Below, in pieces: positions 1 through 64,000 of a stretch of 64,000 nt of DNA (within the stretch, counting starts at the first letter, position 1; every line of letters begins with the position of its first letter). The notes beneath the pieces are model-generated. The model was not told the origin of the DNA and made no database searches. It worked only from the letters and a program-made list of their open reading frames with translations. Both the position numbers and the translations under genes were made by a program. The stretch covers positions 1 through 64,000 of the IMG/VR virus record IMGVR_UViG_3300028920_000043, one strand, 5' to 3'. This DNA comes from a virus.

Positions 1-237
1 AGTTTTGTGCATATAACCGAAAATCACCGCGCTGAGCGCCTCGAATACCGTCCCATGACATATCACTCATATTGCTCGAAATAGAGCGGATTTGACAGGT
101 AATTTCCAGTATTTTCCGCATATTAGAGCGTATATCGTGAGGATCTGACGATATACGCGAATACCTGTCCTAAATATGCCTCTCAGAGCTCGTCATATCG
201 CGTATATCGCGCCATGATCTGCGCCCTGACATATACC
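1..237. repeat. Gene-free left end with nested inverted repeats
   Basis: No coding region is visible. The stretch contains a nested palindrome. An outer 8-bp pair (GACAGGTA at 94-101 with TACCTGTC at 162-169) encloses an 11-bp pair (GCGTATATCGT at 128-138 with ACGATATACGC at 148-158, 9-nt loop). The CGTATATCGC motif recurs at 201-210. It lies just downstream of the 3' end of the gene at 238-1086, so it could act at the RNA level as a 3' hairpin or at the DNA level as a protein-binding or replication site. There is no T-run on the transcribed strand to make it an obvious intrinsic terminator. Confidence 0.6.
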
Positions 238-1086
238 TCATTTCTTGGGAAACCGGACGCCCTGGCGCGTCATATATCGCTTTATCTCCTCAACGGCAAT
301 CAATGCATGATTCTTGAGATCCGTTTGATTGAATCCTCCGAAGTCAATCAGGTCCTCAATTGACTCATCCATATGCCGCTCAATATGCACTTCCCTGTCA
401 AACAACATTCCAGCAGATATCGGTACATAGCGTGCCGCATATACCTTCTTGGTTGCTTGGATCAATCCAAATGCCTCTTCCACTGATCCATCAAACTGAG
501 TAATTGGAAGCTTCTTTTCGATTCTCTTATCCCATACGATCTGGATTGAACGTTCATTCTTATAAGACTCTTTGTCCTTTTCAACATGATTGGGGCCGGT
601 GACATATACACGGTCATACGGTTCTTCCGCCCATTTCACAGGATCAACCAGTACGCTCATGTCTGTCGCTATCGCTGGAAATACTCCTGTCAATTTCTTC
701 ACCGCATCCGCTGCACGATATCCACGCGCTATATTTACCGTGCCCCGCAACAACTCATCCGGGAAGTCCTCATCAAAGCTGTGGCACATCCACGCAAACG
801 GCTTCCCTGCTTTTCGCACCATCTCGATGAGTGGCTTCTTCTCCATCGGCTTCTTGCATGATCCGCTGAGATCACATACAGCATCAGCCCAATCGATTGC
901 CGTCTTCATGTTATCCATACTCAAGTAGCTGGTCGGTCCTGATTTCGTTTTCTTGAATTCTTTTGAATCCAACAATGTACTGAACTCAGGATGTTTATCC
1001 GCTTTGGATAACCCATTCATGGCTCCGATGGCCCTTGCCCGTCCTGCCATGTCAATAAAACTCAAACCAGTAAACAACCACTTCAT
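238..1086 (-). CDS. Possible polysaccharide pyruvyltransferase-like protein
   Basis: 282 residues, function not certain. The pattern is reminiscent of polysaccharide pyruvyltransferases: a stretch around residues 55-75 ending in an acidic/Gly segment (DWADAVCDLSGS), then a KAGKPFAWMCHSF strand-like segment, then an ARGYRAADAVKKLTG segment followed by a TDMSVLVDP segment, and a late YAARYVPISAGM segment. That order matches the two-Rossmann-domain layout of the family, but it is pattern recognition only. Two glycosyltransferase-like genes lie about 2 kb upstream (2784-4218), so a role in sugar decoration of DNA, capsid or host surface is conceivable. ATG at 1086 overlaps the upstream gene's stop by 4 nt. 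It is the last gene before the left-end palindromes. Confidence 0.4.
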   Translation of the reverse strand: MKWLFTGLSFIDMAGRARAIGAMNGLSKADKHPEFSTLLDSKEFKKTKSGPTSYLSMDNMKTAIDWADAVCDLSGSCKKPMEKKPLIEMVRKAGKPFAWMCHSFDEDFPDELLRGTVNIARGYRAADAVKKLTGVFPAIATDMSVLVDPVKWAEEPYDRVYVTGPNHVEKDKESYKNERSIQIVWDKRIEKKLPITQFDGSVEEAFGLIQATKKVYAARYVPISAGMLFDREVHIERHMDESIEDLIDFGGFNQTDLKNHALIAVEEIKRYMTRQGVRFPKK

Positions 1087-1415
1087 TCTTCATCCTCCTT
1101 TTCTAAATTGGAACGAAGGGGTTCTATAAGAATAACAAGCTCTGGATCAAACCAGAACTTGGTAACATGTTTTATATCCACCGAAATAGAATTCAGAAAC
1201 TTCTCTGACTCTTTATCCTTTGGAAAGATTTCCAGCTTGACTGTCTCGCGTTCATAACCACGAAACTTACAGTGTCCTAAATTATCATCCGGATCGTGCC
1301 GAAGAAGAGGAATGGGAGTATCAGAATCAAAGGACACGCCCTCTATATCCGTGAGTTCATTATTCCGATTGGGTTTCCGATATGGAATGAATGTGAAGTA
1401 GCGCTTTTTACTCAT
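1083..1415 (-). CDS. Hypothetical protein
   Basis: About 110 residues from the ATG at 1415 (MSKKRYFTFIPYRKPN...). An earlier in-frame ATG at 1478 exists, but its extra 21 residues are basic and hydrophobic and would run through the preceding gene. The 1415 start overlaps the upstream stop (1408-1410) by a few bases and sits directly behind an AGAGGAGG stretch. The middle looks like a small beta-rich domain and the end is acidic (EKEDEE), like several proteins in this phage. No family recognised. Confidence 0.6.
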   Translation of the reverse strand: MSKKRYFTFIPYRKPNRNNELTDIEGVSFDSDTPIPLLRHDPDDNLGHCKFRGYERETVKLEIFPKDKESEKFLNSISVDIKHVTKFWFDPELVILIEPLRSNLEKEDEE

Positions 1416-1710
1416 CCTCCTCTTCCTTATCAAATATACCAACCAACTTTTCTTTCTTGTCAACAAACAAAATATCATACTCCGTCTTCTTCGTTGCTTT
1501 CATCAATCGATCCACACTCCTCTTGCTTGCTATCTTCAGAAATGCTTTCTTCCAATTCGGTGTCTTCTTTATCACATGACTCACCAAGGCACTCAATGGT
1601 CCTTCCTGAATCTCCTCGCCCTGCAAAACTCTCGACTTCAGATCCGAGTTCGTTTTCTTCAGCTTGGATTGGAGATTCTTGTAGCTCTTCATCTCTCTCT
1701 GGGTTATCAT
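1408..1710 (-). CDS. Hypothetical protein overlapping the zinc-ribbon gene
   Basis: 100 residues, looking like a small folded helical protein (WKKAFLKIASKRSVDRLM, then YDILFVDKKEKLVGIF) with an acidic tail EEEDE. It shares about 235 nt, in a different frame, with the 3' part of the gene at 1475-2002. Its stop is directly coupled to the start of the next gene at 1415, which argues that this frame is translated. The first ATG has no clear Shine-Dalgarno. An internal ATG seven codons in is preceded by AGAGAGAG. Both overlapping frames may be real. Confidence 0.5.
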   Translation of the reverse strand: MITQREMKSYKNLQSKLKKTNSDLKSRVLQGEEIQEGPLSALVSHVIKKTPNWKKAFLKIASKRSVDRLMKATKKTEYDILFVDKKEKLVGIFDKEEEDE

Positions 1711-2002
1711 AGATATTCATTCTCTCATAGCTATGAAATCGTTTGGAACGTTCATTGTCCACCCATGCCTTCCAACAATTCTTATGAGTTGCAACTCCTA
1801 TCTTTTTATCATACTCACTTAATGTTTTTCCGCATATAGTACAATAACGCCAAACGTCCAACTTAGTCTTTGCCGCACGCTTTGTCTTGTTTGCTTGCTT
1901 TTTCTTTTCTCTGCACGTTCCGCATATCCCAGTTCTGGGTATTTTGAAAAGACCTTTTGAGCATAAAGGACAATAAAATACGATCTGATTTCTAGGGCGC
2001 AT
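1475..2002 (-). CDS. Zinc-ribbon protein with acidic tail
   Basis: About 175 residues from the ATG at 2002. An earlier ATG at 2053 would overlap the upstream gene. The N-terminus carries two Cys pairs (FYCPLC ... CGTCR) and then another pair plus His/Cys (RYCTICGK ... HKNC), consistent with two zinc-ribbon-like knuckles. The remaining half is rich in Asp, Glu and Ser and looks disordered. That acidic part coincides with the different-frame ORF at 1408-1710, so the natural C-terminus is uncertain: an acidic tail, or a shorter product. Function unknown. Confidence 0.5.
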   Translation of the reverse strand: MRPRNQIVFYCPLCSKGLFKIPRTGICGTCREKKKQANKTKRAAKTKLDVWRYCTICGKTLSEYDKKIGVATHKNCWKAWVDNERSKRFHSYERMNIYDNPERDEELQESPIQAEENELGSEVESFAGRGDSGRTIECLGESCDKEDTELEESISEDSKQEECGSIDESNEEDGV

Positions 2003-2018
2003 TATAAAAACCACGGCA

Positions 2019-2225
2019 CTAACAGTTATTGTTAACCAATACTTCGTTCTCATTGGCCTTCACTATTGCATACTTGCCCTCAAAATCATAACCGGTAATC
2101 TTCCCTTCTTTGCAATGCTTCTCAATATAAGCACATACTTCTGTCTTGGCAGTATGCTCATCCTTTGCCATGACAAAAAATGATAAAGGCCCGTGCCCCT
2201 CAGGATAAAAAGCGTATAACTTCAA
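2019..2225 (-). CDS. Small hypothetical protein
   Basis: 68 residues starting MKLYAFYPEGHGP, two nt downstream of the preceding gene's stop. It looks like a compact alpha/beta protein with an FFVMAKDEHTAKTEV helix segment and a terminal strand. The length and style fit a small phage accessory protein. No family recognised. Confidence 0.6.
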   Translation of the reverse strand: MKLYAFYPEGHGPLSFFVMAKDEHTAKTEVCAYIEKHCKEGKITGYDFEGKYAIVKANENEVLVNNNC

Positions 2226-2227
2226 TG

Positions 2228-2773
2228 TTATTCTCCCTCTGCTTCGTCTTCGTCCTCTTCGCGTACCTGTTCAATAGTATTGGGATAATCCAATAAACAA
2301 TCAACACACATTACCGACGCTTCCTTGGATGAGTCTAATCTGAATGATCCTTTCTCCACGCCAAACTGGATGATTCCTTTGAACACCAACAAGCTTGGAG
2401 AATCGATTGCAAACAACTTACCACATGACCCACACTTGACCGATTGAACGATGTCAGGTTCCAGGTCTTCGATCTCTTTATCCGCAATCGTCTTCTTCAC
2501 CGGCTTGGTTTTCGCCGGCTTGGTTTCAGGTGTCGTCCTTTCAGGTTTTGATTTCGGATCTGACTGTTCCGTCTCCTCCTCCTCTTCATCATCATACTCT
2601 TCCGCGTTTGGTTCGTAAGTATCGTCTTGGATCTCCTCATCGTCCTCAATCTCGATGTCCTTTCCCGCAAGCGGATCTTTCTGATTGAGGATAGGCGTAT
2701 TGTCCCCACGCGCCTTGCGCCTCTCTTCCAAGCGTTGTCTTGCATACGACTTCTTTCTTTTTCTTCGAGACAT
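2228..2773 (-). CDS. Acidic linker protein with C-terminal zinc knuckle
   Basis: About 181 residues from the ATG at 2773, which has a good GGAGGA Shine-Dalgarno. The upstream in-frame ATG at 2872 lies inside the preceding gene and is rejected. Order: a basic N-terminus (MSRRKRKKSYARQRLEERR), a long Asp/Glu/Thr/Pro-rich linker with K-P-K repeats, then a domain with CGSCGK and later MCVDC, a likely four-Cys zinc site, and an acidic end. Possibly a nucleic-acid or RNA polymerase-interacting accessory protein, but this is inference. Confidence 0.6.
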   Translation of the reverse strand: MSRRKRKKSYARQRLEERRKARGDNTPILNQKDPLAGKDIEIEDDEEIQDDTYEPNAEEYDDEEEEETEQSDPKSKPERTTPETKPAKTKPVKKTIADKEIEDLEPDIVQSVKCGSCGKLFAIDSPSLLVFKGIIQFGVEKGSFRLDSSKEASVMCVDCLLDYPNTIEQVREEDEDEAEGE

Positions 2774-2783
2774 AGTCTCCTCC

Positions 2784-3467
2784 TTACAACGTTTTAAGAA
2801 CTTCCACAATGGCATCAAAACCGAGCTCTTTAGCTTTCTTGAAATTATCTTGAAGATCATGGTACGCAACAAAGCTCCATTCTCTCGAGAATGATCTCTC
2901 TCGTTGGCCCTTCACTATTATCATTCTGTCAACACAACTCTTTGCAGAAAAATGCTGCCAGAACTCTCCTTCAAAGGTATACTCATGCATACACAAAGGA
3001 AAGATCTTCATATCAAACACTTGCTTTGGTTTGATAAGAAATACATCAGTACTGCAAGTTGCCGGACCCCAATGATCAAATCCCCAATACCACTTATCAG
3101 CCGCTTGCCAAAAATCCTGGATCAGCTTTTGAACTTTCTTGTTGTCAAGAAACCATGTATCCGCATTGACTTTTAATACCACATCGAACTTATTAAGATA
3201 TGCACAAGCAATGCCGGCATTGATATTGTCCTGCTCTCCTAAATGCTGACCCCTATTCTGTGTGGTCCATATAACAGTATGGTACCTGTTATGAGCAATA
3301 TGGTCATGGCTAAATAATGATCTGCCACTCACTGCCAATATTACTTCCAGGTTATTAAACATCCAAGAGTCTATTACCGCTTTACAGTATTTTATCTCCC
3401 ATGGACGCAGTTCAAGACAAGAACAAATAACAACAGCGACCTTGGGACCATTAATCAAGTTAATCAT
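2784..3467 (-). CDS. Glycosyltransferase-like (GT-A fold) protein
   Basis: 227 residues. The first 30 residues look like a beta-alpha unit (PKVAVVICSCLE), followed by a GEQDNINAGIACAYLN segment and VVLKVNADTWF, where NAD occupies the place of the DxD-type metal/nucleotide-sugar motif of GT-A glycosyltransferases. A His/Trp-rich second half (WYWGFDHWG) would form the acceptor side. It is paired with the glycosyltransferase-like gene at 3475-4218, seven nt upstream. The acceptor is unknown: modified DNA base, virion protein or host glycan. Confidence 0.55.
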   Translation of the reverse strand: MINLINGPKVAVVICSCLELRPWEIKYCKAVIDSWMFNNLEVILAVSGRSLFSHDHIAHNRYHTVIWTTQNRGQHLGEQDNINAGIACAYLNKFDVVLKVNADTWFLDNKKVQKLIQDFWQAADKWYWGFDHWGPATCSTDVFLIKPKQVFDMKIFPLCMHEYTFEGEFWQHFSAKSCVDRMIIVKGQRERSFSREWSFVAYHDLQDNFKKAKELGFDAIVEVLKTL

Positions 3468-3474
3468 GCTTTCC

Positions 3475-4218
3475 TTATCTGATAATATTTGGAAATACCA
3501 TCTCTTGCATTACCGGACCTGTCCGCGGATTAGTATACTTTGAAAAGATCAACTCATGAGGCTCTATGGGCTCATGGTGAATTAAACAACGTCTATGCTT
3601 TTTGGCTTCCGAGAACTCGTCCATTTGCGCTACTCGTGAATTGATAGACGCAGTACTCGCCAGATGATACCCCTTGGTTAATAATGTTTGAGATAATCCT
3701 ACCTCAAGCTCTATCGATTCTTCCCTGTCCAAATCCCTGACAATAAAAAAGCGATCTCTCAACTCTTTGAAGATCGTTAGTGGAATCATAAAGCAATACG
3801 TCTGCACATGCCATTCTGGAAACTTGTGTATATGCAATGGGGATATGGTCGGTCCTATTATTCCTATGTTTGTCTCATGTTCAAAAATTGTCTTATAGCG
3901 TTCCAACCAATGATCACAAAAAGGACCGGTACATGTATCATTGATGAAAAATAAATGAGTATGCTTGTTTATAATTCCTTCATTTACTTCCTCCAGCATC
4001 TGCGACCATATACAAAAATCCCTTCCCATATTAATCGTCTTGATCTCTCTGCAGTACGTGGCTTTCATAAGATCATCTGGTAGATCGTACTTAGTAGAAA
4101 TAGGATTGCTGATATAAGTAGTATACGGAACTTGCGTACTGCGTCCGCACAATGAACGCAAGAAGAACTCTAGATAAGCGTGTCTCGAATGATGGGCATA
4201 TAGTATCAGTACATTCAT
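3475..4218 (-). CDS. Glycosyltransferase-like protein (rhamnan synthesis F-like pattern)
   Basis: 247 residues. It starts with a Rossmann-like strand (MNVLILYAHHSR), and a HLFFINDTCTGPF segment resembles the ND/gP motif of RgpF-type rhamnan or capsule glycosyltransferases. The end carries an HHEPIEPHE stretch. It is the first gene after a strong GC-rich hairpin with a U-run (4235-4308) and is followed by a second glycosyltransferase-like gene, so the pair looks like one small unit. The family assignment is tentative. Confidence 0.45.
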   Translation of the reverse strand: MNVLILYAHHSRHAYLEFFLRSLCGRSTQVPYTTYISNPISTKYDLPDDLMKATYCREIKTINMGRDFCIWSQMLEEVNEGIINKHTHLFFINDTCTGPFCDHWLERYKTIFEHETNIGIIGPTISPLHIHKFPEWHVQTYCFMIPLTIFKELRDRFFIVRDLDREESIELEVGLSQTLLTKGYHLASTASINSRVAQMDEFSEAKKHRRCLIHHEPIEPHELIFSKYTNPRTGPVMQEMVFPNIIR

Positions 4219-4234
4219 AATTCATTCCTGAAAT

Positions 4235-4308
4235 AAAAAACCCAGGCCGGGGCAAAAGGATGAAGAGCACTAGGCTCTCTGGGGGAAGTCGAAAATCCCC
4301 GACCTGGG
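4235..4308 (-). terminator. GC-rich intrinsic terminator / structured leader
   Basis: On the transcribed strand an 11-bp GC-rich stem (arms at 4297-4308 and 4241-4252, one internal mismatch) is followed directly by six Ts (4240-4235). The loop contains a further short hairpin (AGAGC/GCTCT at 4265-4279). It separates the gene at 4318-4668 from the glycosyltransferase pair. Because the loop is large and itself structured, a conditional (attenuator) function cannot be excluded. Confidence 0.65.
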
Positions 4309-4317
4309 GGGAAAGTA

Positions 4318-4668
4318 TTAACAGAAATCTCCTTCACTGAATATGAATCCTTCACCATCCCAATGATCTGAGGATTGTGCATCTTTCAAGAATTCTCTAT
4401 GAGAATGCTCACGCCTCTCCATAGTATTTGATTCCTTTACTATTTTTATAAAATCATCTACTGATAATACCTGTCCATACTCGTCCGTGATCTCAACGTC
4501 CGACTTACTTTTCAAAAACGCTTTCCACTGTCTCCATGACTTTAGTTTCCGATGTTCTATACTATGAAACAGGAACGTCCAGCCCATTGGTAGCTTACCG
4601 ATATGCTCATGCTCGTGGCGTTTGCATTTACTGCAATGATCAAACGTGCAATAATAATTAGTACCCAT
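4318..4668 (-). CDS. Conserved phage hypothetical protein (MGTNYY family)
   Basis: 116 residues. It begins MGTNYYCTFDHCSKCKR and continues HIGKLPMGWTF, a pattern I recognise from a widespread family of uncharacterised phage proteins with a Cys pair near the N-terminus and an HIGK...GW motif. The CxxC and His residues suggest zinc binding. It is transcribed just upstream of the GC-rich terminator at 4235-4308. Function unknown. Confidence 0.6.
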   Translation of the reverse strand: MGTNYYCTFDHCSKCKRHEHEHIGKLPMGWTFLFHSIEHRKLKSWRQWKAFLKSKSDVEITDEYGQVLSVDDFIKIVKESNTMERREHSHREFLKDAQSSDHWDGEGFIFSEGDFC

Positions 4669-4677
4669 GATAGCTCC

Positions 4678-4962
4678 TTATGGTAAACGAAACTTATCCC
4701 GGTTGAGTACGTTCTGCTTTTCTGGATCTGCGTTCCTCATAAACGCCATTGAGTTGTCAGTCGTCATTGCCTTCTTGTGTGGTACCGGCGCTATCGTGAA
4801 TCCACGTTTCTGCATCTCTTCAATCTGAGCATACTTGATCTTCGTTCTGTTTTGAACATCTTGCCAATCGGTGAAAGGTCTTCGCTCCATCAGATGAATT
4901 GACAACTCCGTCTCACCATACATAGAATAAAAAGCATCAACAGCAATTCCATTTAGATTCAT
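4678..4962 (-). CDS. Small protein with helix-hairpin-helix-like pattern
   Basis: 94 residues. The segment from residue 1 to about 57 (NLNGIAVDAFYSMYG, RRPFTDWQDVQNR, IEEMQKRGF) resembles the ComEA-type helix-hairpin-helix spacing: a small-residue turn, then a pF...D.. helix. A non-specific DNA-binding role would fit the recombination genes nearby, but the match is weak. It sits between the Hc1-like gene and the MGTNYY-family gene. Confidence 0.45.
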   Translation of the reverse strand: MNLNGIAVDAFYSMYGETELSIHLMERRPFTDWQDVQNRTKIKYAQIEEMQKRGFTIAPVPHKKAMTTDNSMAFMRNADPEKQNVLNRDKFRLP

Positions 4963-4973
4963 TTTACTATTCC

Positions 4974-5192
4974 TTACTTATTCCTTATTTCATTGTTTCT
5001 GGTAGATACATGCTTTCGGAGTGCGCGGATCATTGCCATTGCTTTACCCAGATGCTTTCGTGCTCTCCTTCCCGCCGCAATATTCCCTTCTTTCAATTGC
5101 TTATTGGTTTCGTATAACCCATCCTCAAATGATTCTTTGAGCAGATCCATGAGTTCTTTAGTATCTATTTGCAAATAATCCTCATACTTCAT
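4974..5192 (-). CDS. Histone H1/Hc1-like small protein
   Basis: 72 residues. The segment KEGNIAAGRRARKHLGKAMA followed by MIRALRKHV matches the N-terminal pattern of Hc1-like (histone H1-like) proteins, where G-N-x-A-A-G-x-R-x-R-K begins a helix packed against an acidic first helix. The usual lysine-rich Hc1 tail is absent. It follows the Rad50 C-terminal gene with an 11-nt overlap. A DNA-associated role is plausible but not shown. Confidence 0.5.
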   Translation of the reverse strand: MKYEDYLQIDTKELMDLLKESFEDGLYETNKQLKEGNIAAGRRARKHLGKAMAMIRALRKHVSTRNNEIRNK

Positions 5193-5853
5193 TCTTATAT
5201 TCCTCAGCTCTGGTTAAGCCTTTCTTATTTTTGAACTCATATGCTTTGTCCGCAATATCCAAGAACTCGTCCTTATGAGTTATGAGAACGAATTGGATTC
5301 CTGTTTTATCGTGAAGCTGTTTAACCAGACTGGCACAGTTCGGCAGAAATGCTCGACTGGTATGCTTGAATCCTTCATCTGATATGATGAAAGGTTCTTG
5401 CTTCGGTCTATACCATAACAAGACCAATACCTGCAGAACAAAAGCGATGACATCTCGGAATCCTCCCCCATGCCCATCCTTGATAGACGTCTCCATATCC
5501 TCAGTACCAAACTTTGAAACCAAGGACGCTATAACCACCGGAACGTTTCGTTTCATATCAAAAGTCAATCTGAATTCCAAATCCTTTCGATTGAATACTA
5601 ACCGAAGCGCTTTGGTTGTTATGCGTTCCAACTTCTGCTTCGCTTCTTCGCGCTTTAACTCTCCAATCAATTCCAGTACGCGGCGAGCATCATTAGTCAA
5701 TTCAACATCCTCAGCAAGACGTTCTTGCTCCTCAACAATCCTACCGCGCTCTTTGACCTTTTGATGAAGATGAAATAACATTTCATCCAAGCGCGTGACC
5801 ACGTTGTCAAGCTGATCTGTTGCTGTTCTTATTCTGTCGCCAATCTTATTCAT
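5182..5853 (-). CDS. Rad50/SbcC C-terminal half (split ABC ATPase)
   Basis: About 223 residues from the ATG at 5853, chosen because the ORF's first ATG at 5922 lies deep in the preceding gene. A coiled-coil region (VTRLDEMLFHLHQKVKERGR to about residue 90) leads to the ATPase C-lobe: a GHGGGFRDVIAF segment in the place of the ABC signature, a Walker B/D-loop segment FIISDEGFKHTS, and an H-loop segment LITHKDEF. There is no Walker A here; it is supplied by the gene at 7125-8231. Together with Mre11 (6166-7128) this makes a complete repair and recombination nuclease from separate subunits. Confidence 0.75.
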   Translation of the reverse strand: MNKIGDRIRTATDQLDNVVTRLDEMLFHLHQKVKERGRIVEEQERLAEDVELTNDARRVLELIGELKREEAKQKLERITTKALRLVFNRKDLEFRLTFDMKRNVPVVIASLVSKFGTEDMETSIKDGHGGGFRDVIAFVLQVLVLLWYRPKQEPFIISDEGFKHTSRAFLPNCASLVKQLHDKTGIQFVLITHKDEFLDIADKAYEFKNKKGLTRAEEYKNEV

Positions 5854-6166
5854 CTTCTTCCTCATCCAAAAGATCGTCCTCTTCTTCTTCTTCGACCTCT
5901 TCGGATTCGACCAGTTCTTCATCCGCCTGCTTCATCAAATCATCAATCCCTTTTTCCAAGGATTTGATTTCCTTCAGCAACGTCTTCTCTTCCGTTGCTA
6001 TCTTCTTATCCAAATCCTTTTCACCGACTTTGAATTTCTTCAGCGTTGCATTGCACTCCTTCAATCCCTTTTCGACTTCGCCAAGCCGACCCTCAAGTTG
6101 AGCTTTGCGCGTCTTAGCACTCTCAACTTTATCGCATAATTCGTTATACCGTTCTTGGAATCCCAT
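5846..6166 (-). CDS. Coiled-coil protein between Mre11 and Rad50-C
   Basis: 106 residues with heptad-like spacing almost throughout (AQLEGRLGEVEKGLKECNATL, EKTLLKEIKSLEKGIDDL) and a strongly acidic end (EEEEEDDLLDEEEDE). It starts one nt into the Mre11 stop and overlaps the Rad50 C-half start by 8 nt, so the proteins are translationally coupled. It could be part of the coiled-coil arm of the split Rad50, or a partner of it. No catalytic motif. Confidence 0.6.
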   Translation of the reverse strand: MGFQERYNELCDKVESAKTRKAQLEGRLGEVEKGLKECNATLKKFKVGEKDLDKKIATEEKTLLKEIKSLEKGIDDLMKQADEELVESEEVEEEEEDDLLDEEEDE

Positions 6167-7128
6167 TATCGCTCCACCTCCATAAGACTTGTTACTTTGT
6201 TATGCAGCCTGAAATCCTTGTATTTCTTTTTGAGTCCCAGTTTCTTGATACCCAAATCCACCAGATCATCCAGATCATTGACATTCATCTCTTGCCCTTC
6301 CTCCACGATCTCCTCTGCCAATGCCTTTATCTCTTCTTCGGTGTCGTCTATTACGTCATCAGCCTCTGCTACCCATACATCCTTCTCTATTGGTATCCTC
6401 ATCCATTTATGTGTCCAGTTATCATTGGTGACTCTCAATATTAAAAATCGCGGCTGATACTTTTTAAGATCAATTGAATCTCTACCAATCGTTCCCAACT
6501 GAAATACATACTTACCCGGTACATACTCCTCAACGAAGAAATCAGGACTGTGGACATGTCCATTGATAATGATGTCCGGTTCTATTTTCTTTGCTGCTTT
6601 CTTCAAATCACTCAGGAGGATATGATCATCATAAGGAGGACGACTCTTGAATAATGCCGCATGAGTAATCAATATTCTGAGCTGTCCGTCTTCCGTTGTG
6701 AACCGCGACTCAGTGAAGTTGTCGATTGCATTATATCCTGCCTTGTAACTGACGCCGCGAATCTCAACCAGATCATTTATGTAGGGCTTCTTGTCCAGCC
6801 ATCTCACCTTGCCAGAACGCAACAAAGCGCCGATGGCTTTGTAGCGCTCACTCTTTACCTGGTAGCCTGTTATATCGTGATTACCAATAATAGAATAAAT
6901 CCGACCTTTCAAACAGCCGAGCAGTTTATTCAACTCAGAAAATGAATAAGAATGATGTAGCTTTCTATGGAACCAATCACCAGTGCTGAATAAATCTGAT
7001 ACTCGCACTTTCTTTCTGGCGCTTTGAATATATTCCAGCTTTGCCAATAGCTGATCACCATAATCTTCTGAGCGCCGTGCCGGTGGTCGGATTGAATAAT
7101 GTAGATCGCCAAAGAATCCTAGGTTCAT
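6166..7128 (-). CDS. Mre11/SbcD-like nuclease
   Basis: About 320 residues. I use the ATG at 7128 (MNLGFFGDLHYS) because it forms an ATGA overlap with the Rad50 N-half stop; the upstream alternative at 7161 adds 11 unlikely residues. Metallophosphoesterase motifs appear in order: GDLH (residues 7-10), STGDWFH, IIGNHD, LITHAA and NGHVH. They coordinate two metal ions in Mre11/SbcD exonucleases. The C-terminal 80 residues are acidic and helical, a likely Rad50-binding region. It acts with the split Rad50 genes on DNA ends during replication or recombination. Confidence 0.88.
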   Translation of the reverse strand: MNLGFFGDLHYSIRPPARRSEDYGDQLLAKLEYIQSARKKVRVSDLFSTGDWFHRKLHHSYSFSELNKLLGCLKGRIYSIIGNHDITGYQVKSERYKAIGALLRSGKVRWLDKKPYINDLVEIRGVSYKAGYNAIDNFTESRFTTEDGQLRILITHAALFKSRPPYDDHILLSDLKKAAKKIEPDIIINGHVHSPDFFVEEYVPGKYVFQLGTIGRDSIDLKKYQPRFLILRVTNDNWTHKWMRIPIEKDVWVAEADDVIDDTEEEIKALAEEIVEEGQEMNVNDLDDLVDLGIKKLGLKKKYKDFRLHNKVTSLMEVER

Positions 7129-8231
7129 AATCCCATATCCTCCACCAGATACTTTTTGCATACATCAATAAATGGTTTCTTTGTCAAAGGACATATTCCT
7201 TGCTTCTGCACCAGCTCTGATACAGCACCGATCTTTGCTTCTAAGGATTCGGTACAATCATTCAGTTCTTTCTTTAAGAATATTTGTCTCTGGCGTCCTT
7301 TTGTAAGATTGGCACTTATAGATTGCAGTCTTGAAAAGTGCTCAATCTGTTTATTCAATGTCTCAAAGTTTTCTAATACTAAAGCCAATCCACCTATGAC
7401 TCCCCCAGTGAATTGGAATTCTTCTGCAAGCTGATCACTTTTCTTTTTTGCCTCAATGATGGAGCTTAACTGACGAGCCTTACCAATTATACTCGCCGCA
7501 TCAATAATATACTTGCCCAAGGATACAATCAGCGTCTTGATCCTTATTGAATCCTCACGATGTCTTTTTAATAATTCGCGTATTGCACGAAGTTGTCTCA
7601 ATCGTTTTCTCTTACTTTGGATTTGTACCAACTTCTTGTCAATCTCAGTGGCCTTCTCTCTTATGTTTGTCAAACGCGGCAATGGTTCAAGATCAATATC
7701 CAACTCCGCCTTTTGCTTCTCAAGCATGTCTTGATCTTGTTTCAGATGCCGCAACTTGAGCACCGCTTGACGTGAGCCTTCCAGGATCATATTGATACCG
7801 GGAATCAATGATGTCACTATCTTCGCTGAATCCTGCTCGCTTTGCGAAACAATAAAGTGAGATTCAAACTGATCAATGAAGTTAAGGCGCTTGACCACCT
7901 TCTGACCAAAATCTATCTCTTTCAATCCATGCACGTCAGAGGCTTCTTCAGGACACGATTGACCAACATTGGTAAATGGTTTCTTGCCAACCGTGTACTT
8001 ATTTATGCCCTTTCCTTTTTCCCACTTCACTTTATTATCAATAGAAACCATAGATGATTTCTCACCATGAGTAACGAAATCAATACCGCGAGTGTTGAAA
8101 GCAAAATCACGCAGAGCACGAAAGAAATTGGTTTTACCAGAATCACTGTCACCGAAGATGACATTAATTCCGCCCATCTCTAATTCAATGTTCTTTAATG
8201 ATCGATAGTTTTTAATCTTTACATTGTCCAT
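7125..8231 (-). CDS. Rad50/SbcC N-terminal half (split ABC ATPase)
   Basis: 368 residues. The N-lobe has the Rad50-type beta strand (VKIKNYRSLKNIELEMGG) and Walker A GDSDSGKTN (residues 27-35), then a Q-loop region and about 200 residues of coiled coil. It ends at a hook-like ICPLTKKPF segment with a further Cys eight residues later, where Rad50 normally has a CxxC zinc hook at the apex. Here the second Cys is Thr. The protein stops there: signature, Walker B and H-loop are in the gene at 5182-5853. ATGA coupling to Mre11. Confidence 0.78.
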   Translation of the reverse strand: MDNVKIKNYRSLKNIELEMGGINVIFGDSDSGKTNFFRALRDFAFNTRGIDFVTHGEKSSMVSIDNKVKWEKGKGINKYTVGKKPFTNVGQSCPEEASDVHGLKEIDFGQKVVKRLNFIDQFESHFIVSQSEQDSAKIVTSLIPGINMILEGSRQAVLKLRHLKQDQDMLEKQKAELDIDLEPLPRLTNIREKATEIDKKLVQIQSKRKRLRQLRAIRELLKRHREDSIRIKTLIVSLGKYIIDAASIIGKARQLSSIIEAKKKSDQLAEEFQFTGGVIGGLALVLENFETLNKQIEHFSRLQSISANLTKGRQRQIFLKKELNDCTESLEAKIGAVSELVQKQGICPLTKKPFIDVCKKYLVEDMGL

Positions 8232-8506
8232 TACTGCACCCGTGTCTTGGTACCGCCGTAATATTCCTTCCGCCGTTTGTTGAGATCAATCTTTTCTTTC
8301 TGCGCGAAGAACTCACAAACTTTAATAACTCCCTCCGGCAGTATGATATAGGTCCCCTCACTCAATACCAACTCAACGTTCATCTGCAGAAGCTTGAACA
8401 CGTTCATCTGGAGACGACCATAAGGTATTCCCAAGAACTTAGACAGCTCAGGAATAGTGACAGGGTACTGCGCTTCTATTGGATTTCCTACTATCGGGAA
8501 TTTCAT
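8231..8506 (-). CDS. Small winged-helix-like DNA-binding protein
   Basis: 91 residues. VTIPELSKFLGIPYGRLQM reads as a helix-turn-helix, followed by a two-strand wing-like part (VELVLSEGTYIILPEG) and a basic C-terminal helix. It is the first gene after the terminator at 8536-8575 and overlaps the Rad50 N-half start, so it may head that transcription unit. It could be a regulator or a partner of the Mre11/Rad50 proteins. No specific family recognised. Confidence 0.5.
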   Translation of the reverse strand: MKFPIVGNPIEAQYPVTIPELSKFLGIPYGRLQMNVFKLLQMNVELVLSEGTYIILPEGVIKVCEFFAQKEKIDLNKRRKEYYGGTKTRVQ

Positions 8507-8535
8507 TTTCTTCTCCTCCCTAAAATCTAAAGGAT

Positions 8536-8575
8536 AAAAAGTGGGCTGGATGATTTACCCGGAACCACCCAGCCC
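8536..8575 (-). terminator. Intrinsic terminator after recA
   Basis: On the transcribed strand a perfect 7-bp GC-rich stem GGGCTGG/CCAGCCC (8575-8569 with 8549-8543) is followed after two bases by TTTTT (8540-8536). It lies between the recA stop (8624) and the next start (8506) and should end or attenuate the ParB-to-RecA transcript. Confidence 0.75.
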
Positions 8576-8579
8576 TTAT

Positions 8580-8623
8580 GCGAGATGCTCTGTTTGGAGG
8601 AGGCCGAACAGCTCGCGTTTTTT
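8580..8623 (+). terminator. Plus-strand intrinsic terminator-like hairpin
   Basis: Read on the plus strand, GCGAG and CTGTT (8580-8584, 8590-8594) pair with AACAG and CTCGC (8607-8616), and the stem is followed by GTTTTTT. It lies tail to tail with the minus-strand terminator at 8536-8575. All convincing genes here are on the minus strand, so it would stop antisense transcripts. Alternatively it is simply the 5' hairpin of a two-hairpin RNA element. Confidence 0.5.
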
Positions 8624-9628
8624 CTATTCCATTATTGCATCAAGAATCAACTTCTTATTCTTTTCCTTTCTCAATACGCTACTACATACCTCCAGTCTCG
8701 TACTTCCGATGTTCTTACCTTTATAATAAAATCCCTTCCCTTTTCCTTCGGTCTTTTCATCGAATACACGATAGTCAACTGCCGCCCTCAACATCTCCTC
8801 TTCTTTTTCGATTCCAATATTGGGCGTCACCAACCAATTGAAGCTCTTCTTTCTTCCCGATATCTTGTTCTTGAGTAGCTTGCACGTAACGAACTCGCTG
8901 TTCTCGAATCCGCGTACTCGTTTAGCATCACTACCACTCTTGCTCAACCGTGCTCTGATGGCTGACCGAAACTTTATTGACTGACCGCCCGGTGTCGTTT
9001 CAGGATTTCCGAATACCACACCGATCTTCATTCTTGTTTGATTGATAAAAATACCAACTATCTTTTTTCTGCGGATGAGCCCCAACGTCATCCGCAGGGC
9101 CTGTCCGATCTTTCTCGGCACCACGCCCATATGATGATCGCCAACCTCTCCCATCAGCTCTGCTTCCGGAACCATTGCGGCAATAGAATCTATAACAACA
9201 CATGATATTGGCAAACTGCCCAATGCATCAATCGTTAGATTCCAGCCCTGTTCCAAGCTCTCTGGTTGCGATAACAAGAAATGCTTCCTTGATATATCGC
9301 ATAAGTTGGCGGCATATCCCAGGTCAATGACATCCTCATAATCCAAATACAACGCTTTCTTTGTTGGATCCGCACGTTGACACGCACTAACGAATTCCAA
9401 TGCCAATGTAGTCTTCCCTGACTCCTCCGGTCCAAATATCTCCATGATTGTTCCGCGGGGCAATCCACCCAGGAACGCATCCCACTGCGCCAGTCCCGAT
9501 GGATAAAAATCATAGCGTTTGCGCTCAGTTATGATAGCATTCTGATACTTCTTATTCAGCAATTCCAAAACTTGTGCTTCAGTCTTTCCATCAAACTCAC
9601 TACCTTTTTTCTTTTTCTTTGCCATCAT
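8624..9628 (-). CDS. recA: RecA-like recombinase
   Basis: 334 residues. Walker A GPEESGKTT is at about 66-74, a Walker B-type strand VVIDSIAAMVPEAEL follows, and then the highly diagnostic L1/L2 region: INQTRMKIGVVFGNPETTPGG. It forms ssDNA filaments for homologous pairing in replication-dependent recombination. Two start codons are adjacent (ATGATG at 9628/9625), followed by a lysine-rich N-terminus. The RuvC gene lies one nt upstream, so resolution and strand exchange genes are coupled. Terminators follow it. Confidence 0.93.
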   Translation of the reverse strand: MMAKKKKKGSEFDGKTEAQVLELLNKKYQNAIITERKRYDFYPSGLAQWDAFLGGLPRGTIMEIFGPEESGKTTLALEFVSACQRADPTKKALYLDYEDVIDLGYAANLCDISRKHFLLSQPESLEQGWNLTIDALGSLPISCVVIDSIAAMVPEAELMGEVGDHHMGVVPRKIGQALRMTLGLIRRKKIVGIFINQTRMKIGVVFGNPETTPGGQSIKFRSAIRARLSKSGSDAKRVRGFENSEFVTCKLLKNKISGRKKSFNWLVTPNIGIEKEEEMLRAAVDYRVFDEKTEGKGKGFYYKGKNIGSTRLEVCSSVLRKEKNKKLILDAIME

Positions 9629-10141
9629 TTACCTTTGAGTTAAGATTCTAATCAAATCCGAATCCCAGCAGGCTATGCCGACCGCCAAGGCGTCATACTG
9701 CGCTTCTCGCTGTTTGGCATTGCCCTTCACATTTACATGAAAGAACTTCTTCACCGCCTTCTCGATCTGCAACTTGCTTGCATTGTTAGAGCCAGCAACG
9801 ATCTTCTTGATCTCCTGTGGCGTGCGATATGTGCAAGGCAAATCACGCGCCTCTGCTACCGTTGCTACGCATCCCTTCGCAATGCCCAGCCCTTTCGATG
9901 CCAATGCCGATTGGGATCCAGTCGGAACTTCAATGCATAGGCCTTGAATCTTATGCTTGTCGATGACACGTAACAAGCGCATACCAAGATAACGAGCTCT
10001 GTCCATATCGTCCTCAGATACACGTATCTTTTTATTCTTGGCCTTCTTCGTCTCGATCCAACCAGCGGCAATCGGTTTCTTTGCCTTGTCGAGTACGGCA
10101 TAGCCTGTGAGAGTAAAACTCGGATCAAGTAAAAGAATCAT
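9629..10141 (-). CDS. ruvC: RuvC-like Holliday junction resolvase
   Basis: 170 residues with the RNase H-like RuvC fold signature: LLLDPSFTLTGYAV (Asp6), LCIEVPTGSQSA (Glu71) and a C-terminal acidic site AQYDALAVGIACW (Asp150). It cuts four-way junctions made during recombination or before packaging. Length is close to bacterial RuvC. It lies between the SSB-like gene and recA with gaps of one or two nt. Confidence 0.88.
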   Translation of the reverse strand: MILLLDPSFTLTGYAVLDKAKKPIAAGWIETKKAKNKKIRVSEDDMDRARYLGMRLLRVIDKHKIQGLCIEVPTGSQSALASKGLGIAKGCVATVAEARDLPCTYRTPQEIKKIVAGSNNASKLQIEKAVKKFFHVNVKGNAKQREAQYDALAVGIACWDSDLIRILTQR

Positions 10142-10143
10142 GT

Positions 10144-11457
10144 TTATCTTCTGCCGCGTTTGGTTTTCTTCTTCGCCGTCTTCTTTGCTGTTTTCTTTTT
10201 GGCTGTCTTCTTCGCGGCTTTCTTTTTCGCAACCTTCTTCTTGGCCGTTTTCTTTTTCTTTGCTGCTTTCTTCTTTCGTGTCGGAGCTGGTTCTTCTTCC
10301 TCTTCTTCGAGATCATCGTCTAAGTCATCATCCAGCTCTTCCTCTTCTTCTTCTTCCTCCTCTTCATCCTCGAGATCATCCTCTAGAGCGTCTTCGTCTT
10401 CTTCGTCTTCTTCGAGATCGTCCTCATCTTCCGACTCTTCTTCATCATCCGATTCTTCCTCTTCCTCTTCCTCATCATCCAGCTCTAGGTCGTCATCAAG
10501 CTCTTCTTCTTCTTCTTCGTCCTCATCTTCTTCTGTTTCTTCTTCGTCTTCCTCCTCCTCTTCGTCTTCGGACTCTTCCTCATCGTCGTCCTCCAGCTCT
10601 TCGTCTTCGTCTTCTTCCAACTCTTCCTCTTCGTCTTCTAGATCGGCATCTTCCTCGAGATCATCCTCTTCCTCTTCCTCTTCCTCTTCCGACTTCTTCT
10701 TTTTCTTTGAAGCTTTTTTCTTTTTCTTTTTCTTGGATGATGATTCATCGTCCATATCCATATCATCCTTCATCTCGTCATCCTCAAAGAAGTCTTCGCC
10801 TTCCTCCGGTGCGGTGTCACTGTCCTTCCGCAGACGTTCAAGCTCGCGATCCAAGAACTCTTCCATGTCGTTCTTGTGTTTGTTATATCGCTTGGTGAAT
10901 GCTTCATTCTTCGCGACCATTGAACGTTCACCGAGCAGTGGGATGAGCGTGAGCTTTTGCTTCTGCTCATCCGCACAGGTCACCACCCAATCACGCGAGA
11001 GGCAAATCTTACGCGCCTTCTCAATTGATATATTGTGTTCACTGGCGAATGTCTTGATTGCTTCATTGAGCGCCCTCATCTTGTCAGGGCCGTAGCCCCA
11101 TTTCATAATGCGACCGATTCTCTCCTTCTTTGATTTGCCCTCTTCTATTGTTTCATCATACACAGGCTTCCAAGCCTTTCGTGCATGATAATCCTGTTCC
11201 TTGAGCTGGCCAACCAAAGCCACCATTGCACCAAACTTGCGGGATACCGGAGAATCATCCCCAAGTGGGCATTCAGCGCAGAACTCATCCTCTGAGCAAC
11301 GGACGCTTCTGTTTTTGATCTTGTTGTAGTGCATATCATAGACAACAGGACGCGCCGTGAGCAATCGAATACGATCCACCAATCCTACTTTTGCTTTGTA
11401 GAATTTCGTATAGGTGCCGACTGCACTGTCATCACCATAATCCACTTTCCGTGCCAT
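10144..11457 (-). CDS. Probable ssDNA-binding protein with acidic and lysine-rich tails
   Basis: 437 residues in three parts. About 1-220 is a folded domain with a Cys cluster (VRCSEDEFCAECPLGD) reminiscent of zinc-bearing phage SSBs. About 220-395 is an extreme Glu/Asp/Ser low-complexity tail, interrupted by one lysine block. About 395-437 is an AKKK-type histone-like tail ending KRGRR. Its place directly upstream of ruvC and recA and its acidic tail suggest an SSB, but the fold was not verified. One copy of the dispersed palindrome (11475-11513) precedes its Shine-Dalgarno. The opposite strand carries long Ser-rich shadow ORFs. Confidence 0.5.
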   Translation of the reverse strand: MARKVDYGDDSAVGTYTKFYKAKVGLVDRIRLLTARPVVYDMHYNKIKNRSVRCSEDEFCAECPLGDDSPVSRKFGAMVALVGQLKEQDYHARKAWKPVYDETIEEGKSKKERIGRIMKWGYGPDKMRALNEAIKTFASEHNISIEKARKICLSRDWVVTCADEQKQKLTLIPLLGERSMVAKNEAFTKRYNKHKNDMEEFLDRELERLRKDSDTAPEEGEDFFEDDEMKDDMDMDDESSSKKKKKKKASKKKKKSEEEEEEEEDDLEEDADLEDEEEELEEDEDEELEDDDEEESEDEEEEEDEEETEEDEDEEEEEELDDDLELDDEEEEEEESDDEEESEDEDDLEEDEEDEDALEDDLEDEEEEEEEEEELDDDLDDDLEEEEEEPAPTRKKKAAKKKKTAKKKVAKKKAAKKTAKKKTAKKTAKKKTKRGRR

Positions 11458-11474
11458 ACTTCAAATCCTCCTGG

Positions 11475-11513
11475 TTCAAAAGGTTTCACGCATGAAAGCT
11501 AATCGACTAGCTC
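11475..11513. repeat. Dispersed parS-like palindrome, copy 1
   Basis: The core TTTCACGCATGAAAGCT is flanked by a left arm GGTTCAAAA and a right arm CGACTAGCTC. The left inner arm has one substitution relative to the perfect copies. It lies about 20 nt upstream of the start of the SSB-like gene. Confidence 0.8.
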
Positions 11514-12015
11514 AATTTGAAAACTCACCGCCCGACCAGCTTATATTATGAAGATTGCAAAACAGTTTTATTTGCTGTGTTGATCCTTGCTTCCGTATCT
11601 CACAATCCTTAACAATGTTTCTTGCCATTTCTTCAAGCGCTTTTAATTTCGATAGCGCCATCTTCAGCTCATCCAGCTCTCGCACCTCCCCTCTCATCAA
11701 ATAATCAGCCATGTCTTCCTTCTCTCTCTTCGTATGCTTCAAACGTATTTCTTTATGCTCACGAAGAAGAACCTCGCGTCCTATTTTTAATATTGATTTC
11801 TTATCCTCATATTTGTGTTCCGCCAATTGTTTATGCTTAAGAACATAGTTGAGAATATTTGTTGCACGAGAATGGGCCGATATGACCTCATAAACTTTTT
11901 CTCCAAACTCCTCAACTGTTGCTTCATTGAGATCTTGAAAAAGGCGGACCTTCGATATGGTCTGTAGTTTGTTTATTACTTTCTGCTCTGCAGAAGTCCA
12001 ATGACGATCCGCCAT
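11512..12015 (-). CDS. Hypothetical helical protein
   Basis: 167 residues, starting with a good AGAGGAAAC Shine-Dalgarno. Almost entirely predicted helical, with charged heptad-like stretches (EHKEIRLKHTKREKEDMADYL, LKMALSKLKALEEMARNIV). The end LHNISWSGGEFSN is not helical. It lies between the ParB-like and SSB-like genes, so a role in DNA metabolism is possible. No motif recognised. The palindrome copy 1 starts at its 3' end. Confidence 0.6.
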   Translation of the reverse strand: MADRHWTSAEQKVINKLQTISKVRLFQDLNEATVEEFGEKVYEVISAHSRATNILNYVLKHKQLAEHKYEDKKSILKIGREVLLREHKEIRLKHTKREKEDMADYLMRGEVRELDELKMALSKLKALEEMARNIVKDCEIRKQGSTQQIKLFCNLHNISWSGGEFSN

Positions 12016-12051
12016 TTTCTGTTTCCTCTTTGTTACTGTTTCAGATTTGGA

Positions 12052-13242
12052 TTAACCGCCAGTGACTTCCTTGCGCGCCAAACGAATCAGATCACTGACA
12101 TCCGGCTTGACCTGTTTCGCCATAGCCACGATCTCTTTCCGCACGTCAAAGCCTTTCATTGTTTTGGTTTTCTCGCTGATCTTGAGCGTCACTATAACGC
12201 TGTCACCGGATACCTTAACCGACACGTCATCCGGAAGCTCCATTGAAGGAATGCTGGCAAAGAAATTGCCTCCAGCTGATTTGACTTTTCCCTTCTTGGC
12301 TTTGTCTGCCGCTTCTTTCTGCTTTCCCTTCGGCAGTTTCATAATTGATTGGGCAACACTTACGCTGACATTCTCCTTCTTCAGAAGATCGCGTACATTG
12401 GAATCCATCTTGGCATCGTCCAATAAGGACAATGTACTGCTCACGCGAGATTCTGAACGTCCCACCATAAGAGCCAACTGACGCTGACTCTTTACATACT
12501 TCTTGGACAAAGCCCTTTTGTATGCCTCAGCACGTTCAAACTCATTGAGATCTTCCCGTGCATCATTGGAAATCAATGATGACATAAATCTCTGACCCTC
12601 CGAGTTCCGATCTTTTACTACCTGCACCAGGATTGTCTTGTGTCCCAACTTCTTCCAGGCAGTAGCACGGCGCTCGCCATCCACCATTTCTCCCTTGGTG
12701 TTAATGGTAGGCTTATTTATAATGCCGCCTTCCTCTTTGATGGCGCTCATTAGATCCTGGAACTTCTTTGTGTCGGTTCTCAGATTGGTGCTGGTTTTCA
12801 GAATATCGGAAATCTTCACTTCAACGATTGTATCCGGTTCGTACTTACCAGCACTTTTTTGCTTCGCGGATTTCTTCTTCGCTGTTTTCTTCTTCGCTGA
12901 TGATTTTGAGGGTGGAGGTGTTTCCTCTTCTTCTTCCTCCTCTTCATCACCATCAGACTCTTCATCACCATCAGATTCTTCTTCATCTTCGTCCACTGCG
13001 GCGTCAGGAAGATTCTCATCGTCCAGAAGATCGTCATTGGCATCATCCAACCCACTCAAATCGTCATCGAATTCTTCTTCTGTTTCTTCTTCGTCATCGA
13101 TATCTTCCAGATCGATATCTTCCTTCTCCTTTTTTGCTTTCTTCTTTGCTGTTTTCTTCACGACCGTCTTTTTCTTTGCAACTTTCTTCTTCGCTGTTTT
13201 CTTGACCGGCTTTTTCTTTGCAACTTTCTTCTTTGTTGCCAT
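12052..13242 (-). CDS. parB-like: ParB-like DNA-binding protein with low-complexity N-terminus
   Basis: About 396 residues from the ATG at 13242, which has a GGAGGA Shine-Dalgarno (the GTG/ATG at 13257 is earlier but inside it). Residues 1-40 are AKKK-type repeats, 40-110 strongly acidic, 115-130 lysine-rich again. The ParB N-domain starts at about 138 (IVEVKISDIL) with VDGERRATAWKKLG at about 187-200, matching the GERR CTP/phosphate motif. A NDAREDLNEFERAEAYK segment matches the second ParB CTP motif, and an HTH is at about 250-275 (SQRQLALMVGRSESRVSS). The rest may dimerise. It probably binds the parS-like repeats in this genome; no ParA is seen. Confidence 0.8.
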   Translation of the reverse strand: MATKKKVAKKKPVKKTAKKKVAKKKTVVKKTAKKKAKKEKEDIDLEDIDDEEETEEEFDDDLSGLDDANDDLLDDENLPDAAVDEDEEESDGDEESDGDEEEEEEEETPPPSKSSAKKKTAKKKSAKQKSAGKYEPDTIVEVKISDILKTSTNLRTDTKKFQDLMSAIKEEGGIINKPTINTKGEMVDGERRATAWKKLGHKTILVQVVKDRNSEGQRFMSSLISNDAREDLNEFERAEAYKRALSKKYVKSQRQLALMVGRSESRVSSTLSLLDDAKMDSNVRDLLKKENVSVSVAQSIMKLPKGKQKEAADKAKKGKVKSAGGNFFASIPSMELPDDVSVKVSGDSVIVTLKISEKTKTMKGFDVRKEIVAMAKQVKPDVSDLIRLARKEVTGG

Positions 13243-13300
13243 TACAGTCTCCTCCATTTATAAAAATATAATAATAAATATTGACAACCGCCCCTATCCA

Positions 13301-13732
13301 TCATGCACTGGATATATTCATCACTCTCCTTTCCCCGTGCAATGATGTACCAGAAATGTTTTCAAGCTTATACCGTTCAGTTTCCATGTTTCCATATTTG
13401 TCAATGATATCTACTGTCTCAACCCAAGCCAAACGATCCCAAGAATTGACCTGTATGTCCTCACAAAAAGCAGTGCTGGGATTTCCAGTGGTCAGCATCC
13501 CTCGTTCAAAGACATTCTGTTTTCTGTAGGTATGCCTGAGATAAGCGCGCATCATACAGAAAACTAAATATGTTTCCAGGTTTGATTTCTTAGGTTTGTG
13601 ACGCTCAAGCAATCGGCGTTCCAATACCTCAAGCCAGAGCTGTTGATACAAATCTTTATCATGTTTCTTTTTCTTTTTCGACAAGACAATCTGACACGCC
13701 CTGTCCACCGTCCGCCTCTCATCCTCTGTCAT
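13301..13732 (-). CDS. Sigma-70 region 2-like protein
   Basis: About 143 residues. I choose the ATG at 13732 with AAAGGA eight nt upstream; the longer GTG start at 13771 lies inside the repeat. After a basic stretch, LYQQLWLEVLERRLLERH, NLETYLVFCMMRAYLRHTYRK follows the pattern of sigma-70 region 2 (Q/E-x-x-W-L-x-V-L-E and an F/L-x-T-Y-L segment). Region 3/4 is not visible in this protein. A role in directing host RNA polymerase to phage promoters is inferred. Two repeat copies lie directly upstream. Confidence 0.5.
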   Translation of the reverse strand: MTEDERRTVDRACQIVLSKKKKKHDKDLYQQLWLEVLERRLLERHKPKKSNLETYLVFCMMRAYLRHTYRKQNVFERGMLTTGNPSTAFCEDIQVNSWDRLAWVETVDIIDKYGNMETERYKLENISGTSLHGERRVMNISSA

Positions 13733-13763
13733 ACCATTGAATCCTTTCTTATTCCCATTCCCG

Positions 13764-13796
13764 GCTTTCACGCATGAAAGCTAATCACCTAGCTCT
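13764..13796. repeat. Dispersed parS-like palindrome, copy 2
   Basis: Core GGCTTTCACGCATGAAAGCT followed by AATCACCTAGCTC. First of a tandem pair, with copy 3 eight nt further on. Lies about 32 nt upstream of the sigma-like gene's start. Confidence 0.8.
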
Positions 13797-13803
13797 ATCT
13801 TAA

Positions 13804-13836
13804 AACTTTCACGCATGAAAGCTAATGAACCAGCTC
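13804..13836. repeat. Dispersed parS-like palindrome, copy 3
   Basis: Core ACTTTCACGCATGAAAGCT followed by AATGAACCAGCTC, in the same orientation as copy 2. Lies between the gene at 13842-14141 and the sigma-like gene. Confidence 0.8.
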
Positions 13837-13841
13837 TATTT

Positions 13842-14141
13842 TTAATTTCTGTTTCCGATCAACCTTAAATACTCATTCAAATTATACTCGTATATTTTAG
13901 TCTCGATTTCGTTCATGTCAAATTGCCGTGCCAATTGCCTGAATATAAACTCCTGTTCAAAGCAATTTGGTTTGTACTTCTTTCTGGGTCTACGCTCCTT
14001 ACCAAACTTTATGTTGTATTCAATAAAGAAACATGTATCCTCTTGGTAATGATAAAGCTCACAAACACGAAATCCGAGTTGGATGAACTCCATTAAAATA
14101 AAACGAGTCCTCTTTGCCGCTTCGGATCTTATATTAGGCAT
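13842..14141 (-). CDS. Hypothetical protein
   Basis: 99 residues with AAGGAG before the ATG. Basic N-terminus, then a strand-rich segment (CELYHYQEDTCFFIEYNIKFG) and a C-terminal helical part (FEQEFIFRQLARQFDM). No family recognised. It is followed by the tandem pair of palindromes. The 70-nt AT-rich gap upstream (14142-14212) separates it from the HTH gene and may hold a promoter, but no clear -35/-10 pair was identified. Confidence 0.6.
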   Translation of the reverse strand: MPNIRSEAAKRTRFILMEFIQLGFRVCELYHYQEDTCFFIEYNIKFGKERRPRKKYKPNCFEQEFIFRQLARQFDMNEIETKIYEYNLNEYLRLIGNRN

Positions 14142-14212
14142 TTTATCTCCTTAAGCAAATATTTTACAATTATATTATACACCCGAATACTGTCAACTTC
14201 TAAATATTTTAA

Positions 14213-14776
14213 TTATTTTTTCTGAATATCTTCTAGAGTAATCCGGTTCTTTCTTTTCTTTTTCTTTCGCTTCTTACCCAGATACTCCTGAACATCGCTT
14301 ACCGAGCACTTCAGCTTCTCAGCTATCCTGTTGACATCCGCACCGCGCTTTCTCCAGCGGATAATCTTCTTCATTCTGAATAAGCGTTGCATACGTTCCA
14401 GTCGGCCTCGAATACTTTCCAATATTATATTACCAAAAGGATTCCTTCTGAATAACAATGACTGTCTATTCAGATAACTATACATACGAATCCTTCCGGT
14501 TCTGGGATACAGATAAGCCGCATATGGATAGTAATTCAAAACATACATGAAGTTTCTCAGATTGCCTTTATACCCAGACATCAATTTTCTAGACTTATCC
14601 ACTGGCAAGTTCTTGATTGTTCTTCCTTTCTCCGTTTCTATCTCTCTGTTCTTTGTTTTCTTCTGTACTGGTTTTGGACGTTTGGCGTACCGACTCAATC
14701 TTGATCGCTTCGGTTTTATTGGATCTTCCATTTCCGATACTTTTTCTTCCTGTCTTAGCTTCTTTCCTTGCATCAT
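14213..14776 (-). CDS. Basic protein with C-terminal helix-turn-helix
   Basis: 187 residues, very basic. The N-terminal third (SRLSRYAKRPKPVQKKTKNR) is probably disordered. The centre is Tyr-rich (YVLNYYPYAAYLYPRTGR). Near the C-terminus, WRKRGADVNRIAEKLKCSVSD is a good helix-turn-helix of the sigma region 4/Trp repressor-like type, followed by a lysine-rich end. It probably binds DNA. It lies about 500 nt upstream of the sigma region 2-like gene, so a two-protein sigma arrangement is conceivable but unproven. Confidence 0.55.
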   Translation of the reverse strand: MMQGKKLRQEEKVSEMEDPIKPKRSRLSRYAKRPKPVQKKTKNREIETEKGRTIKNLPVDKSRKLMSGYKGNLRNFMYVLNYYPYAAYLYPRTGRIRMYSYLNRQSLLFRRNPFGNIILESIRGRLERMQRLFRMKKIIRWRKRGADVNRIAEKLKCSVSDVQEYLGKKRKKKKRKNRITLEDIQKK

Positions 14777-14789
14777 CTTTCTCCTCTAA

Positions 14790-15461
14790 TTAAATTCTCG
14801 GTTGTTTGTAGTGTTCCCTTACAATATCCGCACATTTTTTCAATGCTTTTCTTCTGGCATCAGCAGTATCAGCAACATTAGCAACAGCATTAGCAACAGC
14901 ACTAGCAGTAACATTAGCAGAATAAACATTAGCAGCATAAACAGCATAAACAGCAGCCTTAGCAGAATTAGTAGCATTAGCAGCATTAGCAACCTTAGAT
15001 AAATCGTTGTGCTCACCTCTGGCATAACTTTCTGCTGTCTCAATAGCAATCAGCGGTCTTTTTTCTCCTTTTGGGATATATTTCAGAGATAGTCTTGCAC
15101 AAGCACATACGCAAAGAACCAATTTTTTTCGGCTGGCAGACCCTACCTTTCCGGCCTTTTTACCCAAAAGCCATAGCATCCAATCCCCACGCTCACAAGT
15201 GTTCCAAGCCTCTTTTAATGATTTTTTAGATTCAATCCATTGGATTGCTTCTTTACAGGCATTCATCCTTCTCAACTTTTTTATTGTTTTACTCATCCTC
15301 TTTTTCCTTTTCGGCTTCCACATAAACCTTGATGTCGGATATATGCCATATTCATCTGGATTGTCCAGCATCTCTGACATGATTCTGCAAACCGCAGACC
15401 TTACTTCATCATCTCTTATTTCTGTATAGTCTATTTCTGTTGCTCCTGCTTGTTCACTCAT
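14790..15461 (-). CDS. Imm5-like putative immunity protein with Ala-rich repeats
   Basis: 223 residues. The segment CKEAIQWIESKKSLKEAWNT plus CERGDWMLWLLGKK, then LCVCACARLSL, PLIAIETAESYARGE and a terminal RRKALKKCADIVREHY, is the arrangement of the Imm5-like family found in bacteria and phages. Between residues about 155 and 205 is an alanine-rich array (ANAANATNSAKAAVYAVYAA) encoded by short degenerate GCATTAGCAA-type repeats. Known members are annotated as immunity proteins on context only. Here it sits in the accessory region without a visible toxin. Confidence 0.6.
   Translation of the reverse strand: MSEQAGATEIDYTEIRDDEVRSAVCRIMSEMLDNPDEYGIYPTSRFMWKPKRKKRMSKTIKKLRRMNACKEAIQWIESKKSLKEAWNTCERGDWMLWLLGKKAGKVGSASRKKLVLCVCACARLSLKYIPKGEKRPLIAIETAESYARGEHNDLSKVANAANATNSAKAAVYAVYAANVYSANVTASAVANAVANVADTADARRKALKKCADIVREHYKQPRI
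14860..15000. repeat. Degenerate short tandem repeats coding the Ala-rich array
   Basis: On the plus strand, units like GCATTAGCAACA, GCAGCATTAGCA and AGCATAAACAGC recur with 9-15 nt spacing. They encode the Ala/Asn/Val-rich stretch of the Imm5-like protein and could expand or contract by slippage. Confidence 0.65.
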
Positions 15462-15888
15462 CCTCTTTCTCCTTTGCCTTCAATAAGTATTCATCCGGTT
15501 CTGGACAGTTATGGCAAATCCAACTCTTGAACACTTCACGATCTTTTGGAATCAATGCTCGATAAAGATTCATTGCTATCTTTATATTTGCATGATGTCC
15601 CCTGATAATTATTTCCCCCGCGTCTACTTTTCGTTTGAATATGAACCGCGCCTGTTTAATTATGTCCTCCTTAATACCCTCCCCATACTTCGCTTTTATC
15701 TTTCGTTTGATATCCGCATCAGTCATATTTGGACTTCTCGGCAATAACTCAGTAGTTATATACCACATCTTATGGCGTGATTTTCCATGCCTCTTTTTAC
15801 TGTGTCTGCGCCTTTCGGGCAAAGGGACGCCGGCCTCTTCCAACTTTTCTTTCGTGAATTCTTTTAGCGAGTTATGTGTTGATTGCAT
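15454..15888 (-). CDS. Hypothetical protein
   Basis: 144 residues with a strong GGAGGAGG Shine-Dalgarno. The N-terminal 40 residues are basic (RRRHSKKRHGKSRHK). The middle is helical (DIKRKIKAKYGEGIKEDIIKQ). Near the end WICHNCPEPDEYLLK carries a Cys pair, and the last residues are acidic. It overlaps the Imm5-like start by 8 nt. No family recognised. Confidence 0.55.
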   Translation of the reverse strand: MQSTHNSLKEFTKEKLEEAGVPLPERRRHSKKRHGKSRHKMWYITTELLPRSPNMTDADIKRKIKAKYGEGIKEDIIKQARFIFKRKVDAGEIIIRGHHANIKIAMNLYRALIPKDREVFKSWICHNCPEPDEYLLKAKEKEDE

Positions 15889-15906
15889 GTCCGCCTCCTC
15901 CTATAT

Positions 15907-16143
15907 TCAATTCCAAACTTTCTTACACTTAACACAGCGAAACCAAATTCTACCATTCAAACGTTGAACCACTCCTTTCTCCACTACTGGCTTACCGGGA
16001 CTACCGCAATCGTAACACTTATTACTTTGCGGCCTCTTACTAAGAACTCTCTCTACATACTCTGGTGATTCTTTTGCCTTTTCCTCAAACCGCTTTGCGC
16101 GTTCCTCATGCAACTTATCTCTGTCTATTATGTTGTCTGACAT
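15907..16143 (-). CDS. Small zinc-ribbon protein
   Basis: 78 residues. A charged helical N-terminus is followed by two Cys pairs, CYDCG and RCVKCKKVW, about 30 residues apart: a classical one-zinc ribbon. AAAGGGGG precedes the start. Such proteins in phages often bind nucleic acid or RNA polymerase; no specific role can be assigned. Confidence 0.65.
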   Translation of the reverse strand: MSDNIIDRDKLHEERAKRFEEKAKESPEYVERVLSKRPQSNKCYDCGSPGKPVVEKGVVQRLNGRIWFRCVKCKKVWN

Positions 16144-16167
16144 CCTACCCGACCCCCTTTCAAAAGG

Positions 16168-16629
16168 TCAACAAATCCCCTTAGCGATTTGCTCAAGTAA
16201 CCCAACCGAATCAACAAACACCGGATGAGTTCCATTATACTTCTCAATCAATTGAATGTAGTTTGCCATATGACGTTCACGCTCATCCGGTTTCCGAGAA
16301 CACTCAGACAGCTTGTCAGATTCCGCTGCACGTATGCATATCTTTTTAATGCACTCAGGCATCTCAACACCTGACGCCATCCACACAGCACCATCTACCT
16401 GCACCTTGACATACTGGTTACCATAATCATCATACTTCACGACTTCACGCGCCATCATCTCAAACAACTTATCCTTGTTTTCGCTGATGTACTTAACCAA
16501 CTTCTTTCTTTTTGTCCCTCCTATTTTTTCCAATGGATATAAATCAACACAACCAGTACGATCTTCCCAGTCACACAAACGATCCAACGGCGTATCTCCA
16601 TCTAGTATTCCGTATCCCCACCAACCCAT
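16168..16629 (-). CDS. Conserved hypothetical protein (MGWWGYGI family)
   Basis: About 153 residues from the ATG at 16629, six nt after AGGAGG; the ATG at 16644 lies before it. The N-terminus MGWWGYGILDGDTPLDRL resembles the DUF4259-type opening (GxWGxGIFDNDxAxD) found in bacterial and phage small proteins of unknown function. A Cys/Trp-containing acid helix follows. Part of the accessory operon. Confidence 0.6.
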   Translation of the reverse strand: MGWWGYGILDGDTPLDRLCDWEDRTGCVDLYPLEKIGGTKRKKLVKYISENKDKLFEMMAREVVKYDDYGNQYVKVQVDGAVWMASGVEMPECIKKICIRAAESDKLSECSRKPDERERHMANYIQLIEKYNGTHPVFVDSVGLLEQIAKGIC

Positions 16630-16672
16630 AATGCACCTCCTCATATAAAACGTAAAAGGTTAATAAATCAAA

Positions 16673-17077
16673 TCAATCTTCTGCGTCTTCTGCTTCTGCG
16701 TCTTCGAGGCCACCAGCATCCCACGTCTTATACTCAGCTATACGTTCTGGATACAATGAACCATTACCATACACATCTTCAATCCAACGAATCTCATAAG
16801 CCAACCTTTTAATAGCGAAGTGCCCAATGTCGTCTTTATGCACAGCAAATAAAATGTCACTGCGACCACCAGTGCCTTCAACAGGCATTCCATTCTCCAT
16901 GTCCGGAGCGGTCTCGATAATCTCAAGAAACTGTATACGAGTATTAAGCTCATCCATGAAGAATTTCTCAAACTGTTCTACAGTAGAATCACCCAGAGTA
17001 GTTCCGGGCCATACGCATACCTGATTAAAACTATCCTTGCGTTCTACATTAGCCTTCTCTTTGGTTGCTGTTGTCAT
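16673..17077 (-). CDS. Conserved phage hypothetical protein
   Basis: 134 residues. NQVCVWPGTTLG, then EFEKFF-like FEKFFMDELNTRIQFLE, a GTGGRSDILFAVHKDDIGHF segment and YEIRWIEDVYGN followed by YPERIAEY. I recognise this order from an uncharacterised phage/bacterial family; no biochemical role is known to me. Acidic C-terminus (EDAEAEDAED). Good AAAGGCGG Shine-Dalgarno. Confidence 0.6.
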   Translation of the reverse strand: MTTATKEKANVERKDSFNQVCVWPGTTLGDSTVEQFEKFFMDELNTRIQFLEIIETAPDMENGMPVEGTGGRSDILFAVHKDDIGHFAIKRLAYEIRWIEDVYGNGSLYPERIAEYKTWDAGGLEDAEAEDAED

Positions 17078-17090
17078 CCTTCACCGCCTT

Positions 17091-17360
17091 TCAATAATAG
17101 TTAATGGTTCCGCCATAACCACAACGTCTGCACTCCCAATGCTCACCTCCCGAATCCGGAGAGCACCAACTATCCGTTATGACAATATCATGGCCTCTGA
17201 TTTTACAAATAATAGCACAAACACCATCACGAATAAGATACCAAATGAACTCTAACAGGTAAAACTTTTCGCCATTGGCATGACAACACATCTCATGATC
17301 TTGCCACTCTTCCCTTAAAAAGCGTATGGCTTTCTTTATGAGACTTATTACCTTCTTCAT
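17091..17360 (-). CDS. Small Cys-rich protein (DUF1660-like pattern)
   Basis: 89 residues. The N-terminal half is helical with an EFIWYLIRDGVCAIICKIRGH segment, hydrophobic but interrupted by charges. C-terminal CSPDSGG...WECRRCGYGG resembles DUF1660-type prophage proteins (C...GH...C.RCG). Zinc binding is likely. Neighbour spacing is 4-14 nt within the accessory operon. Confidence 0.5.
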   Translation of the reverse strand: MKKVISLIKKAIRFLREEWQDHEMCCHANGEKFYLLEFIWYLIRDGVCAIICKIRGHDIVITDSWCSPDSGGEHWECRRCGYGGTINYY

Positions 17361-17363
17361 GAC

Positions 17364-17615
17364 TTACCGCCTTTCAATTATGTTCTTGGCTCTTTCTTCT
17401 TTTGATTTTTTGAGCCACTCAATTACTTGATCCACAAGCTCACCAGTGTCGTCTGAATAAAACGACTGTCCATCCCAATCGACCTTATAAGGAGTGTGCA
17501 CTATTCTAGCATGATACGTTGCCTTATTTGCAATCGCCATCCGAAGGTCCATTGTTTCATTCTTGATCTGAGGCTGTAACTGATCCATGATTTGCTGTAG
17601 TCGTTTGCTTGACAT
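17364..17615 (-). CDS. Hypothetical protein
   Basis: About 83 residues from the ATG at 17615, chosen for the AAGGAG Shine-Dalgarno; the earlier start at 17648 overlaps the preceding gene. Mostly helical and charged, with YKVDWDGQSFYSDDTG in the middle and a terminal EWLKKSKEERAKNIIERR helix. No family recognised. Confidence 0.6.
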   Translation of the reverse strand: MSSKRLQQIMDQLQPQIKNETMDLRMAIANKATYHARIVHTPYKVDWDGQSFYSDDTGELVDQVIEWLKKSKEERAKNIIERR

Positions 17616-17644
17616 TATAACTCCTTTCTGCTTTAAGTAAATAA

Positions 17645-17920
17645 TCAAGAACGGTCTAGTGAGGTAGAATAGCTCTGTTCAATTTTCCATATTCCAATGT
17701 GTTGTTTTTCTGTTAAAGGGGCTTTTCCATAACAATTGGTCAACAAATCCAACTCCCACGCTGTCAAGTTTTCCTGATGGTGCTTTAGTATTTCACGTAT
17801 CCTTCTATCCGTATCGGATTCATGGGATGCTACATCAAACGAAGGATTATCCGGATCTTTTGTAATCTGAACAGGACCGCCAATACCTTGACCATATGGA
17901 CCAATCCCTTTTTTATTCAT
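17645..17920 (-). CDS. Hypothetical protein
   Basis: About 91 residues from the ATG at 17920 preceded by AAGGAG. Glycine-rich start (NKKGIGPYGQGIGGPV), then DTDRRIREILKHHQENLTAWE and a second helix. It overlaps the upstream gene's stop region (17932) not at all and leaves 11 nt. No function recognised. Confidence 0.55.
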   Translation of the reverse strand: MNKKGIGPYGQGIGGPVQITKDPDNPSFDVASHESDTDRRIREILKHHQENLTAWELDLLTNCYGKAPLTEKQHIGIWKIEQSYSTSLDRS

Positions 17921-17931
17921 TTGCTTTCTCC

Positions 17932-18537
17932 TTATATGCAACCGAGACGCTCAGCGATCTCTCGGCATGTCCAACATGGCTCTGTCTGTCCTTTCGATCT
18001 GCACTCTGCATGATTCAAGAATGTCTGTTCGAGTTTAGATCTCACGCCAGGAATTATTTCCATCAGGATGTGCTGCAGTTGTTCCTTCGTCAACCTCTTT
18101 ACCCAGTCCTCCGGAACAGGATTGATTGATGGCACTGCCATATCCACTTGGATGGTCTTACCTGAATCCCCGTTCCACATATAACCGAGCTTGGCATTTT
18201 TCAACAATGCACATACTGCCTCACCAATCTTCTTGGCATCAATACCAATCTCTTTGTTCTTCTTGATGGTTAATGAGCAGTATCGAATATGCAACCAACC
18301 ACTGCTATACATACTGTCTTTGTCCTGCCTGTGATAATACACAGCGCCCTTGATTGATTCCGCACTGCGCTTCCCCGCATCAATCAATCCTTCTGCTATC
18401 TCAGCCAGTTCGAATCCAGCGCAACTCGCGCAACAACTGAAATTCATACGGGCAAGGAATCCCTGCTTCCTCAACTTCTTAAATACATCTTTCAACGCTT
18501 CAACTCTTTCCTGTGATACTGTTCTCTGCCTCCTCAT
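17932..18537 (-). CDS. DUF6891-like protein
   Basis: About 201 residues from the ATG at 18537, which follows AGGAGG; the longer start at 18627 runs through the preceding gene. GFLARMNFSCCASCAGFE, then AVYYHRQDKDSM and LHIRYCSL follow the DUF6891-type pattern (F-x-C-C-x-S-C and YYH-QD). A C-terminal CRSKGQTEPCWTC adds a second Cys group. Role unknown. Confidence 0.6.
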   Translation of the reverse strand: MRRQRTVSQERVEALKDVFKKLRKQGFLARMNFSCCASCAGFELAEIAEGLIDAGKRSAESIKGAVYYHRQDKDSMYSSGWLHIRYCSLTIKKNKEIGIDAKKIGEAVCALLKNAKLGYMWNGDSGKTIQVDMAVPSINPVPEDWVKRLTKEQLQHILMEIIPGVRSKLEQTFLNHAECRSKGQTEPCWTCREIAERLGCI

Positions 18538-18551
18538 TGTTCTGCCTCCTA

Positions 18552-18851
18552 TTACTCTCCAAATATGTCCTTGAGTTTTTGCATGGCTATATATGTTGCG
18601 CCTATGCGTCCGATCTTGGTGGCGCAAAGCATTTCCTCATAGCACTCTGCCAATCCAAGCTTAACAATACGCTTCAGCAATTCCGATTCTGACTTCTTCC
18701 AGAACTTGCTGATGATCATAAAATCAACTGCCGGTTTACCTTTCAGACGAAACTTAATGTCTGCCTGAAAGGTCTCGCCAGCTTGATGCCGCTTGATCAG
18801 TTCCGCTACCTCAGTAATTAGTTCACCGTCTATTTCTTTTTTCTTTGCCAT
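18552..18851 (-). CDS. Hypothetical protein
   Basis: About 99 residues from the ATG at 18851 behind AAAGGAGA. MAKKKEIDGELITEVAELIK, a FQADIKFRLKGKPAV strand pair and an IGRIGATYIAMQKLKDIF end. The alternative longer start lies in the upstream gene. No family recognised. Confidence 0.6.
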   Translation of the reverse strand: MAKKKEIDGELITEVAELIKRHQAGETFQADIKFRLKGKPAVDFMIISKFWKKSESELLKRIVKLGLAECYEEMLCATKIGRIGATYIAMQKLKDIFGE

Positions 18852-18864
18852 CAGTATCTCCTTT

Positions 18865-19101
18865 CTAATCCTCAAGAATGTCAACCTTGTATAGTTTCGG
18901 CGTTTTCTTTTTCGGACGATCAGCCTTTGCTTTCTTTTCAAAGGCCTCTTCGATTTCTTTTTGTACTTTATGAAATCGAGTCATGGCGCTCTTCCAACGT
19001 CTAGAGATCTTGTCATCGACCTCTAGACAATCAGCGTTCTGCCTATCGTCCGAAATAAAATGGAAGGGATAGTAGCTATCCGTATGAATATAGATCTTCA
19101 T
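18865..19101 (-). CDS. Small hypothetical protein
   Basis: 78 residues starting MKIYIHTDSYYPFHFISDD, a strand-turn-strand opening, followed by a long charged helix and a PKKKTPKLYKVDILED tail. It ends 13 nt before the next start. No family recognised. Confidence 0.55.
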   Translation of the reverse strand: MKIYIHTDSYYPFHFISDDRQNADCLEVDDKISRRWKSAMTRFHKVQKEIEEAFEKKAKADRPKKKTPKLYKVDILED

Positions 19102-19112
19102 CGTCTCCCCCC

Positions 19113-20024
19113 TTACTTTGTAATGACGCTCTTGATTTCTTTCGTGATATTATCCAGCTCTTTGTCAAGATCCTTTGCTTCCTTTTGCAAATAAATCTTG
19201 TATGCCTCAACCTTTGTCCGAAGCTTCATCACATCGTTAAGACGCACTTCAGTAGAGTACTCGATTTTTTTGCTTTCCGGATCCAACTTCTTTACCTTCT
19301 CCTTTAGGTCTTCTATCATGTCTTTCGCTTCTGTCACGATTGCTCTCTTCAGCGCCCGTCTACTGTTGTTACCATCAGGCATCGGAACGAAATCAAATGC
19401 CACATCTCCCGGCATCATCTCAAAAAGCTTAATCATCTTCTCACCAATAATCTTACCTTCCGGCGGCACGAAATACAGACCTCCGGCTTTCCGCATCCGA
19501 ATCAAGTCCGCTTCTTTGTAGAACAGATCTTTCACGAACTTCCGAAAGTCCTCAGTCCTGTATGTCTGCGCCGTAATCTTGAATAGGTCAATCATTTGTT
19601 TCTTCAGTTCATTGTTATCTGAAATGATAAAGGCATCCGGACCTTGTCCAACCCTCAAGGCTTCTTTATCAATTGCGATTCTTGCTTCATACTTGAAACT
19701 GATCTTCTTGTCTACCCGTTCACTCAATTTCGCCTTCGTCAGTTCGTGCTTGTCAATCTGATATACAATCTTATTACTGTCCTCCTCAACTCGTGTCAGT
19801 GTGTCCGACTCAACCAACTGCTTAAGCGCCCTAGTGAACGCCTTACAGTCCCGGATATCCTTTATTGCGTTCTTGTCAAATCCTGCCTTCTCCACCACCT
19901 TCTGAAAATCATTTATGGTTATGCGTACCATATAGCAATCCCAATACGCCCAGTAACCAAGAACGTTACCATTCTGCGCTGCGTCTTGTGCAGCTTTCTT
20001 AACTCCCTTTGCTGTCCGTACCAT
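19113..20024 (-). CDS. DUF6744-like phage protein
   Basis: About 303 residues from the ATG at 20024 (GGAGGAGG Shine-Dalgarno); the track's longer form starts inside the VWA gene. GYWAYWDCYMVRITINDFQK, CKAFTRALKQLV and a YQIDKHEL segment resemble the DUF6744 phage family. A central YFVPPEGKIIGEKMIKLFEMM region is followed by a long C-terminal coiled coil (AYKIYLQKEAKDLDKELDNI). It lies directly downstream of the VWA/AAA pair, so it may be their partner or substrate. Confidence 0.55.
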   Translation of the reverse strand: MVRTAKGVKKAAQDAAQNGNVLGYWAYWDCYMVRITINDFQKVVEKAGFDKNAIKDIRDCKAFTRALKQLVESDTLTRVEEDSNKIVYQIDKHELTKAKLSERVDKKISFKYEARIAIDKEALRVGQGPDAFIISDNNELKKQMIDLFKITAQTYRTEDFRKFVKDLFYKEADLIRMRKAGGLYFVPPEGKIIGEKMIKLFEMMPGDVAFDFVPMPDGNNSRRALKRAIVTEAKDMIEDLKEKVKKLDPESKKIEYSTEVRLNDVMKLRTKVEAYKIYLQKEAKDLDKELDNITKEIKSVITK

Positions 20025-20040
20025 TTTAATCCTCCTCCGA

Positions 20041-21423
20041 TTAGATCGAAAATATATCTTGATACTGACTGGTATCGTTTGAACGTTTATCCAATACTTC
20101 ACAATAACTATCCGATATGTCTGCCAGATCATCCTTTGCTTTATCTGCATCATTGCCCGACAGTGATCCAATGAAAACCGAGTATAATGCAAAGCCCTCC
20201 TTTCCTTTAATTGATTTGAATGACCGCTTGTATTCAGCGCTCATGCTACAATAACCATCCGTTATGAAAAGCACGTCTGGTGCTTTCGTATCTGACTCAT
20301 ACTCCTTAATGATATTGACCGAACGATTCAACGGTTGAGTGAATTCTGTTCCTCCATGCGGCATGAACTCAATTAACTGCATCAATGCCTCACCGTCCAC
20401 AATACCATTCTGTATGATCTGCTTATCAAATACTATTCCACCATTGAACAGGATAATATGATAGTCTCTCCTTTCCATAATGCAAGTTCTATGAATCATC
20501 AACGCTACTGCCTTCGCCCACTCGAATCTACGATTGGCAGTCATGGAGGAACTGACATCCATACAAACAACTACCGGGCCACGTGCCAAATCATCAACAG
20601 CACCGCGCAATTTATACTCCATCAAGCGCTTCTCAATGAATGATAAGTAAAACTCCTTGCGCCGTCCATTGCGTAACTTGACCAACTCTGTAGGAAGCAA
20701 TCGTGATATGTTGTCACCGATGCCGACCTCATAGACCTCATCCACTCCGTGACTCAACTTTGATTGAGATGTCTTCTTTGCTGTTTCCCGAAATCGTCCC
20801 GCCAAATCAATTATAGCTTTCAACTCATCATTATCTTTGATGAGTTCAACAAGTTTACTCGCTTGTTCCATTGTAACATTCTTCTTTTCTAACGGCTCTT
20901 TACTATCTCCCGCAAGCAATCCAAATGCAATCTTGAGGCTCTCAACCTCCTTCTCTGCTTCTTTTATTGCATCATTGATTGCCACGCGAACCATTGCCGC
21001 TGTGTCAGATGTTGCATCATTCAAATCTTCTTTTCCTGATGCTATCTGATCCAATGCTTTGCTTGCCTCATTGCCTCCTTTCTTATTCATTCCAAACTTA
21101 TCCATAATTTGTTTTGCTAATGACAAAGCACCCGCGGCGGATACACGTTGATCCATACGAGATGCTCGGCGCATCTTTTCTGCCTTGTCTGACATTCTAA
21201 ATCCTTCGATTATTTTAGAATGCTTTTCGGTTCCGGAATAGCCTTTATTCGGCGCTGGATTTGCTTTGTATAGCGAACTGTAAAAGTCCTGCAACATATT
21301 ATCCAGATCACCATACGTTGAATTCTCACGCACTATATCTGCTTCCGGAAACTCATCCAAGGACTCTTTACACGCCATTACATCAAAATCATCACAGCGA
21401 ATATATAAGTCCTCAGTTTTCAT
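20041..21423 (-). CDS. VWA-domain protein, ViaA-like
   Basis: 460 residues. The N-terminal half is helical, charged and has an MNKKGGNEASKALD segment. The C-terminal VWA domain carries an intact MIDAS: DVSSSM, a downstream Thr in HGGTEFTQPL and the Asp in FITDGYCS. Such proteins pair with MoxR/RavA AAA ATPases as ViaA does with RavA; here the AAA gene is immediately upstream with a 4-nt overlap. The pair would remodel a protein complex. The target is unknown, perhaps the DUF6744-like product downstream. Confidence 0.8.
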   Translation of the reverse strand: MKTEDLYIRCDDFDVMACKESLDEFPEADIVRENSTYGDLDNMLQDFYSSLYKANPAPNKGYSGTEKHSKIIEGFRMSDKAEKMRRASRMDQRVSAAGALSLAKQIMDKFGMNKKGGNEASKALDQIASGKEDLNDATSDTAAMVRVAINDAIKEAEKEVESLKIAFGLLAGDSKEPLEKKNVTMEQASKLVELIKDNDELKAIIDLAGRFRETAKKTSQSKLSHGVDEVYEVGIGDNISRLLPTELVKLRNGRRKEFYLSFIEKRLMEYKLRGAVDDLARGPVVVCMDVSSSMTANRRFEWAKAVALMIHRTCIMERRDYHIILFNGGIVFDKQIIQNGIVDGEALMQLIEFMPHGGTEFTQPLNRSVNIIKEYESDTKAPDVLFITDGYCSMSAEYKRSFKSIKGKEGFALYSVFIGSLSGNDADKAKDDLADISDSYCEVLDKRSNDTSQYQDIFSI

Positions 21424-22547
21424 TGATCCGCCTCCACCAATACCGTTGAAAGCATTTCCAGTTTGTCCTGAATGTATTCTTCCAGCTTCTTCAGATCCTC
21501 ACTACTTGAATAACGTTTCTTGGCGTCCCTCAACTTCTTCCTCAGCTCTTTTACTTTTTCAATCACTTCAGTGCATTCCGTTTGGACTTTCAAATCAGCA
21601 TTATTCAATATAGATTGAATGTTGTTTGAAATTTCCAATGCCACTTTACCTGCAGGATTGACCGACTCCATAATCACATCAACTACTAATGCAATCTGCG
21701 CTTCTTCCTTCCATAACGCATCCTTTAGAATCATAAGATCACTGACTTGGACTGCGTGATTGCCATTGAGGTATGCATTGGCCTTGATAAGTTTGATCGC
21801 TTGACGCCATTTCCTATCTGACGCCACTATTCCTTTCTGCATCAAATTAATTCTAATATCCTTCACTTTCTGGAACACGTCATTGCTGATACTCACTTTA
21901 TTCTCCACGTCCTTCTGACAACGTTCCAACTCCATCAATGAGATCTTCGGACCCGATGACGGATCAACATCGCTCATCTGTAACAGTGTCAAGAAATCAT
22001 CGTCACCAATATAATGTACCACGTACTTAAGAGCAAATCTGTCAAACATCGCTCCCAACTCTTCGCCTTCCGGAAACTCATTACTTGCCGCCACCATTGT
22101 TTGTAATGGCGTGTCCAGAATGTTTGTACCATTCTCGAACTTGCGCTCATTCATCTGGCGCAGTAATGAATTGAGTATTGCTGAATTGGCCTTGTAGACC
22201 TCATCAAGGAACGCAATAGTAGCGTCCGGCAATTTGTTTTCAATCTTGCGCTCATACTTATCATGCTCCAATCCCTTTAACGAGATCGGCCCATTTACCT
22301 CCTCTGGTGTGGAGTACTTGGTCATTAACTGCTGAAAGAACTTCGCGTCCTTAATGCACAAGCAACCTGCCAATGCCAACAATGATTTTGCTGTACCAGG
22401 AGGCCCCACCATAAGCATATGCTCTCTTGCCAATAAAGCAACGAGAAAGCCGCGTATCTCGTCCTCTCTGGAAATCAATACACTCTCCAACCATTCCTTT
22501 ATCCTGCTCATCTTGATTCCATGAGCATTCATCTTTTCCTTTGCCAT
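21420..22547 (-). CDS. MoxR/RavA-type AAA+ ATPase
   Basis: 375 residues. Walker A GPPGTAKS at about 53-60, Walker B TIAFLDEVYKA, sensor 1-type VAASNEFPEG and the FDRFALK arginine-finger region; these are the features of MoxR family chaperone ATPases such as RavA. The C-terminal 80 residues are coiled coil (VIEKVKELRKKLRDAKKRY). GGAGG lies before ATG at 22547. It is coupled to the VWA gene. Confidence 0.85.
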   Translation of the reverse strand: MAKEKMNAHGIKMSRIKEWLESVLISREDEIRGFLVALLAREHMLMVGPPGTAKSLLALAGCLCIKDAKFFQQLMTKYSTPEEVNGPISLKGLEHDKYERKIENKLPDATIAFLDEVYKANSAILNSLLRQMNERKFENGTNILDTPLQTMVAASNEFPEGEELGAMFDRFALKYVVHYIGDDDFLTLLQMSDVDPSSGPKISLMELERCQKDVENKVSISNDVFQKVKDIRINLMQKGIVASDRKWRQAIKLIKANAYLNGNHAVQVSDLMILKDALWKEEAQIALVVDVIMESVNPAGKVALEISNNIQSILNNADLKVQTECTEVIEKVKELRKKLRDAKKRYSSSEDLKKLEEYIQDKLEMLSTVLVEADQ

Positions 22548-22623
22548 TGTTCTGCCTCCTCACATTATCAATCCGGGTTTTGATTTCAACTAACTTTCTG
22601 AGCCTCTCCGCTTGATCCGCCAC

Positions 22624-22932
22624 TTACTCATCTCCTTCCTCATCCCAATCATCTCCTTCCTCATCCCAATCATCTTCATCCTCTTCGCTTTCCTTCTCAT
22701 CAATCAATGCCTCATCCGAATCCTCCAACTGCTCTCTGAGCCGATCCAGATTGGGATCGTTTGAAAGAAAGCCATGACTGTTAGTGTGATAGATCTTGAG
22801 ATGATCAATGAGATAAGCGCGCGTCATACCTTCAATACCCAAACCGCTCACCGCCTTCTCAATCAACTCAATCACTTCACCCAGCTTCTCCTGCGCGTCA
22901 TCAATGCATTCTATTCTCTCGTCCTTTGTCAT
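22624..22932 (-). CDS. Hypothetical acidic protein
   Basis: 102 residues. The N-terminal two thirds are helical with AYLIDHLKIYHTNSHGFLS. The end is a tandem repeat DDWDEEGDDWDEEGDE coded by two identical 21-nt units (22630-22671). ATGA overlap with the preceding small gene. No family recognised. Confidence 0.6.
   Translation of the reverse strand: MTKDERIECIDDAQEKLGEVIELIEKAVSGLGIEGMTRAYLIDHLKIYHTNSHGFLSNDPNLDRLREQLEDSDEALIDEKESEEDEDDWDEEGDDWDEEGDE
22630..22671. repeat. Exact 21-nt tandem duplication
   Basis: The plus-strand unit ATCTCCTTCCTCATCCCAAT+C occurs at 22630-22650 and again at 22651-22671. It duplicates seven codons at the acidic C-terminus of the 102-residue protein. Confidence 0.85.
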
Positions 22933-23054
22933 CGTCCTTCACCTCCTTTCCTGGTTTTTGTTTTCCTTGCACGTTTACGCCGCATCTTCAACACGTGCTT
23001 CTTGTGCGCCTCACGATCCTCAACCAACTCAAGCACTTTCGTTTTCCGTTTCAT
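22929..23054 (-). CDS. Small basic protein (41 residues)
   Basis: A short gene reading MKRKTKVLELVEDREAHKKH and then a very basic stretch (MRRKRARKTKTRKGG). The start at 23054 has a perfect AAGGAGG six nt upstream. The stop forms an ATGA overlap with the next gene's start at 22932, which is typical of real coupled phage genes. The dispersed palindrome copy 4 lies 25 nt upstream, so this may be the first gene of the RavA/ViaA-like unit. Probably nucleic-acid binding by charge only. Confidence 0.6.
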   Translation of the reverse strand: MKRKTKVLELVEDREAHKKHVLKMRRKRARKTKTRKGGEGR

Positions 23055-23078
23055 GCTCTGCCTCCTTTTCAAATTGAT

Positions 23079-23122
23079 CCAGTTCATTAGCTTTCATGCG
23101 TGAAAGCTTTTTAACTAGCTCT
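23079..23122. repeat. Dispersed parS-like palindrome, copy 4
   Basis: Perfect core AGCTTTCATGCGTGAAAGCT (23089-23108) with outer arms CCAGTTCATT on the left and TTTAACTAGCTCTG on the right. Orientation relative to transcription is opposite to copies 1-3. Confidence 0.85.
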
Positions 23123-23158
23123 GCCTCCTTATTAAGATTAATGACTTAAATCATTTAC

Positions 23159-23362
23159 TTACTCATTCCGACCAACACTCCTACCATGCTCATCTTGCCA
23201 CCATTCTGTTGAAGAGTGTTCTGCCTGTAAGTATTCCGAAACATCGTACTCCAATGTTTCCAAGACATCCATTACATTGGTATTGGTCTCTTCAGCATAG
23301 GTAATTATACTTTCACTGATCTTCTTAATCATATCCTTTTTATTAATGTCTTTCGCCACCAT
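23159..23362 (-). CDS. Small hypothetical protein
   Basis: 67 residues with GAGGAGGC-type Shine-Dalgarno before ATG at 23362. Helical and acidic (VMDVLETLEYDVSEYLQAEH), ending TEWWQDEHGRSVGRNE. It lies just upstream of palindrome copy 4. No family recognised. Confidence 0.55.
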   Translation of the reverse strand: MVAKDINKKDMIKKISESIITYAEETNTNVMDVLETLEYDVSEYLQAEHSSTEWWQDEHGRSVGRNE

Positions 23363-23387
23363 TGTTCTGCCTCCTCAAAATAAAATA

Positions 23388-23579
23388 TTAATGAAAATCA
23401 AAACCAAGGATTGCTGCGTCATTCAAAATCATGTTATTGTAAGCAATGATTTCTTTCTCAGTACAATCCTTGAAGACTTCTTCTTCTGCTTTATTGTACT
23501 GATCTGAAAAATCAATATGATTCTCATCCACGCTTATCCTGCTAAAGATTTCCTTTTTAATATCTGCAGGACTTCTCAT
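23388..23579 (-). CDS. Small hypothetical protein
   Basis: About 63 residues from the ATG at 23579, placed after GAGGAGATATAAA; the first ATG at 23594 is itself part of the Shine-Dalgarno. Helical and acidic, ending in a hydrophobic LNDAAILGFDFH. No family recognised. Confidence 0.55.
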   Translation of the reverse strand: MRSPADIKKEIFSRISVDENHIDFSDQYNKAEEEVFKDCTEKEIIAYNNMILNDAAILGFDFH

Positions 23580-23638
23580 TTTATATCTCCTCAAAATAAA
23601 ATGAATGTTTACGCGCCGGGTACGCGGGTTTATTGATC

Positions 23639-23881
23639 TTACAGAAACTGAATGTCTGTCATCTTCTCAACAATGTCCAGGAAAGAAATAGCGTCCTGTT
23701 CAGTTTCAAAATCATAGGACGTCTCCCTACCACTCTCTTCGTGATAGTGAGCAACTACATATGTAAACTTTCCATCATCATCATACTCCACTATGGTACT
23801 TATGCATCCTTCCTTCTCGCGCTTGCATACCATCCGCGCCTTTCCAATCGCTTCCAATTCATTCTTTTTCTCAAACAACAC
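23639..23881 (-). CDS. Small hypothetical protein, GTG start
   Basis: 80 residues from a GTG at 23881 seven nt after GGAGGTGAA. A helix-rich N-terminus with two Cys is followed by a strand-rich stretch (GKFTYVVAHYHEESG) and a terminal DAISFLDIVEKM helix. It is the first gene after the long gene-free stretch. No family recognised. Confidence 0.55.
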   Translation of the reverse strand: MLFEKKNELEAIGKARMVCKREKEGCISTIVEYDDDGKFTYVVAHYHEESGRETSYDFETEQDAISFLDIVEKMTDIQFL

Positions 23882-24731
23882 AATTCACCTCCTCTAAAAA
23901 ATGTTATATGGCTGTCTCATCAGTACCGCGGCACCACCCGCGATATATGAGCGCCCAAACAAGCGCGCTCATTTCAACAAGAAGGATTTGAAGTATTTCT
24001 TTTTCCTATTCAACAGGTATCCGATAACGCCTTCAACGTTTCGGTGATCAGGAATCCTTGTTGTAATACGTCCAGGCTGAATTGACTTACATGGCTAACA
24101 TGATGATTGCTGTCCGTGACCGCCGCGCCGATCACAATTAAATCTTCTTCGCGGTTTATTTTGAATCATCATAAAACGCCAACGCTCGACCTACTCACAC
24201 CAAAATGCCGCTCTCACTTTCTCGTGGGTGCTTTCGCATCATTCAAAACAAGGCTTGCTAATCCAACCCCTGCCCGACCTTGGAGGACGTGTCCCTATTC
24301 TAGTCTCCTACTTCCTTACTCGCCGTTGTCAATGTATTGTGGGCCGCGCTTACCCAATCGCTTCGCTTCGCGTTTTTTGCCATCGGCATTTATTGACAAC
24401 CATCAGCTTTGGTTTTCAGATTTCGATACCGTCCAACTTCGTCTAGCGCTGTCCGCCGCGCTGCATCGAGCAACTCCCAACTTGGCTTTGTGTTTTTAAT
24501 GTGCGTTTTCCGCGCCGCTTGCACTTGCGCGCTCGCCTTGTCTTCGTTGCTTATATTGTTGTCAATGATCACCTTCCCGCTTCAATATAATCATACCTTG
24601 TAAATGAACTAGATCCACCTTAAAATCATAAAAATTTCCGGACATAATAATAATGTATAATGAAAATATTAGGAATTTCTTCCTAAAATATTCTATATAA
24701 ACAGTTAGGACAAAATACCGGAATTTGAAGG
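23882..24731 (-). ncRNA. Gene-free 850-nt structured region, candidate large noncoding RNA
   Basis: No convincing gene is found on either strand, although the genome is otherwise packed. Local GC is higher than in neighbouring genes. Inverted repeats include an 8-bp ATGAGCGC/GCGCTCAT hairpin (23947-23972), a GTTGTCAAT (24325-24333) that can pair with ATTGACAAC (24391-24399) and recurs at 24560, CGCGG/CCGCG at about 23927-23942, and TGCC/GGCA at about 24378-24388. The upstream 130 nt (about 24600-24731) are very AT-rich and hold a palindrome at 24665-24692, so a promoter there is possible. An origin of replication is the main alternative. Confidence 0.4.
24665..24692. repeat. AT-rich palindrome
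   Basis: AATATTAGGAA and TTCCTAAAATATT flank TTTC, giving a near-perfect stem of about 10 bp. It lies between the end of the primase-like gene and the structured region. Could be an operator or an origin-melting element. Confidence 0.6.
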
Positions 24732-24756
24732 AAAAGGTGTGTTTTCACACCTTTTT
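24732..24756 (-). terminator. Intrinsic terminator ending the replication module
   Basis: AAAAGGTGTG and CACACCTTTT flank a four-base loop, and a run of T/A lies on both sides, so the stem can end transcription in either direction. On the minus strand it overlaps the stop codon of the CHC2 gene and separates the replication genes from the structured region. Confidence 0.75.
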
Positions 24757-25371
24757 AGATACCCGTGTTTTTCGGGTGTTTTGACGTGTTTTGCCGCGTT
24801 TGGGGACGGGATCATACATACCAAATATAGCACGGGAATACTGTAGGAATCGCCGCACTCGCTTGGGAGTTACTCTCATGGATTCAAATAAGTCTTCCAC
24901 CTCCTCCAACAAGTATAAGTATATCGAACCAAGATAATATCCTACTCTCTTCTCATGCTTTACATACAGTTTCAATACTTCTTGGATTACTTCATGTTTC
25001 AATGTCTCTTGGATTTCATTGTAGTAAGTTTTGATAGGCTGGTATTCTGGATACTCTGATTTCTCTACTTTCAATAAATCATCTTTTGATATCTTGACGC
25101 CTGCCCACTTTGCGGCCTTTCTCAATGCATCCTTGAATTCCAATCCATCCTTTATCTGAATTAGATTTATTACATCACCACGCTTGCCGCATCCAAAGCA
25201 ATTGAAACGAGAACCATCCGCAAAGATAGAAAACGATGCTTCCGCTTCTTGATGGAACGGGCATCGTATCTTCTGCTTGCCAGCGTTTGATTTTATCTCT
25301 ATGCCGTAGCGCTCAAGGGCTTGGATCACTGACAAGCGATCCTTGATTCTTCTTATTTGATTTTCTAACAT
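24745..25371 (-). CDS. CHC2 zinc-finger primase-like protein without TOPRIM
   Basis: 208 residues. The N-terminal 100 residues are a DnaG-type zinc-binding domain: IRCPFHQEAEASFSIFADGS, FNCFGCGKRGDVINL (CHC2 Cys/His ligands), followed by the helical segment FKDALRKAAKWAG. The catalytic TOPRIM domain of DnaG (EGxxD) is missing; the second half is a helical region and a basic tail. It may work as the initiation-site reader of a split primase or as a partner of the DnaB gene next to it. It ends inside the terminator hairpin. Confidence 0.7.
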   Translation of the reverse strand: MLENQIRRIKDRLSVIQALERYGIEIKSNAGKQKIRCPFHQEAEASFSIFADGSRFNCFGCGKRGDVINLIQIKDGLEFKDALRKAAKWAGVKISKDDLLKVEKSEYPEYQPIKTYYNEIQETLKHEVIQEVLKLYVKHEKRVGYYLGSIYLYLLEEVEDLFESMRVTPKRVRRFLQYSRAIFGMYDPVPKRGKTRQNTRKTRVSKKV

Positions 25372-26855
25372 TAGTCTTCTGAAGCAAAGGAATCGTCATC
25401 TTCAAATAATTGTTTCTCAATATCTTTTTCCAAGGAGTCTGCATCAGCTTTCTTCAGCTCCTTATCCACTCCCAACTTCGCGTTTACTTCTTCGTCTTTC
25501 AATATATCAGGACCGACCAAGTTAGTTGAGAAACGCTGTTGCGTGAATCTACCCTTCAAACATATATCTCCACCACGATTCTTTGCCAGGCCTATATTAA
25601 CCAATCCGGATGGTCTATGTGCCTCTCCTACGAATAACCATGGCATTGCATCCGCTGTTCTTTCTGCAATAGATGTCTCACTGAAATCATCCATTAAATA
25701 AAACCCACCACGATCCCGCGCTCTTCGTTTACCGTCCCTACTGATCTGCCATGCTGACAATATCGGTATTCCTTTTCCTTCGTTGAAGCTCAATGCCAAC
25801 TCTTTTGTATCCTCTAATAATCCTGACTGTTCATAACGCTTGTTCCCTGTTACCTTTTTGGGAGCTACCAACTGCAAATAATCAATGAATACCGCATCAA
25901 TGTTTATTGAGTAATGACAATAGTTCAGCATATCGCGTATAGACCATACTGTCGTATTTGCTGGTGCTTGCCATATGATAAACTTACCACGTTTCATATC
26001 CATCCAACTTCTTATTGTTCTCTTATATCTTTTATATTCCTTCGGCATCAATTCGCCTTTACTCAATCGTGAATAATTGACACCAATCGTTCTTTGTCTT
26101 ATATAGTTTGAATGACAGCACTGTAGCCTTCGCTTCACTTGATCCTTGGTCTCTTCCAATGTTACAAATAAAACATTATGGCCTTCCGCTACAGCATTGC
26201 GTGCCACATTAATCATGGTAGTTGTTTTTCCTTCAGATGTGAACGCTCCCAGTAGCCATAGATTACTCGGATATAATCCTCCTGTAAGATTATCCCAAAG
26301 CTGAATACCGGTCGGTATGTGTTTCTTATGTTGTTTAAGCAGATCTTCATACTCGTCTATACTATTTACAAAGTCATCATCTGTATCTATCAATTGATCT
26401 TCTTGTGGAGACTGTCCCCGAATATCCATAAGCCCCTCGGTCATTAACCGCTCAGCCTTATCCGGATCCTTATCCTCCTCATTAGCCATTACTACTTCAT
26501 AAAGTTTCTTATTGATTAAGCGCCGTTTGTATTCTCGCTTAAGCGCATCAAGTAAAAACTCAAACTGATTACTTGACAGCTCGTCTATCTTTGCCAGCTC
26601 TGTGAAAAAGATAGTCAGCTTCTCACGCGTCTTTGGCTTCTTTATCGTTCCCAAATACGTCTCGAAACTTTCAAGATCCATATGCTTACCTGTACGCCTG
26701 TGGTAATTTCGGATCTTATTGAATACCGCTCTTGCTATCTTTGAATAAAAATACTTTGAGCTTATTCCTTTTAATCCTGCTAACCGATGGGGTTGCTCCA
26801 ATAATCCAAATATTATTTGAAGCTCTATCATCGTGAAGTCGTGTTCATCCGCCAT
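25371..26855 (-). CDS. dnaB: Replicative DNA helicase, DnaB-like
   Basis: 494 residues. A helical N-domain (about 1-150) is followed by the RecA-like motor: Walker A GAFTSEGKTT at 203-212, LFVTLEETKDQVKRR, Walker B-type DAVFIDYLQLVAP, LSAWQISRDGKRRA and the SIAERTADAMPW to GLAKNRGGDI segment typical of DnaB motif 4/arginine finger. The last 45 residues are charged. It unwinds DNA at the fork. The stop and start with the CHC2 gene share one base at 25371. Confidence 0.93.
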   Translation of the reverse strand: MADEHDFTMIELQIIFGLLEQPHRLAGLKGISSKYFYSKIARAVFNKIRNYHRRTGKHMDLESFETYLGTIKKPKTREKLTIFFTELAKIDELSSNQFEFLLDALKREYKRRLINKKLYEVVMANEEDKDPDKAERLMTEGLMDIRGQSPQEDQLIDTDDDFVNSIDEYEDLLKQHKKHIPTGIQLWDNLTGGLYPSNLWLLGAFTSEGKTTTMINVARNAVAEGHNVLFVTLEETKDQVKRRLQCCHSNYIRQRTIGVNYSRLSKGELMPKEYKRYKRTIRSWMDMKRGKFIIWQAPANTTVWSIRDMLNYCHYSINIDAVFIDYLQLVAPKKVTGNKRYEQSGLLEDTKELALSFNEGKGIPILSAWQISRDGKRRARDRGGFYLMDDFSETSIAERTADAMPWLFVGEAHRPSGLVNIGLAKNRGGDICLKGRFTQQRFSTNLVGPDILKDEEVNAKLGVDKELKKADADSLEKDIEKQLFEDDDSFASED

Positions 26856-26865
26856 TGTTGTTTTC

Positions 26866-29295
26866 CTATTTCTTCGTCTTTACGATTCTATTATCTTTCC
26901 ATTCAGCAATCTTATCTCCCCAGTTCCGCATAATCTCAATATCAATCTCTAACGGAACTATCAACCAAGGAAATTCGAACTGCTCCATCTCTTCCTTCAG
27001 CATTTTACAACACCACTTCACTTCGTTTTTTGGCACATCCAATACCACCGAATCGTGAATAGTAAATACTAATCGTGATTTCTTTTTCTCTTTCTGTATT
27101 CGTAATATAATTCTATCTAGAGCCATCAATGTAATATCAGATGCTGTTGACTGAATTACATGATTAACTGCCATCCGTTGAGCCTCTGCTCGTTTGAACT
27201 TATTATCTGATCTAATATCAGGCAAGCGCCGTCTGCGTCCGAATAAACTGGAAACATAAATCTTCTCTTTAACTGTCCTATGAATACGTCCGATATATCT
27301 TTTTACTCCTGCATAACGCACAAAGTAATCTCGTCTGAATTGCTCAGCGCGGTCCACTGATATCTTAAGACTCTGGGCTAATCCTCTTGCCTGCCGTCCA
27401 TAGTTTAATCCGAAACTGACCGCGCCCTTCGCTTCCTGTCTCTGATCTTTTGTTACTTCATCATACTCAACGTTGAACATAGCCGCCGCGGCCATTCTAT
27501 GAGCATCCAAGCCCTCTTTATAGATCTTAATCAATCTCTCATCCTTCGCGGCGCATGCCATTATCCTCAACTCCAATTGAGAATAATCAGCATTGATTAT
27601 GTAGTTCCCTTCACGCGGCCGCACCATCCTCTTGATTTCTTTGTCTCGCGGAAAGTTCTGACTGTTCGGCTTCTCCGAGGACAGCCTACCCGTTACTGTC
27701 TTGCATAAGTTATAAGTGGTATGGACTCTACCATCCTCACCACGCCAATCAAGTGCTGGCCCTATATAGGTCGAAAGCATTTTATTTACTTTCGATAATT
27801 TTATAAGAAGTGTAATTAGTTTTGGATATTTATTCTGAAATAATTTTAATGCCTCAACTGATGTTGAAGGCAATCCAGAATCCGTTCTGTGCTCTGGAGA
27901 CTCAGGACACTTCAGTTCCTTATAAATCAAATAGCGCACTTGCTGATCCGAGTCAGGATTAAAGCGCTTCTTGAAATGCATTCCAGTTCTTTTAACCGGA
28001 TCCAAATGCCACAGCATGGACTGTGCTCTCTTCTGAGCTAACGAATACTTTCTAGTTAATCTTGAAATGTGATCCACGTCCAATTCAATGCCAGTCAGTT
28101 CCATGAATCCCAATGCTCTACTTGCCGGCATCAATATGTCACTCATTACTCTGAAGAACTTCTTGTCCACAGACAATGCCTTAAGCTCTAGTTCCAGTAT
28201 CCGAAATGTAGCATCAACATCTGCACAGTTATAACAAAGTAATTTATCTTCAGGTACCGAATCCAATCGGTCCTTATAGGGCTGGAGCTCCTCATCATAA
28301 TTTCCCATATCCGTATATAGTCGCGCTAACTGTTTCAAGCTAGGCATTGCATAAGTCTCATCCATCAAGTAATGCCCAAGCTGTGTATCCCATTGACAAT
28401 ATCCAACCGTCACTCCAAACTTGAAAAGATACTTACAATCGAACTGCGCGTTATGCCCTACCAACTTTCCTTTTCGTTTCTTAAAAAATAAATTCAACCA
28501 GCGAAGTCTTTTCTTGTAGGACAAAGCGCCGATAGTTGATTTCTTCAATAAGAATCCTGTGCCTGTTCTGGATTTCGTGGAAAATGCAATAGATAATAAT
28601 CTGGCTCTGCTTGCAAGGGGATCCAATCCTACAGTTTCTATGTCAAACGTTATCCAATTCTCTTTCCTTACCAATTGAACTAAGAAACGTTTTACTTCCG
28701 CATCGGATTCTAATATAGTATAGTTTCTCTTTCCCTGTGTCGCTTGTCCTTTTCCTGTTTGTAAGTAACGCTTCACCAACTTCAAATCTTTTATTACTGA
28801 ATCCTTAGCAGACGCATTATACAAAAGATATGCCGGATGAAATGTTGCAAATAATTTAGCGCCTTCAAACGTTCCGAGATCCTCCAATCGTTGTTTTGAA
28901 ATCCCAGTACGGCCTGTCAGTGCTTGTAAAGGAGTGTCTCCTAGCATCACTACCACTTTCGGTTTATAATCTCTGATTTCTTTTTTCAATCTGTCGAGAC
29001 ACGCCTTGATTTCTTTTTGCTTTGGTTTTCTATTATTCTCTGGTCTGCATGCCACCGCATTTGTAATATAGATCTTGGAAAGATTGAACTTCAGTTCCTT
29101 TATTAATTTTTTCAACATGTTTCCTGCGTCACCGATGAATACCTTTCCTTTAATGTCCTCATTCTTTCCCGGAGCTTCCCCCACAAACATGATGTCTGGA
29201 TGATCCGTGCATCCGCGTCCTTGAATATTAGGAGTCTTACACGTCTTATATAAATCGCACTTCATACAATCTGATCTAACATCTATGAATGGCAC
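26866..29295 (-). CDS. Uracil-DNA glycosylase (family 4/5) - DNA polymerase I fusion
   Basis: 809 residues, GTG start at 29295 with AAGGAGA. Residues 1-180 are a 4Fe-4S uracil-DNA glycosylase: Cys10/13 and Cys83/99 in the family spacing, GEAPG at 39-43 and HPA at 153-155. Next comes a DEDD 3'-5' exonuclease (FDIETVGLD, GHNAQFDCKYL, CADVDATF). The C-terminal half is a family A polymerase with NADYSQLELR (motif A), KGAVSFGLNYG (motif B) and FTIHDSVVLD (motif C). Such UDG-PolA fusions occur in some phages (SPO1-like polymerase). The UDG part could remove or read uracil during synthesis. The main replicative polymerase here. Confidence 0.93.
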   Translation of the reverse strand: MPFIDVRSDCMKCDLYKTCKTPNIQGRGCTDHPDIMFVGEAPGKNEDIKGKVFIGDAGNMLKKLIKELKFNLSKIYITNAVACRPENNRKPKQKEIKACLDRLKKEIRDYKPKVVVMLGDTPLQALTGRTGISKQRLEDLGTFEGAKLFATFHPAYLLYNASAKDSVIKDLKLVKRYLQTGKGQATQGKRNYTILESDAEVKRFLVQLVRKENWITFDIETVGLDPLASRARLLSIAFSTKSRTGTGFLLKKSTIGALSYKKRLRWLNLFFKKRKGKLVGHNAQFDCKYLFKFGVTVGYCQWDTQLGHYLMDETYAMPSLKQLARLYTDMGNYDEELQPYKDRLDSVPEDKLLCYNCADVDATFRILELELKALSVDKKFFRVMSDILMPASRALGFMELTGIELDVDHISRLTRKYSLAQKRAQSMLWHLDPVKRTGMHFKKRFNPDSDQQVRYLIYKELKCPESPEHRTDSGLPSTSVEALKLFQNKYPKLITLLIKLSKVNKMLSTYIGPALDWRGEDGRVHTTYNLCKTVTGRLSSEKPNSQNFPRDKEIKRMVRPREGNYIINADYSQLELRIMACAAKDERLIKIYKEGLDAHRMAAAAMFNVEYDEVTKDQRQEAKGAVSFGLNYGRQARGLAQSLKISVDRAEQFRRDYFVRYAGVKRYIGRIHRTVKEKIYVSSLFGRRRRLPDIRSDNKFKRAEAQRMAVNHVIQSTASDITLMALDRIILRIQKEKKKSRLVFTIHDSVVLDVPKNEVKWCCKMLKEEMEQFEFPWLIVPLEIDIEIMRNWGDKIAEWKDNRIVKTKK

Positions 29296-29314
29296 TTACT
29301 GTCTCCTTCGGATA

Positions 29315-29360
29315 GAGCTAGTTGGTTAGCTTTCATGCGTGAAAGCTTTTGAACTAGTTC
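29315..29360. repeat. Dispersed parS-like palindrome, copy 5
   Basis: The fullest copy: GAGCTAGTTGGTT, perfect core AGCTTTCATGCGTGAAAGCT, TTTGAACTAGTTC. It lies 20 nt upstream of the polymerase start and touches the last codon of the clamp-loader gene (stop at 29359-29361). Confidence 0.9.
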
Positions 29361-30219
29361 ATTTCGTAGATTGCTTGATCTTTGCAAAGCACGCGAGCAA
29401 TTGAAGCAGTCGATTTGTTCCCAAACTCATTCTATAATCTGCTTCCGCAACATGAATAAGCATCTTTGGATTCTTGAGCGTCAGCACTTCCCTGTGTAAC
29501 TGATTCAAAATCAAATCCGGATCGCTCGCGTTCTTATACACGAAGGATTGGAACGCGGCAAACGTCATCTTCAATAACTCCTTGTCCGACTCCACGTCTT
29601 TATTGTACCCGGACTCGACCAGATTGAGGGCTCTGCGTAAACTGCCGTTTGCTTTTTTCGCAATTCGCTTTACTTGATCCTTCGCAATTCGTTTTTCTAG
29701 ATTTGGATTCACCCTCTTCCACAAATACACAGCGATGTCTCGCTCAGCCAGATCTTCAAAATGGAACTGAGCGCATCGGTCACGGATCGGTGGTATGATC
29801 TTCTCCAGATAATTCGTTGACAGAATGAAGCGGCACGTTTCATAATAGTCTTCCATGACTCGCCGCATTGCTGTCTGTGCGTCTCGTGTCAACGCTTCGA
29901 CTTCATCCAGGAAGATGATCTTCGGTTTGTCGCTGCCCACCGTTCTCGCCTTCGCGCGCTGTTGCACCAGTCCCCGAATAACATCAATGCCGCGGTCACT
30001 GGATGCGTTCATATCATAGAAGTTCGATTTGTAATTCTCTCCGAATATCGTTCTGCCTATGATATGCGCTACCGTTGTTTTCCCAACACCAGGACTTCCA
30101 TAGAAAAGTAGATTGGGAATTTCTCCCTTCTTCTTTATCATCAATCGTATTTTCTTAATGATGTCCTGATGACCCCCGACCTCATCAAATGTCTTGGGTC
30201 TAAATTCCTCTGTAAGCAT
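29359..30219 (-). CDS. Clamp loader, RFC small subunit-like AAA+ ATPase
   Basis: 286 residues. LTEEFRPKTFDEVGGHQDI is the RFC box II-like start, followed by Walker A GSPGVGKTT, Walker B PKIIFLDEVEAL, sensor 1 FILSTNY and the IRDRCAQFHF arginine-finger (SRC-like) motif. It is closer to archaeal/eukaryotic RFC-S and T4 gp44 than to DnaX in pattern. With the PCNA-like clamp upstream it loads the clamp on primed DNA. Good AAAGGGG Shine-Dalgarno. The 5' end overlaps the previous ORF by 79 nt. Confidence 0.9.
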   Translation of the reverse strand: MLTEEFRPKTFDEVGGHQDIIKKIRLMIKKKGEIPNLLFYGSPGVGKTTVAHIIGRTIFGENYKSNFYDMNASSDRGIDVIRGLVQQRAKARTVGSDKPKIIFLDEVEALTRDAQTAMRRVMEDYYETCRFILSTNYLEKIIPPIRDRCAQFHFEDLAERDIAVYLWKRVNPNLEKRIAKDQVKRIAKKANGSLRRALNLVESGYNKDVESDKELLKMTFAAFQSFVYKNASDPDLILNQLHREVLTLKNPKMLIHVAEADYRMSLGTNRLLQLLACFAKIKQSTK

Positions 30220-30773
30220 TTTAACCCCTTTCCTATCCTGTACTGGTATCGTATAAAGCCACGCGCCGGTATTGGGCGTACTCCAAATGCCAAGAACTCA
30301 TAAAACCATTCCGGTGACTTCTTATGAAGAATCTTCTCATCCAAATACATCAGAAGATTTTCATTTCGTATCTTATCGATGTTTGACGCCATCCAATTAA
30401 ATAAAAGCAATGGTGGTGGTTTCTTGTCAAGTAAATATTTAAGAACTGACTGCCTATCTTTGCTTTTGAATACTGTATTCAAACACTCAAATATATCTAC
30501 TGACTCTCCCCACTTATTATGCTCCATTACTGAAATGCTTTTTGGAAGACGTTTCAGCTTCTCACGATTCCGCACAAGCAAGACAACATTCATCTGCGCG
30601 TTCTCAATGATCCACTTGATGTCCTTGGCATTTATTTTCAGGTCATCACAATCTACAAACCATCCTTTTACTTCTATGATGGAACGCAGACGAAAGACAT
30701 CCTTCCGGAATGCCGAAAGACGTTTGAATCCCTCCGGCATTTTATGATCACCCACTATTATCTTTACGCTCAT
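30141..30773 (-). CDS. Unknown protein between clamp and clamp loader
   Basis: About 210 residues from the ATG at 30773 (ATGA with the clamp stop; the ATG at 30779 is two codons earlier). SVKIIVGDHK, NVVLLVRNREKL and FVDCDDLKINAKDIK suggest an alpha/beta N-half; the C-half is helical (SVLKYLLDKKPPPLLLF). The layout and location recall delta/HolA-like or gp62-like second clamp-loader subunits, but no motif proves it. The C-terminal 26 codons overlap the clamp-loader gene in another frame. Confidence 0.55.
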   Translation of the reverse strand: MSVKIIVGDHKMPEGFKRLSAFRKDVFRLRSIIEVKGWFVDCDDLKINAKDIKWIIENAQMNVVLLVRNREKLKRLPKSISVMEHNKWGESVDIFECLNTVFKSKDRQSVLKYLLDKKPPPLLLFNWMASNIDKIRNENLLMYLDEKILHKKSPEWFYEFLAFGVRPIPARGFIRYQYRIGKGLKCLQRNLDPRHLMRSGVIRTSLRKYD

Positions 30774-31582
30774 TCCCAAGGCCTCTTCACTGGCTCATTG
30801 ACAATATAGACAAATCTGCATATCCCATCCTGTCCCTTGATATGCATTGCCGTTCTATTGAGAAATCGAATCTCAACCGACTCACCACTTATGCATCCCA
30901 AAGTTTCTGCCAGACCAAACTCATAGTATGAATCTGTGTCTGAGCATTGAAGCTTTCCAAATAACTGAGTGATGGTGTCATTATCCCTTCTGATCACCAC
31001 GCTCAACTTTCCTTTCGATTCAAGGAAATGAAACGACTGCTTGCCGATTGCATCCGAGTCGCTTATCAATGCCTTCATGCTGGAAACCGGAATGATCAGC
31101 TTGTCTGATTTCTTGAAATTCAACTCCCCTACCTTTTTAGTTTTCAGAATAAGGGGCTCATACTGCAAGGGTGCCGCGGCTATATGACTATCAATCTGGT
31201 CTTCTTTGTTGATAGTCAAATCTGCACGCTTGCCCTTCTGCCCTATGGACAAACGAGAGCCGCTTAGTTTCAAATAAACCTTTCCTTCAAATCTATCCAG
31301 TATCTTTTGCAGATAATCGATTCCCGGAACAGGAATATGACCATCGCCGACCGTCTCCGCTTTTAGTGAGACATTAAACACCACAACTCCCTGAACACAA
31401 ATACCGAACGTGCTCAGCATACCCTCCCCGATATGCAATAAGCAATCCGATATGACACCAGAGACCGAGATCTTGCTGAAGAACTTTTTGAGATCAGCAA
31501 CATCTGCTGTTGCCTTAAGCTCTTCGCGTGCCGATGTGGTTTTCTTTTTTACAACCTTCTTCTTTGTTTTCTTTTTGACCAT
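30770..31582 (-). CDS. PCNA-like sliding clamp
   Basis: About 270 residues from the ATG at 31582 (TTG at 31591 is a longer alternative). After a lysine-rich head (VKKKTKKKVVKKK) there is a two-domain clamp-like architecture: LKKFFSKISVSGVISDCLLH, VYLKLSGSRLSIG, then KSDKLIIPVSSMKALISDS, KLSVVIRRDND and a late SGESVEIRF with a C-terminal IVNEP segment. Gene order clamp - unknown - RFC-like - polymerase supports the call. It tethers the UDG-PolA polymerase to DNA. Confidence 0.7.
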   Translation of the reverse strand: MVKKKTKKKVVKKKTTSAREELKATADVADLKKFFSKISVSGVISDCLLHIGEGMLSTFGICVQGVVVFNVSLKAETVGDGHIPVPGIDYLQKILDRFEGKVYLKLSGSRLSIGQKGKRADLTINKEDQIDSHIAAAPLQYEPLILKTKKVGELNFKKSDKLIIPVSSMKALISDSDAIGKQSFHFLESKGKLSVVIRRDNDTITQLFGKLQCSDTDSYYEFGLAETLGCISGESVEIRFLNRTAMHIKGQDGICRFVYIVNEPVKRPWE

Positions 31583-31596
31583 TACCTTCAATCCTC

Positions 31597-32493
31597 CTAA
31601 ACAAAACTTCTATAGGTTGTCGGTTCCCATTTCCATAAGCGCTCAAATTCCAAAAAGAATATTGTATTGAACTCGCATCTCATATAATAATTGACACGAA
31701 GTTCCTCAAACGGATAGCGCTCAGGATCATCAAAATATTGTTGACCCCAATCCTGTAAACGCTTCTTTATTACTTTCTGAACTTTCAATGGAAGTTTCTT
31801 TATGTATGTCTTCTCATGCTCTCTCCTTTCCGATACTATCAACCGTGTAGGTATGTTCCTAAACCAAGGACTGTAACATTCAGGAAATGTTTTCTTATCC
31901 ATGATAATAGTTCCCATCGCTGACGCTATTGTCCACGTTGTAGAATCAACTGAGAACCATGGATACTTTTTCATCAGCTCTTGAGACGTCATTCCAAATC
32001 CATGAATCCGAATGCCTTTTTCTTGAGTGATCCTAAATGCCTTGTCTAATCTTCCTATGGTTATTCGTTCCGGAACTTCGTTCTTTGCAAGACCACCAAA
32101 TCCAATATAATCATATCCGGCATCCACATACTTTTGTAAAATATCTAAATCCTCAAACGGAGGATGCCAAACGGGTAAAGGCATCAATCCTTTCTTCTCC
32201 ATGTACCGTTGATTCTTCCACGTCCCTTCTGGAGATCCGATAACATCGAGATTAACATATGTACCAATCTTATTCTTATACTCTTTTATGAACTCAATAT
32301 ACTCATCGAGATTCACTTCTTTACCACGAGTATAAGCAGAGAACGCTCCTGAGTCCAAGAAGATTTTCTTTCTCTTCTTCTTGAAGTATTTAAGAAGCTT
32401 TTTCTTCTCCAGGAAATTCTCAAGACCATTTGCATCCAAAAATCCAAGATCCTGAGACTCCCTGTGCATGGTTGCGGCAAGATAAATAATCAC
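31597..32493 (-). CDS. dpdA: DpdA-like 7-deazaguanine DNA transglycosylase
   Basis: 298 residues, GTG start. The TIM-barrel features of the phage DpdA/TGT-related family are visible: FLDSGAFSAYTRGKEVN, YVNLDVIGSPEG, a PVWHPPFEDLD segment, YIGFGGLAKNEV, RIHGFGM and FSVDSTTW. The enzyme exchanges guanine in DNA for a preformed 7-deazaguanine such as preQ0. The preceding QueC gene is six nt upstream and QueE, QueD and FolE are in the same cluster. The released base is guanine, which gives a rationale for the phosphoribosyltransferase domain on FolE. Confidence 0.85.
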   Translation of the reverse strand: MIIYLAATMHRESQDLGFLDANGLENFLEKKKLLKYFKKKRKKIFLDSGAFSAYTRGKEVNLDEYIEFIKEYKNKIGTYVNLDVIGSPEGTWKNQRYMEKKGLMPLPVWHPPFEDLDILQKYVDAGYDYIGFGGLAKNEVPERITIGRLDKAFRITQEKGIRIHGFGMTSQELMKKYPWFSVDSTTWTIASAMGTIIMDKKTFPECYSPWFRNIPTRLIVSERREHEKTYIKKLPLKVQKVIKKRLQDWGQQYFDDPERYPFEELRVNYYMRCEFNTIFFLEFERLWKWEPTTYRSFV

Positions 32494-32498
32494 AATTA

Positions 32499-33122
32499 CT
32501 ATTCTCCCTTCTTCTTGCTCTCCCGGTACTCATTCATTACCTGGCAATTGTTGCACTCGCCGCAGGGCTTTCCTTTGACAGGGAAGAAGCAATTGAAAAT
32601 ATCATCCAGCGTGATTCCGTTCAACTCAAGCTCTTCGAATACCTCATTCTTCTTCATCTTGTCATGCCGGTTCTCCGCGAGCGGCACTCTGACTTTGACA
32701 TTGTGAATATTCAGGTAGTCCACAAGCCCTTGCATCATCTGATAGAATATCAGAGTGCTGTCGGTGTAACTGTATGGGTCTTCCTCAACGTATCCGATTC
32801 CTTTTGATCCGGAACACACTTCACCAGCATCGATGCTCGCCGCGTAGTTCAGTGCCAATGTGGTTATCAGCACGTTCCGAAAAGGAATGAATACCTTTCC
32901 CCTATCGAATTTCAAACCATCGACCTTGACCACGTGAGGAGGTGCCAACATCAAGAGATTTGAGATATGCTCGCAAGCATGAATCTCCTCAGCGATATAC
33001 GGCTGACCATAATTGACAAAGCAAGGGTATACTACCTTGCCCTCCTTCTTCAGCCGCAATGCCACCAACGCACTGTCTGCGCCTCCTGACAACTCCACTA
33101 CCGACTTGAACTTCTTTTCCAT
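32499..33122 (-). CDS. queC: 7-cyano-7-deazaguanine (preQ0) synthase QueC
   Basis: 207 residues. PP-loop ATPase motif SGGADS at 12-17, GSKGIGYVEEDPYSYTD in the centre, and a C-terminal four-Cys zinc site FFPVKGKPCGECNNC. It converts 7-carboxy-7-deazaguanine to preQ0 with ATP and ammonia. Length is close to bacterial QueC. It overlaps the aminotransferase gene by 25 nt, so the two are translationally coupled. Confidence 0.9.
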   Translation of the reverse strand: MEKKFKSVVELSGGADSALVALRLKKEGKVVYPCFVNYGQPYIAEEIHACEHISNLLMLAPPHVVKVDGLKFDRGKVFIPFRNVLITTLALNYAASIDAGEVCSGSKGIGYVEEDPYSYTDSTLIFYQMMQGLVDYLNIHNVKVRVPLAENRHDKMKKNEVFEELELNGITLDDIFNCFFPVKGKPCGECNNCQVMNEYRESKKKGE

Positions 33123-34018
33123 GCCAGCATCTCCTTTGCTAAGGTTTCATAAACTTTCGGATCCGTATAATTATACGTACTGATCTGAAACTTGTCTCCT
33201 AAATAAACATTATAATAGACTGAGTAGTTTCTTGTTTTCAAATACTCAACCAGTTTCTTATCATAATCAAAAGTCAAGATTGGGGCCGGACAATCTCCAT
33301 ACCGTCCCGGCATGAATTGAAAGAAAGAACTATTGGTATCAATGATACTTCTTACTTTTTCAATATCAAAGTGAAGAAGTGATTGCTGCAATGAAAAGAT
33401 CTGAGGGATAAGTGACGTGTTTGGCGTTTGATATTTCTTCGAGTACTCGTAGATGTTACAAAGATCCAATATAGTTCCTTTGTGTCGTACCAATAGGGTT
33501 CCGGCAATGAGATCCTTCTTTATGAAAATAATTCCCATCGTGGGCAAGCCACCCAATATCTTTCCCGAAGATCCAATGATAACATCCGCATTCCAATTTA
33601 TTTCGTAATAGCCTATTCCACTCGCGTAGTCCAAAAGATTCATACCAGATACCAACTCAGGCTCTTTGAACTCGCTCTTAGATGTTTCAAACGGACAGCA
33701 GATAAAACAGTCTCCGAACTCCCAACCGTTATAATCACAATATAAGTCCATAGTCTTATGAAATCTTTTATTGAATTCTCCCCGTTCTTCTTCACTGCGA
33801 AAAGAATTCAACGAAGGACCTATAGACGCGCATACCGTTTCTATTGCTACCGTGGTGCTTCCATTGGCAAACAATATCACAAACTCATCCGGTACCCGTA
33901 ACCGATCCCGTAATAACTCAACCGTGCGCTTGTATAAATCACAGAACTCAGCAGAGCGGTGATGGTAATTGAAAATCTCACCACCATAGAAAGGCCTGTT
34001 CACACCAAGATAAATCAT
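33098..34018 (-). CDS. Class V PLP-dependent aminotransferase in the preQ0 cluster
   Basis: 306 residues, related to the SerC/alanine-glyoxylate/PhnW branch. Seen: HRSAEF near residue 20, GSTTVAIE at 53-60, LLDYASGIG with Asp130 in the place that binds the pyridine nitrogen, and NADVIIGSSGKILGG with the expected Schiff-base Lys153. Shorter than most aminotransferases (about 350-400). It lies between FolE and QueC with 1-25 nt spacing and is co-transcribed. Possible roles: amino or sulfur donor for a modified 7-deazaguanine, or an unrelated amino acid reaction. Not a standard member of the QueDEC pathway. Confidence 0.8.
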   Translation of the reverse strand: MIYLGVNRPFYGGEIFNYHHRSAEFCDLYKRTVELLRDRLRVPDEFVILFANGSTTVAIETVCASIGPSLNSFRSEEERGEFNKRFHKTMDLYCDYNGWEFGDCFICCPFETSKSEFKEPELVSGMNLLDYASGIGYYEINWNADVIIGSSGKILGGLPTMGIIFIKKDLIAGTLLVRHKGTILDLCNIYEYSKKYQTPNTSLIPQIFSLQQSLLHFDIEKVRSIIDTNSSFFQFMPGRYGDCPAPILTFDYDKKLVEYLKTRNYSVYYNVYLGDKFQISTYNYTDPKVYETLAKEMLAWKRSSSR

Positions 34019-34019
34019 C

Positions 34020-34910
34020 TCACTCTCCCACTAATTTCAAAAACTCGTTCCTCACTTGTGGATCGTCCCGAAAGACTCCTGTCATCGAACTGGTTACCAT
34101 CCAGCTATGTTGTTTCTCTACTCCGCGCGCCACCATGCATAAGTGCTGAGCCTTCACAACCACGCCCACTCCCTTTGGTTTCAAAACATCGTTGAGCGCA
34201 TTGGAGATCTGTGTTGTCAATCGTTCTTGTATCTGAAGACGTCTGGAAAAACATTCGACCAATCTCGCCAACTTACTGATCCCCACTACCTTTCCATCCG
34301 GTAGATATCCTATATGAATACTTCCATAGAACGGTAGCATATGATGCTCGCAATTTGAATAAAACTCAATTCCTTTTAATGCTACAATCTCATCATAGTC
34401 ACCACTTTCAGAAAAAACAGTACTGAGAATGTCCTTGGGTCTAATAAAGTACCCCCCATACAATCTATTCCATGATTTCACTACGCGCTTTGGCGTGTCC
34501 TTCAATCCTTCGCGTTCTGGATCTTCACCTATCGCTTGTAGAATTCTTATCACTGCATCCTCTGCTGGTGCTTCGTTCTGTGCGCGCTCCCAGGGAAAGA
34601 CCAACCATTCAGTCTTTCTCGATTCAAACAACGGAAAGAAGTGCGGGAATTGTCTGAAGCGCTTTCGTGTTTCTCCTGTGTCCTTTATGTCATCAATAAT
34701 CGCTACTACATTTGTAGCCTCACCTCCCATATCCACCAGATCATCCAGCAGTGTCCGATGGATCATCTTAGCGATGATTGCCGCTGGTGTTATTCCCCCA
34801 CGCGGCACGCCATAAATATATTTGATCTGATTTCCCATCGCTCGTATCTGTTCGGCTATTCTATCACACTCTTGGAATATTTCTGTCCAGTCAACGTTAT
34901 ACCTGTCCAT
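34020..34910 (-). CDS. Phosphoribosyltransferase - GTP cyclohydrolase I fusion
   Basis: 296 residues. Residues 1-100 are a small PRTase: IYGVPRGGITPAAI, VVAIIDDIKDTGETRKRF (PRPP motif with DD and TG) and EWLVFPWERA, resembling the Gpt/6-oxopurine branch. From about 110 to the end is FolE: TPKRVVKSW, FYSNCEHHMLPF (zinc), VGISKLARLVECFSRRLQ and KAQHLCMVARG (Cys/His zinc ligands). It makes dihydroneopterin triphosphate, the first intermediate of preQ0. The PRTase could recycle guanine, or simply use another purine. Confidence 0.85.
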   Translation of the reverse strand: MDRYNVDWTEIFQECDRIAEQIRAMGNQIKYIYGVPRGGITPAAIIAKMIHRTLLDDLVDMGGEATNVVAIIDDIKDTGETRKRFRQFPHFFPLFESRKTEWLVFPWERAQNEAPAEDAVIRILQAIGEDPEREGLKDTPKRVVKSWNRLYGGYFIRPKDILSTVFSESGDYDEIVALKGIEFYSNCEHHMLPFYGSIHIGYLPDGKVVGISKLARLVECFSRRLQIQERLTTQISNALNDVLKPKGVGVVVKAQHLCMVARGVEKQHSWMVTSSMTGVFRDDPQVRNEFLKLVGE

Positions 34911-35512
34911 TACTGCACTCCTATCATCTTTTGGGTTTGCAGACTCAACCTCCAGTCCGGGTATTCTTTACACAGCTCCACAACCTCCTCAATGTTTTTC
35001 TCTGAGCATGGTTGAAGATAGTGATATACGAACCGACCAAACTTCTTTGGAGTTGCCAAGTCCTTTCGATTCGGAAAGTCCTCGGTGACAACAATCTTAA
35101 TCTCGTCACCATAATCTTGCGCGTACTCTCCGCACTTTGGAGACACCGTGACCCAGGACAACCAATGGCCTATTCCAATGTCATATAGTCGGATTGTTCC
35201 ATTCGTTTCAATCGCTGTCTTCATTCCGTGTTCCAATCGCAATGGTTTGAGAATGTCCGCGTCCAATTGCAATGCAGGCTCACCACCTGTAAAGATAACG
35301 AAGTTACACGGGAAACTACAAATGCGCTCTATGAGCTGTTTGGCATCTGGAGATTCGTTTACCGTGTGGACTGTATCGCAAAAGTCACAGTTCAAATTGC
35401 ATCCGGCGAATCTCACAAAGACTGCGGGGCGTCCTGTATTCGCGCCTTCACCTTGCAACGAATAAAAGATCTCGGTTATATTATAACTCGTCATTGATCC
35501 AGGTACACTCAT
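34910..35512 (-). CDS. queE: 7-carboxy-7-deazaguanine synthase QueE
   Basis: About 200 residues. Radical SAM motif CNLNCDFCDT (CxxxCxxC) after FYSLQGEG, then FTGGEPALQ and a KIVVTEDFP-type segment; this is the QueE core. Three ATGs are close together (35521, 35512, 35494). The middle one has AAGGAG at a suitable distance; the last would start MTSYNITEIF. It forms the 7-deazapurine ring from 6-carboxytetrahydropterin. Overlaps the QueD gene. Confidence 0.88.
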   Translation of the reverse strand: MSVPGSMTSYNITEIFYSLQGEGANTGRPAVFVRFAGCNLNCDFCDTVHTVNESPDAKQLIERICSFPCNFVIFTGGEPALQLDADILKPLRLEHGMKTAIETNGTIRLYDIGIGHWLSWVTVSPKCGEYAQDYGDEIKIVVTEDFPNRKDLATPKKFGRFVYHYLQPCSEKNIEEVVELCKEYPDWRLSLQTQKMIGVQ

Positions 35513-35825
35513 TGCCTTCATTCTCCTTTATAAGAACAATAGCGGCCCCCAGTTTTTTGCCAATCGTCACTGCCAGGTTTTCCATTGTCGGATTCTTATC
35601 CTTGAACTCTTCGAGATCATTGAGGTTGACGTGATCGAACCGCTTCAGGTATTCCTTAGCCTCTCTGCAATCAATCACGAAACCATGCTCATCCAGTTCA
35701 TCATCCTGGCATTGGAACGTAACTTCCAGATGATAATTGTGCCCGTGCTGATTCGCGCAAGGTCCAGAATAGTCACGCAAGAAATGCCCGGCACTTATTT
35801 CCTTAGTTACTGTTAAGTTAAACAT
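35481..35825 (-). CDS. queD: 6-carboxytetrahydropterin synthase QueD
   Basis: 114 residues. EISAGHFLRDY, CANQHGHNYHLEV (zinc His and catalytic Cys), FVIDCREAKEYLKRFDHVNLND and NPTMENLA form the QueD/PTPS signature. GGAGGATAAG precedes the ATG. It converts dihydroneopterin triphosphate into CPH4 for QueE. First gene of the Que cluster, just downstream of the FEN-like nuclease gene. Confidence 0.92.
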   Translation of the reverse strand: MFNLTVTKEISAGHFLRDYSGPCANQHGHNYHLEVTFQCQDDELDEHGFVIDCREAKEYLKRFDHVNLNDLEEFKDKNPTMENLAVTIGKKLGAAIVLIKENEGNECTWINDEL

Positions 35826-35827
35826 AC

Positions 35828-36748
35828 TTATCCTCCAAATAGATCATAAAGAGTTCTAACATCCTTCTGCTTCACCAATCCTTTTTCCAAACTATTAAAC
35901 TCATACGTTCGGTATTCTTTTAATACTTGCTTATATGTCAAGTCAAGTATGCCATCAATGTTCAATACTATCTTCCGTATTGTGGAATGCTCAAACTTCT
36001 TATCCAACTTCATGAGTTTTATATTTCGGCGTACTTTTTTCAGTTCCTTTTGTATTATTATATAAAACTTTTCCAGAGGTTCTCCAGAAAAATCATTTTC
36101 TTTTAAGAAAGTTATTAGATTCTTTTCTCCGATCAACCGTTCCGATATCTTACGAGCGCGCACCGGCCCCAATCCTTTGATGCCGTCTATGTTGTCTGAC
36201 GTGTCCCCAATCAATGCTCGTTCCAATATCCATAAGTTTTTAGTTATGCCATTCTGTTTGAAAAACTCATCCCCAATAACTGTTTCCCCATCCTTACTTA
36301 TCTTGACCTTCTTGGACAGCAACTGAATGAAATCCTTGTCACTGCCCCGTATGATTGCCTCATGCCCGTTCCGTTCCAACTCTCCGCACACTGCGGCGAT
36401 AATATCATCCCCCTCATTGCGCTTCAAAGAAAAACTATGGATATTGAGCGCTTTCAAAAGCTTTCGAGCATTATGGATACTTTCAAAATAGCGCTTCCAA
36501 TCAATCTCGTCTTTCTTTTCTCTACGCTGCGCTTTGTACTCTGGATAGATCTCACGTCTCTTCTCTGATCCGTCCCGACTGTCCCAACACACCACTACGC
36601 TATCACACTGGAGCTTCTCATAACAAGCTCGCATATCCTGAAACAAACCATAAGCAACTGTTGTATCTCTGCCATCATACGTGCAAAGACTACGAGTAAC
36701 AAATGATTTGAATGCTATCCAGTTTCCATCGTATACTAAAACTCTCAT
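35828..36748 (-). CDS. 5'-3' exonuclease / flap endonuclease (FEN-like)
   Basis: 306 residues. VLVYDGNWIAFKSF, VVVCWDSRDGSEKRREIYPEYK, NEGDDIIAAVCGEL, IIRGSDKDFIQLLS and GDTSDNIDGIKGLGPVRARKI are the acid sites and helix-hairpin-helix of the T5/T4-type 5' nuclease. It removes RNA primers and 5' flaps. The UDG-PolA polymerase here has only a 3'-5' exonuclease, so this is the missing 5' nuclease. Copy 6 of the palindrome lies 41 nt upstream. Confidence 0.9.
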   Translation of the reverse strand: MRVLVYDGNWIAFKSFVTRSLCTYDGRDTTVAYGLFQDMRACYEKLQCDSVVVCWDSRDGSEKRREIYPEYKAQRREKKDEIDWKRYFESIHNARKLLKALNIHSFSLKRNEGDDIIAAVCGELERNGHEAIIRGSDKDFIQLLSKKVKISKDGETVIGDEFFKQNGITKNLWILERALIGDTSDNIDGIKGLGPVRARKISERLIGEKNLITFLKENDFSGEPLEKFYIIIQKELKKVRRNIKLMKLDKKFEHSTIRKIVLNIDGILDLTYKQVLKEYRTYEFNSLEKGLVKQKDVRTLYDLFGG

Positions 36749-36788
36749 TTTTCAAAATCCCCTAGTTCATTCTGAAACTTTCAAATTG

Positions 36789-36827
36789 GACTAGTTCATT
36801 AGCTTTCATGCGTGAAAGCTTTTGAAC
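36789..36827. repeat. Dispersed parS-like palindrome, copy 6
   Basis: GACTAGTTCATT, perfect core AGCTTTCATGCGTGAAAGCT, TTTGAACC. A further half-site-like CCTAGTTCATTCTGAAACTT lies at 36761-36780. The stop codon of the neighbouring 82-residue gene falls inside the palindrome. Confidence 0.85.
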
Positions 36828-37054
36828 CTCCCCAGCATGCCTGTTAAGAACGTTTTCTTTTCCTGTGTCTCTTCACCAGCAACTTCAATCTCAACGATGA
36901 CTTCACCATTGATCATGGCTACCAATACTTCGTTTCCGTTCTTGTGCATAGTGACAACATTCATCTTTATTTCGTGGATACCCTTTTTGAGTATTGCACG
37001 TTCCACTGCTTGCTCAATCTTATCTTTGATATTATCCAGCTCTGCTTTTTTCAT
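36806..37054 (-). CDS. Small hypothetical protein
   Basis: 82 residues. Helical N-terminus (LDNIKDKIEQAVERAILKKG) followed by a strand-rich part (EVLVAMINGEVIVEIEVAGEE). The last residues and the TGA stop are coded by the palindrome. It overlaps the SNF2 helicase 3' end by 23 nt. GGGGAGAA Shine-Dalgarno. No family recognised. Confidence 0.6.
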   Translation of the reverse strand: MKKAELDNIKDKIEQAVERAILKKGIHEIKMNVVTMHKNGNEVLVAMINGEVIVEIEVAGEETQEKKTFLTGMLGRFKSFHA

Positions 37055-38780
37055 GCTTTCTCCCCGTTGAGAAAATCAAACTCCTCAACTTCATCGGACT
37101 CCACTTATGAATATCGATTCTGGTCAGCTTAAAACTATCTGAGAATAACTTATTGAATAACTGCGCTTTCTTATGAAAGATCTCAAACACTCGTTCTTCC
37201 ACAGAGTCCTTTGCAAAAAAGTTAATGACCGTAATCACTTTTGCTTTTGAATTGAATCTTCTGGCTCTTCCGATACGCTGACGCATCCGCGCCGGATTGT
37301 ATGGTATGTCAAGATTGATAACAACGTTTGCTTCCGGAAAGTTCAATCCGCGCTCTCCAGCACCTGTCATTATAAGTATGGCCGTATGGCTTTTACTAGA
37401 TCGAAATCCCTGGTACTGTAAGGACCTATCAAAATCTTTCATGCCTCCATAAACATAAAAAGGCTTATATGCCTTCAACTCTTTAATCGCTTCCTTTACA
37501 AACATCTTGCTTTCCGAAAAGATAATTATTTTCTTTCCACGCAATTCATTCTCTAAAAGTATTTTCAGTTCTTCTATCTTTGCGGACTTCTCGTTCTTGT
37601 ATTCTGGAAAGATATTCAACGAAGAACAAACCTTTCGGAGATGAATTATCGTTGCCAGCAAGTTATCAGAATTGTACTCCTCCAAAACCCCATCTTTTAT
37701 TTCTTCATATACTTTCCTTTGTTGCTTAGTTAAGTCAATTGGATAATTGCTTATGACGATTCTCGGTAGTTGTTTGTCAATCTCGTCTGTGGTTCGTTGT
37801 AGGTAGTATGGATCTATTCGCGCTTTAACCTCCTCCAGACGTTTATAATCCACCACCTTCTTATACATGTAACCTGTCTTGTGGTTCTTCTTTTCTTCAA
37901 TCACCAAATGCCTGCGCTTGAAAAAATTATGACTCCAAAATAAATTACTATCCAGCAAGCGCATAATTCCATATAGATCTTCCAGTCCATTCTCGACTGG
38001 CGTTGCCGTCAAGCATATCTTGTATCTTGCATTCTTGAACTGCTTGTAGATTTGCTTGTGTGTTGCGGTACCGGTGTTTCGTATTCTTGATGCTTCATCA
38101 CAAATCACCATCCGCTTTCTATATCGCTTCAGTATTTGCATCCAGTAATGCTTATCACGGATCAGTAATTCATAATTAACCATCACCACCGGAACTTTAC
38201 GAGATTTCAAATTCCAAAGCTTTGAGTACTTCGCTTTTCGATCTGCCGGCTCTCCCATCATTCTCAATATGCCAATCTTCTTTTTGAATTTCTTTGTCAA
38301 GCATTCTTTTATTTCTTGCGCCCATTGAAACTTCAATGGACTGGGACAAAGAACAATAACGATATCTACATTCCGTTCTTCAACAGCACGAATCATCACT
38401 CCTATACTTTGCAATGTCTTTCCCAAACCAACATCATCTGCCAACAAACCACTTTCACTCTTATATAAAAAATCGATTCCTTGCTCTTGAAAGAGATATG
38501 GTTTTTTATTCTTGGTAAAAAACTGAGAGTAGTCAAAAGCAGGCTTCTGTTTCTTTGCCGCTTGCAACTTCTTCTTTCTTTCAAGCAATTTCCAATAAGG
38601 GCTGTCATCCTTGAGTCTAAAATCATACCCATACCGCTTCTTGAGGTATGCAAGATAAGACCAATGGATGAACGATCCGGAAGCGAGATCAATAAATATC
38701 CCCATCCGAGAACGTTCGGTTCTGGAGATTCCTTTTACATGAAAGAATCCGCATTGATAATAACTGACTTTGATTTTCAT
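37032..38780 (-). CDS. SNF2-family DNA helicase/translocase
   Basis: 582 residues. N-terminal 90-residue region is unusual, then YLFQEQGIDFLY, DDVGLGKTLQS (Walker A), VPVVMVNYELL, VICDEASRIRN (DEAS), LTATPVEN, and the second RecA domain with KIIIFSESKMFV, LIMTGAGERGLNF and RMRQRIGRARRF. These are the canonical SF2/SNF2 motifs. Phage relatives are common in replication modules. It moves along duplex DNA and may remodel replication forks. First gene of the replication block after the AT-rich gap. Confidence 0.88.
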   Translation of the reverse strand: MKIKVSYYQCGFFHVKGISRTERSRMGIFIDLASGSFIHWSYLAYLKKRYGYDFRLKDDSPYWKLLERKKKLQAAKKQKPAFDYSQFFTKNKKPYLFQEQGIDFLYKSESGLLADDVGLGKTLQSIGVMIRAVEERNVDIVIVLCPSPLKFQWAQEIKECLTKKFKKKIGILRMMGEPADRKAKYSKLWNLKSRKVPVVMVNYELLIRDKHYWMQILKRYRKRMVICDEASRIRNTGTATHKQIYKQFKNARYKICLTATPVENGLEDLYGIMRLLDSNLFWSHNFFKRRHLVIEEKKNHKTGYMYKKVVDYKRLEEVKARIDPYYLQRTTDEIDKQLPRIVISNYPIDLTKQQRKVYEEIKDGVLEEYNSDNLLATIIHLRKVCSSLNIFPEYKNEKSAKIEELKILLENELRGKKIIIFSESKMFVKEAIKELKAYKPFYVYGGMKDFDRSLQYQGFRSSKSHTAILIMTGAGERGLNFPEANVVINLDIPYNPARMRQRIGRARRFNSKAKVITVINFFAKDSVEERVFEIFHKKAQLFNKLFSDSFKLTRIDIHKWSPMKLRSLIFSTGRKHEKSRAG

Positions 38781-39017
38781 TTCAATTCCATGCAGAAAGT
38801 AATCTTACAATTTTATTATATTCCTGCTGAAATCGAAAGCAATAGAAAAATAAAAAAAACTAGGAAGGAGGGGATGCGTTCTTTTGGGCTTGCGTTGTTG
38901 TATTTATATTTATATTTTATATGTATTCATTTTTTATTTCTATATTCCATATACCATACACTATTGTATATTATATTATATATTATATTATATATAGAGC
39001 GTCCAAGAAAAAACTCG
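38781..39017. promoter_or_regulatory. AT-rich gap between virion and replication modules
   Basis: No gene. About 38925-39000 is strongly AT-rich with repeated TATATTATAT units, which can form AT palindromes, and a CTAGGAAGGAGGGGAT stretch lies near 38862. It separates the tail genes from the SNF2 gene, so a promoter or a melted origin could lie here. No convincing -35/-10 pair or GC hairpin was seen. Confidence 0.45.
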
Positions 39018-42000
39018 TTAAGATACCCTACTGAAATAATAACCACCGGCGCCTTGCGCTTCTATTATACTACTTACTTCAATCTTCCAATGAACATAAT
39101 AAGGCTGTATGGCTTTTTTGACAGTCTTTTGGTATTCTGTTACGGTAGTGCTTAAAGTTTCGCCACTCCAAGAGAAGGGAGCAAATCCTTTGGTTGCCCT
39201 AGACACTACTACCGTCACTTCCATAATCACTTTTTCAGTACTTGGATTATAATCGAAAGAGAATGAAATACTTTTTGCCATGTAACTGTTAGCAGTATGA
39301 TTATAGGTTATGGAAGTAGATATGGATTCCTTGTAATACTGCTCACTTCCTGCTTTGTATCCGTAGAAAACAGCACTGGAGTTATTAGTATCGTGCAGAC
39401 TCTCATGGAATCGAATTGTGGCAATAGCATTATTTGTGTAGTATCCATTTCCTTTATCGTTGGGCCAACCACTCGTATTCAAATGAGTAAAATAACTGCC
39501 TATGTCAATGGTTCCTAAATATGGCCTTGCATTATTAACGATCTGAGACATGGATTGAAAATCGTCTTCCAAGAATGTAAGATCAACAGTCATTTGATCT
39601 CCTATTCTTGGCGGAGAAGTAGGATAGTATTGAGTATCGATTGTGAGTATTTTTCCTGCCTCTGAAAAGGTATAAGGATACGTGCTGAGACCTTCAGGCC
39701 ACGCAGTCCCGGTCTCCGCGGATTTGACCCATTCAACATACGCTTTTCTGTTCAGCCCTGACCGACCAGGCCATCCAGGAATTATCTTATAATAGTTATA
39801 AATTGATGACCCTGATTTCTTGGTCGATATATAAAAATATACATCATGGTCGGGACTGTTTATGGCGATGTCTTTTATACCGTTTGCTGTAATAGATTCT
39901 CCGTGGATATGTGCTTCAAAATCTGGCGCACTATAACCCAATAAAAGACCTTCTATTTGGTACCCATTATTGTTGATTGCTTCCAATGGGGAAACATAAA
40001 GAACGCAAGCATCTTCGTCCACGTATGCCCCGGTTGAGGCGTTCACTCTCAGCTTTCCATATTCAATGTTATCCGTATCCAAGGTTGATAGAATAGGCAC
40101 CATAAAGACATCGCCATCGTAAGGACTCGGCCACATGGTGGTAAACAACCATACTTTTGCAAGAGAATCCTTGTTTATTCTTATCAGGTCTCGGTAATTG
40201 GAATTCGTATAATTATAAATGTTGATAAAAAGACAGTCTTTGGATTCATTGTAAATAAGAGACGACCAATCTCCTTTCCACATATTATCATTGGAAGCAT
40301 ACCCATGAACCTCAACATCCGTCTCTACGTAATCAGCATCTCCGTTGAATAGTTTTTCTTTATTTATTTTTGCAAGGCGTACTTTGTCATCCCGCCACCG
40401 TCTCATGTATAGACAATACAGATAAGTACCATCATCACACATTGACCGGATATAAGTCTGGATTGTTCCGGCACTTTCTACGGTTGGCGCATCAGTCGGT
40501 TCTTTGAATAAATATAACTTGTCTCCCGCTTGAAGAAAGCTGGCCGGGGTTCCAAAAGCACTATAAAGAAATCCTTGAACCCAGTACATGTTATAAACAG
40601 TATAAGCGGCATAATTCTCGCCATCATGCTTTACAAACTCACCATTCCGGTAAACATATAAATAGTATCCTTGACATCTCCAATCAGAATAAAGATGATA
40701 CATGTTAGGAGAATCCCACCACACCTGTCCGTCTTCAAATGCGGGACTGACATACTCATCTCCTGTAGCAAAATATATCTTTACATAACTTGGATTGAAT
40801 ACATAAGTACTTAATACCGGAACGTAATTATCCCCAAGAATAACATTGTCTCTATGTCTTTCTGTTTGGTTATAATAATCTACTTCTTGAAGCCTTACAC
40901 CAGTATCCTGTTCATCAGTATCTTCCGGCCAAGTACACCTATATATCTTTCCATCATCTGCACTTTCAGAATTGAAATCTTTACAGATTCCGACCGACAT
41001 TAAATAATTACTATTCAGCTCGGTTTCATTCGCCAGAAGTTTTGTACTTCTGAGAATCTTGGTATGCTTCAAATAATAATTCTGATCTTGTTGATCATCC
41101 GCCGGATCCCTGCGAGATAGAATCTTAGACTGTATTGGAGTTATCTGAAGATGCGCGTGGCAATCCATCTGAATGGAATCGGTTTTATAGTACATAGAGA
41201 ACGGCTTAATCTCATTGGTATACAAAGCAATAGGTTGGCGTTCAGACATCAATGGACTCTTATCCAAAACTCTCACAATATTTGCTGATGTAAGTTCCGA
41301 TGGCAATGGAACGCTTCTCAATATCTCTGCATTGGTATATCCTGCAAACCATATGGCACTAGCAGATGACCAATCGAATATTCTTTGATCTCCATAAAGA
41401 CGTACCACTACCAAATGCGTGGAAGTGAGAACGTATAATCTATCAGATCCGTTGTATCTGATTATACTCTTTGAAGTGCCAGGCAAATCAAGAATCTTAT
41501 TGAGACTGAAAGTAGCCAACTGTGATCCAGCGTAATTCCAATATCCCAAACTCTCTACGGTCCCATAGGTGTATGAAATGTCTCCCCAGTTTCCTCCCCA
41601 TATTCTCACCGCTTGTTGAGGATAATTCTGACGCTTGGTAGTAGAGCTTCCAGGAACCAAAGTATACAGTCCATCAGATTTCAGTAGAACATAACAACTC
41701 ATGCTCTGTCCGTGTTGGGCCCAATAATTAGTACCGCTATCCCCGCTGTTATTAGCAGGCGTTCCTACTACTGCATCCAATATTCCATCTTCCGGATCGA
41801 AAGAATCCCCACTGTTCTTCAAGTAGTTTACTGTGTAGGATGGAGTAAAGGTTTTGCATACATGAGATATATCAAAGCTGATTTTGGTAGGAGTATTTGC
41901 CGGCCGCTCAGAAGCCGCCGGACCCGATACATTATAGATCACTCCGCCCACCAATGCCGGTAGTTTGTTTCTGGCGGGAAACCAACTGAATACTTCTGAG

Positions 42001-43382
42001 TAGCTCCCTACCGATGTATTATCAGAATGATATCCAATGGCTGTAAGCCTCTCGGGGGCTACAGTCAGCTTTTCAGGATTATCACTTGCAACCATTTCCC
42101 CTTTGAGTAAAGATAAAGAAAGATCGATGACTTTTACTTCTTGATCAAATAAGCCATATAAGAAATTTCTGTTCTGAATAAAATCTGTGATATACCAAGG
42201 CTCTACTTTCGCAAGAGTCGCCCCGCCTATCTGTTTACCAGTATGATCAAATATAGGATTGTTAAGTAATGTTCCGCCTTCGTCATACTTGGGAAACTGT
42301 AATGCCATTGCTTGAGCATCGTTGAATATAGTACTCGCTTTTATATCAGCAAAAGATATATCCAAATAACGCTTGCTATACTGACTCTGAAATATATCTT
42401 TGAATTTCTTTTTCTCAAACTTATTAAGATCCGCAGCACTCCACCAAGCCAGGTAACCATACCGTCCAAGATTAAAATCCAATGACGGATAATAAGTTCC
42501 CAGAAATAACTTGTGAAGCAAATTGACATAGTAAGAATTCATTGAGCGCGTGGGGATAAACTTGGCTAATTGAGATCCGTTATAGTATGTCCAGAAACTC
42601 GTGGAAGGAAAGTTTCGTTGGTTGCTATCGGTATCTTCAAACACCAATCCTATATCGGAAGTCAATACAACGTTTATTCCCGGACGTACTTTGAATAATG
42701 TAGGGCCGGAAACATAGGAAGGAGTGAACTCCACAAAGTCTGTTCCCAATGCACCGTAAAGAGGACCGGAAGGAGTTTGAGCACTTGTTATCGTGGGATA
42801 AAGGGTAACATCTACCTTATGCCCTACTGTCGGTGAGGAAGAAACAGTTAAAGTAAAAAAGAGATTATAGCCTATTGAGTTTCCAGGGGTAGTTTGAAAT
42901 GTTTGAGATCCAATAGTTATCGTAACCACTCCAGATTCAATCGCTGTTATCTCAGCAGTGAAATTACTTTGAACTGGATTCCCGTCATCATTCCACTTAT
43001 CTACATCAAAAGCTACTCCCAACGAATCTCCTGTCTTTGTCACCCATGGAACTCCATCACTGAAAGTTGCCTCTCCTATATAGCCTTCCCCGGCATATAA
43101 CATTCTACCATCTTTGGTAAATGCATTTGCCGTTCTGTCAGTATTATACGTGTTAAAAGGATCTGGATATATGCAAGGGATTATTAATTGATTATCCAAA
43201 AAGGTTTCAAAGAAGCGATCAAATTGTGGAACGAAACCAATCAGTGCTGCAGACTTTTCATCGTAGACAGGAAAGTGAATGTACTCTTGATACTTCCGAG
43301 TAACCATTCTGGCTACTCGTTCTCTATCAAGATATTCTTGAGGAAAATCAAAAGGTTTTAATGTAGGACCACCAGTGCTCAT
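39018..43382 (-). CDS. Very large tail/fibre structural protein
   Basis: About 1454 residues from the ATG at 43382 (a TTG at 43397 gives a slightly longer reading). Starts with a phage-structural-like region (PQEYLDRERVARMVTRKYQEY) and a Gly/Ser/Thr/Tyr-rich beta body. Repeated strand-turn units (SVGICKDFNSESADDGKIYRC, SDGLYTLVPGSS, TDVEVHGYASND) suggest beta-propeller or beta-helix sections. It ends with a strand-rich 150-residue module. It is the last gene of the virion module and probably sits at the tail tip or as fibre. No family recognised. Confidence 0.6.
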   Translation of the reverse strand: MSTGGPTLKPFDFPQEYLDRERVARMVTRKYQEYIHFPVYDEKSAALIGFVPQFDRFFETFLDNQLIIPCIYPDPFNTYNTDRTANAFTKDGRMLYAGEGYIGEATFSDGVPWVTKTGDSLGVAFDVDKWNDDGNPVQSNFTAEITAIESGVVTITIGSQTFQTTPGNSIGYNLFFTLTVSSSPTVGHKVDVTLYPTITSAQTPSGPLYGALGTDFVEFTPSYVSGPTLFKVRPGINVVLTSDIGLVFEDTDSNQRNFPSTSFWTYYNGSQLAKFIPTRSMNSYYVNLLHKLFLGTYYPSLDFNLGRYGYLAWWSAADLNKFEKKKFKDIFQSQYSKRYLDISFADIKASTIFNDAQAMALQFPKYDEGGTLLNNPIFDHTGKQIGGATLAKVEPWYITDFIQNRNFLYGLFDQEVKVIDLSLSLLKGEMVASDNPEKLTVAPERLTAIGYHSDNTSVGSYSEVFSWFPARNKLPALVGGVIYNVSGPAASERPANTPTKISFDISHVCKTFTPSYTVNYLKNSGDSFDPEDGILDAVVGTPANNSGDSGTNYWAQHGQSMSCYVLLKSDGLYTLVPGSSTTKRQNYPQQAVRIWGGNWGDISYTYGTVESLGYWNYAGSQLATFSLNKILDLPGTSKSIIRYNGSDRLYVLTSTHLVVVRLYGDQRIFDWSSASAIWFAGYTNAEILRSVPLPSELTSANIVRVLDKSPLMSERQPIALYTNEIKPFSMYYKTDSIQMDCHAHLQITPIQSKILSRRDPADDQQDQNYYLKHTKILRSTKLLANETELNSNYLMSVGICKDFNSESADDGKIYRCTWPEDTDEQDTGVRLQEVDYYNQTERHRDNVILGDNYVPVLSTYVFNPSYVKIYFATGDEYVSPAFEDGQVWWDSPNMYHLYSDWRCQGYYLYVYRNGEFVKHDGENYAAYTVYNMYWVQGFLYSAFGTPASFLQAGDKLYLFKEPTDAPTVESAGTIQTYIRSMCDDGTYLYCLYMRRWRDDKVRLAKINKEKLFNGDADYVETDVEVHGYASNDNMWKGDWSSLIYNESKDCLFINIYNYTNSNYRDLIRINKDSLAKVWLFTTMWPSPYDGDVFMVPILSTLDTDNIEYGKLRVNASTGAYVDEDACVLYVSPLEAINNNGYQIEGLLLGYSAPDFEAHIHGESITANGIKDIAINSPDHDVYFYISTKKSGSSIYNYYKIIPGWPGRSGLNRKAYVEWVKSAETGTAWPEGLSTYPYTFSEAGKILTIDTQYYPTSPPRIGDQMTVDLTFLEDDFQSMSQIVNNARPYLGTIDIGSYFTHLNTSGWPNDKGNGYYTNNAIATIRFHESLHDTNNSSAVFYGYKAGSEQYYKESISTSITYNHTANSYMAKSISFSFDYNPSTEKVIMEVTVVVSRATKGFAPFSWSGETLSTTVTEYQKTVKKAIQPYYVHWKIEVSSIIEAQGAGGYYFSRVS

Positions 43383-43393
43383 TCTGTTTACCG

Positions 43394-43696
43394 TCAAGAA
43401 ATATTAGAGGCTACCAATGCCGCAGGAACCAGATTCATTATTCCAGAGGTAAGAAGATCACTGGCAACAAGGGGGTAATGAGTACTGAATGCTAATCCCA
43501 AATCTCTAGCATATAAATGATGGTGAATTGAAATGCCTCCACTATCTTCATCGGATACACCTCCACCACCTCCCGGGACCACTATTTCTTCTTCCGGCTC
43601 TTCTCGCAATGTAGATCTTCTGACACTCTCGAGACGATTAACGCGCTTCTCCAGCGCGCGTATATATGCCAGTACTTGATTGACATCTGTTCTCAT
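43394..43696 (-). CDS. Small tail-associated protein
   Basis: 100 residues with a coiled-coil head (VLAYIRALEKRVNRLESVR), a Glu-rich and GGGGG linker, and a HHHLYARDLGLAF to SGIMNLVPAAL segment. It overlaps the tail hub gene's stop by one base. Likely a small structural or assembly protein of the tail tip. Confidence 0.5.
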   Translation of the reverse strand: MRTDVNQVLAYIRALEKRVNRLESVRRSTLREEPEEEIVVPGGGGGVSDEDSGGISIHHHLYARDLGLAFSTHYPLVASDLLTSGIMNLVPAALVASNIS

Positions 43697-45924
43697 TATT
43701 TGTTCCTTAACGTGCCGGAAGTTTTGAATCCTTGAAGATCCAATGCCAAGCCTACAACAGTCAATTCCAATCCAGTGAATTCTGAATTCTCAAACTCATT
43801 CACTTTATCTCCCGGTCTCAATGTTGCATCGAATCTTGGATTCATCCACGTTGCCGAGAATGCCGCATCTTTTAATCCGGCCACTTCAGAATCAATGAAG
43901 GCAGCAAGCTCTTCGTAGTTATTGAATTTTATTTCCGTCTTCAAATTCAATCCAGTTTTGCCTGTCGTCTCCTCCCATTCTAAAGGATCAGTTTCCACAG
44001 TAGGTATTTTCGGCCTGTACTTACCATCCGGATCTGGTAGCATAGATTCAAACTTTAGTTGCGCTTTGAAATCCCCTTCGCGGTCTTCCGTGCGTTCTAT
44101 GGTAATGGGTACAGTGCCTTGACGTTCGGAATCATAATACAACCGAGCATTAGTCTTGAGAACGGCAGTCAAGAATATTCGTTTGGTAATCCAGGTATCC
44201 GGATTACTGGCCGTAATGTTATTATAGTTCGTTCCATCATACGAAGTGAAGTTAATTGCTTCTCGTACCACATTGAAAGTCGAGAATTCCAATGTTCCAG
44301 TTTTGGGATCGAACTTATAACCTGATTCGGTTCCAGATACTTCTTCATATACCTCTATGAGACTCGTGGTGGCCTTACTCGGATCTTGTCTGATTTCATT
44401 GACTATCACTTTCAACTTCGGATGAACACTTTTCTTCTTCTTGTCATCCCAGACTTCCGTGATCAGTTTCGGTAATGCCGTTGCCTGCTTTCCAGGAAAG
44501 AACCATGATGTTTCAATATCGAATGCCTCCGGAGTACCAAATATACCATCAAGATGTTCTTCGATTCTTTCGTAATCATAATCTTCTGGGATTCTCCAAC
44601 AGCGAAATACCTTACCGATGTTCTTACCGCTCGAGTCATTGGCATCTGTGGTCTTCAAACTCTTGGAGAGTTGTGCCATGGCCTGCGCCGTTGTCTTTCC
44701 CGCGGATCTCAAGTTGGCAAACTCAGTCTTGAAATTAGTGAAGTCTTCATCTGACCATGCCGGTTCCAATTCAATCGTTGTCTCTACTTCAATATTTCCT
44801 CCTACACCGTGGAGTCTGTTTACAACATCCGCAGCATTTTGACTGACACTCAAACTACCCACATTATATTCCGGATGATCCGTTACTCCGTTTCCGGAAA
44901 CACCAATCACTACTCGTCTTGTTTTTTCTTGCGCGTTCAATACTGCTGTTTGATACAACTCACTTGGGGAAGGAGTACCACTCGTTCCTGTAACTGCTGA
45001 CGGATTGTTCCGTGTATTTTCAGGACGTGTTGAAAACACGATTAAATCTGACTCTTTCTTTTTATGAAAGACATAACTGTTCATATCGTCCAAGTACCAA
45101 CTGTTCAATGGATCCGCGTCTTTCACTATTCTAGTAATGGCATTTGTGAAATTGGATCCCTCCAACTCATAATCAAAAGCATTATGACTTGAGTTCAGTT
45201 GAATCTCAGTCTCTTCGGGCAGACGAATGACTCCGGGCAATCGCTGACCGATTTCCAGAAACAACATATACTCCAGAACATCATCCAGAGTCCAAAACTG
45301 CGCCTTGTCCGAATCCTTAGAAAATACATGAACCTTTCTGGAATAAGGATTCAATAATCCTGTTCCGGACTCTGCGGATACGCTTACTTTATTGGGAGAC
45401 TTATCCGGCTTGCCATTCTCATTGAATACCAATCTCTGAAAAGGATTCTTGGCATAAGAAGTAACGTTCCTATCTTCATCATATTCCGTTGCCATCCATG
45501 AACCGTGCGCTTGCTTTGATGATAAGACAAACTTATAACCGACCGCACGAAAAGAATTGCCGTCCGCACTACTACCCAACTCGTTCGATGGCTCTAAAAT
45601 GATTCCGCGGAATAGTTGAATTGATCCGACCGGCAGATGCGCCCAATATGCTTTTATCTTTATCGGTGTTCCGATTACCGTACCGCCTTCGGAAAAGCGT
45701 TCCTGAGGAAACGATACTTCCGCAGTATTGTTCTCATCATTGATTCCCAAAGTGATTCCAGAAACCGATGCTACTGCTACACGATTCGGTGACAGCGTTG
45801 CTCGCCGTCCGAAGGTAGTATGATAAAATCCAGACCACCAAGACAAGCTACCGGTGCGTTCTGCTTGCACGTAGATTCTTGGAGGCTGAACCAAGGAAGG
45901 ACTGTATGTTAATCCAACACCCAT
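43696..45924 (-). CDS. Tail hub / tip protein, gp27-like
   Basis: 742 residues. The N-terminal half contains YWAHLPVGSIQLFRGIILEP and LLNPYSRKVHVFSKDS segments; the C-terminal end NPRFDATLRPGDKVNEF, LTVVGLALDLQGFKTSG is the layout of hub proteins with a beta-barrel of the gp27 type. It is the first gene behind a tandem pair of palindromes and precedes the 1459-residue tail protein. It probably joins tube and receptor-binding parts. Confidence 0.55.
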   Translation of the reverse strand: MGVGLTYSPSLVQPPRIYVQAERTGSLSWWSGFYHTTFGRRATLSPNRVAVASVSGITLGINDENNTAEVSFPQERFSEGGTVIGTPIKIKAYWAHLPVGSIQLFRGIILEPSNELGSSADGNSFRAVGYKFVLSSKQAHGSWMATEYDEDRNVTSYAKNPFQRLVFNENGKPDKSPNKVSVSAESGTGLLNPYSRKVHVFSKDSDKAQFWTLDDVLEYMLFLEIGQRLPGVIRLPEETEIQLNSSHNAFDYELEGSNFTNAITRIVKDADPLNSWYLDDMNSYVFHKKKESDLIVFSTRPENTRNNPSAVTGTSGTPSPSELYQTAVLNAQEKTRRVVIGVSGNGVTDHPEYNVGSLSVSQNAADVVNRLHGVGGNIEVETTIELEPAWSDEDFTNFKTEFANLRSAGKTTAQAMAQLSKSLKTTDANDSSGKNIGKVFRCWRIPEDYDYERIEEHLDGIFGTPEAFDIETSWFFPGKQATALPKLITEVWDDKKKKSVHPKLKVIVNEIRQDPSKATTSLIEVYEEVSGTESGYKFDPKTGTLEFSTFNVVREAINFTSYDGTNYNNITASNPDTWITKRIFLTAVLKTNARLYYDSERQGTVPITIERTEDREGDFKAQLKFESMLPDPDGKYRPKIPTVETDPLEWEETTGKTGLNLKTEIKFNNYEELAAFIDSEVAGLKDAAFSATWMNPRFDATLRPGDKVNEFENSEFTGLELTVVGLALDLQGFKTSGTLRNK

Positions 45925-45938
45925 GATCTGGCTTCCTG

Positions 45939-45970
45939 GCTTTCACGCATGAAAGCTTTTGAACTAGCTC
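45939..45970. repeat. Dispersed parS-like palindrome, copy 7
   Basis: Core GGCTTTCACGCATGAAAGCT followed by TTTGAACTAGCTC. Lies 15 nt upstream of the tail hub start. Confidence 0.85.
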
Positions 45971-45976
45971 TGTCTT

Positions 45977-45998
45977 AAAACTTTCACGCATGAAAGCC
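45977..45998. repeat. Dispersed parS-like palindrome, copy 8
   Basis: Core ACTTTCACGCATGAAAGCC, the most degenerate outer arms of all copies, directly following copy 7 in the same orientation. With copy 7 it forms a tandem pair, as copies 2 and 3 do. Confidence 0.8.
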
Positions 45999-46000
45999 GC

Positions 46001-46018
46001 ATAAAATAACTATTTTAT
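46001..46018. repeat. AT-rich perfect palindrome
   Basis: ATAAAATAACTATTTTAT, two 8-base arms around AC, next to repeat copies 7 and 8 in the 248-nt gap 45925-46172. The remainder of that gap holds no gene and no clear promoter or terminator. Confidence 0.6.
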
Positions 46019-46172
46019 CCGGTCATGCCTAACAAACTACCCGGTTTATTATGATTAAAAAATAAACGACCCACTCAGACCGTCTAGGCTTCTCCGTATT
46101 GCATCAATGACAAATCACTCAAGTATCGAAAAGCAGCGCGAAATACCATAGGATTTCGCAGGATTTCCCGCA

Positions 46173-48593
46173 CTATAGTACCGGCTCTCCGTTCAACGAT
46201 GTAACCGGGGCTGGTGCGCGTCCATCAAGATCCGCAGTATAGACATCTGTGTTTCCGTCATTCACCGTTCCGCTTGCGCGTCTTGCTCTAATCACAAACT
46301 GCCAGACCTCATGCTCTGCTGCTGTCAATCCACTTTCCGTATGCTCATAGAAATTGACACCATCGGAATACGCAACAGTGAAGAGTGGCGTATTATAATC
46401 TATCGTCCCAGTTCCACTGTCCGTGTAAACTGCAAAGTCCTCTGGTAGTGGTCGTGAGAAATCAGAAAAGTAAGCCCATGAAAAGTACGCTCCACCGTTT
46501 GGCCTTGCTTCAACATATAAATCAGTTGAGCCCACATCCGACCGATCTATCTCCTCATGAGGAAAGCCAGGCTTATTAGGCGGCTCGGTATCCGGAATCC
46601 ACAATACATGGCAATCCGTATTTCTTTCTATATGTCCTGCCGAATCCACTGCCCTTAATCCAAACCCCCATCCACCATTTGCCAATACTGGCGATGTCCA
46701 TTCCTGCACTCCCGCACTGACTTGATCTACAACGGTTCCCCAATCCGGAGGAGCATCATCTACTCCGGCATTATCATAAATATAAATCTTATCCAGATCG
46801 GAATCGGTTGGATCGATCCATGTTATCTTAATCTTTGGTCCCGCGATCTCCTCAAGAACTACATTGGTGACCGGTTCCGGAAAAGAATCAATCGTTACTG
46901 AAATATCTTTCACCGTGCTTTCGTTTCCTACTTCATCCACAGCAACGACTCGAAACTTATACGTGCCATCATCCAAATGCTCAGTCAAATGATAATATAG
47001 GACCCATTGAATCTCATAGACTATTCTTGCATCTTTCGATACTTCCAAATCCCTAGAATAGGCCAACTCCCCATCCCGGTGCATTTCCAAATCTGTTTCA
47101 AACAAAAGATCCGCAGTCTTGTCCAGGAGAGTATTCAAAGCATAGGCCATTTCTCCATCTGCAGTCTCTGTGAATCCTGCGTACTTGTAAACTACAGAAC
47201 CGTCCTTTTTCAGAGATCCTAAATAATCATAAGATATCTCTCCGTCTTCCTCAAGCTCTATAGAATAAGGCTCAGTTGATGGAGTAAAGCTTGCGATATG
47301 ACGAGCGATTCCATTGGAGAATCTAATCTCGTCATAGAATCCATCCATGGCTGAAAGCACTCCACCGTCAGATGTGGTGATGTTTGGAAATCTAAACTCG
47401 CCTGAGAAGTTAGAAAATGTTATAGAGAGTGGTGCCGTTCCAAGAAGATCACCATCCTTGAAAGCATACACAGTATTTCCAAACCGACAGATTTCAAAAT
47501 GTACCCACTCTTCTCCTGATCCAAACCCTGGTGACCAATCAATGCCCACTCCGAAAGGCGTATCCGCGGATTCTCCGTTTACAAAAATATCAGAATTGCC
47601 ACCAGCATTATAAGGGTAAACATAAATATAATTAGCAGCATCTTGTCTTTGGCTGAAGCCTGCCACTCTATCATCAGTTGAGTACAATGGGTAGAACCAA
47701 AAATCAATCGTCCAGTCACCATTCAAAAACCAATCATCAGAATCTGGAATAGCAAAATACGAAACACTGTCAAAGCGTTTCCATAGGGATCCAAGTCCAA
47801 ACTTCTTCACACTCTTAATCAGTTTGGCTTGAGGTAATCCTGATGAAGTAAATACGTGTCCGGTATCATCCGTAAATGGAGTCGGATTGTCTGTTGTTTT
47901 TGGCTGGACTAAAACTTTTGTATTTCCATCAACCGTGAACTTCGTAGTCGGCTTGGAAAAGTTTGTGGTGTATCGAGCATTATCACTAATCCGCAGAACT
48001 GCCATATGTCCTTGCCAGGGTCTTACAATATTCTGCTTTCTTGCAAGATGAAACGTTCCACCACTGAAACTAGGAATGGTATCGGAATCCGTAGCCGTTC
48101 CAATGCTCGTACCATCCACAAACATTTCATAAGACGTTCCTTGCTTCACTACTGCCAAATGATAATACGTGAACTGATTCAAGCTAGTTGCTTTTGAGAT
48201 ATCTATGATTGTTGCACCACCGCTGACCACCGTGAATCTCAGATTAGCCCCATCATACCAAAAGCCCCAAGCATTGTTGTCATCAATTCTATATCCACAG
48301 ATGCCATTATCAACCGGCCACGAAATCGGATTGTAATTGTTGAACACGTAAGTCTCAACCGTAAAGTCTGTTCCGGTGAGATCAAAATCAGAATCGGAAG
48401 GAGAGTTGAATCTATAACCACTGCTGAAGTACAGAATCCCTTCACCGTCCGTGAACGGATGGCGATATGCAGCGCACTGATTTTGACAAGTGACAGCATG
48501 ATCCGAAGTACTGAAATCTTTCAGACTCTGTTGCTTATCGTCTTCATCACAATGAAGAATCAGTTTGGTATATTCATCAATTCCGCCAGCCAT
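46173..48593 (-). CDS. LamG-repeat tail fibre protein (shorter paralogue)
   Basis: 806 residues. Two LamG/concanavalin-like modules (about 1-220 and 220-435), each opening with a T-K-L-I/V-L segment, then six copies of a 14-residue repeat (DGEISYDYLGSLK, KDGSVVYKYAG, RDGELAYSRDLEV type; about 440-525), an Fn3-like section (about 525-640) and a carbohydrate-binding-like C-terminus. It is a paralogue of the 1241-residue protein upstream. Likely an adhesin. It starts 17 nt inside the sulfotransferase gene's end. Confidence 0.7.
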   Translation of the reverse strand: MAGGIDEYTKLILHCDEDDKQQSLKDFSTSDHAVTCQNQCAAYRHPFTDGEGILYFSSGYRFNSPSDSDFDLTGTDFTVETYVFNNYNPISWPVDNGICGYRIDDNNAWGFWYDGANLRFTVVSGGATIIDISKATSLNQFTYYHLAVVKQGTSYEMFVDGTSIGTATDSDTIPSFSGGTFHLARKQNIVRPWQGHMAVLRISDNARYTTNFSKPTTKFTVDGNTKVLVQPKTTDNPTPFTDDTGHVFTSSGLPQAKLIKSVKKFGLGSLWKRFDSVSYFAIPDSDDWFLNGDWTIDFWFYPLYSTDDRVAGFSQRQDAANYIYVYPYNAGGNSDIFVNGESADTPFGVGIDWSPGFGSGEEWVHFEICRFGNTVYAFKDGDLLGTAPLSITFSNFSGEFRFPNITTSDGGVLSAMDGFYDEIRFSNGIARHIASFTPSTEPYSIELEEDGEISYDYLGSLKKDGSVVYKYAGFTETADGEMAYALNTLLDKTADLLFETDLEMHRDGELAYSRDLEVSKDARIVYEIQWVLYYHLTEHLDDGTYKFRVVAVDEVGNESTVKDISVTIDSFPEPVTNVVLEEIAGPKIKITWIDPTDSDLDKIYIYDNAGVDDAPPDWGTVVDQVSAGVQEWTSPVLANGGWGFGLRAVDSAGHIERNTDCHVLWIPDTEPPNKPGFPHEEIDRSDVGSTDLYVEARPNGGAYFSWAYFSDFSRPLPEDFAVYTDSGTGTIDYNTPLFTVAYSDGVNFYEHTESGLTAAEHEVWQFVIRARRASGTVNDGNTDVYTADLDGRAPAPVTSLNGEPVL

Positions 48594-49224
48594 CGTCTAC
48601 TACCTCTTGGAATGCTGTATTAATAACAGAAGCATAAGCCTTTTCTATCTGAACTCCTGTCGGATTCAATTTCAAAAACTTAACTATTCTGTCAATTTCA
48701 TATTTCTTATTTCTCAATATTCTCTCGAAACTGCAATGGAGCACTGGATAAGCTCCATCATTCTCTCGTACCCAATTTATTATCTCCGTATAATCCCTCA
48801 AGCGATTGAGCATCGTCCCACTCAATGGAGCATCGTCAGCGTCTCGGTAGTGTATGGATTGCGCCATTGCAAACACATCTCTCCAGACACAGATGACATA
48901 AGGATTCCTCACTGATGAAATAATCTGCTCTATGTAAGTATAGAGTAACTGATCCTTCCAGCCCCATACGTTGTAAGTTTTGTTTCTTTCTTCAATAATC
49001 GGTTTTATCTTATCACCGATCTCGCTGTGCTTGCCTTCAAAAGCCAATGGGTAACTCTCCCGAGTAAACGTCCAGTCCTCATAATCGTAACCAAACCAGG
49101 ACGGCTCGAACTCTTCAGTCTTTCCCATGAAGATTCCGAGATGATCCATGATCTTCGCCACGCTGGACGTTCCACCCCTACCCAGCCCCATTACTAATAT
49201 AGTCTGACAGTTTGTATTTTCCAT
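48577..49224 (-). CDS. Sulfotransferase-like protein (second copy)
   Basis: About 215 residues from the ATG at 49224 (MENTNCQTILVMGLGRGGTS); the earlier ATG at 49317 lies inside the previous gene. VMGLGRGGTSSVAKIMDHLGI is the PAPS 5'-phosphosulfate-binding loop, VICVWRDVFAMAQS the 3'-phosphate segment, VLHCSFERILRNK the later core. A Trp-rich HWGWKD-like motif (NVWGWKDQLL) is shared with the adjacent paralogue. Sulfate could be added to a glycan on the virion or the host. Sits between two LamG fibre genes. Confidence 0.7.
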   Translation of the reverse strand: MENTNCQTILVMGLGRGGTSSVAKIMDHLGIFMGKTEEFEPSWFGYDYEDWTFTRESYPLAFEGKHSEIGDKIKPIIEERNKTYNVWGWKDQLLYTYIEQIISSVRNPYVICVWRDVFAMAQSIHYRDADDAPLSGTMLNRLRDYTEIINWVRENDGAYPVLHCSFERILRNKKYEIDRIVKFLKLNPTGVQIEKAYASVINTAFQEVVDDGWRN

Positions 49225-49783
49225 TATCGAAATCAACCAATCTCTTTCTGTTGAACCCAACCAATGCCTTCTCAACTCTACTCTCATCAATATCCAAAAA
49301 CGCCAACATCTTTTCAACTTCTCGTTTCGGATTCCGTATTAAGCGCTCGAAGCTCAATAGTAAAAATGGATACGAACTTTCAGAAATGAAATCCAAAATC
49401 TTTTGATATATTACCAAACGACTTCGGATGAACGATTTTGGAACATACTTAACCTTGTCTCTGTTTGTAACCGAATCAAATGCCGCTATAGGATCTCTGA
49501 ATACAAAAATCAATCTTGGGTTTCTAATCTCGTGAATAATCTCCAATCGATTAACCAAGAACGGATCCTTCCAACCCCAAATGTCAAACTGTTTATTCCG
49601 CTCTTCAATCTTAACGCGCATCTCATCCAGACTCTTTCCTACAAAATCTATATCCTCGAAATTTCCAGCCTCCTTGAATTGATAACCAAAGAATAATCCG
49701 GCACTGATGAGTATGCTGGCAATGGCAGAAGTGCCACCTCTTGCCGTTCCAAGAATAACAATTGTCTTTTCGTTAGTCAACAT
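49178..49783 (-). CDS. Sulfotransferase-like protein (first copy)
   Basis: 201 residues. ILGTARGGTSAIASILISAGL (PAPS-binding loop), EERNKQFDIWGWKDPFLVNRLEI, LIFVFRDPIAAFDS and LLLSFERLIRNPKREVEKML are the class motifs; the GWKDP and SFERLIRNP segments are also found in the second copy. The two are tandem paralogues. It overlaps the 3' end of the large LamG gene by 11 nt. PAPS would come from the host. Confidence 0.72.
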   Translation of the reverse strand: MLTNEKTIVILGTARGGTSAIASILISAGLFFGYQFKEAGNFEDIDFVGKSLDEMRVKIEERNKQFDIWGWKDPFLVNRLEIIHEIRNPRLIFVFRDPIAAFDSVTNRDKVKYVPKSFIRSRLVIYQKILDFISESSYPFLLLSFERLIRNPKREVEKMLAFLDIDESRVEKALVGFNRKRLVDFDNGKYKLSDYISNGAG

Positions 49784-52700
49784 TTACCAATACATCATCC
49801 AATAAAACATCAGGCGTTCCCCCTTGTCCCTGATCCCAATAAATACGATACTTAACAACATCCCCGGAATTAGATCCTTGCCACGTCAGAAATGCTTTAT
49901 CACCCACTTGAGAATAATCGAAAGTTCTGGTACTCCAGGTAAACGGTTTGGCAATTACATCTATAATATACTTGCCTCCGCGTGCCATGCCTCCTATTAC
50001 TCGTCTGAAATCATCTTCCTCTTTTATGTTCTCTGCATACAGCGCACCATTCCGATACACGTCAAATAATACTTGCCCTGCATACCCCGCTGGCTTGCTC
50101 GTGTAGTCCCAGGTTGCTATTACTGAATCTTGCGAAGCAGGATGTTGAATTACTTTTATCCAATCCATCCACTCCTCTATCATATCATACACGAAAGAAC
50201 CGTCCTTCACCGCGGACTGATTGTACTGATACAGCAAGTTTCCATCTTTGTAAAGGGGCCCAGTATACATGTAAAAGATCGGACCGTCTACCTGTAATAA
50301 TTGAATCAACTGATAGGCAAATGCTCCATTCTTCGCCACATCCAGAACTGTATCGTACACGATAGAACCATCTTTTATCAACGTCCCCTTGTAGGCATAT
50401 GCTATATTGCCATCGATCTCGAACCGGTTGATTATATCATATAGAATTCCACCATCTTTTTTGATGTCATTTAGAATTCTATAGAGTACTTGCGCGTCTT
50501 TGATGGGAACGCCTGAATATCGATATAATAGACTTCCATCTTTCACCACTGACTTAACATAATCATAAAGTACTTGTCCATCCTTCAGGTACTCATTAAT
50601 ATACTTGTAAAGAATTCCTCCATCGGCATGTGGGTATTGTTGATAGTAGTCATAGACAACTTCAGCATCCTTTACCAAATTGGAAAGATAATCATAAACA
50701 ACTTGACCGTCCTTACTTAATTCTTTTAGAATCTCATATAGTATATCGGAATCTTTTGAAAGCTTAGAATGATAGTCATATAGAATTGGTCCATCTGATT
50801 TTATCTTCCCATCGTAACCATATAAGATATCTCCATCACTTCCTATGAAGACATCCCCAATAGCGTAAGTAATAGGACCATCCGATGTCCACTCTTTTGT
50901 GTATTCAGAATTCGGTGGCGTAAAATCGGAAGTCCATCGGGCGATCCCTTTGCTGATCCGCGGTTCGTCTATCCTTCCAGCCAAATAATTCCCATCCCAG
51001 CGTCTGCCGTAGTAAACACCATTCATATCCACGCTGTTCGAATTCGACCAGTTGGATCCCTTCTGCACGCCATCCACAAAGAATTTAACGGTGCCGCTGG
51101 TCCTTATCATCGCCATGTGCATCCATTCGCCTATTTTTATATCTGAATCAGAAAACTTTGTTGACGATCCTCCCAGCATAACATCCCACCGATTACCCGC
51201 CTTGAATGGTTGAATATAAAGTTGATTGCTGGTAATAGAACTGATGAACATATCAGTGGCGGCTTGGGCGTCCAAAAGTAGCCACCCTTCAACTGTGAAA
51301 TCTCCTGTTCCAAAATTCCAATCATCGTGGTCGGCAATAGAAAGATAATCGGTGGTGCCATCAAATATACACGATCCTCTCCCAAATCTTCCGCAGGTTC
51401 TTACTTTTACATTTCCATAAGGTCTCAATGCTCGATTGCTGCTAGAGCTATCAATTACACCGCCACCATGTATTAATAACTTTGTGTAGGAATCAGCAGT
51501 GTACTTTGATGTTTCTGGTGTAAAGCCTGAAGTCCATCTGGCTATCCCTCTTGAGACTCTAAACTCCGTAATTCTGCCGGTCAAATCCATCGTACCGTTT
51601 CCCCACTCTCCTATTTTCTTTGCTTCATCCTTAGTCACGATACTACCAGAAACAGTAATATCAATATCCTTAACCCCGTTTATGAACGTCATCCAATTAT
51701 TACCGTTTCTAACAGCGGCGAAATGATTCCAAGTATTCAAGGTTAAGGAGGTAGACCCTATACCATTACCGCCCGGATCCGCATTTATTAAATTCCATGA
51801 ACTCCCGTTACCAGATACCCAAAGATTAATATTTCGCGTTCCTTGATAATGATAGTCAAATCCAAACCAGTAATCTGTCGATCCAGCAAATAGAGCGAAT
51901 CTGCCTTCTACCGTTGGATAAAACCAGAAATCAACGGTTAAGTCGTCTGATCCAAAATCAAAATCAGGAAAGTTTCTTATGGACAAATAATCATTGGATC
52001 CGCTAAAAATCATCTCCCATTGATTATCCACTAGAGGCTTCGTTACTTTTACATAAGCATCTCCGGAACCAGTAATCGTATGGGAAGACCCTGATGAATC
52101 TTCCGGTGTCGTATCGCCTTCCACATCGTTGGCGTGGATTAATAGTTTTGTGTAAGAATCAGAAGAATATTGAGTGGACTGTGGTGTAAATGCGGAAGTC
52201 CACCTAGCCACTCCTTTGGAAATTCTTATCTCGGTCAGATACCCTTTGAATACTCTGGAGGAATAATACGCGTCCCTACCAATCCCTAATAAGCTGTTTG
52301 GATCGTTTACAGAACTGCTTCCAATATCTGAAGAAGCACTTCCCGTTCCCATAGCAACGCCATTCAGGTAAGCCGTAACGGTGGAGCCATTTCTTACCAG
52401 AGCTATGTGGCTCCAAGCATCGAAAGTGACATTCTCTGCATCATAGGATCCGTAATCATCGGATCCAGAAAAGACAACCACTCTCCATTTACTTGAAGTA
52501 TGTCCTATAAAAATTCCTATAGTTGTATTACCAGAACCGGATCGAGTAGTAAGAATGTACGGATCGGATGCCCCCGATATAGGATATACCAAGAAATCTA
52601 AAGTGAAATCACCTGAACCCAATTCCCAATCTGCCGAATCTGGTGTAGTAAAATAATCTCCAGTTCCATCAAAAACCAGTATCCCTTTACCATCATTTAG

Positions 52701-53498
52701 CGGATGTGTTTTATCTGAATAAACATCTCCAACGGTTGTTACAAAATGTCCAGAATCACTTTCGTCTTTTGCGGCAACTGTCAGGTCTGGTTCATCAGTA
52801 TGGATTAATAGTAGTGTATTGGCATCTTCTGCATACTGTGAAGTCTCTGGAGTGAAACCAGACGTCCAACGGGCTATATCGGAAATTCGCATTTCCGTGA
52901 TATACCCTTTATAATATCCATTTCCGCCATCCCATGTAGCCCATCCAAGTCTAACAGAACCACCATAAGCCAAATCCAAATCGGTCGAAATACTAGAATC
53001 AGAATCTTCCAAAGTACCATCTACAAATAGGTAAAGATTACTTCCACTCCTTACCACTGCCACATGATGCCAAGTCCCAGTAGCGAAAGTATTCGTTGAT
53101 GTTAAAATTGGGTCACCTTCTGGTTGCCAATGAACACTTACCTTTTGAGCTTGTCCAACATTATTGTATCGAATAGCAAACCCATTAGCCCAACCGCCTT
53201 GAGTTGCTATAAAACTAGGATAGTTTGCAGAAGATCCATCGTCCTTAAACCAAAAGTCAATCGTAAAGGCATTGCTTCCAAAATTAAAATCATCCGAATC
53301 TGGTATGTGAAGATAGTCACCGGACCCATCAAAGTACAAAGCACCCCTCCCGTCCAATAAAGGATGGGAGAAGTGCTGTGCATCTCCATTTGCAGTTATG
53401 GTATGATTTTGTCCCGAGTAGTCTTGGAAATTCTGACCAGCGTCGGGACCATTGAAATGATCAAGAAGTTTCGTGTATTCATCGATTCCTACAGGCAT
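49773..53498 (-). CDS. Large LamG-repeat tail fibre with 17 short repeats
   Basis: 1241 residues. Four LamG/concanavalin-like modules (about 1-205, 205-430, 430-650, 650-865) each open with a TKLLDHF/TLLLIHT-type strand and hold the WHHVAVVRSGSN, WSHIALVRNGS or WNHFAAVRNG motif. Residues about 868-1110 are 17 tandem copies of a 14-residue repeat of consensus KDGxILYDYxxxLx. The last 131 residues are Fn3-like beta modules (YRIYWDQGQGG). It is the biggest adhesin candidate, with sulfotransferase genes downstream. Confidence 0.75.
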   Translation of the reverse strand: MPVGIDEYTKLLDHFNGPDAGQNFQDYSGQNHTITANGDAQHFSHPLLDGRGALYFDGSGDYLHIPDSDDFNFGSNAFTIDFWFKDDGSSANYPSFIATQGGWANGFAIRYNNVGQAQKVSVHWQPEGDPILTSTNTFATGTWHHVAVVRSGSNLYLFVDGTLEDSDSSISTDLDLAYGGSVRLGWATWDGGNGYYKGYITEMRISDIARWTSGFTPETSQYAEDANTLLLIHTDEPDLTVAAKDESDSGHFVTTVGDVYSDKTHPLNDGKGILVFDGTGDYFTTPDSADWELGSGDFTLDFLVYPISGASDPYILTTRSGSGNTTIGIFIGHTSSKWRVVVFSGSDDYGSYDAENVTFDAWSHIALVRNGSTVTAYLNGVAMGTGSASSDIGSSSVNDPNSLLGIGRDAYYSSRVFKGYLTEIRISKGVARWTSAFTPQSTQYSSDSYTKLLIHANDVEGDTTPEDSSGSSHTITGSGDAYVKVTKPLVDNQWEMIFSGSNDYLSIRNFPDFDFGSDDLTVDFWFYPTVEGRFALFAGSTDYWFGFDYHYQGTRNINLWVSGNGSSWNLINADPGGNGIGSTSLTLNTWNHFAAVRNGNNWMTFINGVKDIDITVSGSIVTKDEAKKIGEWGNGTMDLTGRITEFRVSRGIARWTSGFTPETSKYTADSYTKLLIHGGGVIDSSSSNRALRPYGNVKVRTCGRFGRGSCIFDGTTDYLSIADHDDWNFGTGDFTVEGWLLLDAQAATDMFISSITSNQLYIQPFKAGNRWDVMLGGSSTKFSDSDIKIGEWMHMAMIRTSGTVKFFVDGVQKGSNWSNSNSVDMNGVYYGRRWDGNYLAGRIDEPRISKGIARWTSDFTPPNSEYTKEWTSDGPITYAIGDVFIGSDGDILYGYDGKIKSDGPILYDYHSKLSKDSDILYEILKELSKDGQVVYDYLSNLVKDAEVVYDYYQQYPHADGGILYKYINEYLKDGQVLYDYVKSVVKDGSLLYRYSGVPIKDAQVLYRILNDIKKDGGILYDIINRFEIDGNIAYAYKGTLIKDGSIVYDTVLDVAKNGAFAYQLIQLLQVDGPIFYMYTGPLYKDGNLLYQYNQSAVKDGSFVYDMIEEWMDWIKVIQHPASQDSVIATWDYTSKPAGYAGQVLFDVYRNGALYAENIKEEDDFRRVIGGMARGGKYIIDVIAKPFTWSTRTFDYSQVGDKAFLTWQGSNSGDVVKYRIYWDQGQGGTPDVLLDDVLVNVD
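50169..50895 (-). repeat. 17 x 14-residue KDG-Y repeat array
   Basis: Coding repeat array within the 1241-residue protein. Units such as KDGQVVYDYLSNLV, KDGSLLYRYSGVPI and KDGGILYDIINRFE share (K/S)D(G/A) then a hydrophobic pair and Tyr. It looks like a beta-hairpin or short beta-solenoid repeat. Six more copies occur in the paralogue. Confidence 0.8.
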
Positions 53499-53537
53499 CG
53501 TGACTCTCTCCTACGTCATCAGTTTGCTTCCGGATGT

Positions 53538-54053
53538 TTATGACCCGGCTGTCTGGCCTTTAAGTCTCAATGTCGCCGGAACTGACGCGTCTGCCTGAGT
53601 ACCTGCTGGAATCGTTTGCTTCAACCAAACTCCTTGTGCTGATCCGGCAGTCAAGCTGCCACTGTTGGCAACATCGATTGCCGCGCCTTCTGATGGAGCG
53701 TCAGCAAATACGATGTCACTGGGTGCAGTGAGCGGATTGGGAATACTCTTGGTATCATCGAGTGACGATGCCAATCCGATCTGAATCTGCCCAGCGTGCT
53801 CTTGTGCCTGAATCCAAACCTTCGATGCTGTGAGCGGTGTGGTTGCGTTCTTGTTCTTTGCGAATACCTTCTGGAACCGAATCACATCCGAACCGCCTGC
53901 TTCTTGTGCTGCGACTGTATAGAACACCTGACCCAATGTTCCATCCAGCTCTGTCTCTGAACCGTCTTCTCCGCCACCTGCCGGTGCACCATCACTGGGC
54001 GCCATCATTGACGAAAGAATCCACAATAGATCACTTGCGACTACTGGAGACAT
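53538..54053 (-). CDS. Small virion structural protein
   Basis: About 171 residues from the ATG at 54053 with AAAGGAGGAAACG; the ATG at 54071 is in the Shine-Dalgarno. Gly/Ala/Asp-rich linker near 20-40 (SDGAPAGGGEDGSE), then VFYTVAAQEAGGSD, SKVWIQAQEHAGQIQIGL and GVWLKQTIPAGTQADASV: a beta-sandwich-like structural protein. Located between the GT-DUF115 gene and the fibre genes. Confidence 0.5.
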   Translation of the reverse strand: MSPVVASDLLWILSSMMAPSDGAPAGGGEDGSETELDGTLGQVFYTVAAQEAGGSDVIRFQKVFAKNKNATTPLTASKVWIQAQEHAGQIQIGLASSLDDTKSIPNPLTAPSDIVFADAPSEGAAIDVANSGSLTAGSAQGVWLKQTIPAGTQADASVPATLRLKGQTAGS

Positions 54054-55959
54054 TCGTTTCCTCCTTTCCAAGTTCTGTCAAACTTTTCACCTTGATATTG
54101 GGGCCATATAAAATTCCCGCATCGGTGATATTAAAAAACTCAATTTGCTTATAAGCGCTTGTCAATTCTACCAAGGTTTCTCGCATCTCGTTATAGAGCA
54201 GATTGGTAATTACTGCTCCGTCTTTAACATCCTTGGCAATCAATAAACCTTCTTTCTGAATATCCTCATATCTTATCGTCTCATCGTAATACTTTTTACC
54301 GCCGGTGTATGCCAAATCAACTCCACCAATAAGAATCTTTTTGCAACCCATACCGATCAAACAACTGATACCGGTAAATACAACGGATAAGGCAGATCCG
54401 AGAATCGTCAGTTTAACTTCATCCAGTATGTTAGGATGTACCGATCCAATTCCCATAGTATGGAAAAATCTCTTCTTACCCTTCCACGCTTTAATCACTT
54501 CAGGGTGAAGTACTGACGACGCCAGCATCTCATGCTTCGATGTATCCACTCCATCAAAATGCCTTACCACATTATCCTCTGGATGGATTGCAATAAAGTA
54601 GTCTGGCTCTATACCCCACTCACACATAATCCTGAAACCTGAATTAGCACCTATTACTATGCGCTTGGTTCTTCCCATCCCCAGAAATCCCTTCAAATCG
54701 TCTTTAATATTATTAACTGATGGTGCGGAGGAGATCAATACTCCCACCTTATCCTCAGACGATTTGAATAGATCATCCAGAGTTTTCGATTTGGAAAGCT
54801 CAGGTTTATTCCTCTTGAAGTTTTCTGCCCAAACATTCTTCCACGTATTCATGGTTAAATCATTCACCGCTTCTCTTGCATTTCCCAACGTAACTGGTAC
54901 CATAACTCTATTCTCATCAGCGCCAGTAAACTTCAAAACATCTTTGGCTCTGTTTTCATAAGTATGATTTTTTAGAACGTGACTTCTTGCTCGTGCAATC
55001 AACTGCTCACGTTCTTTTCTGTTCTTCATGTAGTGCTCTATGATCTTCGGTATCTCGTCTATCTCATCATAAAGTGCTACAATATCATCCGGAAATAGCT
55101 CCTTGACTGCTTCACGCTTTTTCCATGTCAGCAATAATGCTCCTGCCGCGGGCACTTCAAATACTCTCGGAGATACCGTGGTAGATAAAATCCCCGGATT
55201 GGTTCTTCCGTATTCAGAAACCATTTCGTTTCTGGGAATATCCAATGCTATCTTTGTACCGGCATCGAACTTCGCCATTTCTTCTATTGATACGCTTCCC
55301 CTTCTCCAAATAGAATTCAAATAATCCGACTTGAAATTTCTTCTTGAGTTTCCAACGATCTTCAAGCGGTACCGTTTCAATTCCTTTTCTAGCTTATCCA
55401 GTGCATCCATTCTTTCCGCGAATAATGATCCGCCAATTAAGACATCAGACAAATAGTTTCTGGGAACGCGGCGTGGGTAAAATACATTAGGATCCACAGC
55501 AGTGGGTAAGTACATCGTCTTATCTTCACCATGTACTTTTACTGTATTCTTTTCATTGGTAAAGACATAATCATAGTAAGGCGTGAATTCTTTTGAAACA
55601 TTTACCTGCTGAGGCTCATCTGTCAAATATACTGCTGTTTTGATTCCAAGCTTCTTTACATTGGTTATTATCCCAGTATGAATATTGGCACCATGAATGA
55701 CAAAGACAAAATCTATTGCATACCTCACGCAATAGTTCAAGATGCCTTGAGCAATAAGCTCAAAGAAATCATTCTTGGACATATTCAATTCTGGATCGAA
55801 TATCGAGTTTACTTGAATCGCTTTTTGAAAGAAATCCAAAACCCGATTGGTTTCATAATCCCAGACAGTATGCCCAAGACGCCGAAATGCTTCTGAAAAG
55901 CCTTCACCAACATCCTTCGTACTAAACGCAAATCCACTACCCACCATTAAAATATTCAT
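54031..55959 (-). CDS. CgeB-like glycosyltransferase fused to a DUF115/MAF-type domain
   Basis: 642 residues. The N-terminal half is a GT-B-like glycosyltransferase of CgeB/DUF3880 type (MNILMVGSGFAFSTKDVGEG, YLTDEPQQVNVS, DVLIGGSLFAERMDAL, PRVFEVPAAGALLLT). The C-terminal 240 residues are a DUF115/MAF-like domain (VGVLISSAPSVNNIKDDLKG, NSGFRIMCEWGIEPDYFIAI, ILIGGVDLAYTGGKKYYDE), known from flagellin-glycosylating proteins. It may attach sugars to a virion protein such as a fibre. Embedded in the tail operon. Confidence 0.72.
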   Translation of the reverse strand: MNILMVGSGFAFSTKDVGEGFSEAFRRLGHTVWDYETNRVLDFFQKAIQVNSIFDPELNMSKNDFFELIAQGILNYCVRYAIDFVFVIHGANIHTGIITNVKKLGIKTAVYLTDEPQQVNVSKEFTPYYDYVFTNEKNTVKVHGEDKTMYLPTAVDPNVFYPRRVPRNYLSDVLIGGSLFAERMDALDKLEKELKRYRLKIVGNSRRNFKSDYLNSIWRRGSVSIEEMAKFDAGTKIALDIPRNEMVSEYGRTNPGILSTTVSPRVFEVPAAGALLLTWKKREAVKELFPDDIVALYDEIDEIPKIIEHYMKNRKEREQLIARARSHVLKNHTYENRAKDVLKFTGADENRVMVPVTLGNAREAVNDLTMNTWKNVWAENFKRNKPELSKSKTLDDLFKSSEDKVGVLISSAPSVNNIKDDLKGFLGMGRTKRIVIGANSGFRIMCEWGIEPDYFIAIHPEDNVVRHFDGVDTSKHEMLASSVLHPEVIKAWKGKKRFFHTMGIGSVHPNILDEVKLTILGSALSVVFTGISCLIGMGCKKILIGGVDLAYTGGKKYYDETIRYEDIQKEGLLIAKDVKDGAVITNLLYNEMRETLVELTSAYKQIEFFNITDAGILYGPNIKVKSLTELGKEETNVSSSRK

Positions 55960-56002
55960 CCTAATCTTCTCCTAGAAACTCAATTGCCAATTATCCTAAT
56001 CT

Positions 56003-56383
56003 TCACGCAATCGATCTTAAAAAGTTAGCACTGAATGTAGCCCAATGCCTGTCTTCAGTGCCGTAAGACAAGCCCTGAAAAAAACAATTAGAATATTCAT
56101 AGGTAAAATCATACAAGGATGCCGGAGCTGATACCGCCGATAGCTGTTCCAGTAACTGCTGTAAGTAGGCTATCAATGTCATCCTGCTCCGAGTCTCTTG
56201 GGTGATCCAACCCGCCACTGAAAGAGACTGTTGACCCCCTCCGAGATCTTTAATATAAACTCCTTCGGCTCTCGGTATTTGTTCCGTCAGCAAATTACGC
56301 TCAACATTAGGAACAGCATAAGAATGAGTTCCAATCTTTACTGTTCCAAACGTAACTACCGAACCGTGTTGAAGTATTGCCAT
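56003..56383 (-). CDS. Tail protein after the tape measure
   Basis: 126 residues. SVVTFGTVKIGTHSYAVP, GVYIKDLGGGQQSLSVAGWI and ASLYDFTYEYSNCFF make a short beta-rich protein. Its position directly downstream of the tape measure corresponds to distal tail or baseplate-like proteins in siphophages and myophages. It shares one base with the tape measure's end. No motif identifies it. Confidence 0.55.
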   Translation of the reverse strand: MAILQHGSVVTFGTVKIGTHSYAVPNVERNLLTEQIPRAEGVYIKDLGGGQQSLSVAGWITQETRSRMTLIAYLQQLLEQLSAVSAPASLYDFTYEYSNCFFQGLSYGTEDRHWATFSANFLRSIA

Positions 56384-58785
56384 TATCCGCTCCAGTAAGC
56401 TCTGCGTTCACTCAATGACGTTTGTCCGGATCCCTCAACTTCAAACTGACGTAACCGAACTTGAATAGCACCCAGAGCTTTTCGTTCTGCTTCGGTATTA
56501 ATATACTGCTTCTGTTGATCAATGAGATCTAAAAATCCCTTATATGTTTCTTCTTTCATTGTACGCGACTTGCCCAGCAACTCGCGCAGCAGTTTTACCT
56601 GTGATAGTAATTGTGGTACTACATTTCTGTCCTCAACCACTGCCTCTCCCCCAGTCTTTGCTTCCTTAGGCGCTACTGCTTTCTTTGCTTCGACCGACGC
56701 TGCTTTCATTCGAGAGCCAGCCTCTTTTGCAATACCAGCACCGAAAGGCTGTCCCTTTCCTACATCGGATACCTTCTTCCAAAGATTACCAATTTCTTGT
56801 TGCATCAAAGGAGTAATTCCCTTAACTTTGTTCCGCATATCATCAATCTTAGACTGAGGAATGAGATCCGGCGCTTTGGTTTCGATAATTTGCCGGAGAC
56901 CCTCATTTATGGTCTCACCAGCTTTCTTAGCTTGAATCTTTGCTATCTTGGAAGAGTCACCTAGAAAATCAACCTTTCTTACCTTGATTACTTTTTCCAA
57001 ACGCAAAGCATAAATGGTCTGCTGTGCCTTCTTAATAAAAAAATTCAAGGCATTGTTTAACGATGTAGTAATAGCGGCTGACATTTTCCAAAACATTTGC
57101 TGAGCAGTTCCTGATACTACCTTAAACATTCCAATCATTCTTCCCTTGAAGCTCGCCATCTGTTGCCAAATCCAATTTATTGCTTCGGCAACTTGAGTAG
57201 CCATGCTCCAGAAGGCTACTTGTACCGTTGGTATTGCAGCCTTGATTAATTGAATTCCGATTATGATTCCTTCATAAATTTTCTTTCCTACCCACATTGC
57301 CGCAGAACCAATTCCTCTTATGGTAGAAGTAATGGAACTGATTACTTCTTTGTTCTTTGCTAAATCCTGCAACTTCAAACCAAGCTGAGTAACCCCTTCT
57401 ACAAAAGCACTACCTGACTCTTTTGCAGGACCAAACAAGTCGATACCAATAGCTCCGACCATATCGATTATTCCGCGTGCCAATGAAGAAACCGCTACCC
57501 ATATTTTATTCACCATGGTTCTGAAAGTTTCTGAAGTTCTGACAGACTTCGCCACGGCGCCTATCCAGGCTGCGGTTCTTCTTATGATATTTGACAGCTT
57601 CTGGGAATACGTCTCGAATACTTCAATGGAAAGAGCCTGCATTGCCGACTTGAGAATATGCAAAGCAGGAAACAATCCTTTATCCATTTCCTTCTGCATT
57701 GAAATTGTTCTTCCTTCAATACCCTGCAATCCTGCTTGATATTTTTTGATTGCTACCGATCCTTTATCCAGTAGCGCCTTTACTGCTGGACCACCACGTT
57801 CACCAAACAACTCGAAAGCTGTTGCCGAATCCAATCCGGCCTTCTCCATCTTCTGAATGATCTCGGTGAGCGAATTGGTTTTGGGATCGAGATCCGCAAC
57901 CTCAAGGCCGTACTTCTTCAATGCCTTGGTCAATGCGGGAGAGGCCTTATACAAAGCTGAAAACATTCTCCTCAAACCTGTGCCGGCCATGCCTCCCTTC
58001 AAACCTGACTCCGCAAGAACGTCCAATGCCGCGGCGGCTTCTTTCACGCTTGTCTTCGCTGTTGTGATTGCCGGAGCCACGAACTTAAATGCTTCCTTCA
58101 TTTCCATTATATTGGTATTGGCTTGCGCTGAAGCAACAGTAACAATATCCATTACTTCTCCAGCATCCTTCACTTTCTTTGCCAATGGGCCATAAATACG
58201 AGCAACGATATCCGCAGAATCCGCTAATGCTATATTATTCGCTTGTGCTCCTGCAAGTACCGTACTCATAGCACCAATTGTTTTATCCGCATTGAATCCA
58301 GCACGAGTCAATAACTCCATACCATCCGCGGCTTCTTTAGCAGTGAACTTTGTAGTCGCTCCTAGATCTTTCGCTTTTGCCCTCATTCTATCCAGAGCTT
58401 CCGCAGTATAATTTCCTGCGCCGACCATTACTCCTTTTATAATGTTCATCTGCTTTTCAAATGTACCACCTACATAGGTCATTCCGGCAAATGCTATGGT
58501 TCCGATTGTCCCCATTCTCTTTGCCGCTCGACCCAAGCCCTGCACTCCATTGGCGGCCGCTGTTATTCCCTTACTCAATCCTGCAAACGAAACCGCTGCA
58601 ACCTTTCTCATGGATGCCGCCATGAGTGTAAGCGATTTAGAAGCAACTGAAGCAGAGGCAGCAACAGTCCGTGCCATTCCGGATAGTGACGCCAACTTTG
58701 CCGCCGCCATTCTTATGCCAGTATTGAATTTCCTTACATTGGCAGAAACACGAACTGAAAGATCACCAATCACTTGTGCAGGCAT
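56383..58785 (-). CDS. Tape measure protein (TP901 family)
   Basis: 800 residues. Residues about 95-330 match the TP901-type tape measure core: YVGGTFEKQMNIIKGVMVGAG, AKDLGATTKFTAKEAADGME, LLTRAGFNADKTIGAMSTVL, ESGLKGGMAGTGLRRMFSAL and TAFELFGERGGPAVKALL. The rest is helical with hydrophobic segments. By the usual relation of length to tail, the tail would be of the order of 100-120 nm. Its position after the G/G-T genes fits. Confidence 0.9.
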   Translation of the reverse strand: MPAQVIGDLSVRVSANVRKFNTGIRMAAAKLASLSGMARTVAASASVASKSLTLMAASMRKVAAVSFAGLSKGITAAANGVQGLGRAAKRMGTIGTIAFAGMTYVGGTFEKQMNIIKGVMVGAGNYTAEALDRMRAKAKDLGATTKFTAKEAADGMELLTRAGFNADKTIGAMSTVLAGAQANNIALADSADIVARIYGPLAKKVKDAGEVMDIVTVASAQANTNIMEMKEAFKFVAPAITTAKTSVKEAAAALDVLAESGLKGGMAGTGLRRMFSALYKASPALTKALKKYGLEVADLDPKTNSLTEIIQKMEKAGLDSATAFELFGERGGPAVKALLDKGSVAIKKYQAGLQGIEGRTISMQKEMDKGLFPALHILKSAMQALSIEVFETYSQKLSNIIRRTAAWIGAVAKSVRTSETFRTMVNKIWVAVSSLARGIIDMVGAIGIDLFGPAKESGSAFVEGVTQLGLKLQDLAKNKEVISSITSTIRGIGSAAMWVGKKIYEGIIIGIQLIKAAIPTVQVAFWSMATQVAEAINWIWQQMASFKGRMIGMFKVVSGTAQQMFWKMSAAITTSLNNALNFFIKKAQQTIYALRLEKVIKVRKVDFLGDSSKIAKIQAKKAGETINEGLRQIIETKAPDLIPQSKIDDMRNKVKGITPLMQQEIGNLWKKVSDVGKGQPFGAGIAKEAGSRMKAASVEAKKAVAPKEAKTGGEAVVEDRNVVPQLLSQVKLLRELLGKSRTMKEETYKGFLDLIDQQKQYINTEAERKALGAIQVRLRQFEVEGSGQTSLSERRAYWSG

Positions 58786-58786
58786 A

Positions 58787-59442
58787 TCAACTCCTTGCTT
58801 TCGCTTTCGCTACATTCAAACACGCTTGCCGAGTGTCCATGACTATTGAACCATCCTGCTTATCCGGATCAACTCCATGCAGAATGAACCACGCTCTCAA
58901 TCCGTCTTCGGAATCGCAGTCTATAACATCCTTTCTTTTTGATGAAGGCAAAGAATCAGGATGTTCTGATAATGCCAATTCCAAATCTTCTTGATCTTCT
59001 CCTATCCGTTTGAGAAGCTCAAAAGCCATAGTAGAATCCAGGCTCTCGATATACTCAATGGACCATCCATAGGACGTAGCAAGTCTATGGATTAAATCGA
59101 CAAGGTTTATTCCGAAGGGTTTTCAGCTTCTGAATCTCCTTCGTTCTGTTTGGGCATTTTTCCCGAAATCAAGTCGGTAATTATTTCAACGTCTCCCATA
59201 TCCACGACTTTACTCACCCTCTCTTCAGTTATATCTGAATGAGTACGCCGTGCTGATGCCGTGAACAAACGAAGGATTAACTGCCACTGTTCGATGATAG
59301 GCGTTTGATCTCCTTCTGCGTTCAACTTCATCAGCTTTTCCAGATCTTCACCATGCTGCATCATCTGCTCTATGGTGTACGGGCGAAACGTTACTTGCTC
59401 ACTACCATCCTCCGACTTCAATACTACCCTTACCTTACTCAT
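58787..59442 (-). CDS. Tail assembly chaperone G-T (-1 frameshift product)
   Basis: About 218 residues if ribosomes shift -1 at the slippery heptamer AAACCCT (59116-59122, transcribed strand). The shifted frame runs without stop through FGINLVDLIHRLATSYGWS, IEYIESLDSTMAFELLKRIG and LELALSEHPDSLPSSKRK to the stop at 58787. The yGWs..yi pattern is typical of tail chaperone GT extensions. The separate ATG at 59029 is then not a real start. G alone and G-T would bind the tape measure protein during assembly, as in lambda. Confidence 0.75.
59107..59442 (-). CDS. Tail assembly chaperone G
   Basis: 111 residues between tube and tape measure genes. VRVVLKSEDGSEQVTFRPYT, then IIEQWQLILRLFTASARR and ITDLISGKMPKQNEG. 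The end NPSE-stop lies three codons past the slippery site AAACCCT, so G and G-T share the first 105 residues or so. This is the most usual arrangement in tailed phages. Confidence 0.75.
   Translation of the reverse strand: MSKVRVVLKSEDGSEQVTFRPYTIEQMMQHGEDLEKLMKLNAEGDQTPIIEQWQLILRLFTASARRTHSDITEERVSKVVDMGDVEIITDLISGKMPKQNEGDSEAENPSE
59116..59122 (-). other. -1 slippery heptamer AAACCCT
   Basis: In the zero frame the bases read A AAC CCT, a fitting X XXY YYZ sequence. A slip by -1 continues with TTC GGA ATA AAC, exactly the frame of the downstream ORF. No stop intervenes between this site and that ORF's end at 58787. Confidence 0.75.
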
Positions 59443-59483
59443 AATAATCCTCTCCTTCGTTAAAAATGAAACATGCTACTTGC

Positions 59484-59882
59484 TTATGACGTTTGCTTCG
59501 TCATATCACTTCCCGGATCGATCTGCCGGAAGGTAAATGTACCGGTGACATAATCGGTCTGGGCTGAACTGATTTCGTGAGAAACCAATTTGCATCCCGC
59601 GATAGTACCGACCAAGCCACCACTGTTCTTTCCAACACCCAGAACCACATCGACCTTAGCACCATCCAAGATATCCTGGATATTGCCATACGTGTTGATT
59701 CTGATTGCCGTTGCTGTGATCTCAACCGACATATCGCCGAGTTCGATTGCCAAGGGTAAACGATAATCTCCACCGCGCAGTTCTTCCGGCGAACCATCAT
59801 AGCTCACAGTGCAATCTTGCAGGGTACCGATGTCATTGCCACCCATCTGCAATGTTCCAACTGAAAAACGATACTTAGCCAT
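59484..59882 (-). CDS. Major tail tube protein
   Basis: 132 residues. RFSVGTLQMGGNDIGTLQDC, DGSPEELRGGDYRLPLAIELGD, VEITATAIRINTYGNIQDIL and DYVTGTFTFRQIDPGSD follow the beta-rich pattern of short tail tube proteins of the TP901/lambda-like type. It lies immediately before the G chaperone gene, as usual. Highly translated, with a good AGGAGAT Shine-Dalgarno. Confidence 0.7.
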   Translation of the reverse strand: MAKYRFSVGTLQMGGNDIGTLQDCTVSYDGSPEELRGGDYRLPLAIELGDMSVEITATAIRINTYGNIQDILDGAKVDVVLGVGKNSGGLVGTIAGCKLVSHEISSAQTDYVTGTFTFRQIDPGSDMTKQTS

Positions 59883-59903
59883 TTATAATCTCCTTCTCAA
59901 AGA

Positions 59904-61166
59904 TTAAGTTAACAAAGAGCTGACTGTCTCAATCCTAGAATCCCATGAGCATTCAAGAACTTCTTTATACAGATTTTCAGCTCTTAAATTTCTTTCAGAG
60001 CTATCTCGCTCTACTGCTTTCATTTTATCAACCAAATCATCCTCATCTACAACTGCAAATTCTTCTCCTTTATAATAATCAGAAGTACCCAAATAAAGAT
60101 CTTTATCCGCTTCCCGAAATCCTTTCACGCGCACCAAATAAGAATTGCCGTGGTTCAAATAGTCTCGGAATCCACCCCAATCTGTTTGAATCACTGGCTT
60201 CTTCATAGCACCGAATTGCAATCCGGGCAACCATGTACTTTCTCCCTTGGAAGCGCCGATACCACAATCCATTCTTGCCATGAGATGCGGCATTAAATTC
60301 GGATGAAGCGAAACATCACAGATCTTTATTGTAGGAATCTGTGAGTTAAGGAAATCAGACGTTATATCAGAATACTCTTTTTGTATCGTCCAATGATCCT
60401 TTATGAATCTCTTCCAACCATAAGGCCGATTTGAATACTTGGCAAACATTAAAAGAGCCACGTCCTTCCGGCCTTCAAAAGCACGAATAAAACTTCTTAC
60501 TATTTCCTTCACTCCTTTTCTCGCATTCCATGATCCAACGAATCCAAAAACAAACTTATCCTGCAATCCTTCAATCTTCATGGGTTCCACGTTTGGATTA
60601 TACTTGTTAATATCGACACCCAAACGAACTACCTTTACCGAGCATCCGGTTACTTTCAAATACTCGAATCTCACCTTGTCCAATGGCGTAGGCATCCAAA
60701 CTTCGTCCACCTGATCAAACCATTTCTTCATATACTTTGGAAACTTTCGGCTCTCCGTCATCGTCCACGCTATTTTTGTTTTTACTTTCCGCTTCCTTTC
60801 ATGCCACATCCAACCAGGGCCGGCAATCAATAGCATAGTAGCCTTTTTTGGATTGACTCTCCGGAATGTATAGCGTAGAATTCGCTGATACTCAAATGGA
60901 TCCAGATCTATCAGCGATGGTATTTTCTCAAGCTGTATGTGAAACTTATGACTCTCATCCAATCGTGTCAATACTTCTCTCGTATGCTCCGCATATCCTC
61001 CAAGAAAATCAGTGAAGCCTTTTATCAATAATGGAGTGCTGTCAATATTAGACAATGAAAAGAAATTAAATGTCCGATCATTACAAGTCACGGATTCCAA
61101 GCTCTCTGGATTGAGCGTTGGAAAATCAGACTTCTTTTGGTTTACTTTTCTTGTATCTAACTTCAT
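59904..61166 (-). CDS. Glycosyltransferase family 4-like protein
   Basis: 420 residues. A GT-B second domain is clear: VFGFVGSWNARKGVKEIVRSF, VALLMFAKYSNRPYGWKRF, KICDVSLHPNLMPHLMARM, then CGIGASKGESTWLPGLQFGAM and PVIQTDWGGFRDYLNHG. The order matches GT4 transferases. It is placed inside the tail operon between the gp10-like and tail tube genes, an unusual spot, so its acceptor may be a virion protein. Overlaps the gp10-like gene by 4 nt. Confidence 0.8.
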   Translation of the reverse strand: MKLDTRKVNQKKSDFPTLNPESLESVTCNDRTFNFFSLSNIDSTPLLIKGFTDFLGGYAEHTREVLTRLDESHKFHIQLEKIPSLIDLDPFEYQRILRYTFRRVNPKKATMLLIAGPGWMWHERKRKVKTKIAWTMTESRKFPKYMKKWFDQVDEVWMPTPLDKVRFEYLKVTGCSVKVVRLGVDINKYNPNVEPMKIEGLQDKFVFGFVGSWNARKGVKEIVRSFIRAFEGRKDVALLMFAKYSNRPYGWKRFIKDHWTIQKEYSDITSDFLNSQIPTIKICDVSLHPNLMPHLMARMDCGIGASKGESTWLPGLQFGAMKKPVIQTDWGGFRDYLNHGNSYLVRVKGFREADKDLYLGTSDYYKGEEFAVVDEDDLVDKMKAVERDSSERNLRAENLYKEVLECSWDSRIETVSSLLT

Positions 61167-61648
61167 TTCATCTTATACACTTTCTTGAACCGACTCAATA
61201 ATACGCGCTCACCATATTTGATTGCCGGCCTCATAAACGGTTGTTTCTTTTGTCCTTTGACCCTCTTTCTTACTATCTCTGTTCCATCCGGCAACTCAAA
61301 TGCCATTGCTTCCTGCGTCTTCGGATAGATCCATTGCTTCTTCGGACCGTACATTCCAGTTCCATACTCAACAAAGTACGCATAAGGAATATCTGTCTTT
61401 CCTTGCATCCGTGTTCCAACATAACCCTCAAAAACATGAGGACCGCTTTTGGTCATCCAACTCTCAATGCTTGCTGCCAAAGCACCTGATTCACCAACCG
61501 GAGCTTTTTCAGTTGCTCGCGTCTCCACCGCCAGCAGTATTTGCTGAAATGCCATCTTTGCTTCCAATTGCTTTTGTTTGCGAACCATTGCAAACTTCCG
61601 CATGAGGCTTGGAAGCCCGATGACTTTTATCTCTACTACGCCTGCCAT
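61163..61648 (-). CDS. HK97 gp10-like head-tail protein
   Basis: 161 residues. KVIGLPSLMRKFAMVRKQKQ, ETRATEKAPVGESGALAASI and YVGTRMQGKTDIPYAYFVEYG plus QPFMRPAIKYGERVL fit the HK97 gp10 family, which sits between connector and tail tube genes and completes the neck. Spacing to its neighbours is 1-4 nt. Confidence 0.82.
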   Translation of the reverse strand: MAGVVEIKVIGLPSLMRKFAMVRKQKQLEAKMAFQQILLAVETRATEKAPVGESGALAASIESWMTKSGPHVFEGYVGTRMQGKTDIPYAYFVEYGTGMYGPKKQWIYPKTQEAMAFELPDGTEIVRKRVKGQKKQPFMRPAIKYGERVLLSRFKKVYKMK

Positions 61649-61995
61649 CAGTCGTTCTCGTCATCAGTATGCTGAATCTCATCAGCAAGAATTTCCAAAT
61701 GATGTCCTTGTCCACCTGCATCGTGAGGCTTAATTATTTTATACCTATCCGAGTTGACCCAGATCTCGTAGTTATTTTTTACTGGCGCATTGATAGAAGC
61801 GAAGATAACCACATCGGCATTTGTAACTTCACCAAACTCCTCCTGCTCCTCCTTAGCGCTTATGGGCTGAACTCGAACTCTAACCTCTGATGCTATGATC
61901 TGCAGAACATTCTTGGACTCACCGAACTCGTTTACCGATCCAGCAGTCCATTTCTTAATAACGGCCGTAGTATTCAATAAAGAACTGAAAGACAT
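61648..61995 (-). CDS. Head-tail joining protein
   Basis: 115 residues. SFSSLLNTTAVIKKWTAGSV, VRVRVQPISAKEEQE and NYEIWVNSDRYKIIKPHDAGGQG are typical of phage head-tail joining/stopper proteins of the SPP1 gp16/HK97 type. Position before the gp10-like gene supports this. Confidence 0.72.
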   Translation of the reverse strand: MSFSSLLNTTAVIKKWTAGSVNEFGESKNVLQIIASEVRVRVQPISAKEEQEEFGEVTNADVVIFASINAPVKNNYEIWVNSDRYKIIKPHDAGGQGHHLEILADEIQHTDDEND

Positions 61996-62012
61996 TTCTG
62001 ATTCCTCAAGAC

Positions 62013-62447
62013 TTATGGATCGTTGTTTGCTGGATCTTCCTCATACACCGTGTCAAAGTTTATTGGGTATGACCATATATCCAGATCAGAATCATATACC
62101 GCGAATCCTCCTCCCGACTTTACAAACAAGTTTACTACCAAGCCACCGGTGCTCAGTGCTACATTCTGTTTGTTTAGTAAGGTAATCAATCGCTCACCAA
62201 TATCACTCACCAATGTCTTGTAAGGCTGATCATCCGACCCCTTGACCCACGCAGTAATTATTATGGTGTCGCTTGCTGATGGAAATACAGCATGGCTCTC
62301 GCCAGGCGTCTCGCGTATAGTGATCATCGGATAAGTCATGTCCTTCTCAGGATCGACCCATCCGGTTTTGACTTTCTTAACAGGACTGGGATAGAGCTGG
62401 TTGTCCTGCATTATTCGCGTCAGGATATTTGGAATTAACAATGGCAT
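62013..62447 (-). CDS. Tail terminator/completion-like protein
   Basis: 144 residues. LIPNILTRIMQDNQLYPSPVK, YPMITIRETPGESHAVFPS, IIITAWVKGSDDQPYK and LSDIGERLITLL show the strand-helix-strand pattern of tail completion proteins. It lies between the connector and the joining gene, one base from the connector. Confidence 0.5.
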   Translation of the reverse strand: MPLLIPNILTRIMQDNQLYPSPVKKVKTGWVDPEKDMTYPMITIRETPGESHAVFPSASDTIIITAWVKGSDDQPYKTLVSDIGERLITLLNKQNVALSTGGLVVNLFVKSGGGFAVYDSDLDIWSYPINFDTVYEEDPANNDP

Positions 62448-63097
62448 TATATTGCCTCCCCTACTATATCACCCGCACCACCATACCGAGACATGATGTC
62501 ATCCATCTCCTCTTCGATGACTTGCTTGGGCGATAACGTTTCACCGGTTGACTTTTTCTTGTAGGAGTATCGACCAATCGTCTCGGCTATGATGTCACCG
62601 GTTGCTTCTCCTCCTTTGAACGTCAACGCTTTCTTGACCACAAACAAAGTGGCGAGTGCTATAATATCATTCGGAACTGTTGGCCATCCGAATATGCCAG
62701 TGATCTCGATATTCAACAGTCCGCGTTTCTCCGGGGAGTAATCAGGGCTTATCGTCCTGACGTAAGAACCGTCCACTTGCAAGTCCGAAAGATCATCCGC
62801 CCAACTGGTCAGGCGGATGTATCCTTCTGAAGTGTAGATCTTCATATTTGCAGCATCAACTTCGTTGCCATCAATCTTCAGACTGGAAATAGATTGGATC
62901 GGACCATGGGTCTCTCGCTGATTGATGTCGATGAAGTTCGAGTCAATCGAATCTATCTCTATTGTTTCTGATTCGGTATTGCCGAACTTTCCAAGATTAG
63001 AATTCACAAAATCATCTGCTTCTTGGATCCATGTATCCGGAATATCCGCTTCGGCAATGCCATACTCTGTTACTTTTGTTTTATTTGTATATGGCAT
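62447..63097 (-). CDS. Head-tail connector (gp6-like)
   Basis: 216 residues. Helical start TKVTEYGIAEADIPDTWIQEADDFVNSN-type, then a beta section (SISSLKIDGNEVDAANMKIY) and NDIIALATLFVVKKAL with a Ser/Lys-rich end. This fits HK97 gp6/DNA-packaging connector proteins. Upstream genes (portal, capsid) would lie beyond the window. Confidence 0.6.
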   Translation of the reverse strand: MPYTNKTKVTEYGIAEADIPDTWIQEADDFVNSNLGKFGNTESETIEIDSIDSNFIDINQRETHGPIQSISSLKIDGNEVDAANMKIYTSEGYIRLTSWADDLSDLQVDGSYVRTISPDYSPEKRGLLNIEITGIFGWPTVPNDIIALATLFVVKKALTFKGGEATGDIIAETIGRYSYKKKSTGETLSPKQVIEEEMDDIMSRYGGAGDIVGEAI

Positions 63098-63108
63098 TTC
63101 CTATCTCC

Positions 63109-64000
63109 TCAAAAAATATCACCGCACTCCGCAAAAAAGCTTTCCATATCTTTCATCAGGTTCAGAAACTTTATGTTGTAATATTTTGGATTGAGAAGAT
63201 CAGAACGATCTGGAAACTCACTCATCAACTGTTTCCACAATGTCTGTACCGTTTCAATCACTCCCGTCTTTGGCGCATCGAATCCAATTAACTGTTTAAG
63301 CCTCTCTCCTGATATACTGTAACTTCTGACTTCCCTGCTGTCGTAGTCCGGAATCACTTCTATAGGAATATCCGGCTCTACTGTATGTATGCAATGCCGA
63401 ACATAATTTCCAAGCTCAGAAATACGGTAGTTCTTATGCATTACATTTACTGTCTGATACTTTATATTATCTATCGGCATTTCCAGTAGCTTTGTCCAAA
63501 CTTTCGCCACGTCTACAACGTTCACCAATGGACGCCAACACTCCCCTCCGGCTACCAACAAAATCCGACCAAGAAGTAATGCGTCCTTGACCATCGTATT
63601 CACCACCAGATCAAACCGCGGCCGGATAGATGCACCCATCACTGTCGCTTGCCGAAGCAATGTAGGTTTGAGTGTTCCGTGCTCCGCGATCTTTAACATT
63701 CCGCATTCCGCATTGTACTTTGCTTCCGCGTAGAATGATTTAGGATCTACAGGACTTTCTTCCGTGAGAATATTCGTATCCTGGAATCCATACACTGCGG
63801 CAGAAGACGCAAAGATGAAACGCTCAATTCCAGCCTTCGCGCACTCCTCCGCGAACTTCACAGCACCAACATTGTTTATGGCATCGTTGGCCTCCGGATT
63901 AAAATTCGCCATTGGATCGTTTGACAATCCAGCAAGATGGCAAACGGCATCAAAGCCTTTCAAATCCTCAGCGGTGAATGATCTGAAATCCTTTCGGATG
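63109..64000 (-). CDS. NAD-dependent sugar epimerase/dehydratase, 5' end outside
   Basis: Open to the window edge, so the N-terminal Rossmann GxxGxxG part is missing. Seen: GFDAVCHLAGLSNDPMAN (the HLAA-type motif), ERFIFASSAAVYGF (SSA...YG), the catalytic Tyr-x-x-x-Lys in YAEAKYNAECG and LLRQATVMGASIRPR. It is an extended SDR epimerase/dehydratase acting on nucleotide sugars. It may supply the glycosyltransferases in the tail module. The apparent start at 63963 (TTG) is internal. Confidence 0.85.
   Translation of the reverse strand, partial: IRKDFRSFTAEDLKGFDAVCHLAGLSNDPMANFNPEANDAINNVGAVKFAEECAKAGIERFIFASSAAVYGFQDTNILTEESPVDPKSFYAEAKYNAECGMLKIAEHGTLKPTLLRQATVMGASIRPRFDLVVNTMVKDALLLGRILLVAGGECWRPLVNVVDVAKVWTKLLEMPIDNIKYQTVNVMHKNYRISELGNYVRHCIHTVEPDIPIEVIPDYDSREVRSYSISGERLKQLIGFDAPKTGVIETVQTLWKQLMSEFPDRSDLLNPKYYNIKFLNLMKDMESFFAECGDIF

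Follow-up and report, generated by a model that had tools for sequence, protein, structure and literature searches.

A gene for a remote class V PLP-fold protein is located within a compact 7-deazaguanine operon of a phage, between the genes for FolE and QueC, and encodes a product that keeps the residues expected to hold the cofactor while the elements for binding an alpha-amino acid appear, by alignment, to have been lost. We tentatively regard this protein as an accessory PLP enzyme that may act together with the divergent QueC encoded beside it on the substituent at C7, a role to which we give slightly less than an even chance. Among the considerations that count for such a role are the packing of the operon, the presence of a queC coupling site inside the PLP gene, the selective retention of cofactor residues, and the atypical nature of QueC. 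The DNA analysed is a stretch of 64,000 nt (the window), taken from a 111,210-base IMG/VR virus record.

The operon lies on the minus strand, with the genes in the order 5'-3' exonuclease, QueD, QueE, FolE, PLP gene, QueC, DpdA, a 273-aa gene, one further gene, clamp loader, and DNA polymerase A. The six genes from QueD to DpdA are tightly packed, being separated by gaps of 5 nt or less or overlapping by 1 to 41 nt (Table 1). A preliminary description of this DNA had the que and dpdA genes contiguous around the PLP gene, which was said to lie between FolE and QueC with a 25-nt overlap into the latter; this arrangement was confirmed together with its coordinates, and the overlap is exactly 25 nt. 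The view that the PLP gene stands outside the known route is likewise supported, as is its place within a complete GTP-to-preQ0-type operon with DpdA. Three features had been overlooked, namely the phosphoribosyltransferase (PRTase) domain of FolE, the atypical QueC, and the missing carboxylate arginine and N-terminal arm of the PLP protein. In DpdA, D47 and D183, the positions of the catalytic aspartates in TGT-type enzymes, are both conserved, and from the operon it is predicted that guanine in the phage DNA is probably replaced by a 7-deazaguanine base. A search of the rest of the record for QueF gave FolE as its sole match, and QueF was rejected as a nitrile-reducing step, the one match being to the FolE T-fold. 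As in the window, DNA polymerase A and clamp loader genes repeatedly follow the que-dpdA cluster in most of the DpdA-anchored loci.

Table 1. Features of the que-dpdA operon and their positions in the window.
Feature	Position	Strand	Basis
QueD-like CPH4 synthase	35481..35825	-	profile/family matches
QueE-like radical SAM CDG synthase	34910..35521	-	profile/family matches
FolE (GTP cyclohydrolase I); residues 1-110 form a Gpt/XGPRT-like phosphoribosyltransferase domain	34020..34910	-	profile and structure-relative matches
Class V PLP-fold protein, 306 aa; PLP Lys153, Asp130; Q278 replaces alpha-carboxylate Arg	33098..34018	-	profiles, PDB search, alignment, Foldseek
Divergent QueC, 207 aa; retains P-loop SGGADS and the zinc cysteines; YTDST replaces YPDCR	32499..33122	-	profiles, alignment, tree
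DpdA DNA-guanine transglycosylase	31597..32493	-	profiles, conserved Asp
Unannotated 273-aa gene after DpdA	30770..31591	-	ORF
25-nt overlap of PLP gene and queC	33098..33122	.	coordinates

The PLP gene is a real gene that begins with ATG, and no longer start is possible upstream because the stop-to-stop frame spans only 310 aa. It has a stretch of its own that resembles a ribosome site, and within its 3' end sits a strong one for queC (AAAGGAGATGC). The match of the product to PF00266 (E = 7.7e-4, 19 bits) is below the cut-off of 21.5, and its NCBIfam matches to SerC (7.7e-8, over the N-terminal part) and PhnW (5.8e-7, over the part with the PLP lysine) are far under the equivalog cut-offs (29 versus 361 bits for PhnW). 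A sequence search of the PDB returned 2dr1 at 1.3e-4 and several SerC. When the protein is aligned with E. coli SerC and three further proteins of the SerC type, the match stays collinear between HHRS and the C-terminus. A structure model based on an alignment of 20 SerC rows was of modest quality (pLDDT 60, pTM 0.61), and its best Foldseek matches were without exception fold-type I enzymes of class V, chiefly PSAT/SerC, at E values of about 1e-10, a ranking that is partly built in because the alignment rows of the model are SerC. The same model gave weak, generic PLP-enzyme matches in BFVD, and a single-sequence AlphaFold model was discarded (pLDDT 36). The earlier class V (SerC/AGT-like) assignment is supported by the profiles, 2dr1, and Foldseek as a remote one: the protein is a distant fold-type I member of the SerC/AGT/PhnW group, under every curated cut-off.

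The resemblance to SerC/PSAT extends over most of the length and takes in several shared motifs. The cofactor residues are retained in the alignment as G53-S54-T55, E111-T112, D130, K153, and T198-P-x-T201, and H20-R21-S22 is also present, so that the Lys153, Asp130, and HRS/GST motifs first described are all in place; a C-terminal S-x-YN motif is shared as well. In the MAFFT alignments K153 is offset from SerC by one column, but it aligns ungapped with 2dr1 and the PhnW type. The PH1308-type serine aminotransferase (2dr1) and the AEP transaminase PhnW both match the PLP protein without gaps over the loop carrying the PLP lysine (DVIIGSSGKILGGLP) and the TPxT..PQ region, whereas the carboxylate arginine is lacking from the PLP protein, its N-terminus is truncated, and it falls below the PhnW cut-off.

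In contrast to SerC, with which it shares only about 20% identity, the protein is shorter by about 56 aa, lacks the N-terminal 'NFSxGP' arm, and has Phe in place of W102 of E. coli SerC. The HHR part (H41/R42) of the SerC phosphate site is retained but the GHR part (H328/R329) is absent, and R335 of E. coli SerC, an Arg in all 26 SerC loci retrieved, is replaced by Q278 when the protein is aligned with E. coli SerC, with three more proteins of the SerC type, and with 20 of those 26 loci; the model has a pLDDT below 50 in region 268-286, and Q278 is placed by alignment only. In SerC and AGT structures, the class V alpha-carboxylate pocket is formed by the N-terminal arm and R335. Because both of these pocket-forming parts are lost, a change of substrate or a loss of activity is indicated rather than one stray substitution. 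The reading of an intact aminotransferase is therefore not supported: the PLP lysine and aspartate are kept, but amino-acid transamination is doubtful because the alpha-carboxylate arginine, the GHR site, and the N-terminal GP arm are missing, and the role of an ordinary amino-acid transaminase appears less likely. The altered pocket speaks for at least one substrate being other than a normal alpha-amino acid, for example an amine or aldehyde carried by the deazaguanine; the loss of the carboxylate arginine could equally mean that the enzyme is dead.

That second possibility would make the PLP protein catalytically dead or structural, the product of a captured class V gene that either is decaying or is retained because its product binds QueC or because it serves translational coupling. 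The missing arm, arginine, and phosphate site, the shortened chain, and the want of relatives in searches all speak for it, but it sits poorly with the selective retention of the K, D, ET, GST, and TPxT residues that serve PLP and with a 306-aa frame that is open and has its own ribosome site, and we consider it unlikely. An ordinary auxiliary metabolic aminotransferase of the SerC/AGT type, unrelated to the deazaguanine pathway, is improbable. SerC, PhnW, and AGT-type enzymes are the best family matches and a true SerC is found in a few phage records; against this stand the glutamine where every SerC locus examined has R335, the absence of H328-R329 and of the N-terminal arm, and the setting of the gene, enclosed as it is within the que-dpd operon with coupling to queC.

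It had also been proposed that the protein may supply nitrogen or sulfur to QueC. It would do so by release of ammonia or through a persulfide formed as in cysteine desulfurases. Some class V enzymes are desulfurases and the PLP gene adjoins that of QueC, a consumer of a nitrogen donor; however, transaminases release no free ammonia, the profile search gave no match to a NifS/IscS-type family, and the position of the desulfurase loop has no catalytic cysteine, the only candidate being C243, which is 90 residues past K153 and aligned to a core strand. A desulfurase role was rejected on sequence, the idea of a sulfur donor thus being disfavoured, and supply of either element is very improbable.

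No counterpart of the PLP protein emerged from the databases searched. Single-sequence searches confirmed no relative in viral contigs, genome contigs, or phages, and a plasmid search gave weak SerC matches only; an alignment-seeded search found nothing in viral contigs and canonical SerC only in genome contigs. A neighbourhood search for the subfamily beside queC and dpdA, suggested in the preliminary description, likewise yielded no relative anywhere searched, and in the places searched with PF00266 a class V enzyme was found in none of 149 other virus records with FolE/DpdA relatives, many of which are fragments. Since PF00266 barely detects the PLP protein itself, phmmer and a SerC-plus-window profile were added over all ORFs of the fetched loci, again with no relative found. 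The PLP gene is a singleton in the phages, IMG/VR, and genome contigs searched. One apparent class V match, in G047 (L075), was rejected on reading as a DegT-type sugar aminotransferase; this gene adjoins a formyltransferase-like gene, by reading, and the phage also has a FolE/PRTase locus (L070, same record).

The neighbouring QueC is itself unusual, being placed on a long branch (1.25) in the QueC tree without a close relative. In phages L089, L104, and L159 FolE, QueC, and DpdA are contiguous with no intervening gene, so that in the window the PLP gene is an addition to the QueC step. A minimal 7-deazaguanine gene set, without a PLP gene, has been reported to give dPreQ0, in a text that makes no mention of PLP and whose single 'aminotransferase' refers to the G+ amidotransferases (Hutinet et al., 2019; PMC6884629). 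Compared with the phage dPreQ0, dADG, and dG+ systems of that study, the window adds the PLP gene and a divergent QueC.

Across the loci examined, QueC lacks the YxDC motif in 26 of 94, as judged by a plain motif test to which some truncated ORFs also fall. A radical SAM protein accompanies 6 of these 26 and none of the 68 with the motif, a contrast that is not phylogenetically independent, as two of the six (L128 and L129) look like the same phage. Such proteins occur within que-dpdA clusters, with divergent QueCs only, at L131:6953-8029, L152:5050-6087, L105:6109-7164, and L108:5835-6857. These four loci resemble the window in having an accessory enzyme near a non-canonical QueC, which in L131 also lies between FolE and QueC, and differ from it in that the enzyme is a radical SAM protein instead of a PLP protein. 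The link is suggestive only, as a possible precedent by analogy for an accessory enzyme paired with a divergent QueC. Two different divergent QueC paralogues are present in a single que-dpdA cluster at L095:7049-8433, L090:5876-7398, and L121:3304-5104.

In the pathway that we favour, FolE, QueD, and QueE would, on the basis of their families, make 7-carboxy-7-deazaguanine, the 7-carboxylate of which would be activated by the divergent QueC. Either ahead of the QueC step or following it, the PLP protein, whose translation is coupled to that of QueC, would act on the nitrogen substituent at C7, and DpdA would exchange the product for guanine in the phage DNA; we infer PLP binding, catalysis, and participation in the pathway for this protein. 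A bolder proposal, which we think unlikely, is that the PLP protein works with the divergent QueC to install a C7 substituent outside the reported ones, such as an amine made on the deazaguanine by PLP chemistry, in what would be the first PLP-dependent step in a 7-deazaguanine pathway and one carried out by a class V fold that has lost its pocket for amino acids. Four further derivatives were reportedly described by Cui and colleagues in 2023. An accessory PLP role, if true, would add PLP chemistry to the tailoring reactions of phage 7-deazaguanine and would point to a wider, little described theme: que-dpdA operons that contain accessory genes (PLP, radical SAM, glycosyltransferase-like, and guanine-type PRTase), in some cases alongside divergent QueCs. 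Each accessory gene suggests DNA bases not yet described, and such bases might resist restriction.

The first 110 residues of FolE (window 34580-34910) form a PRTase domain with Gpt-type guanine/xanthine PRTases as its nearest solved relatives. Among 66 DpdA-anchored loci with FolE, this domain is fused to FolE in 22 and encoded by a neighbouring gene in eight. An attractive explanation is that it may salvage guanine to GMP, and hence GTP for FolE, because the DpdA-like transglycosylase should release guanine; no title or abstract from a literature search on deazaguanine, phage, phosphoribosyltransferase, and FolE describes such salvage. Related glycosyltransferase-like genes are found within que-dpdA clusters at L002:12400-13569, L110:7945-9057, L028:7471-8490, and L056:7324-8481, and would possibly place a sugar on deazaguanine; the L028 gene matches Glycos_transf_1, and the L002 gene, which lies beside a radical SAM protein, has no Pfam match. 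Phage sugar genes (epimerase, RmlC-like, RmlD, methyltransferases, and a large glycosyltransferase) are present at window 59904-63963 and at L077:658-6254. Finally, at L119:8338-10851 an in-frame insert resembling an intein, which starts with C and ends with GN before S, splits DpdA directly at its catalytic SVDS motif.
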